Shown: piece by piece, positions 1 to 23,812 of the stretch | Layout of the letters: each line of letters begins with the position of its first letter | Numbering within the stretch: position 1 is the first letter of the stretch | Origin: a virus | Virus record (IMG/VR): IMGVR_UViG_3300040801_001938 | Location: 1 to 23,812 of that record | Length of the DNA: 23,812 nucleotides | Direction: 5' to 3' (one strand) | Program-made: the position numbers and the translations under genes | The notes under the pieces: model-generated | Database searches by the model: none | What the model saw: the letters and a program-made list of their open reading frames with translations, nothing else | Told to the model about the DNA's origin: nothing

Positions 1-122
1 GCTTCAAGTTCAACGATGCGTTCTTGGAGATAAATGTGATACTGCTGTTCTTCCTGAGCGTCACGTTCGGCGCACCATTCCCGATATCGCTCTACTTGCA
101 CCTGTTGTTCATATTCACTCAT
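1..122 (-). CDS. Coiled-coil-like hypothetical protein, 3' end outside window
   Basis: Reading leftward from an ATG at 122, 40 codons run open off the left edge, so the C-terminus is missing. The visible part is very rich in Glu, Gln and Arg, with a heptad-like pattern and no Pro or Gly, which suggests a helical or coiled-coil protein. It begins 5 bases after the stop of the preceding leftward gene, so it belongs to the same transcription unit as the helicase. The ribosome-binding site is weak (GGTGAT), and coupling to the upstream gene is likely. I do not recognise the family and infer no function. Confidence 0.6.
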   Translation of the reverse strand, partial: MSEYEQQVQVERYREWCAERDAQEEQQYHIYLQERIVELE

Positions 123-127
123 CACGA

Positions 128-547
128 TCACCCGGTCCCGTGTCCGTTGACCTCTCGGTCAGCTGGCACGTATATGGGGGGATTTTTGTCTTCCATGTCC
201 GCTGCAATGATCGCGTTTCGTGCGGCCTCTTGCATCGTGTCACCGTAACCAGTGGCAGTACAGTCGCCACTGTGCGTGATAACACGTGCGATCCAACGAC
301 AACCCGGACAATCGTAATAGTCCTGTTCGAGGATAACCCGAACTGGCTCAGTGATCTCGTCCGAAAACATCACGGACACCGGCATGGTAGTTATACCGAC
401 AAATGCGTCGTGTAGTATCTGCCTGATTTCTTGTCTACCAATGTCGTTCTGTAGCAAGTCGGTCAGGCCCTCGACCGAAAACTCCTCCGACTGAATGCCG
501 GTGCTGCGGTCGGCCTGGGTCTGGATTATGGCCTTGATTTCGTTCAC
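128..547 (-). CDS. Hypothetical protein with a CxxC motif, downstream of helicase
   Basis: This 139-residue protein starts at a GTG whose bases overlap the TGA stop of the helicase gene (GTGA), which implies translational coupling. The N-terminal half is acidic and helical. Around residues 78-84 lies YDCPGC, a single CxxC that could bind metal if paired with another chain. The C-terminal stretch GYGDTMQEAARNAI resembles the GxGxTxxEAxxNA pattern seen in small alpha-beta domains such as HicB-like folds, but the resemblance is too short to assign a family. It is probably a helicase-associated early protein by context. No function can be given from the sequence alone. Confidence 0.75.
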   Translation of the reverse strand: MNEIKAIIQTQADRSTGIQSEEFSVEGLTDLLQNDIGRQEIRQILHDAFVGITTMPVSVMFSDEITEPVRVILEQDYYDCPGCRWIARVITHSGDCTATGYGDTMQEAARNAIIAADMEDKNPPIYVPADREVNGHGTG

Positions 548-2016
548 TTGGATTCTCTCCCTGCCAGTTCGTCTCTGGCGATTAGGTTCTCGTCGACATA
601 CTCCGCGACGTCTCCTTTCTTGCGTATCGCGTCCGTGATCATGCGGTCATACTTGTTGTTCATGACCAGATCGACGTACGTCACTTTGTTGGTTTGTCCT
701 TTGCGGTGCGCCCGGTCCTCGGACTGCTTGCGGTCTTGGTAGCTGAAGCTGTTCGAATAGTAGATCACGAGCGTGGCTGCCGTCCACGTCTGGCCCATGC
801 CGCCCACGGCTTGATTCGACACCATAAAACGGCGTTCCCCGCTCTGGAATTGGGCCGCCTCGGTGTCCCTAGTTTTCACGTTCATGCCTGAAAACTCAGC
901 CACGGACTCGGCCCCATACATGGCGGCCAGCCGCTCCTTCATTTGTTGGATTTCGGGCTGGAACCGACACCATATAATGACTTGCGTTTTGGAATCGATC
1001 TCGGCCAAGATGTCGAGCGTTTCGTCCATCTTGGGGTTTTTGCCCTCGACCGGCTTGGTCTTGTATTGTCGCTCCGGTTTGTTGGTGCGCGGGTTGATGG
1101 TCACGGCGTCTTCGTACGGGAAATTACCACCGATGATCTGCTGCAGGCGGGTCAGGCGCTCCAGGATCGTCTCGGCTTCGATCACGTCCTGCCCCTGCTC
1201 AGACATGAAACTCTCAAGCAGCGAATCGATGTGCTCGGTTTGCTGCTTGGTCGGTTCCACGTAACGCACCGTGTACACCTTGTCCGGGAGATCGAGCACG
1301 TCCTCCTTTTTCACGACGTGCACGTACGGGGCGACTTTGGTCAGGAGGTCCTGGCTGTCGCGATAACCGATGATCGATCGATTCTCGAAACCACCCATGA
1401 TACAGTATCGATTGCGAAACACGTAGTAGGATCGGCAGCGCAGAATCTTGGGATTCAGGAACTGGAACTGAGCGAACAGGTCCTCGATTCCTTGGGTGAT
1501 GGGCGTTCCTGTCATGATCATGCGAAACAAGGAAGCGCGGGCGATCTCGACTGCACGTTTGGTCCGGGCCGATTGTGGATTTTTGAGTTTAGATGACTCG
1601 TCGGCCACCACCATCGTTCTATGGCAACCGGCGAATTCGCGAACAAAATCGGCAGCTGTGCCTTGACTGAGCGCCTCGATTCCGGCCACCAATACCTTCA
1701 TGCCGTTTATGGTCTTAGCCATCAGTCGGATGGCGTCTTTTTTACCGGCAGCGCCCGAATTCACGACGGCTATCTCGTAATCTACGGGACACCAACTCTC
1801 GAACTCCTCCACCCACACGTTTTTAATCGGGGTGGGGCAAAGCACGACGAGCGCTTGGATTTGGTCCTTAAGGAATCGGGCCGACGCCAGATTAATGGCT
1901 GTAAACGTCTTGCCCGTACCCATGTCGTGAAACAGTGCGTATTCGGTGCGTTTCCACGCTCGCTTGAGCGCTTCGCGCTGGTGGGACATGGGGTCGGATT
2001 TGAATGGGTGCGTCAT
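544..2016 (-). CDS. SNF2-family (superfamily 2) DNA helicase/ATPase
   Basis: This is a two-lobed ATP-dependent DNA translocase of 490 residues, near the usual size of compact phage SNF2 proteins. Visible motifs in order are HQREAL near residue 12, Walker A DMGTGKT at 31-37, the DExx box ADESSKLKN at about 138-146, motif III TGTPI at 169-173, and motif V/VI including QSEDRAHRKGQ at 431-441. All core catalytic residues look intact. It probably acts in phage DNA replication, recombination or host takeover. The ATG at 2016 has no Shine-Dalgarno sequence and abuts a -10-like TATAGT, so an in-frame ATG at 1989 is an alternative start that keeps every motif. The gene is followed by two coupled small genes. 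Confidence 0.95.
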   Translation of the reverse strand: MTHPFKSDPMSHQREALKRAWKRTEYALFHDMGTGKTFTAINLASARFLKDQIQALVVLCPTPIKNVWVEEFESWCPVDYEIAVVNSGAAGKKDAIRLMAKTINGMKVLVAGIEALSQGTAADFVREFAGCHRTMVVADESSKLKNPQSARTKRAVEIARASLFRMIMTGTPITQGIEDLFAQFQFLNPKILRCRSYYVFRNRYCIMGGFENRSIIGYRDSQDLLTKVAPYVHVVKKEDVLDLPDKVYTVRYVEPTKQQTEHIDSLLESFMSEQGQDVIEAETILERLTRLQQIIGGNFPYEDAVTINPRTNKPERQYKTKPVEGKNPKMDETLDILAEIDSKTQVIIWCRFQPEIQQMKERLAAMYGAESVAEFSGMNVKTRDTEAAQFQSGERRFMVSNQAVGGMGQTWTAATLVIYYSNSFSYQDRKQSEDRAHRKGQTNKVTYVDLVMNNKYDRMITDAIRKKGDVAEYVDENLIARDELAGRESK

Positions 2017-2045
2017 ACTATAGTCGTCGATTGTCGTCGTTTTAA
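2017..2045 (-). promoter_or_regulatory. Possible leftward promoter abutting the helicase start
   Basis: On the minus strand, TTAAAA (2040-2045) and TATAGT (2017-2022) are separated by 17 bp. The -10-like box directly touches the annotated ATG at 2016, so a transcript from it would start inside the first codons and favour the ATG at 1989. The spacer contains GTCGTCG twice. The -35 match is poor, so this is tentative. Confidence 0.3.
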
Positions 2046-2047
2046 GG

Positions 2048-2076
2048 TGATCCCCCGGCCCGACGCCGGGGGATCA
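2048..2076 (-). terminator. Strong GC-rich hairpin ending the leftward unit before the helicase
   Basis: TGATCCCCCGGC at 2048-2059 and GCCGGGGGATCA at 2065-2076 form a perfect 12-bp stem with a 5-base loop. It lies 53 bases beyond the stop of the gene at 2130-2522 and before the helicase start. On the minus strand it is followed by CCTTAAAA rather than a clean T run. It could therefore be a terminator, a partial terminator or an mRNA 3'-end stabiliser. Confidence 0.65.
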
Positions 2077-2129
2077 GGTCACGCCCTACAGGAGACACCA
2101 TCAACCAAAGGGCGTGTGGGGAGAACCGG

Positions 2130-2522
2130 TCAGGCGGCTTTCTTCTCCTCGGCCTTGGCGGCCTTGGCGGCCTTTTCGGCGCGAGCAGCGACCGCTTCCT
2201 GGATCGGGGCGGCTTCGGTATCCAGGAAATCGTAACCGCTGCCTTCCTCGGCCTTCTCCATCTTGGCGACCGCGCCACGGATGCGATTTCCGAGGTTCAT
2301 GCGCTGCATTCCCTCGTTCAGGTGTTCGTACTTCTCCTTGAGCGCCTTCTGCGTCTCGCCGAGCGCCTTGGCTGCCAGACGGTAGGTTTCGTCCAGGGTC
2401 GCCCCATTGAGGGCCTGAGCCACGGCGTCGCCGTTGTTCATCGAAGCACCGCCGCTGGCGGCCTTCGTCTTCTGATACTTGGTCGTGTCGGGTGACACGG
2501 TGGGCTTGCTTTCTTCGCTCAT
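2130..2522 (-). CDS. Paralogous early protein A with LNEG-RMN-GN-RGAV module and Ala/Lys tail
   Basis: This 130-residue protein starts at the ATG at 2522 behind GAGGT, inside a longer reading frame that lacks a ribosome site. Residues around 24-87 align without gaps to the gene at 4774-5322, with 28 of 64 positions identical by hand count. The shared core is LNEGMQRMNLGNRIRGAV. The C-terminus is an Ala/Lys/Glu repeat tail (AEKAAKAAKAEEKKAA) that may be a flexible or nucleic-acid-contacting extension. It is the last gene of its unit and is followed by a strong hairpin. I do not know the function. An abundant DNA- or RNA-binding protein is one possibility, and that is inference only. Confidence 0.85.
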   Translation of the reverse strand: MSEESKPTVSPDTTKYQKTKAASGGASMNNGDAVAQALNGATLDETYRLAAKALGETQKALKEKYEHLNEGMQRMNLGNRIRGAVAKMEKAEEGSGYDFLDTEAAPIQEAVAARAEKAAKAAKAEEKKAA

Positions 2523-2552
2523 TTCATTTACCTCGTGTAGTGTGTGAAGGAA

Positions 2553-2579
2553 GAGGCCCCATGATATCACCGAGGCCTC
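2553..2579 (-). terminator. Weak hairpin in the leader of paralog A
   Basis: GAGGCC (2553-2558) and GGCCTC (2574-2579) can pair around a 15-base loop that itself contains the palindrome TGATATCA (2562-2569). On the minus strand the hairpin is followed by TTCCTTC. It lies between the stop of the 74-residue gene and the start of the 130-residue gene. It might attenuate read-through or act as a protein-binding site. The stem is short, so confidence is low. Confidence 0.3.
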
Positions 2580-2597
2580 CCTAGCGGAATATACGGT

Positions 2598-2822
2598 TTA
2601 CTTCAAGAGGCGTATCGCTTCCGAAACCTCAGCGGTGATCGTCCGAAGCACCCCGGTAGCCCCACGGGCGCGACCGTCCATCCAATATTCGTGGCCGTCG
2701 CTACCACGGAACCTCCCGGTTTTACTATCGCGCCTAATCAGGCGCACATAAAACTCCTTCTTCTCGTTCGAGACAGACCGATACAACCGGCCCACCCGTA
2801 GGTCAATGTCGGTCAGGCCCAT
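2598..2822 (-). CDS. Small basic hypothetical protein
   Basis: This 74-residue protein has an ATG at 2822 preceded by a GGGGGGA ribosome site. The middle part (RDSKTGRFRGSDGHEYWMDG) alternates basic and aromatic residues and looks like a small beta-barrel, followed by a C-terminal helix. The shape suggests an SH3- or OB-like nucleic-acid-binding fold, but I cannot assign a family. Its start is 2 bases after the stop of the 52-residue gene upstream, so the two are read together. It belongs to the leftward unit that begins at the promoter near 4164-4192. Confidence 0.75.
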   Translation of the reverse strand: MGLTDIDLRVGRLYRSVSNEKKEFYVRLIRRDSKTGRFRGSDGHEYWMDGRARGATGVLRTITAEVSEAIRLLK

Positions 2823-2824
2823 GT

Positions 2825-2983
2825 CTATCCCCCCAATGCACGACGGATGGAAACTGCCAACGGCTTCGGCCTCGGCGGGGTCCTCACCTTCTTCATGGTG
2901 TCGCGGAAAACGATATCAGCGGCCCTCTTCCTGGCCCTGCGGCTCTTCTTGCGCGGGGCACTATTCGGTCCTGTCTTGCTCAT
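2825..2983 (-). CDS. Very basic 52-residue protein
   Basis: An ATG at 2983 opens a 52-codon frame ending in TAG at 2825-2827. It overlaps the stop of the DUF3102-like gene as ATGA and has a strong ribosome site (GAGGAGGAG) 7-8 bases upstream, so I regard it as real despite its size. The product is dominated by Lys and Arg (for example RKKSRRARKRAA) with Pro near the C-terminus (RTPPRPKP). It contains no acidic cluster and no cysteine. Such a composition suggests nucleic-acid binding or an RNA-binding antiterminator-like role, but this is inference and no family is recognised. Confidence 0.7.
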   Translation of the reverse strand: MSKTGPNSAPRKKSRRARKRAADIVFRDTMKKVRTPPRPKPLAVSIRRALGG

Positions 2984-3804
2984 GATTGCTCCTCCTCTTG
3001 TTCCCAGAACTTTTCGATGTTGCCAGCGAATTCTTCAGCGGCGTCGGCTTGATCCTGATACATATCTTCGATGCAGGACTCGTAAATCGTAGTCCAGACG
3101 TCTGTGTTGATCTTCCTGCCCAACAACTCGGGGCCGAAGCCAAAAACCAAACACGACTGTGACCAAAGATCCATGTCCTCGAAATCGCCAGCCAGAACCG
3201 AATCGAGACGATCCGAGGCAGACTGCTTCAGTGTGCGGGCTATACGAGCATCGAGGGCATACACCCCGCCGCTCCCACTGGACGACGTTGGCGTGGGGTC
3301 GGGTCGAGGGGCCTGATGTACCGGGTCGGGGTCCGAAGCAGAAGGAGAGGCCTCCGGTTCAGAAACTCGCTTCTCCTCGACGACCTCCTTCACCTGCTCG
3401 GGGTCGACTTCCTGGCCCTGATTCAGCCGGTCGATGATGTCGTCCTTCAGGTCCGACTGCGCCGACATAAACTCGCGGGCTGCGGTCCAGCCCACGGCCT
3501 CCAGCAACTCAGGGGCGTTCTTGAAGTGCTTGGCCATATTCATGTAGGTGTTGGCGGTGCGGGGGGCGATATCAGGCAAAACCTCGGCCCTCCAGCGCCC
3601 GAACTCGCGGTCGCCCTTGAACAGGGTCCGGGCATCGATCAACAGGGAGCCGATGCGCAACCGAGCACGCGCCACGGTCATCACGGTTTCCTGTACCACC
3701 TTATTGATATCATCCCCGATCTTCTGCAGGGAACTCAAACCAGCGGAATCGATGTTGGCAAACCACTTGTCGTCCATCGTCGTCATTTCTGTGTTATCAT
3801 CCAC
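2980..3804 (-). CDS. DUF3102-like phage protein
   Basis: The product is 274 residues when started at the GTG at 3804, which has AAGGAG 7 bases upstream and overlaps the preceding gene by 8 bases. The longer open frame upstream of 3804 lies inside that preceding gene and lacks a ribosome site. Residues about 35-90 read IGSLLIDARTLFKGDREFG, then W, then APRTANTYMNMA. This is the pattern I associate with the DUF3102 domain of phages and plasmids, a helical region with a possible helix-turn-helix. A Pro/Ser-rich linker (about 150-185) leads to an acidic C-terminal domain ending in Glu repeats. Involvement in DNA binding or regulation is inferred, not shown. Confidence 0.8.
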   Translation of the reverse strand: MDDNTEMTTMDDKWFANIDSAGLSSLQKIGDDINKVVQETVMTVARARLRIGSLLIDARTLFKGDREFGRWRAEVLPDIAPRTANTYMNMAKHFKNAPELLEAVGWTAAREFMSAQSDLKDDIIDRLNQGQEVDPEQVKEVVEEKRVSEPEASPSASDPDPVHQAPRPDPTPTSSSGSGGVYALDARIARTLKQSASDRLDSVLAGDFEDMDLWSQSCLVFGFGPELLGRKINTDVWTTIYESCIEDMYQDQADAAEEFAGNIEKFWEQEEEQS

Positions 3805-3958
3805 GGGGGGTCTCCTTGGTGCGGTTGAAAAGCGACCGGGCGATCGCTTGGACTGTCTGCTTGCGTTCTTCGTCGGGAGTAACGTCCCACTTGTGCAGCA
3901 GATCGTAAAGGCGGGCCGCATGCTCTTTGCAGTCGGCGCATGGCGTCTTGAAACTCAT
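3797..3958 (-). CDS. 53-residue hypothetical protein with CxxC
   Basis: The ATG at 3958 has an AGGAG ribosome site that overlaps the stop codon of the gene upstream, which fixes this start over the longer open frame. The protein begins MSFKTPCADCKEHAARLY, so one CxxC pair sits near the N-terminus, followed by a helix and a basic C-terminus. The single CxxC could coordinate metal as a dimer. It overlaps the next leftward gene by 8 bases, implying coupled translation. No family is recognised. Confidence 0.75.
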   Translation of the reverse strand: MSFKTPCADCKEHAARLYDLLHKWDVTPDEERKQTVQAIARSLFNRTKETPRG

Positions 3959-3966
3959 ATCGGCTC

Positions 3967-4134
3967 CTAATAAATAGAGGTCGGCAGCATCGGATCGAAG
4001 CGCACCGACTTGTGATGAAACTCGATCCACTCTCGCCACTCGTCGGCGAACGAGCGCCGCGACAACCAAGTCGAGGGATCGAGTACCGGCGTAACCATGG
4101 GGTCGGGGTAGAGGTCCTGGGGGAGGTCGTTCAT
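3967..4134 (-). CDS. 55-residue Pro/Trp-rich micro-protein
   Basis: An ATG at 4134 preceded by AGGAG opens a 55-codon frame ending with TAG at 3967-3969. The N-terminal third is acidic and Pro-rich (MNDLPQDLYPDPM), and the middle carries a Trp-rich helix (SFADEWREWIEFHH). It is the first gene after the promoter at 4164-4192, and its stop overlaps the ribosome site of the following gene. Both facts support it as a real gene. The function is unknown. An early host-modulating peptide is a guess based only on size and position. Confidence 0.7.
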   Translation of the reverse strand: MNDLPQDLYPDPMVTPVLDPSTWLSRRSFADEWREWIEFHHKSVRFDPMLPTSIY

Positions 4135-4163
4135 GTCATCTCCTGCGTGTGGGTGGAGTCTAC

Positions 4164-4192
4164 ATTAAAGCACAGCGGGACCGGGAGAACAA
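4164..4192 (-). promoter_or_regulatory. Leftward sigma70-type promoter (TTGTTC-17-TTTAAT)
   Basis: On the minus strand, TTGTTC (4187-4192) and TTTAAT (4164-4169) are 17 bp apart, about 30 bases before the first gene of the unit. The decamer GTGCTTTAAT recurs exactly at the promoter near 6413. It sits directly downstream, in the leftward sense, of the large palindrome. Confidence 0.6.
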
Positions 4193-4200
4193 GCGCTCTA

Positions 4201-4552
4201 CCTGCAAAGCGGGCCTGTCGGCCCCGTCGGACCGAGAATGGCCGAAAATATAGACATATAGGCAGGAATATAGGCAGGCTAGAGGCCCCGTCACGACGGG
4301 CCAGAACGGCTCTCTGCCTACTGTCTATATATCTCGACGACCTTTTTTGGAAGAATAGTACCTCCTGTTATATATACTTCATAACTACTCCTACTATTCG
4401 CGCTCTACGATGTGGGCGGCAGATATAGACAGTAGGCAGATAGGACCCCGGACCCCGTACGACGCGGGCCTCGGCTGCCTATATTCTGGCCTGGGCGTCT
4501 ATAGACATCCCGGACTCTCGGCCCTGTGGGGACCGACAAGAGGGCAAGCAGG
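4201..4552. repeat. Giant imperfect palindrome (~350 bp) centred at 4376-4377
   Basis: Eight pairs of complementary blocks share one centre. They are 4201-4205/4548-4552, 4216-4221/4533-4538, 4232-4237/4516-4521, 4249-4255/4497-4503, 4266-4277/4475-4486 (12 bp, GAATATAGGCAG), 4313-4330/4423-4440 (18 bp, exact), 4353-4360/4392-4399 and 4367-4371/4381-4385. The stretches between blocks keep almost equal lengths on both sides, with one or two single-base gaps, so the whole element reads as one inverted duplication with diverged arms. The centre is AT-rich, unlike its surroundings. It lies in the longest stretch without a gene. Possible roles are a replication origin, a structured RNA or a recombination-derived inverted duplication. 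Confidence 0.85.
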
Positions 4553-4588
4553 GGGGGAGTATATACCTATTGTTGCACCCCCCTTGAG

Positions 4589-4622
4589 CCGCTCCAGGCC
4601 CCCGGACCCTCCCGAGGAGCGG
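4589..4622. other. Hairpin within the non-coding stretch beside the palindrome
   Basis: CCGCTCC (4589-4595) and GGAGCGG (4616-4622) can form a 7-bp stem around a C/G-rich 20-base loop. The surrounding 4553-4731 stretch has no convincing gene on either strand. Open frames here are Pro/Gly-rich and lack ribosome sites. Purine runs occur around 4551-4559 and 4693-4712. I see no other feature in this stretch. Confidence 0.35.
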
Positions 4623-4731
4623 TCTCCTTTCCTCTTCCTTGGGCTTGGACTGGCGTATGGGGGCGAATGTACCGGGTGGGGCGGCAGATGCCAAGGGAAG
4701 GGAACGGAGAGGCCCGGAGGCCGTATAAAGT

Positions 4732-4753
4732 GAGGCCCCCTTGCGGGGGCCTC
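4732..4753 (-). terminator. Terminator of the unit ending with paralog B
   Basis: GAGGCCCCC (4732-4740) and GGGGGCCTC (4745-4753) form a perfect 9-bp stem. Read on the minus strand, the loop is GCAA, a stable GNRA tetraloop, and the stem is followed by ACTTTATAC. It lies 20 bases after the stop of the gene at 4774-5322. The T run is short, but position and stem strength make it a likely leftward terminator. Confidence 0.75.
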
Positions 4754-4773
4754 GGTCGCAGGTGGCGACGAGA

Positions 4774-5322
4774 TTATGAGGCTTCGGGGACTTTGAACCG
4801 GCTGGGGTTGCCGTCGGACCCGAGGACGACCACGAGTTCGCCGCGCTTGACCGCGCCGCGCAGCTTGTTACCGGCGTTCATGCGGGTTGCGCCTTCGTTC
4901 AGGCCAGCGTAACGCTGCATGTGCGTTTGACCTTCCATCGGCACGAATTCATCGGCGAGTTCGCAGACCTCTTTCGCGCTCTTGCCTTCGAGCAGGACCG
5001 CGACGTCGTCGCCGTTGTAGTAGGACTTGTTGCCGCTGGCCGAAACGGAGACCACGTAGCGCTCTTCGCGTGCCTTCTTCAGCTTCTCGCTCATGTTCTT
5101 CGGGCTGGCCTCGGACTCGAAGTCTTCGGCGATGATGGCGAACTGGTCGAATGCGGTCTTGACGCGCGACTTCTGGTCGGCGGTGAAACGCGACTTCGTG
5201 TTCAGGAATTCCATGGCTTCGCGGGCAGCTGCGATCGTCTCGTCCGTGATGTTGCCGGGGTGCGTGACGAATTCGATGGCTTCGATTGCGCTGTTGATGG
5301 TCATGTTGGTCGTGTTGGTCAT
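4774..5322 (-). CDS. Paralogous early protein B with LNEG-RMN-GN-RGAV module
   Basis: This 182-residue protein starts at the ATG at 5322 behind AGGAG; the longer open frame has no better start. The N-terminal ~85 residues are helical (SAIEAIEF and EAMEFLNTKSRF regions). Residues about 95-160 align without gaps to the protein at 2130-2522, including SGNKSYYNGDDVA, LADEFV and LNEGATRMNAGNKLRGAV. The C-terminus is a short beta-like region (ELVVVLGSDG) instead of the Ala/Lys tail of its paralog. It is a single-gene unit with its own promoter (5377-5406) and terminator (4732-4753), which suggests strong independent expression. The function is unknown. Nucleic-acid binding is a guess from the basic conserved motif. 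Confidence 0.9.
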   Translation of the reverse strand: MTNTTNMTINSAIEAIEFVTHPGNITDETIAAAREAMEFLNTKSRFTADQKSRVKTAFDQFAIIAEDFESEASPKNMSEKLKKAREERYVVSVSASGNKSYYNGDDVAVLLEGKSAKEVCELADEFVPMEGQTHMQRYAGLNEGATRMNAGNKLRGAVKRGELVVVLGSDGNPSRFKVPEAS

Positions 5323-5376
5323 TTCATTCTCCTGCCCCCGAGGGGCGTTGGTTGATGTTTGCGTCTTACAGGGAAA

Positions 5377-5406
5377 ATTAAAACATGGCAAGTGGGGCGG
5401 TGTCAA
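5377..5406 (-). promoter_or_regulatory. Leftward sigma70-type promoter (TTGACA) for paralog B
   Basis: On the minus strand a consensus TTGACA lies at 5401-5406. The -10 can be read as TTTAAT (5377-5382, 18-bp spacer) or TTTTAA (5378-5383, 17-bp spacer). About 55 bases of leader follow before the ATG at 5322. The perfect -35 makes this the best-looking of the leftward promoters outside the control region at 7549-7592. Confidence 0.7.
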
Positions 5407-5418
5407 TACCTAGCAGCC

Positions 5419-5865
5419 TCAGTTAGGACCCCAATCGGGTCCGATTACGTTTTCGATGGTGTCGCCTCGTTCTAGAGCGGTTTTAATGCGGTGCTGTTCG
5501 TGTTCCGGAATGCACATGCAATTGAGGCCGTTTTCGTGGTATCGTGCGCACACGCGCCCATGGCGCTGGTTCCCGTCCTTGTCCGTCCAGGGTTCCCACG
5601 GAACAGTGGCGTTGCGTAGTCTATGCTCGTACATATCCTCTAACATTTGTGTGTCGTCCCATAACTCGTCTGGGGTCTTGTCGAAGCGACGGGCCACGAG
5701 TTCCAGTGCTGCTTGCTCGTAATCCATATGGGCCTCGTCCAACATGGGTCCAGACCACTCACCTGCGTCGACTGCTGTGATGGCTGCTTCGTGCTCCTCC
5801 AAACCCTCGGTCATCTGCTCCAGGACTCGGTAGTATGCTCGTACTGCGATTTTCTCAAGTTTCAC
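5419..5865 (-). CDS. Hypothetical acidic protein with C-terminal Cys motif
   Basis: I choose the GTG at 5865 (148 residues) because GAGGAG lies 7-8 bases upstream. An ATG at 5880 would overlap the preceding stop as ATGA but puts the ribosome site inside the gene. The N-terminal two thirds are helical and acidic (MTEGLEEHEAA, DKTPDELWDD). The C-terminal third is Trp/Cys-rich (VPWEPWTDKDG, then CARYHENGLNCMCIPEHE) and could hold a metal through Cys and His residues, perhaps in a small HNH-like or zinc site, though no catalytic pattern is clear. It is the last gene of the unit starting near 6413-6442. The family is not recognised. Confidence 0.8.
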   Translation of the reverse strand: MKLEKIAVRAYYRVLEQMTEGLEEHEAAITAVDAGEWSGPMLDEAHMDYEQAALELVARRFDKTPDELWDDTQMLEDMYEHRLRNATVPWEPWTDKDGNQRHGRVCARYHENGLNCMCIPEHEQHRIKTALERGDTIENVIGPDWGPN

Positions 5866-5876
5866 GTTACATCTCC

Positions 5877-6278
5877 TCATTCGTAGTGGCGGCAGCCGGT
5901 TGATTCAGACATCCCGCGTTGCGGCTCCACAACTACGAAATATCTAGTCGGGCCGTCGGGTTCAGGCAGGTAGTCGGCATCCAGGCCGCGCTCGTCGAGC
6001 CAGTCGCACTCGCGTCGGCAATTCTCTCCGTATTCGCGCTGCGCCTGTTTTTGGAGTCGGTCGGCGAGTTCCTGGATTTTCTCCTTGGCCGCATCGGCTT
6101 CGTCCTCGAAGTTGAACGCCTCGGTTGCGCACAGCACGCGATCCTCGCCCCACCAGCCGCCTTCCTCGGGGCCGCCGTAATAGGGAATACAGGCGTAGAG
6201 CGAAACGTAGTATCGCTCGGACTTCTGCGCTTTGGGTAAAGTCTGGTGGAATGCTTCTTGAATGTAGGTGTCGTTCAC
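5877..6278 (-). CDS. Phage hypothetical protein with GGPEEGGWW motif
   Basis: This 133-residue protein starts at a GTG at 6278 with the ribosome site AGGAGACACACC. The same AGGAGACACACC spacing precedes the gene at 6755-7267. Residues about 23-45 contain YYVSLYACIPYYGGPEEGGW. The core YGGPEEGGWW recalls a conserved family of small unassigned phage proteins that I have seen in phages of other hosts; this is recall, not a search result. A central amphipathic helix (DEADAAKEKIQELADRLQKQ) and a C-terminal beta strand (RYFVVVEPQ) follow. The function is unknown. It lies between a micro-gene for a membrane peptide and the acidic protein at 5419-5865. Confidence 0.85.
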   Translation of the reverse strand: MNDTYIQEAFHQTLPKAQKSERYYVSLYACIPYYGGPEEGGWWGEDRVLCATEAFNFEDEADAAKEKIQELADRLQKQAQREYGENCRRECDWLDERGLDADYLPEPDGPTRYFVVVEPQRGMSESTGCRHYE

Positions 6279-6291
6279 GGTGTGTCTCCTG

Positions 6292-6387
6292 TCATAGGTT
6301 ACGTAGGTTGGATAGGCGAGCGGCCAGGATCAACGCAATCCCGGCCACGGTCATAAGGATGATGCTAGTGATGATTACGCAGTTCAT
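6292..6387 (-). CDS. 31-residue single-pass membrane peptide
   Basis: An ATG at 6387 opens 31 codons ending in TGA at 6292-6294. Nearly the whole product is hydrophobic (VIITSIILMTVAGIALILAA), followed by RLSNLRNL, so a single membrane helix with a basic cytoplasmic end is predicted. The ribosome site is only moderate (AAAGAGA). The stop lies just before the strong ribosome site of the next gene. It is the first gene after the promoter at 6413-6442. Small early membrane peptides are common in phages, but the role here is unknown. Confidence 0.55.
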   Translation of the reverse strand: MNCVIITSIILMTVAGIALILAARLSNLRNL

Positions 6388-6412
6388 GGTCGTCTCTTTG
6401 GTAGTCGTCGTG

Positions 6413-6442
6413 ATTAAAGCACGAAAAAAGCGGTCGTCGCAA
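6413..6442 (-). promoter_or_regulatory. Leftward promoter (TTGCGA-18-TTTAAT)
   Basis: On the minus strand TTGCGA (6437-6442) and TTTAAT (6413-6418) are 18 bp apart, in the 78-base gap between two genes. The sequence GTGCTTTAAT is identical to that at the promoter near 4164. A CTTTTTT run lies in the spacer. Confidence 0.55.
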
Positions 6443-6465
6443 TTGTGGCGGCCAAAACTTGGTTC

Positions 6466-6744
6466 TCACAGGTCCTCTCCCTGTTCAATTAGCCAGTAGC
6501 ACGCGATCTCGTTCGCGTCTTCGAAAGTGACGTCCAATTCCTCGGCCAACTTCCAGATGGTTGATTCCTGGCGCTGTTCGAGTGAGGCGTCAACCGATAG
6601 CCAATCGCTATCACAACCCCATTCGTCTGCGTAATCAGCCGTCCACTCATTGTCGGGGTGGAGATTGTGCCGGGTGCGGTCTCGATTCAGCCACTTGGCC
6701 GAATCGAGGAGATCGAGCGCGTTTTGCGTGAATTCGGTTCTCAT
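6466..6744 (-). CDS. Acidic hypothetical protein, Trp-rich
   Basis: The product is 92 residues when started at the ATG at 6744, which has AAGGAG 6-7 bases upstream. The ATG at 6750 overlaps that ribosome site and is less likely. The protein is strongly acidic (pattern DNEWTADYADEWGCDSDWL), with a helical C-terminal half (TIWKLAEELDVTFEDANEIA). Such acidic, aromatic proteins sometimes mimic DNA or bind host enzymes, but no specific family can be named. Its start lies 10 bases after the stop of the zinc-ribbon gene, so the two are co-transcribed from the control region at 7549-7592. Confidence 0.75.
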   Translation of the reverse strand: MRTEFTQNALDLLDSAKWLNRDRTRHNLHPDNEWTADYADEWGCDSDWLSVDASLEQRQESTIWKLAEELDVTFEDANEIACYWLIEQGEDL

Positions 6745-6754
6745 GGTCATCTCC

Positions 6755-7267
6755 TTATTTGATGTTGATTCCGAGGAATTCGCCGCCCTTGAACTGTTTC
6801 AGGCTGTCCGGGTAGCTGTGTGCGGTGATCTTGCCACGGGGGCCGATGTAAACGTGCCAGAATTCGTGGCTCAGGAGGCGCAGCAGGTTGCCCTTCGGGA
6901 GGTCAAGCATATCGACTTCAGCGGAAACCCAGAACCCGTAGTCGTGGCCGGTTTCGACGACTTCGAACTTCACGAAGTCTTCGCCATAGTTATCGTCGAA
7001 GTCTCGGCTGATGGTCTGGCGCAGGTGGTTGATGGCCCGCTGCTGCATGGCGTTGGGCTTGCGGCCTTTGAATTTACGGTTGACGGACCGGAACGGGACG
7101 GTGTCGCCGCAGTTGTTGCATTTCCAGACTTCGATGAGTTCGCTGTGGCCGAGTTCGCTCACGTCGTCATCGTCTTTCACGAGGACCTGCTCGTAGGTGC
7201 GTTCCCAAGTGGTGCGGCATCCGCATCCGTCGTTGTTGCAGTGCATCGATTTTTTGTTGCGGCTCAT
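6755..7267 (-). CDS. Zinc-ribbon-containing hypothetical protein
   Basis: This 170-residue protein has an ATG at 7267 behind AAGGAG. The N-terminus has CNNDGCGC (residues 10-17) and then WKCNNCGD near residue 48, giving Cys pairs of a four-Cys zinc ribbon that spans an acidic insert. The region after it (FKGRKPNAMQQRAINHLR) is basic and helical and could contact nucleic acid. The C-terminal half is beta-rich with a HEFWHVY segment. That segment is not a convincing HExxH metalloprotease site, because the second His is displaced. Zinc-ribbon proteins of this size in early phage genes are often transcription-related, which is inference here. Confidence 0.8.
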   Translation of the reverse strand: MSRNKKSMHCNNDGCGCRTTWERTYEQVLVKDDDDVSELGHSELIEVWKCNNCGDTVPFRSVNRKFKGRKPNAMQQRAINHLRQTISRDFDDNYGEDFVKFEVVETGHDYGFWVSAEVDMLDLPKGNLLRLLSHEFWHVYIGPRGKITAHSYPDSLKQFKGGEFLGINIK

Positions 7268-7278
7268 GGTGTGTCTCC

Positions 7279-7350
7279 TTAAAAGATGAAATTGGCGATG
7301 ACGCTGAAGTAGCTGTAGTATCTGCTGACTATGTTAATTGCTGCGATCAT
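7279..7350 (-). CDS. Possible 23-residue hydrophobic peptide
   Basis: An ATG at 7350 with AGGA nearby opens a 23-codon frame whose TAA (7279-7281) forms part of the next gene's ribosome site. The product has Ile, Phe, Val and Tyr along its length, for example IAAINIVSRYYSYF. It may be a tiny membrane peptide or only a leader that couples translation. Evidence is limited to position, ribosome site and composition. Confidence 0.35.
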   Translation of the reverse strand: MIAAINIVSRYYSYFSVIANFIF

Positions 7351-7378
7351 CTCGGTCTTCCTGCTGGTGTGTCGGGTT

Positions 7379-7519
7379 TTAGCTGTAGAGTTCGTCTTCG
7401 AGGTCGGCGATTTCGTCCTGCAGGGCGATCGTCTCGTCGGTGTCGGCATAGTCGTTCTCGGACCAGATGGCTTCGAGGCGGGCTTCGAGTTCTGCGATGC
7501 GGCTTTCGAGGTTCGTCAT
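7379..7519 (-). CDS. 46-residue acidic coiled-coil protein, first leftward gene
   Basis: An ATG at 7519 with GGAG 9 bases upstream opens 46 codons ending in TAA at 7379-7381. The product has a clear leucine/isoleucine heptad pattern (LESRIAELEARLEAIW and IALQDEIADLEDELY), strongly acidic, with no Pro or Gly. A dimeric coiled coil is likely. It is the first gene downstream of the leftward promoter and operator at 7549-7592. It could be a small regulator partner or an anti-host protein; no DNA-binding motif is visible. Confidence 0.7.
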   Translation of the reverse strand: MTNLESRIAELEARLEAIWSENDYADTDETIALQDEIADLEDELYS

Positions 7520-7548
7520 TGTCGGGGTCTCCGTTTCGTGTTTCATTT

Positions 7549-7573
7549 GATGGTACAATTTTATTGTACCATC
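7549..7573. promoter_or_regulatory. Operator-like perfect inverted repeat between divergent units
   Basis: GATGGTACAAT (7549-7559), a TTT spacer and ATTGTACCATC (7563-7573) form a perfect 11-bp inverted repeat. Each arm contains TGGTACAAT, which reads as an extended -10 on its own strand. The arrangement suggests a repressor dimer site that blocks leftward, and possibly also rightward, initiation. No repressor gene is recognisable in this window. Confidence 0.75.
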
Positions 7574-7592
7574 CGGAGGGGGTTTATGTCAA
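7563..7592 (-). promoter_or_regulatory. Leftward early promoter (TTGACA-18-TACAAT) under operator control
   Basis: On the minus strand a consensus TTGACA (7587-7592) and an extended -10 TGGTACAAT (TACAAT at 7563-7568) are 18 bp apart. Transcription would begin near 7556, about 37 bases before the ATG at 7519. The -10 lies inside the perfect inverted repeat, so binding there should block initiation. Confidence 0.75.
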
Positions 7593-7596
7593 GATA

Positions 7597-7635
7597 TTGC
7601 CCGACGAACGGTATGCCTTGCCCGACGAACGGTAT
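7597..7635. repeat. Two 18-bp direct repeats with 21-bp period
   Basis: TTGCCCGACGAACGGTAT occurs exactly at 7597-7614 and at 7618-7635, with start-to-start spacing of 21 bp, two helical turns. The repeats lie just upstream of the -35 box of the leftward promoter, at about -41 to -79. They are candidate activator or repressor sites on one face of the DNA. Confidence 0.8.
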
Positions 7636-7649
7636 ATCAGAAACCCCCG

Positions 7650-7679
7650 TTGACCTTCGAAACGCTCCCGTGTTTTCAT
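7650..7679 (+). promoter_or_regulatory. Possible rightward late promoter
   Basis: TTGACC (7650-7655) and TTTCAT (7674-7679) are 18 bp apart, about 30 bases before the first rightward ATG at 7713. The -10 matches only four of six consensus bases. The extended -10 TGGTACAAT at 7551-7559 is an alternative rightward start but lacks a -35. Confidence 0.3.
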
Positions 7680-7712
7680 GCGTCTACGTGGGGCCGAACA
7701 TCGGAGAGCATC

Positions 7713-7937
7713 ATGGGAAGCAAGCCCCGAATCGATTTCAGCGACGAATTCGCGTGTGAAGCGGGCGAGGAGGCCCTGGACCGCGCCCTTATGAGGAGTT
7801 ATCTGTTTGAGCAGCGCCGACTTATTGCCGAACCTCTCAGAGAGTTACGCGCTATCCATCGCTCGGAACCGGGTGGAGGGGTGGCTGGACTTGCCAGCGA
7901 AGACTCGCCTGTTCGCGTTGGAATACGCGAAGAATAG
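7713..7937 (+). CDS. Small ORF overlapping the small terminase in another frame
   Basis: An ATG at 7713 with CGGAGAG upstream opens 74 codons ending at 7937, overlapping the terminase frame by 131 bases. The first ~45 residues look like natural protein (DFSDEFACEAGEEALDRALM, then RSYLFEQRRL). The overlapped end is Gly/Pro/Arg-rich and less protein-like. The terminase frame is +1 relative to this one and has a stop at 7792-7794. It could be a short separate gene, or the true N-terminus of the terminase joined by +1 frameshifting or a sequence error. I cannot decide from one sequence. Confidence 0.45.
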   Translation: MGSKPRIDFSDEFACEAGEEALDRALMRSYLFEQRRLIAEPLRELRAIHRSEPGGGVAGLASEDSPVRVGIREE

Positions 7938-8718
7938 TAGTCTGGCGGCTGCGTCCAAGCGCGTCAAAGTCAGTCAGGCTGTCGGCCAGGAACTGCTCGA
8001 CCACCCCCTCGTTTCGGCCTATATCGACGATCTCGTTTCGGACGAGGAAACCAAGTCGGCTATCACTCGTGAATTCATCGAGTATCACATGCTAGAGACC
8101 CTAGGTCAGGTGAACGGGGATGATGACATCCCGCTCTTGACCAAAGACGGGACAGTCGAGGGCCGTAACTTTAACGCGCCAGCAAAGATACGACTCCTGC
8201 AGCAGATGCAGGAGTTCGTAGATGTCCGGTCCCGGCCTCGATCCTCCCTCACATCTCGGGTTGTACCGGGCCAGCCCCGCACGTTCTCCTCTCCGGACGA
8301 GTTGTGGGCCGCCTGTGCCGAGTTCTTCGCTTGGGTGGAGGAAAACCCGATCATGGATGCTCGGGTCGAGGTCCGGGGCGGCAGGGAGCAAGAGGTCAGG
8401 ACGCCACGCCCGCGCATTCCGACCGAGGGGTCATTGGTCATTTTCATCGGGGCCAGGATGGATGACTGGAACGCGTGGGCAGAGAATCCCGAATTCGCCC
8501 CCGTGGTCGAAGCCGCTCGGGGCATCATAACCGAAATCAAGATGACGCACGCTGCCGCTGGCATCATGAACCCAAACTTCGTGGCCCGCGATCTGGGCAT
8601 GGCCGACAACATCAATAACCCGGACGGACATCTTCGTGCTCCGTCTATCGACTTCTCCAAGCTGTCCTTGGAGACTCTCAAGGAATTAAAACAAGCCCAA
8701 AAAACGGAGGAAGATTAA
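7807..8718 (+). CDS. Terminase small subunit, two-family architecture
   Basis: The small terminase recognises phage DNA and starts packaging with the large subunit. The best start is a TTG at 7807 with AGGAG 8 bases upstream, giving 303 residues. Residues about 29-140 resemble the Terminase_2 small-subunit family: LPAKTRLFALEYAKNSSLAA, a helix-turn-helix-like region, LLDHPLVSAYI, and a later KIRLLQQMQEF helix. Residues about 158-268 resemble the P22 gp3-type packaging family: SSPDELWAACAEFFAWVEEN, then GSLVIFIGARMDDW, then HAAAGIMNPNFVARDLGM. The first family usually lacks the second segment. The TTG start and the overlapping upstream frame leave the exact N-terminus open. Confidence 0.85.
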   Translation: MSSADLLPNLSESYALSIARNRVEGWLDLPAKTRLFALEYAKNSSLAAASKRVKVSQAVGQELLDHPLVSAYIDDLVSDEETKSAITREFIEYHMLETLGQVNGDDDIPLLTKDGTVEGRNFNAPAKIRLLQQMQEFVDVRSRPRSSLTSRVVPGQPRTFSSPDELWAACAEFFAWVEENPIMDARVEVRGGREQEVRTPRPRIPTEGSLVIFIGARMDDWNAWAENPEFAPVVEAARGIITEIKMTHAAAGIMNPNFVARDLGMADNINNPDGHLRAPSIDFSKLSLETLKELKQAQKTEED

Positions 8719-8721
8719 ACC

Positions 8722-9090
8722 ATGAATCAGGGGGTGGCCGACGTGGCTAGAATAGGGAATTTGAATGGGAAGTGGTCGGTCCTATTTCGGGGGTTGATGG
8801 CGCTGGGGGCCGTAATGCTCCCGATGATGGTGTCGCTTAACGTGTGGTTTGTTTCGTCGATCTATGAGATGAAGATCGTTCAGATCGGCATCCTGGCCCG
8901 CATCGATTCATTCATGGGGGAGGGACCCAGATATACTGAGGAGATGGCCCGTGCGGATCATGCAGAATTAAAGGGTCAGATTGTGGACGACGTGCTGAAC
9001 AACTATCCCCCTAAATGGGTAACTGATCTGTTGGCCAAGCATGATAAGGAAATAGAGCGGATCAATGAGGAACTGCGGTCGCATAATTGA
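8722..9090 (+). CDS. Single-pass membrane protein, possible holin or spanin
   Basis: This 122-residue protein starts at an ATG 3 bases after the terminase stop, behind GGAGGA. Residues about 20-50 hold one long hydrophobic stretch (LFRGLMALGAVMLPMMVSLN followed by VWFV). The remainder is charged and helical (DHAELKGQIVDDVL, then LAKHDKEIERINEELRSHN), with coiled-coil character. The shape fits a class III-type holin or an inner-membrane spanin. The next genes encode a cell-wall hydrolase and a lipoprotein, so a lysis role is likely from context. The sequence alone does not distinguish holin from spanin. Confidence 0.7.
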   Translation: MNQGVADVARIGNLNGKWSVLFRGLMALGAVMLPMMVSLNVWFVSSIYEMKIVQIGILARIDSFMGEGPRYTEEMARADHAELKGQIVDDVLNNYPPKWVTDLLAKHDKEIERINEELRSHN

Positions 9091-9098
9091 GGGCAGCT

Positions 9099-9515
9099 AT
9101 GACTGACTCCATAAAGATAGACGTTACGGACTTGGATTTTGTGGCCCGGACTGTGATGGCCGAGGCCGAGGGCGAGTCGTACGAAGGAAAGGTGGCCGTC
9201 GCCGCTGTTATATACAACCGGGCAAGGACCCCGAGTTGGTGGGGCGTTACGGTTAAGGATGCGTGCCTCACGGCTTTACAATTCTCTTCGTGGAACGATG
9301 ACAATCCCCGCCGCAACAAGATCGGGGAATGGGGAATGGATAATCCGGTATTTAGGGAATGTTTCAGGGCGGCTGTTGAAGCGTTTGATCGGGACCCTTC
9401 AGGGGGTTCCGATTCTTTTTACGCGCATGGGACAGTTAAGCCGACGTGGCACGAGACGTGGATGAGGTCGATAGTTGTGGGCGGCCATACATTCGTCAAG
9501 ACACTTAAGTGGTAG
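9099..9515 (+). CDS. SleB-type cell-wall hydrolase, likely endolysin
   Basis: The product is 138 residues, with the ATG at 9099 placed 7 bases after GAGGG; an upstream TTG frame is less likely. Residues 18-45 read TVMAEAEGESYEGKVAVAAV followed by IYNRA, the hallmark of the Hydrolase_2/SleB peptidoglycan hydrolase family, with Glu in AEAEGE as the expected catalytic position. LQFSSWN near residue 60 matches the second conserved block, and FYAHGT lies further on. Such enzymes cut the glycan strand of peptidoglycan. There is no signal peptide, so it should need the adjacent membrane protein to reach the wall. Confidence 0.9.
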   Translation: MTDSIKIDVTDLDFVARTVMAEAEGESYEGKVAVAAVIYNRARTPSWWGVTVKDACLTALQFSSWNDDNPRRNKIGEWGMDNPVFRECFRAAVEAFDRDPSGGSDSFYAHGTVKPTWHETWMRSIVVGGHTFVKTLKW

Positions 9516-9524
9516 GAGAGGGAC

Positions 9525-9968
9525 ATGGCACGGTTCGTTGAAGTACCGACGTTTGATATCTATAACGAGGAGACCGGCGAGTGGGCCGAGCCGGAACAGT
9601 GGTGGCTTGAGGGACGCATGGTTTATGCCAGTGATTACGAGGACCGCGACGGGAACCCGCTAGTTGTAGTCACCCCGGACGGATTCAAGACCGATTTGTC
9701 CTCGATTCCCCGATTCCCGCCGTTTTTGCGTAGCATTCTGCTGAAGAACGGCAGACACCGGCCCGCTTCAATCCCGCACGATGACCTGTGCCGTAGAAAA
9801 TTCGAGTTCCCGCGCCCTCTGGCCGACCGAATCTTCCTGGAGGCCATGGAAGTCGTGGGGGTTAACAGGTTTCACAGGTACGCCATGTACGCAGCGGTGC
9901 GGGCGTTGACCGAGATTCTTATCTGGCAGGGCAAAGCGGCCCGCAATTGGGAGGATTGTACGCGATGA
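9525..9968 (+). CDS. DUF1353 family phage protein
   Basis: This 147-residue protein has an ATG preceded by TAGGAGAGG. The pattern VVVTPDGFKTDLSSIPRFPP, then PASIPHDDLCRRKF, then LADRIFLEAMEVVGV and RYAMYAAVRA matches the DUF1353 family. That family is common beside lysis or tail genes of phages and has a conserved Asp, His and Asp that could form a metal or catalytic site. The biochemical role of the family is not settled. Its stop overlaps the next start as ATGA, so it is translated together with the lipoprotein. Confidence 0.85.
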   Translation: MARFVEVPTFDIYNEETGEWAEPEQWWLEGRMVYASDYEDRDGNPLVVVTPDGFKTDLSSIPRFPPFLRSILLKNGRHRPASIPHDDLCRRKFEFPRPLADRIFLEAMEVVGVNRFHRYAMYAAVRALTEILIWQGKAARNWEDCTR

Positions 9969-10258
9969 AAACCGAATACGACAACACGTGGCGCGTTATC
10001 GCGTTTGTTATCACCCTTGTACTGTGGATCGTGCTGCTGTTTTCGATCGGCGGCTGCGCCACGGTCAAAGTGACTACGCCCGAGGGCATGTCCATCGAGA
10101 CCACAACGCTGTGGAAAGACGTAAACCAAGCTGAGGCCTCAACCGAGAATATGGTGCTGAAGCTGGGCAGTTCCACTAGTGAACAGGACGCTCAGGGCGC
10201 TTTGTTCATGGTGTGTGCTATAAATCCCGCTTTGCCGATGTGCCAGCAGGATCAGTGA
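9965..10258 (+). CDS. Small lipoprotein, possible outer-membrane spanin
   Basis: The product is 97 residues from the ATG at 9965, with GGGAGG about 9 bases upstream. The N-terminus is a signal sequence (VIAFVITLVLWIVLLFS) ending in the lipobox-like IGGC at about residue 30, after which the mature protein begins CATVKVTTPEG. This predicts a lipid-anchored envelope protein. Its place after a membrane protein and a wall hydrolase suggests an outer-membrane spanin or an exclusion lipoprotein. There is no Pro-rich stretch typical of Rz1, so the spanin role is tentative. A lipoprotein of this kind points to a Gram-negative host. Confidence 0.75.
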   Translation: MKTEYDNTWRVIAFVITLVLWIVLLFSIGGCATVKVTTPEGMSIETTTLWKDVNQAEASTENMVLKLGSSTSEQDAQGALFMVCAINPALPMCQQDQ

Positions 10259-10554
10259 CGGTCCCGGCCAACATCTTCGATTTGCGCTCCGTTTCGTTGC
10301 GGGGCGCATTTAACCGAGGACGGGCCAGGGTCCTATGGGCCGACGGTCTGCTCCGGGTTTTTACCCCCGATGGCCCGGTCCTGGAGTTGGTTGCCCCGAA
10401 GCCTCACAGGAAGCCGGGACATATCGCCGTTTGGACCACCATCACGCACGCCGGTCCTCTTGACCTTCGTATGAAGTGCATGACCTGTGGTGGGCGCAAG
10501 TGGTGGAAAACGTATGCCGATTCACCGTCTGATTTGTGGGCTAGTGCGGCGTGA
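10255..10554 (+). CDS. Hypothetical protein with C-terminal CxxC
   Basis: The GTG at 10255 overlaps the preceding stop as GTGA and has AGGA just upstream; the longer open frame lies inside the lipoprotein gene. The 99-residue product is beta-rich at the N-terminus (GRARVLWADGLLRVFTPDG) and ends with MKCMTCGGRKWW, a CxxC on a basic-aromatic segment. Its stop in turn overlaps the large terminase GTG. A small DNA-contacting or terminase-accessory role is suggested by position only. No family is recognised. Confidence 0.7.
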   Translation: MTVPANIFDLRSVSLRGAFNRGRARVLWADGLLRVFTPDGPVLELVAPKPHRKPGHIAVWTTITHAGPLDLRMKCMTCGGRKWWKTYADSPSDLWASAA

Positions 10555-11999
10555 GCGCCATACCCCAATTCGACCACAACGACTGGATTCACATTGACCG
10601 TGAGTTATGCTCGCGTTCCTTGTCGGAGTTCGTTAAAGCGGCGTGGGGTGTGCTAGAGCCGAACCAACCATACGTTCACGGGTGGCATATCGATGCCTTG
10701 TCTGAACACTTAGAGGCTGTGTCGAGTGGCCAAATCAACCGACTGCTGATTAACATACCGCCCGGTACTATGAAGTCGATGGAATGCGGCGTGTTTTGGC
10801 CAGCTTGGGAGTGGGGGCCTTTGGGTCGCCCGTCCACCCGGTTCATTGGGGCCAGCCACGAACAGGGACTGGCCACTCGCGATAACCGTCGCATGCGGTA
10901 TTTAGTCGAATCTGAGTGGTTCCAAGAGAGGTGGCCGGTTGCGTTGGTCAGCGACCAGAACGAGAAAACGTACTTCGAGAACGAAGAGACCGGCTGGCGG
11001 CAATCCTGCCCCGTCAAGTCAATGACGGGTAAGCGTGGCGACCGGGTGCTGTGGGACGACCCTCACAGCGTGGAGGCCGCATTGTCGGCTCCGGAGCGGG
11101 AAACCGCTATTCGGGTGTTCAAAGAAACGCTGCCCACTCGACTAAATAACCCGGACAGTTCTGCTATCGTAATCGTGATGCAGCGCCTACACGAGCAAGA
11201 CGTGTCGGGTCTGGTCATCGACAATCTGAAGGAATATGGGTACGAGCACCTGTGCTTGCCCATGGAGTTTGAACCGGAAAGGAAATGCAGCACGTCCATC
11301 GGGTTCACTGACCCTCGGACTGAGGCTGGCGAGTTGCTGTTCCCGGAGCGGTTCCCCCGGCACGTGGTCGAAAGGGACAAAATCGTGATGGGGTCTTATG
11401 CGTATTCTGGCCAGATGCAGCAGTCGCCCACTCCCCGATCTGGTGGGGTTTTTGAGTGGGAGAATCTAGACGTTGTCCAGGCCATCTCAGAGAGGGACGT
11501 CGTCCAGACGGTGCGCTATTGGGATAAGGCGGGAACCAAGGACGGCGGGGCGTATACGGCGGGCGTAAAAATCGCTAGTCTCCGGGATGGTAGGTACGCA
11601 ATCTTGGACGTTGTCCGTGGCCAGTGGAATGCGACCAAGAGGGAGAGAGTGATAAAACAGACTGCACAGACGGATGGTGCGGATGTTACAGTGTGGATAG
11701 AGCAGGAACCCGGAAGCGGCGGCAAGGAATCAGCCGAAGCCACCATCAAGAATCTGGCCGGGTTCGTGGTGAAAGCGGAGCGGGCCACGGGCGATAAAGT
11801 AGTCCGAGCGGAGCCGTACGCTGTTCAAGTCGAAGCCGGGAATGTGATTCTTCTGGCGGGGGCTTGGAATCGGGATTTCATCGAGGAGCACAAGTCGTTC
11901 CCGGTGGGGTACAAGGATCAAATCGACTCGGCGTCCGGTGGGTTCAACAAAGTGGCGCTGGGCAGTACGTACAACATAGAAAGGATGATCAATGGCTAA
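10551..11999 (+). CDS. terL: Terminase large subunit (packaging ATPase-nuclease)
   Basis: This is the motor that pumps phage DNA into the prohead and cuts it. The 482-residue product starts at a GTG overlapping the preceding stop (GTGA). Walker A-like PPGTMKS lies at 70-76, and a Walker B-like RVLWDDP at 165-171 follows KSMTGKRGD. The C-terminal RNase H-like nuclease begins with VRYWDKAGTKDGGAYT at about 321-335, where Asp 325 is a likely metal ligand. Further acidic candidates are in WIEQEPGSGG near 381 and DQIDSASGGF near 456. The length is typical of large terminases. It overlaps the portal gene by 8 bases. Confidence 0.95.
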   Translation: MSAIPQFDHNDWIHIDRELCSRSLSEFVKAAWGVLEPNQPYVHGWHIDALSEHLEAVSSGQINRLLINIPPGTMKSMECGVFWPAWEWGPLGRPSTRFIGASHEQGLATRDNRRMRYLVESEWFQERWPVALVSDQNEKTYFENEETGWRQSCPVKSMTGKRGDRVLWDDPHSVEAALSAPERETAIRVFKETLPTRLNNPDSSAIVIVMQRLHEQDVSGLVIDNLKEYGYEHLCLPMEFEPERKCSTSIGFTDPRTEAGELLFPERFPRHVVERDKIVMGSYAYSGQMQQSPTPRSGGVFEWENLDVVQAISERDVVQTVRYWDKAGTKDGGAYTAGVKIASLRDGRYAILDVVRGQWNATKRERVIKQTAQTDGADVTVWIEQEPGSGGKESAEATIKNLAGFVVKAERATGDKVVRAEPYAVQVEAGNVILLAGAWNRDFIEEHKSFPVGYKDQIDSASGGFNKVALGSTYNIERMING

Positions 12000-13293
12000 T
12001 CCAATAACAGCCGTCCGGGACTCGTTCAAGAATCTGGTTTCGAACTTAGGAACCAGCCGAGACAAGCAGACTGGAGGCGATTACTATCTGACGAACCTCA
12101 CCGACGATCAACTGTCGGCGATCTACCGCACTTCGTGGATGGGCCGTAAGGTCGTGGATATCCCGGCCAAAGACGCTACGCGAAAATGGCGAGAGTGGGA
12201 GGCAGAATCGGACCAGATCAAGAAGATCGAGGCCGAAGAAGCCAAGCACATGCTGCCGCAGAAAGTGAAAAAGGCGCTTCAGCTTGCTCGGTTGTATGGT
12301 GGATCGGCGATCTACTTCTCCATCGAGAATGATGACCCGGAACTCCCACTCCAGGCGTCGTCTGTCTCAGCCGGTGGTTTGTCATTCGTTACCGTGATGC
12401 CAAAGTCGGTTTTGGGGATCGTCGATACCGAAACAGACCCGATGTCTGATAGATATGGCAAACCGGCCATGTACGAGGTAGGCAGCACGGATGGGACGAC
12501 CCAGAGAGTGCACCCGTCGCGATTGGCGGTTTTTATCGGAGAAGAGGTCCTCGATTCCGCTGATGCCACTGGCGGCACGGACGGGTGGGGCGATTCGGTG
12601 CTCCAGTCGGCGTATGAAGCGGTCAGAAACGCTGATTCTACGGCTTCGAATATTGCGTCATTGGTATATGAGGCAAAGGTGGACATCTTACAGATTCCGG
12701 ACCTTACTGGCATTATGTCGAATGAGCGCTCTCGTGCGGCCCTGGAGCAGCGGGTGCAGCTTAGCGCCCAACTCAAAGGCAATAACGGCATGATGATCAT
12801 CGATGGGGAAGAGGAGTACCACAACAAATCGTACAACTTCTCTGGTCTGCCCGAGATCAGCTATCAGGCACTTCAAGCCGTATCTGGCGCTGCGGATATT
12901 CCGATTACCCGGTTCCTGGGGCAGTCGCCCGCAGGATTAAATAGCACCGGAGAATCGGACCTGCAGAACTATTACGACGGTGTGAACTCCATGCAGAATC
13001 TGACCATTACCCCGGCCATGGCTGTGTTGGACGAAGTTTTGGTGCGGTCGGCCCTGGGGGACCGACCAGAGGACGTTTCGTTCCAGTGGTCTTCCCTGTG
13101 GCAGATGAGCGACAAACAGAAATCGAGCATAAGTAAGGAAACGGCGGACACGATTAAGACGCTGGTCGAGACCGGCCTATTCCACGAGGACGATTTGGCT
13201 ATGGCAGCGGCGAATGTTCTAGTTGAGCATTCGATTTTGCCATCATTCGAACTCAGCAACACACCTAGCGTCGAGGAGGACGATGAGTTATGA
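11992..13293 (+). CDS. Portal protein, DUF1073 (HI1409-like) type
   Basis: The portal forms the dodecameric ring at the head vertex through which DNA passes. The 433-residue product begins in the overlap ATGGCTAA with terL, behind AGGATGATCA. Conserved-looking segments are WMGRKVVDIPAKDATRKWRE near 50-70, ARLYGGSAIYFSIE near 98-112, a helical region ending in LKGNNGMMIIDGEEEYHNKS near 265-285, and PITRFLGQSPAGLNSTGESD near 304-325. These fit the DUF1073/HI1409 portal family in order and size. The C-terminus is acidic. It is followed by the protease/scaffold gene with an ATGA overlap. Confidence 0.9.
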   Translation: MANPITAVRDSFKNLVSNLGTSRDKQTGGDYYLTNLTDDQLSAIYRTSWMGRKVVDIPAKDATRKWREWEAESDQIKKIEAEEAKHMLPQKVKKALQLARLYGGSAIYFSIENDDPELPLQASSVSAGGLSFVTVMPKSVLGIVDTETDPMSDRYGKPAMYEVGSTDGTTQRVHPSRLAVFIGEEVLDSADATGGTDGWGDSVLQSAYEAVRNADSTASNIASLVYEAKVDILQIPDLTGIMSNERSRAALEQRVQLSAQLKGNNGMMIIDGEEEYHNKSYNFSGLPEISYQALQAVSGAADIPITRFLGQSPAGLNSTGESDLQNYYDGVNSMQNLTITPAMAVLDEVLVRSALGDRPEDVSFQWSSLWQMSDKQKSSISKETADTIKTLVETGLFHEDDLAMAAANVLVEHSILPSFELSNTPSVEEDDEL

Positions 13294-14381
13294 TGATGTT
13301 GTTTGACACGGTCGACACATCTGGAGCACGGTTAACGCAGGACGGTTATTTGGTTGCAGATGCCAAAGTCGCCCGGACCGGAATCCAGATGTACAGGGCC
13401 GGTGAATTGGGCCTGGATGGCGATCAGGATCGAATGGTCCCGGTATATCGCCCGCCAGAGGAGGTATTTTCGGTCGAGGCCATGGCGTCCTACGCGCATA
13501 GGCCCGTAACCGATGACCACCCCACCAGTATGGTCGACGCTTCCAACTGGAAGCAGCACGCCAAGGGACAAACCGGCGACGAGGTCATGCGGGACGGGGA
13601 TTTCGTCCGAGTGCCGATTTTGCTGATGGATGGTGACTCTATCCAAAAATGGCAGGACGGCAAGAAGGAACTATCCATGGGGTACACCATGGACTTGGAG
13701 GTCGCGGATGGCGAATCTCCGGAGGGCGAAAAATACGAGGCCATCCAACGGAATTTGCGTATGAACCATCTGGCGCTCGTCTCCCGCGCTAGGGGCGGTT
13801 CTGAACTGAGATTGGGAGATCGAAAACCGGAGGAAAACTCTATGGAACTGAAGACCATCACGGTCGATGGGTTTTCTGTTGAGACGACCGAAGCCGGTGC
13901 GCAGGCCATTTCCAAACTCACGACGGAATTGGCCGATGCACGCAAGGTAACGGAGGATCAACAGGCCGCCCACAGCGAAGCCCTTGCTGGCAAGGATCGC
14001 GAACTCGCCGCAAAAGACGCCGAGATCGATAGCCTGAAAGGCAAGATTCTGTCCGACGAGGACCTCGACAAGCGCGTCACGGACCGGGCTGACTTGATCG
14101 CTGCTGCAAAGCAGATCGCCGACAAGGACTACACCGGCATGCCCGACAGCGACATTCGCAAGGCTGCGGTTGTTGCGAAGCTGGGTGAAGACGCAGTCGA
14201 TGGTCGCTCGGACGACTACATCCAGGCCCGTTTCGACATTCTGTCGGAAGACGCAGAGCAGGACGGTGTTCGCCGGGTGCTCCGTACGGGCGACACCAAA
14301 CCGACGGACGACGTGAGCAAGGCCCACGATGCGTACGTCGATGATCTCCACAATTCGTGGAAGAACAAGGAGGGCGCGTAA
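13290..14381 (+). CDS. Prohead protease fused to scaffold, DUF2213 type
   Basis: This is a two-part protein of 363 residues. The first ~178 residues resemble the DUF2213 prohead protease family: PEEVFSVEAMASYAHRPVTD, then WQDGKKELSMGYTMDLEV, then RMNHLALVSRARGG, with His 70 and Ser 165 as candidate active-site residues. The C-terminal part (about 185-363) is a long helical, charged region (LTTELADARKVTEDQQAAHS and onward) typical of scaffold. The ATG overlaps the portal stop as ATGA; three consecutive ATG codons make the exact first residue uncertain. An internal start for the scaffold alone lies at 13842. Confidence 0.85.
   Translation: MMMLFDTVDTSGARLTQDGYLVADAKVARTGIQMYRAGELGLDGDQDRMVPVYRPPEEVFSVEAMASYAHRPVTDDHPTSMVDASNWKQHAKGQTGDEVMRDGDFVRVPILLMDGDSIQKWQDGKKELSMGYTMDLEVADGESPEGEKYEAIQRNLRMNHLALVSRARGGSELRLGDRKPEENSMELKTITVDGFSVETTEAGAQAISKLTTELADARKVTEDQQAAHSEALAGKDRELAAKDAEIDSLKGKILSDEDLDKRVTDRADLIAAAKQIADKDYTGMPDSDIRKAAVVAKLGEDAVDGRSDDYIQARFDILSEDAEQDGVRRVLRTGDTKPTDDVSKAHDAYVDDLHNSWKNKEGA
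13842..14381 (+). CDS. Nested in-frame scaffold protein
   Basis: Within the protease gene, GGAGG lies about 8 bases before an in-frame ATG at 13842 (codon 185). Starting there gives a 179-residue product made only of the helical, coiled-coil-rich region. This is the arrangement known from lambda, where Nu3 starts inside gene C. The separate scaffold would assemble the capsid shell while the longer fusion supplies the protease. The good ribosome site and its exact placement at the domain border support real use; expression is inferred. Confidence 0.65.
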   Translation: MELKTITVDGFSVETTEAGAQAISKLTTELADARKVTEDQQAAHSEALAGKDRELAAKDAEIDSLKGKILSDEDLDKRVTDRADLIAAAKQIADKDYTGMPDSDIRKAAVVAKLGEDAVDGRSDDYIQARFDILSEDAEQDGVRRVLRTGDTKPTDDVSKAHDAYVDDLHNSWKNKEGA

Positions 14382-14815
14382 TGTCTACGATTCAGTCTAC
14401 CTACGCCGATAACATCGGCAGCGGCTACGCTGGCGGTATCGTCAACACCGAACCGAAGACGCTGATCTCGCGCACTGTCGAGGGAGCGTCCGGTCTCGCG
14501 TTTGGTCTTGCAGTCATGCAGGGAACGAACGACAAGGGTGTGGTCGTTTCCGACGGCTCCGCATTCCTGGGCGTAACGGTTCGAGAGGCTTCGGTTGATC
14601 CGAGCACCCCGAGCAAGTTCGCACAATACGAAGAGGCCCGCATCATGACCAAAGGCGTGATCTGGGTCGCCAACTCCGGAGGCGTCTCTGCTGGCGATCC
14701 GGTCGTTTCTCTCGCAGATGGTGCGCTGGGTACGGGCAGTAGCCCCCTCGTCGACGGAGCACGGTGGGAAACCACCGCCGAAGACGGTGAACTCGCACAG
14801 CTGCGCTTGGGCTAA
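14381..14815 (+). CDS. Capsid decoration (cement) protein
   Basis: This 144-residue protein starts in the TAATG overlap with the protease/scaffold stop, with GGAGG 7 bases upstream. The pattern TYADNIGSGYAGGIVNTEPK, then SGLAFGLAVMQGTN and VTVREASVD, then GVIWVANSGGVSAGDPV resembles phage structural cement proteins that bind the outside of the capsid. The Gly/Val-rich beta-strand composition fits a small beta fold. Its place directly before the major capsid gene also fits. Copy number should be high, like that of capsid subunits. Confidence 0.8.
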   Translation: MSTIQSTYADNIGSGYAGGIVNTEPKTLISRTVEGASGLAFGLAVMQGTNDKGVVVSDGSAFLGVTVREASVDPSTPSKFAQYEEARIMTKGVIWVANSGGVSAGDPVVSLADGALGTGSSPLVDGARWETTAEDGELAQLRLG

Positions 14816-14830
14816 AGGAGGGCCTATTAC

Positions 14831-15754
14831 ATGAGAACTTTTGACGCACAAGCGGCTATGGGTTTCGTCGTTTCTCAGACGGCCCACATCGAACCGGGTG
14901 TATATCGGATGAAGTACGCGGACATTCAGTACCCCGCGCTCATCCCGGTGGACACTTCGGCCCACCCGTTCGCCAAGACCGTGACGTTTTACTCGTCCGA
15001 CAAAGCCGGTGCTGCCGGTTGGCTGAACGGCAACGCAGACGACATCCCGATGGCAGACGTCGAGATGAGCCAGTACGAGTCGTCCATCTTCACTGCCGGT
15101 ATCGGTTACGGTTACGGTTGGGAAGAGATCAATCAGGCCCAGATGCTGGGCGTGAATCTCTCTGCCGATAAGGCAGCGGCGGCACGTCGTGCAGCCGAAG
15201 AGATGATCGACCGGATTGCTCTTGAGGGCGATTCCTCCAAGAACATGGAGGGCCTTTTCGACCATTCGGCAGTGACGGCAACCGGCGCTTCCAACGGCGA
15301 CTGGAACGGTGGCTCTACGACCCCCGACCAGATCATCGAGGACGTGAACGATGCATTGACCAGTATCCAGTCGGCCACCAACAACATCTCGATGGCTGAC
15401 ACGCTGATCATGCCGTACGCCAAGTGGAACTACATCGCGAGCAAGCGGCTCACCGACACCGCCATGACGGTCCTGGAGTTCATCAGGATGAATAACGTCT
15501 ATACGGCGACCACCGGTTCTCCGCTGATGATTCGCGCTGCCCGCAAGTTGGACACGGCTGGTGTTTCGAGCACGGCACGTATGATCGCATACCGTCGTCA
15601 CCCCGAGGTACTGAAGCTGCACATGCCAATGCCGCATCGCTTCCTGCCTGTCTGGCAAGCTGGCCCGCTGCGTTGGGAAATCCCCGGTGTGCTCCGCCTC
15701 GGCGGCCTGGACGTCCGTCTGCCGAAGGAGATTTCCTACGTCGACGGCCTGTAA
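14831..15754 (+). CDS. Major capsid protein, DUF2184 type
   Basis: This is the shell-forming protein, 307 residues, expected to have the HK97 fold. The ATG has a strong AAGGAGG site 9 bases upstream, as expected for a highly expressed gene. Recognisable segments are YPALIPVDTSAHPFAKTVTF near 36-55, a helix-rich middle (KAAAARRAAEEMIDRIALEG), GLFDHSAVTA near 142-151, LIMPYAKWNYIAS near 193-205 and MIAYRRHPEVLKLHMPMPHR near the end. The pattern matches DUF2184 capsid proteins. No N-terminal scaffold domain is present, consistent with a separate scaffold gene upstream. Confidence 0.9.
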   Translation: MRTFDAQAAMGFVVSQTAHIEPGVYRMKYADIQYPALIPVDTSAHPFAKTVTFYSSDKAGAAGWLNGNADDIPMADVEMSQYESSIFTAGIGYGYGWEEINQAQMLGVNLSADKAAAARRAAEEMIDRIALEGDSSKNMEGLFDHSAVTATGASNGDWNGGSTTPDQIIEDVNDALTSIQSATNNISMADTLIMPYAKWNYIASKRLTDTAMTVLEFIRMNNVYTATTGSPLMIRAARKLDTAGVSSTARMIAYRRHPEVLKLHMPMPHRFLPVWQAGPLRWEIPGVLRLGGLDVRLPKEISYVDGL

Positions 15755-15771
15755 ACAGCGGGAGGAATGAA

Positions 15772-16194
15772 ATGAAAAGACTGGTGAACAAAGGTCAGAG
15801 GCGGCTCGGGATTCCGGGCCGCCCTGACTCTATCGTTCTAGCCCCCAACATGTCGGTGGAACTCGACGACATCAAACTTAAAGATATCGCGTCTAACAAG
15901 ACCGTATCCAGATGGCTTGAGACAGGCGTGTTGCAGATCACCGACGAAGAAGGCGAACCCCAAAAGCCCCCCGTGGCCCCGAAGCGCAAACCAGCGCCAA
16001 CCGGGATCAAGAGGTCGTCAAAACAGACAGACGTCCGTAAGGAGGAACCTCTGCCAGATGGCCTGACCGGCGAGGGCGTGGAGCAAAACCACGTCGGTGG
16101 CGGGTGGTGGCAGGTGTACGTTAATGGGATCAAAGTCACCGATCGTAACGTCCGTAAAGATGAAGCGGACGAGATCGCCAAAGAGTACGAGTAA
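15772..16194 (+). CDS. Hypothetical head protein after the capsid gene
   Basis: The product is 140 residues from the ATG at 15772 behind GGAGG; the longer open frame lies inside the capsid gene. The N-terminal ~65 residues (KRLVNKGQRRLGIPGRPDSI) look like a small beta domain. A Pro/Lys-rich linker (QKPPVAPKRKPAPTG) follows, then a C-terminal domain with GGGWWQVYVNGIKVTD and a helical KDEADEIAKEYE end. The linker suggests two independently folded modules. Proteins at this position are often head or connector parts, but I do not recognise the family. Confidence 0.8.
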   Translation: MKRLVNKGQRRLGIPGRPDSIVLAPNMSVELDDIKLKDIASNKTVSRWLETGVLQITDEEGEPQKPPVAPKRKPAPTGIKRSSKQTDVRKEEPLPDGLTGEGVEQNHVGGGWWQVYVNGIKVTDRNVRKDEADEIAKEYE

Positions 16195-16746
16195 ATGGCC
16201 CTAATCGTCGAAGATGGCTCCTGCGTAGCTACGGCTAACGCGTTTGTTTCTCGCGCTGAGTTGATCGCGTACGCTGCGGATTATCGCCCCGATTTGACTA
16301 TTGCGGATGACGCAACGACCGATGCCGCCGTCATGCGTGCGAGCATGTGGCTGTCCACTTTTCCCGATTGGGATGGGGAGATGGCGTGTGGTCGTGGCTC
16401 CCAAGGTCTGGCATGGCCGCGCTCGGACGTTACGGACTGTAACGATGACGATGTGCCGAGCGACGAAATCCCGTGGGAAATAAAACAAGCCACGTATCTG
16501 GCTGCCATAGCGGAGTTGTCTTCGCCGGGGGTCCTGACCCCTACTATCACCCCCGGAAAACAGGCAAAACGCGAAAAAGTCGATGTGATCGAGGTCGAGT
16601 ACATGACCCCGTTCGACCAAAACTCCAAAACTGCGCCGGATGTAGTCGAAGTGCTGCGCCCGGTGCTGTCTGCCGTTTCAGACCTTATTAAGTGTCTGGG
16701 GTCCATGCCCAACGGGTCTAATACCCCGTGGCCTTGGGTGGCCTAA
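16195..16746 (+). CDS. Head-tail connector protein, DnaT-like annotation group
   Basis: This 183-residue protein begins directly after the preceding stop. The N-terminus MALIVEDGSCVATANAFVSR and the later WDGEMACGRGSQGLAWPRSD segment match a phage family often labelled 'DnaT-like ssDNA-binding protein'. Its real place in head-tail modules makes a connector or adaptor role more likely. The middle helix (PWEIKQATYLAAIAELSS) is typical of adaptors such as HK97 gp6. The ribosome site is weak, so coupling with the upstream gene is probable. Confidence 0.75.
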   Translation: MALIVEDGSCVATANAFVSRAELIAYAADYRPDLTIADDATTDAAVMRASMWLSTFPDWDGEMACGRGSQGLAWPRSDVTDCNDDDVPSDEIPWEIKQATYLAAIAELSSPGVLTPTITPGKQAKREKVDVIEVEYMTPFDQNSKTAPDVVEVLRPVLSAVSDLIKCLGSMPNGSNTPWPWVA

Positions 16747-17109
16747 ATGGCATTTGATTACGCCACACTTAGGGACGGCACAGTAGAGGCCCTGATTGAT
16801 GACTTTGGGGACGATGGAACACTATACGTTAACGATCCAGGATCGGGTAACGAATGGGACTCCCAGATCGAGTCTGAGGTCCCACACGCAGTGCGTTTAG
16901 TGCGGACCCAATTTACCAGAGCGGATAATAATGGGACACTGGTGGAGGAGACCGATTCAATGTTCCTGATTAGTACGGCTGGCGTGACGGTGGACCCGGA
17001 ATTGGCGCATCGTCTCGAAGTCAACGGGACCAAATTCCAAGTGGTCCGGGTGGACCCACTAAAACCCGGACCAGTAACTATGCTGTGGAGGGTGCACGCG
17101 AGAAAATGA
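16747..17109 (+). CDS. Probable head-closure protein
   Basis: This 120-residue protein starts immediately after the preceding stop. It is beta-rich, with an acidic N-terminal strand region (EALIDDFGDDGTLYVNDP) and the later TDSMFLISTAGVTVDPELAH and PGPVTMLWRVHARK segments. Size, predicted beta-barrel content and its place between the adaptor and minor head genes match head-closure or neck proteins. No specific motif confirms a family. Its stop overlaps the next start as ATGA. Confidence 0.75.
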   Translation: MAFDYATLRDGTVEALIDDFGDDGTLYVNDPGSGNEWDSQIESEVPHAVRLVRTQFTRADNNGTLVEETDSMFLISTAGVTVDPELAHRLEVNGTKFQVVRVDPLKPGPVTMLWRVHARK

Positions 17110-17333
17110 GCAACGAAGAATTCAAAGCAATCGAGGTAAACGGCGTAGAGCGGGTTTCGCTGAAGGTGCGGAATGTCAAGGGCGAGGGTGTTCTGTTCAC
17201 TGAAGATGGTAAAATGATCGGCCATCAGATAGCCCACATGGGTCACTACTATTACATGGGCCACGGGAAAGACCGGGTGAAAATGTACCGGGCCACGTTC
17301 CTCGTGGACGACATGAATTCGGACTCTCCGTAA
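17106..17333 (+). CDS. Small hypothetical protein in the connector block
   Basis: The product is 75 residues from the ATG at 17106, which overlaps the preceding stop (ATGA). The ribosome site is poor (GAGA), so reinitiation is likely. The middle is rich in His, Tyr and Met (HQIAHMGHYYYMGHGKDRVK), an unusual cluster that might bind metal or form a loop. It ends with acidic residues. The stop overlaps the following start as TAATG. No family is recognised. Confidence 0.65.
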   Translation: MSNEEFKAIEVNGVERVSLKVRNVKGEGVLFTEDGKMIGHQIAHMGHYYYMGHGKDRVKMYRATFLVDDMNSDSP

Positions 17334-18334
17334 TGCCAGTAACCCGGTCCCAAGCCAACGCCCTATTGCGACGTCTGGAGGGGCCGGTCCGTTCTTCTTT
17401 TGATCGGATCATAGCGGCCAGCCGGGGGCGCGTTAAGGTAGGTGCGCTGGTCCAGGCCATCGAGGCGGGCGATATTGATGCGATTATGCTATCTGCCGGG
17501 ATTCGGGACGGTATGTGGTCTACCCTGACCGAACAGCTGCGGACATCGTTTCTTGAAGCTGGGGTTTTCGCCCTTACCAATACAGTACCGGCCAAATTCG
17601 GGGCCGAATTCAACATCAATAACCCGAGAGCCGAGGCATGGCTGGCTAAGAAGTCATCTCAACTCATAACCGGGTATCTGAAGCCCGAGCAAAGAGCGGC
17701 CATACAGGAGATTCTGCAGTACGGTATGTCAAAGGGCAAAAACCCCCGCACCGTGGCACTTGATATTGTCGGTCGCGTGGGGGTGACGGGCCGCCGATCC
17801 GGTGGGGTGATTGGACTTACTAAGCAGCAAGCCCAATATGTAACAAACATGATGCATGATCTGGAGGGCCTGGACCCTAGGTACTTTAACCGAAAACTCC
17901 GAGACCGTCGCTTCGACAAGATGGTAAAGAGAGCCATCGACACCGATACGCCAATATCGGCCAAGCAGCGAGCGCATATCGTGGAGCGTTACGAGGCCAA
18001 AATGCTAAAGCATCGGGGCGACACCATCGCCCGGACCGAAACTTTGCGGTCCGTAAACGAGGCCAGCGATGAAGCTATGCGACAGGTAGTGGACGACGGG
18101 CTGGCCCCCTCTAACGCCATAACCAAAGTATGGCGACACAGCTTCAGTGCCAATGAGCGCGAGGGACATGTTATGATGGACGGCCAACGCAGAATGATGG
18201 ACGAGGACTTCAACAACCCGATTACGGGCGCGACTTTGCCATATCCAGGCAGTGGTCCCGGCAGCGAGACGATCAACTGCAGGTGCTACATAGAACACCA
18301 AGTGGACTTCGCCGCAGTGGAGAGGGCCGCCTGA
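17333..18334 (+). CDS. Mu F-like minor head morphogenesis protein
   Basis: This 333-residue protein carries the C-terminal signature of the phage Mu gpF/SPP1 gp7 family (PF04233 pattern). GDTIARTETLRS lies at 229-240, KVWRHSFSANEREGHVMMDG at about 265-284, then LPYPGSGPG, and INCRCYIEH at 314-322. Proteins of this family sit near the portal and are needed for infectious head assembly. In most genomes they lie next to the portal; here the gene comes after the capsid and several connector genes. It starts as TAATG and ends as TGATG, so it is coupled on both sides. Confidence 0.9.
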   Translation: MPVTRSQANALLRRLEGPVRSSFDRIIAASRGRVKVGALVQAIEAGDIDAIMLSAGIRDGMWSTLTEQLRTSFLEAGVFALTNTVPAKFGAEFNINNPRAEAWLAKKSSQLITGYLKPEQRAAIQEILQYGMSKGKNPRTVALDIVGRVGVTGRRSGGVIGLTKQQAQYVTNMMHDLEGLDPRYFNRKLRDRRFDKMVKRAIDTDTPISAKQRAHIVERYEAKMLKHRGDTIARTETLRSVNEASDEAMRQVVDDGLAPSNAITKVWRHSFSANEREGHVMMDGQRRMMDEDFNNPITGATLPYPGSGPGSETINCRCYIEHQVDFAAVERAA

Positions 18335-18765
18335 TGGGTAAATTCGAAAGCCAAGTGAAGCGATTCACAGAGGGATACAAATCCAAGTTGCGCGTGGTAG
18401 GCCGAACGGCTGTCCAAGAGACAATATCAATGGCTCAGCGCACAACCGGAGCCGGTGGGCGGATGCGGGTTGATACCGGATTCTTGCGGGCCAGCATACA
18501 GGCCGCTCTACATGGTATGCCTTCTGGCCCTACTGAGAATGATGGCGGCTTCGGAGGGAAGAAAAAGTACGGGCCTGGGGCACAAGCAGCCGGGGAACCG
18601 GTCGCTTCGGTTTTATTGAAGTGGGACCCGAATGACGGCACTCCGCTATTCGTTGGGTGGACTGCGAACTACGCCCGCCACAGAGAGGCCCAAGATGGGT
18701 TCTTGCGCGGGGCCGCAGAAAAATGGGACCAGACTGTGGCCAAGGCCGCCCGAGGGGCAGCATGA
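18334..18765 (+). CDS. HK97 gp10-like tail-completion or neck protein
   Basis: The product is 143 residues from the ATG in the TGATG overlap at 18334. The motif RVDTGFLRASIQAAL at about 45-59 and the later FVGWTANYARHREAQDGFLR and AAEKWDQTVAKAARGA segments are typical of the HK97-gp10-like neck/tail-completion family. These proteins sit at the head-tail interface and bind the tail end. A Gly-rich loop (DGGFGGKKKYGPGAQAAG) lies between. Length and position fit the family. Confidence 0.85.
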   Translation: MGKFESQVKRFTEGYKSKLRVVGRTAVQETISMAQRTTGAGGRMRVDTGFLRASIQAALHGMPSGPTENDGGFGGKKKYGPGAQAAGEPVASVLLKWDPNDGTPLFVGWTANYARHREAQDGFLRGAAEKWDQTVAKAARGAA

Positions 18766-18796
18766 GTTTCTCAACGGGAGCCACGGGGGGCGCGTC

Positions 18797-19372
18797 ATGA
18801 CATCGGGGTGGTATATATGTATCGCCTCTGGTCCGTCGCTGCGACGGGAGGACACGGAGGCGCTGCGCGGTGTGGGTCCGACCATAGCCGTGAACAATGC
18901 CGTGTTCTACGCCCCCTGGGCCGACTATCTATTCGCTTGTGATGCAGTCTGGTGGAGGCATTACGGACCCAAGGTGGGGTGGTTCAAAGGCCATAAAGTG
19001 AGTAGGACATACAGAGGACCGGACGTTGAGCAGTGGAGAGGCAAAAATTGGCCGCGAACAGGCGGCAACAGTGGCCACATGGCGATTCAGTACGCAGTCG
19101 ATCAGGGCGCTACGCGTATTGCGCTTATTGGCTACGACCAACAGAAAACGGACGGCTTGGCGCATTTTCATGCTGATCACCCGAAGATTGCTAAAGATGG
19201 TAGCCGCACGAATATGGCCAACGCTGGAGGAGTGGCTTCGTGGCCACGGCTTATGGCCAAAACGGCACAGGACCTGAAGGCGCGTAAAGTGGAAGTCGTG
19301 AATCTATCTCGACGAACCGCTCTTACGTGTTTTCCCCGGATGTCCGTGGAGGACTTTTTGGAGGACGTATGA
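18797..19372 (+). CDS. Rossmann-type glycosyltransferase-like protein (DUF115/MptE-like)
   Basis: The product is 191 residues from the ATG at 18797, preceded by a GGGGGGCG stretch. The pattern YICIASGPSLRREDTEAL near 6-23, TIAVNNAVFYAPWADYLF near 29-46, and GNSGHMAIQYAVDQGATRIA followed by LIGYDQ near 90-114 is that of a Rossmann-like sugar-nucleotide enzyme fold. I associate it with DUF115/MptE-like and sialyltransferase-like proteins. HFHADHP at 123-129 is a further candidate catalytic or metal site. A reaction cannot be named. Its position between neck and adhesin genes suggests modification of virion or host-surface glycans. Start and stop both overlap neighbouring frames (ATGA). Confidence 0.6.
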   Translation: MTSGWYICIASGPSLRREDTEALRGVGPTIAVNNAVFYAPWADYLFACDAVWWRHYGPKVGWFKGHKVSRTYRGPDVEQWRGKNWPRTGGNSGHMAIQYAVDQGATRIALIGYDQQKTDGLAHFHADHPKIAKDGSRTNMANAGGVASWPRLMAKTAQDLKARKVEVVNLSRRTALTCFPRMSVEDFLEDV

Positions 19373-19890
19373 GTTTAGGATTACAGGAAATCACCATCGG
19401 TGCGGTGGGCGCTGGCAACGGCGACAAAGGGTGGCAGTTCTCTGAAAAAATCAATGAGAACTTCGCTGCCGTGGATGGCGCTTTAGAAGATGCCGAGATG
19501 AAGGCATTTGTCATTTCATGCACCGACGAAAATCAGACCATCGAAGAGCGCCTCCAAGCGCTGGACAGCAACAACAGATTTCGGTCGTTTCGAATTCCGT
19601 TCTCGTTCGCCTTGACGGAGGTCCGGGCTTCAATCGAGGGGACCGAGGGGGATGATGTCGTACTCGATATCACCGAGAATGGAGAGTCAATATTTGGATC
19701 GGGCGACAAACTCACGATTCCTGCCGGGTCCGAAACCAGTGTTGGGTCGTCACCGGGTGTTGATGTACAATACGTCATACTACAGGATAACAACAAGATA
19801 CAGGTATTCCTGGATTCGGCCCCGTCGGGCGGCACAGCCGTCTGTTTGACCGTCACTTTGATCGGGTACGTAATATGGACATCAGGATAA
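19369..19890 (+). CDS. Virion protein with fibre-like N-terminus and beta-sandwich
   Basis: The product is 173 residues from the ATG in the ATGA overlap at 19369, with GGAGG upstream. The N-terminal part holds KINENFAAVDGAL, a pattern common at the attachment end of phage tail or fibre proteins. The remaining ~100 residues are a beta-rich domain (FALTEVRASIEGTEGDDVVL, SGDKLTIPAGSETS) of a type repeated in many phage structural proteins. No enzymatic motif is seen. It probably attaches a receptor-binding part or is itself a small adhesin. Confidence 0.75.
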   Translation: MSLGLQEITIGAVGAGNGDKGWQFSEKINENFAAVDGALEDAEMKAFVISCTDENQTIEERLQALDSNNRFRSFRIPFSFALTEVRASIEGTEGDDVVLDITENGESIFGSGDKLTIPAGSETSVGSSPGVDVQYVILQDNNKIQVFLDSAPSGGTAVCLTVTLIGYVIWTSG

Positions 19891-19899
19891 GGAGAAATC

Positions 19900-21501
19900 G
19901 TGCGACATATATTCGCTGCTGTGTTTGCCGCTTTTGTGGTGGTGGTCGCTGTGACTGAATTTGTGATGACGTTGATACCTAGCTGCGCACCAGACGCGAA
20001 TTTGTGGTGGGGTGAGCAATGGGAAATCGTCGAATCTCGAATTGACTACGATGCATCGGCATCAGCCTACGCAGTCATTGAGTGGAATTTGCCTTGGAAT
20101 CGTGAAGCCGACATCGGGTATTGGTCACAACCCGTTCTGCCGTGGATTGTGTACACCGATTGCTTTGAAACAGCGCCTGATGATTTGGGTCAGTATCACG
20201 TTAAGGTTGATGTTGTTGAGGTGCTTTCTGGTGACGCTGATGCGTTGGAGGTTTTGTACGATCACGCCAATGTTGGGGTGTGGGTTGACATGTTTGACGA
20301 TGGCGGTTATTTCCCGATCGAGTTGTACCACTCAGACATTGGCAACGGTGTCCCTAACCATCAGATCATCGACATCCACATCGCCCCGGACGACGGTTCT
20401 GGCAACCCATTGGAATGCGCCAAACAAACACGGCGAGCAGAAATTATAGCGTACGCCGGGGATGACGAGTTCATCGTTTATGACAACTTCACCGGAACCA
20501 ACGGGACAAATCTCACCGCCCACAGCCCTGACAAAGATTACACCGGCAATGGGTGGTCTGTGTCAACCGGCACGTGGGCGTTGAATGGTGGGGGAGAGGC
20601 GCAATCAAGCAACGCGACGAGATATGTGGCGGACGCATACACAGCTGACCATGAAGTGGCGGCAGAGTTCCAGTTTTACCAGCATGAAGCAGGGCTTATT
20701 GGGCGTTACCAGGACAGTTCAAATTATTGGGAGTTGAGGGTGTCAGATCTTGATACAACAGACCCCACGCTTGAACTTATCAAGGTTGTTGCTGGAACGC
20801 CAACCGTTGTGGCCACAGCCACCTACGCAGATTACGGAGTCACTTCCAACACCACCAGATTGAAGATGAGGTTGCGGTTTGAAGGTAATGTCATCTTGGG
20901 GGCTATTGAGTTTGGTTGGCCGCTGGTGGCCCCGGCTGAAATCACAGCAACGGATTCAACCTTCAACACGGAAACTGAAGCCGGGTTGTTCGCGGCGGCG
21001 GCAGGCGTGCAAGTCAACCGCTTTTCGATTGCTCACTCGGTGCCGGGTTTTGAAGAAATTGTGTGGGACGACACCCCATTAACGTCAACGGTTGTGGACA
21101 CGCCAAGCGCATACAACAATCTGTACTTTTACGAGACAGCCAACGGCAAAACATCGGTTCCGTATCATTCCTCAATGGGATACTGGAACGCAGGTGTTGT
21201 GGACAATGTGGACGTGATACACGAGAACAGGACCCCGTTCTCCACCGGTGATTATGTGGTCAAGTACACCGTACACGACGACACCACCGGTCACGCGTCT
21301 GACATCACGTTGAATTACTCAACCGGAAATGCAAACACGTGGGTTGATTTGTACCGGGCAAACATCTCATTCGACTCAACCACAGACGAATACCGCGAAG
21401 TTTTCATTGACGTCACGGTAGCCAAAGACAACGGCGCTGGCAACCCGGTGTCGGGAACCGAAGTCACAAAGCGCATACGCATGATCACAGACGATAGATA
21501 G
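19900..21501 (+). CDS. Large modular adhesin-like protein with lectin domain and N-terminal hydrophobic segment
   Basis: This 533-residue protein starts at a GTG with AAGGAG upstream. Residues 3-25 are strongly hydrophobic (IFAAVFAAFVVVVAVTEFVM), which predicts a membrane anchor or signal sequence, unusual for a virion fibre. A domain at about 71-183 and another at about 425-528 are related: IGYW/MGYW, GQYHVKVDVVE/GDYVVKYTVHD, GVWVDMF/NTWVDLY and IDIHIAPDDGSGNP/IDVTVAKDNGAGNP. Between them, about 190-380, lies a concanavalin/laminin-like lectin domain (VYDNFTGTNGTNL, GNGWSVSTGTWAL, EAGLIGRYQDSSNYWELRVS). Codon choice is AT-richer than in the capsid genes, suggesting acquisition. Surface binding is the likely role. 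Confidence 0.75.
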   Translation: MRHIFAAVFAAFVVVVAVTEFVMTLIPSCAPDANLWWGEQWEIVESRIDYDASASAYAVIEWNLPWNREADIGYWSQPVLPWIVYTDCFETAPDDLGQYHVKVDVVEVLSGDADALEVLYDHANVGVWVDMFDDGGYFPIELYHSDIGNGVPNHQIIDIHIAPDDGSGNPLECAKQTRRAEIIAYAGDDEFIVYDNFTGTNGTNLTAHSPDKDYTGNGWSVSTGTWALNGGGEAQSSNATRYVADAYTADHEVAAEFQFYQHEAGLIGRYQDSSNYWELRVSDLDTTDPTLELIKVVAGTPTVVATATYADYGVTSNTTRLKMRLRFEGNVILGAIEFGWPLVAPAEITATDSTFNTETEAGLFAAAAGVQVNRFSIAHSVPGFEEIVWDDTPLTSTVVDTPSAYNNLYFYETANGKTSVPYHSSMGYWNAGVVDNVDVIHENRTPFSTGDYVVKYTVHDDTTGHASDITLNYSTGNANTWVDLYRANISFDSTTDEYREVFIDVTVAKDNGAGNPVSGTEVTKRIRMITDDR

Positions 21502-21510
21502 GAGATTATC

Positions 21511-21855
21511 ATGATTTCAGGCAAGCAAATTCTCGCACCGACCACGGACTCCAGCGCCGAATCGGACATGTTCGAAGTGGACGAGCGTTCACGCGTGGTT
21601 TACATCGCGCCGGATTCCGGTGAAACGTTGACCGAAGACGATGCGTTTCAACTGTGCCGGGTGATCTCGGTAGACAGCAACGACAACGCTGACGAAGTGC
21701 TCCCGGTCAAAGAGGACGGAGCCGTTTTGACGCTCGGCGCAAACCGGACGCAATTTGAAGTCGTGATTCGTGGCACTTACGTGATTCAAAAGATTCTGGC
21801 TACTACGGAATCTGTGGGCGTTTACCAGACTTACGGCAACGACGAGGGATCGTAA
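21511..21855 (+). CDS. Small beta-rich virion-type protein
   Basis: This 114-residue protein has an ATG preceded by AGGAGATTATC. The sequence is beta-strand-like throughout, with a central SGETLTEDDAFQLCRVISVD segment and a C-terminal strand pattern (QFEVVIRGTYVIQKILATTE). It has no motif for an enzyme and no membrane segment. Its place between two lectin-like genes suggests a virion stabilising or adaptor subunit. The family is not recognised. Confidence 0.65.
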   Translation: MISGKQILAPTTDSSAESDMFEVDERSRVVYIAPDSGETLTEDDAFQLCRVISVDSNDNADEVLPVKEDGAVLTLGANRTQFEVVIRGTYVIQKILATTESVGVYQTYGNDEGS

Positions 21856-21856
21856 A

Positions 21857-22756
21857 ATGCCCGGCACGATTCGATCAACAATCAGGCGACGGGTTGGAAG
21901 CGCGGTTGGCGGCGGCGGCGGTGGTGAAGAAGCGTCTTACCTGTTGGATACATACACGGATGCTCGGGTCGCGTACAGCGTGAGGCAATTACGAGCCGAC
22001 CAAACGTATGCCATGAAGGTTCGGCGTTTCTCTGGTAATGCGGAGCAGGACATTGGTTTCGACGCCAACGGCGATCTCGACGTAGCGGCCATTGAAACCT
22101 TCTGTGACGGCGATGATGGGTGGGTATCCGTTTGGTATGACCAATCCGGCAACGGAAACGATGTATCAAACTCTTTAACCTACCAGCCGCAGATCGTTTC
22201 TGCGGGGTCTGTGATGTTAGAGGGAACAGTTCCAAAACTCCAGTTTGACGGATACGACGACTCTCTAAACTGTTCTGGCGTAACAATCGGACTGCAAACC
22301 AGGTCTTGGTCGGTGGTCTGCAAGCAGGATTCGGCAGCAAACGATAAGGGCGTCATATCATTCAAGCCTGCTGGCTTAGGTAACGATTGGGCCAGCGCCG
22401 ACTCGTTCGTGTTCTCATCACAGAACACTTCCCTGAATCGCCACTTCACACTGGACGGTGACAGTGGCTACAACGTGCAGAAGAATGGCCCTGCCGCAGT
22501 GCCGCACGGTCATTTCTGGGAAGAGTTTGCGTCTGGAAGCGGCGAGTTTTTCCACGATGGCACGTCGATTGGCACTGATACAGGTTCGTTTAGCGCCAGC
22601 AACAGCACGCAATTTCTTGTCGGCCTGCGCTGGCAGGGCGGTTATATGAACAACTGGAACGGTTCAATTCAAGAAGTGATTTATTGGGATGCCGACAAAT
22701 CGAGCGATCGAACCGCGATCCATGACGATGTGCAGGCTTACTTTGGGACCCCATAA
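21857..22756 (+). CDS. Lectin-fold receptor-binding protein with arabinofuranosidase-like motif
   Basis: This 299-residue protein starts at an ATG behind GAGGGATCG. The first ~25 residues are a basic stretch followed by a Gly run (IRSTIRRRVGSAVGGGGGGE), a likely attachment segment. Residues about 36-113 contain ARVAYSVRQLRADQTYAMKV, VRRFSGNAEQDIGF and WVSVWYDQSGNGND, a pattern shared with the jelly-roll domain of fungal alpha-L-arabinofuranosidase B and with many phage tail proteins. The rest is beta-rich and ends in a concanavalin-like region (FLVGLRWQGGYMNNWNGSIQ). Glycan binding is likely; hydrolysis is not shown. The N-terminal segment resembles that of the next gene. Confidence 0.75.
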   Translation: MPGTIRSTIRRRVGSAVGGGGGGEEASYLLDTYTDARVAYSVRQLRADQTYAMKVRRFSGNAEQDIGFDANGDLDVAAIETFCDGDDGWVSVWYDQSGNGNDVSNSLTYQPQIVSAGSVMLEGTVPKLQFDGYDDSLNCSGVTIGLQTRSWSVVCKQDSAANDKGVISFKPAGLGNDWASADSFVFSSQNTSLNRHFTLDGDSGYNVQKNGPAAVPHGHFWEEFASGSGEFFHDGTSIGTDTGSFSASNSTQFLVGLRWQGGYMNNWNGSIQEVIYWDADKSSDRTAIHDDVQAYFGTP

Positions 22757-22765
22757 GGAGCGAAC

Positions 22766-23812
22766 ATGACATCAATCCGAACATCAATCCGAAACACGCT
22801 TCGCGGGTATGGCGGTGCTGGTGGTGGTGGTGCTGGTAAAACGGCTCCGGTACTTCAAAGCATAGATGAAGTGTGGAGTGGTTCCCTAGCATCAACCATG
22901 ACGTTCAACATTCCTGCAGCAGCCGCAGTTGGTGATTTACTGGTCGTTGCTGTTGGGTGTGACAACGGCATCACACGATGGAACAAACTCAACGGCTGGG
23001 AAATGGTGCAGGGATATTCCAATAACAGCGGTACGGGGTCTGCCGTGCAAAGTGCTGTTTATTACCGCATCGTTGATGGAACGGAAGGCGCTACCGTGAC
23101 GTTCAGCTTAACCGGATCGACGCGGCGCTACGGACATATCCTGCACATTACAGGAGCGCATGAAACCGATCCCGTACCTGTCAGTGTGATGAATTACGAC
23201 GCGACAGATTCGGTTACGTGGTCGGTTGATGGTGTGGAAGCACCGGACGACGGGTATCTCGGTTTGGTGTTTACCCATGTCGGAATTGGCGGTTATTCGG
23301 GCCTTTCAATATCGTCCGCGACAGAAGGGTGGGAAGAACAGGTCGATTCTCAGCCACACGTTTACATGGGCTGGGCAATGCACAGCTTTGAAAGTTTGCC
23401 AGTCGGAGAACAGGCGTTTGAAGAAACCCGCGTACAGATTGGCGGCACGCAAAGAGCAGGTCTTTTCGCTATTGCGGTGCGTGGCGTAGATTCCGAAACG
23501 GTAGCGGAACCTGCTGTCCCCGCTACACCGTTTGACGATCAAGTCGCCGCATTGAATCCTCTGTTTTATTACGATTTCCAATCGGATGATTTGTCTGTCC
23601 AATTAGACGACCAATCAGGGAACGGACATCACTTGCCTGCAACGGTTTCTCAAGCCGCAGCAGTGTCGGCGTTGCGTACAGGCAAAGCACGCGCTGTCGA
23701 TATACAGGATTGCCGATACAGTAGCGGGAGTTCAGGCGTTTCACTGATCAACGGCGCGACAGAGTATTGCGGCCAGATCGGGTTTAAGGTCGACCTGAAC
23801 TCATATGGCAGA
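22766..23812 (+). CDS. Modular adhesin, cut by the right edge
   Basis: An ATG at 22766 with AAGGAG upstream opens 349 codons that continue past the window end, so the C-terminus is missing. The N-terminus (MTSIRTSIRNTLRGYGGAGG) has the same basic-plus-glycine design as the upstream lectin protein. Residues about 27-235 are a beta-rich virion domain (TFNIPAAAAVGDLLVVAVGC, WEMVQGYS, RYGHILHITGAHETD) of a kind common in phage adhesins. From about 250 a second lectin-like part begins with FYYDFQSDD and DDQSGNGHHLPA. A receptor-binding role is likely. The complete length and any catalytic domain are unknown. Confidence 0.8.
   Translation, partial: MTSIRTSIRNTLRGYGGAGGGGAGKTAPVLQSIDEVWSGSLASTMTFNIPAAAAVGDLLVVAVGCDNGITRWNKLNGWEMVQGYSNNSGTGSAVQSAVYYRIVDGTEGATVTFSLTGSTRRYGHILHITGAHETDPVPVSVMNYDATDSVTWSVDGVEAPDDGYLGLVFTHVGIGGYSGLSISSATEGWEEQVDSQPHVYMGWAMHSFESLPVGEQAFEETRVQIGGTQRAGLFAIAVRGVDSETVAEPAVPATPFDDQVAALNPLFYYDFQSDDLSVQLDDQSGNGHHLPATVSQAAAVSALRTGKARAVDIQDCRYSSGSSGVSLINGATEYCGQIGFKVDLNSYGR
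22769..22792 (+). repeat. 12-bp tandem repeat at the N-terminus of the last gene
   Basis: ACATCAATCCGA occurs twice in tandem (22769-22780 and 22781-22792), encoding TSIR twice directly after the start codon. It is exact and in frame. It probably arose by slippage and changes the length of the N-terminal basic segment. Confidence 0.85.

Follow-up and report, generated by a model that had tools for sequence, protein, structure and literature searches.

The window, by which we mean the whole 23.8-kb fragment of a virus record analyzed here, carries leftward genes between positions 128 and 7267 and rightward genes, including terminase and capsid, from 7807. A long palindrome lies within the leftward early operon, in an intergenic stretch flanked by a 55-aa ORF and gene 'a' (Table 1); no credible gene was found between 4134 and 4774. 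Gene 'a' and its paralogue form a PHROG 8941 pair that most relatives keep together. AlphaFold models the second protein of this pair (4774–5322) with confidence (pLDDT 87), and a comparison of the PHROG 8941 and DUF3102-like proteins with PDB structures gave no significant match. The window contains no Prim-Pol/SF3 replication gene; polymerase and primase, if present, lie outside the fragment.

Table 1 Features of the palindrome and of the surrounding early operon (window coordinates).
Feature	Position	Strand	Basis or remark
Whole nested palindrome, origin candidate	4201–4552		Fold and palindrome scans
Left arm	4216–4360		Gapped arm alignment
Loop, AT-rich (65% AT), center 4376	4361–4391		Arm alignment, composition
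Right arm	4392–4538		Gapped arm alignment
Perfect 18-bp stem block	4313–4330		Partner 4423–4440
Perfect 18-bp stem block	4423–4440		Partner 4313–4330
Conserved dyad, left copy GAGGCCCCGTCACGACGGGCC	4282–4302	+	Best PWM match of the window, 98 bp left of center
Conserved dyad, right copy GAGGCCCGCGTCGTACGGGGTCC	4450–4472	-	Second and third best PWM matches, 99 bp right of center
TATAGRCA(G) repeats, iteron-like	4249–4277	+	Copies at 4249, 4257 and 4269
Near-center TATATATCTCGACGACCTTTTTTGG	4326–4350	+	Arm comparison
Weak promoter-like TTGTTC-17-TTTAAT, TGTGC before -10	4164–4192	-	Read from the sequence
Flanking gene 'a', PHROG 8941 family	4774–5322	-	Paralogue of 2130–2531(-)
55-aa ORF, other flank	3967–4134	-	Function unassigned
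DUF3102-like gene, same operon	2980–3786	-	One relative hits DUF3102
SNF2-type helicase, marker of the shared early module	544–2016	-	Homology searches

The palindrome is imperfect and nested, spans ~340 bp, and aligns 100 Watson-Crick pairs over 150 columns (gapped local alignment of the arms about one center), with the arms separated by a 31-nt loop. It scores 42, against 17 for the runner-up within the window, a maximum of 23 (mean 17.7) in 40 dinucleotide shuffles of the whole window, and a maximum of 19 in 200 shuffles of the region only. The preliminary description had reported two exact block pairs, which we recovered base for base (18/18 for 4313–4330 with 4423–4440, and 12/12 for 4266–4277 with 4475–4486), and had put their common center at 4376–4377, within one position of that given by the arm alignment. 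Folding against shuffled controls, a check proposed there, placed region 4190–4560 6.5–7 SD below the shuffles on both strands (z = -7.2 for RNA of the plus strand, -6.75 for RNA of the minus strand, and -6.5 for DNA); no shuffle folds as well as the native sequence, and the palindrome is the top 400/420-nt window by energy in every scan. The center is AT-rich in a GC-rich phage, as described, with 65% AT in the loop and 58% in the central 128 bp compared to 44% overall. The regulatory elements said to border it fared less well: the supposed terminator, a hairpin at ~4735–4752(-), lacks a real T-run, and both promoter-like sequences, at 4666–4694(-) and 4164–4192(-), are weak (9/12). For the palindrome stretch, we found no tRNA, no Rfam model match at gathering score, and no DNA similarity match among phages. 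The palindrome is real and non-coding.

A helicase search retrieved viral contigs up to 53% identical, and the relatives of the early region (n = 22) include Vibrio phages VP2 and K300, Alteromonas phage ZP6, and IMG/VR contigs. By local tblastn, many share an early module of conserved gene order (helicase, both PHROG 8941 genes, and the DUF3102-like gene), and the contigs that carry it cluster with Vibrio phages VP2, phiVC8, and K300 and Alteromonas phage ZP6. Most relatives have a family A polymerase and a gene of the PurZ type, with PF00709 matched in 14 of 20 contigs and the gene annotated in ZP6 and K300. The primase of ZP6 and VP2 consists of Prim-Pol, PriCT_2, and DUF5906 (SF3) domains by Pfam, and an AEP primase with an SF3 protein gives tblastn matches in most other relatives. 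TerL of the window best matches Rhizobium phage RHph_X3_2 (48%) and IMG/VR contigs (70%). Because its terminase and capsid do not match those of the VP2/ZP6 group, the window genome is, judging from sequence comparison, a mosaic, with an early module from that group and TerL and capsid from a different lineage. A search for proviruses in bacterial genomes using the helicase returned nothing.

We ran a single palindrome scan on 24 genomes. In 16 of the 22 relatives, the highest-scoring palindrome of the whole genome is no more than 1.5 kb from the PHROG 8941 gene 'a', where 11% would be expected (binomial p = 2.5e-11; Fisher combined p ~1.6e-16 with the window included). Clear scores, which shuffles do not reach, were obtained for G003 (29), G011 (28), VP2 (26), G001 (24), K300 (23), ZP6 (22), G012 (22), G009 (21), and G005 (20), with the caveat that the palindromes of G004 and G010–G012 lie where the DNA is very rich in GC, and composition may account for part of them. 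Some of the 16 are only marginal, namely G007 (18), G015 (17), G017 (17), G006 (16), and G019 (15), the K294 palindrome is weak, and the scan found no clear palindrome in seven relatives (G002, G006, G014, G016, G018, G019, and G020). Hypothetical ORFs over the palindrome of the VP2 group are annotated inconsistently, on either strand (L227 and L264–L272, Vibrio phage records); these are probably not genes, since the length mostly differs between strains by a number of bases not divisible by three.

The arm sequences are entirely different between phages, yet within a phage the left arm pairs with the right. Self-pairing scores are 22–42 in most phages compared versus 8–21 across unrelated phages, the exceptions being K294 (13) and G017 (17). 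An earlier remark that pairing had been partly maintained in the window thus extends to other phages, whose arms pair with their own partners and not with those of others. K300 and K294, which are ~82% identical in the aligned core, differ in a right-arm repeat (GATGAC to GAGTGAC) that, as read from the alignment, changed in parallel with its left-arm counterpart (GTCATC to GTCACTC), although the K294 palindrome is weak. Within the VP2-like Vibrio phages, the sequences are too conserved for covariation to be informative. What is kept is the pairing and not the arm sequence, and it may be kept by selection or by arm-to-arm copying.

Comparison of the arms exposed a common dyad of the form GAGSCCCCGTC-NN-GACGSGG. 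Position weight matrices (PWMs) were built leave-one-out, from the other phages with the phage under test excluded; their matches are somewhat inflated by GC-rich local composition. In the window, the two matches in the right copy represent both strands of the dyad. The opposite-strand dyads sit at -98/+99 about the center in the window, -84/+82 in ZP6, and -86/+90 in G003. PWM matches are top-ranked in VP2, phiVC8, K300, and G017. One dyad copy lies in the loop in VP2 and phiVC8 and one in an arm in K300, G017, and G001, where the site was chosen by eye and is ranked low by the leave-one-out matrix. G014 and G018 carry the dyad near gene 'a', though without a large palindrome. An exact-motif scan of viral contigs with TATAGACAGTAGGCAG gave only two matches, both unrelated, and a scan with the full dyad pattern gave one contig, also unrelated. 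The iteron-like TATAGRCA repeat occurs seven times within the palindrome and nowhere else in the window, with inverted or further copies at 4329(-), 4424(+), 4483(-), and 4500(+) in addition to those in Table 1. Near the center, TATCTC followed by a T-tract is found in the window, G001, G005, and VP2. Separately, positions 1–1000 of L006 contain many GGCAAGAATCGTGCC/GGCAAGAGCCGTGCCA-type palindromic repeats, located in a large non-coding stretch beside the hairpin.

Several explanations could account for a long palindrome at this place. Transcription of the stretch into a long hairpin RNA would fit the very stable RNA fold predicted for both strands, and the promoter-like site at 4666–4694(-) would transcribe it. 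A selected RNA should, however, show an excess of G-U pairs on the transcribed strand, and among the non-Watson-Crick positions of 14 palindromes, 45 would read as G-U on one strand and 44 on the opposite one, with 181 remaining, which is the 1:1:4 ratio expected at random. This count argues for a structure that acts as DNA, not RNA. Together with the lack of an Rfam match and the varying orientation of the palindrome and its distance to genes among phages, it makes an RNA function very improbable. Quasipalindromes are known to be homogenized by template switching, and the element might be a relic without selective value, an inverted duplication whose symmetry persists through switching between the arms as the DNA is copied. 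The simple repeats in the arms of several phages and the parallel repeat change in K300/K294 are in keeping with such copying; a palindrome that recurs at a single genomic place in divergent genera, with a dyad conserved at symmetric positions, speaks against it, and we consider a relic improbable.

The main rival is control of the early promoter, given a strong sigma-70 site (10–12/12, 17-bp spacer) aimed at the helicase operon 180–344 bp from the palindrome center in seven relatives (G001, G003, ZP6, VP2, phiVC8, K300, and G017). The repeats and dyads, which resemble protein sites, would then be operator or activator sites, and the palindrome would pair sites for dimeric regulators looping over the promoter. 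Yet operators should stay conserved within an operon family, whereas the arms turn over fully as the ~150-column pairing persists; the window's own site at that place is weak; and it would leave unexplained why the palindromes of L282 and BPP-1 abut replication genes. Promoter control is therefore unlikely in our estimate, though it deserves more weight than any other alternative. A packaging (cos/pac), recombination, or structure-specific nuclease site draws on VP2 and ZP6, where the palindrome is close to the terminase genes and 0.6–0.7 kb short of where the record ends. For phiVC8 at least, the record begins at an arbitrary point (PMC4802629); the window palindrome sits within the early operon, with ~3.4 kb between it and the terminase small subunit; and the L282 and BPP-1 palindromes adjoin replication genes. 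This is the least probable of the explanations.

Among the three functions first offered (replication origin, structured RNA, and nuclease site), the origin is best supported and the structured RNA is disfavored. We lean toward the palindrome being a DNA-level replication origin because divergent phages share such an element at the head of the replication operon, because its arms carry paired inverted copies of a conserved dyad, and because the phages' type of replication protein is known or proposed to use stem-loop origins. What stands at the head of the early/replication operon is a fast-diverging imperfect palindrome, a likely, if unproven, start site for copying the phage genome. In the mechanism we envisage, both opposed dyads would be bound by the Prim-Pol/SF3 replication protein or by another protein acting with it, for instance the PHROG 8941 product of the flanking gene, and the symmetry would let two complexes load facing outward. 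The complexes could then melt the AT-rich center or extrude the arms as hairpins, and one leading strand would be primed on each template strand, resulting in bidirectional priming. The GC-skew minimum of the window, at 3804, is close to the palindrome, away from the gene-direction switch (~7.5 kb), which lends slight support to an origin; skew is -0.028 in the left flank and +0.051 in the right, both coded leftward. In G001 and G005, the minimum is 1.9 kb from the palindrome and nearer the gene-direction switch. As an origin marker, GC skew was weakly useful, being confounded with gene direction in most relatives.

We found no mapped origin for phiVC8 and its kin, the phages in which 2-aminoadenine takes the place of adenine. 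Repeats and promoters are listed in the phiVC8 paper without this palindrome, and the ZP6 paper makes no mention of palindromes, hairpins, or a replication origin. A broader and more tentative proposal, which we regard as possible, is that the phiVC8/VP2/ZP6-like phages (relatives with purZ, the 2-aminoadenine gene) share an origin family, in which opposed initiator/primase dyads would stand at mirror positions in a long palindrome, the geometry being inherited and the arm sequence replaced wholesale. A 340-bp candidate whose conserved dyad sits at fixed, symmetric positions is directly testable. If true, the stem-loop origins of AEP/SF3 replicons, so far shown for one archaeal plasmid and proposed for one phage, would extend to a broad group of phages, which would illustrate clearly how an origin can keep its shape while its sequence changes.

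The preliminary description knew of no named element that matches, which mostly stands, except that the stem-loop origins of the pRN1/BIP-1 type are a close named precedent (PMC4234260). Plasmid pRN1, whose replication protein combines an AEP primase and an SF3 helicase, needs a 100-nt stem-loop conserved in structure and not in sequence, and a similar origin has been proposed for Bordetella phage BIP-1, whose protein consists of Prim-Pol, PriCT_2, and SF3 (PMC4234260). Like these, the palindrome is a large non-coding DNA stem-loop, stabler than chance, whose pairing is conserved though its sequence is not (16 of 22 relatives), and the replication protein of ZP6 and VP2 has the domain composition of that of BIP-1, a gene that the window fragment does not include. 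As a candidate origin, it differs in its length (~340 bp versus ~100) and in carrying paired inverted copies of a conserved dyad. In contrast to pRN1, BIP-1, and L282, the palindrome of the VP2/ZP6 group does not adjoin the replication gene and lies ~11–13 kb from the primase gene in ZP6 and VP2.

Our scan recovers the stem-loop (score 34) in BPP-1, which is near-identical to BIP-1. The strongest palindrome of BPP-1 (L278; score 37, 33229–33558) lies in the annotated VR2 repeat of bbp36 and not at the proposed origin. In L282, whose TerL is 70% identical to that of the window, a 255-bp palindrome (2880–3134; score 30, DNA fold z = -4.7) starts right at the stop codon of an SF3 replication protein (851 aa), has GGTAAG repeats in both arms, and is a likely second stem-loop origin. 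The best palindrome of Psp6 is just after the primase gene. A palindrome origin could not be generalized to all phages with SF3 replication proteins: among the outside-group phages checked, only BPP-1, L282, and Psp6 (3/8) have the top palindrome just 3' of the gene, the best palindrome of the five others, with related proteins, does not lie just after the replication gene, and the same scan gave no clear palindrome outlier in AMA2 and AN14.

Iteron origins, such as those of phages P4 and lambda, place a repeated short motif beside AT-rich DNA at the replication operon. The seven TATAGRCA copies conform to this arrangement, unlike it in that they occur in both orientations, pair together, and differ in sequence from phage to phage. 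The oriV of RSF1010/IncQ has two primase sites, ssiA and ssiB, one per strand (PMC4434180, PMC4234260). The dyads are likewise two short hairpin-forming elements on opposite strands, in phages whose relatives have an AEP-type primase, and their mirrored positions in the window, ZP6, and G003 agree with the one-per-strand inverted layout of RSF1010, with a putative role in priming; unlike in oriV, they lie inside one long palindrome. The origin we propose would thereby combine the stem-loop of pRN1 with opposed priming sites like ssiA and ssiB.
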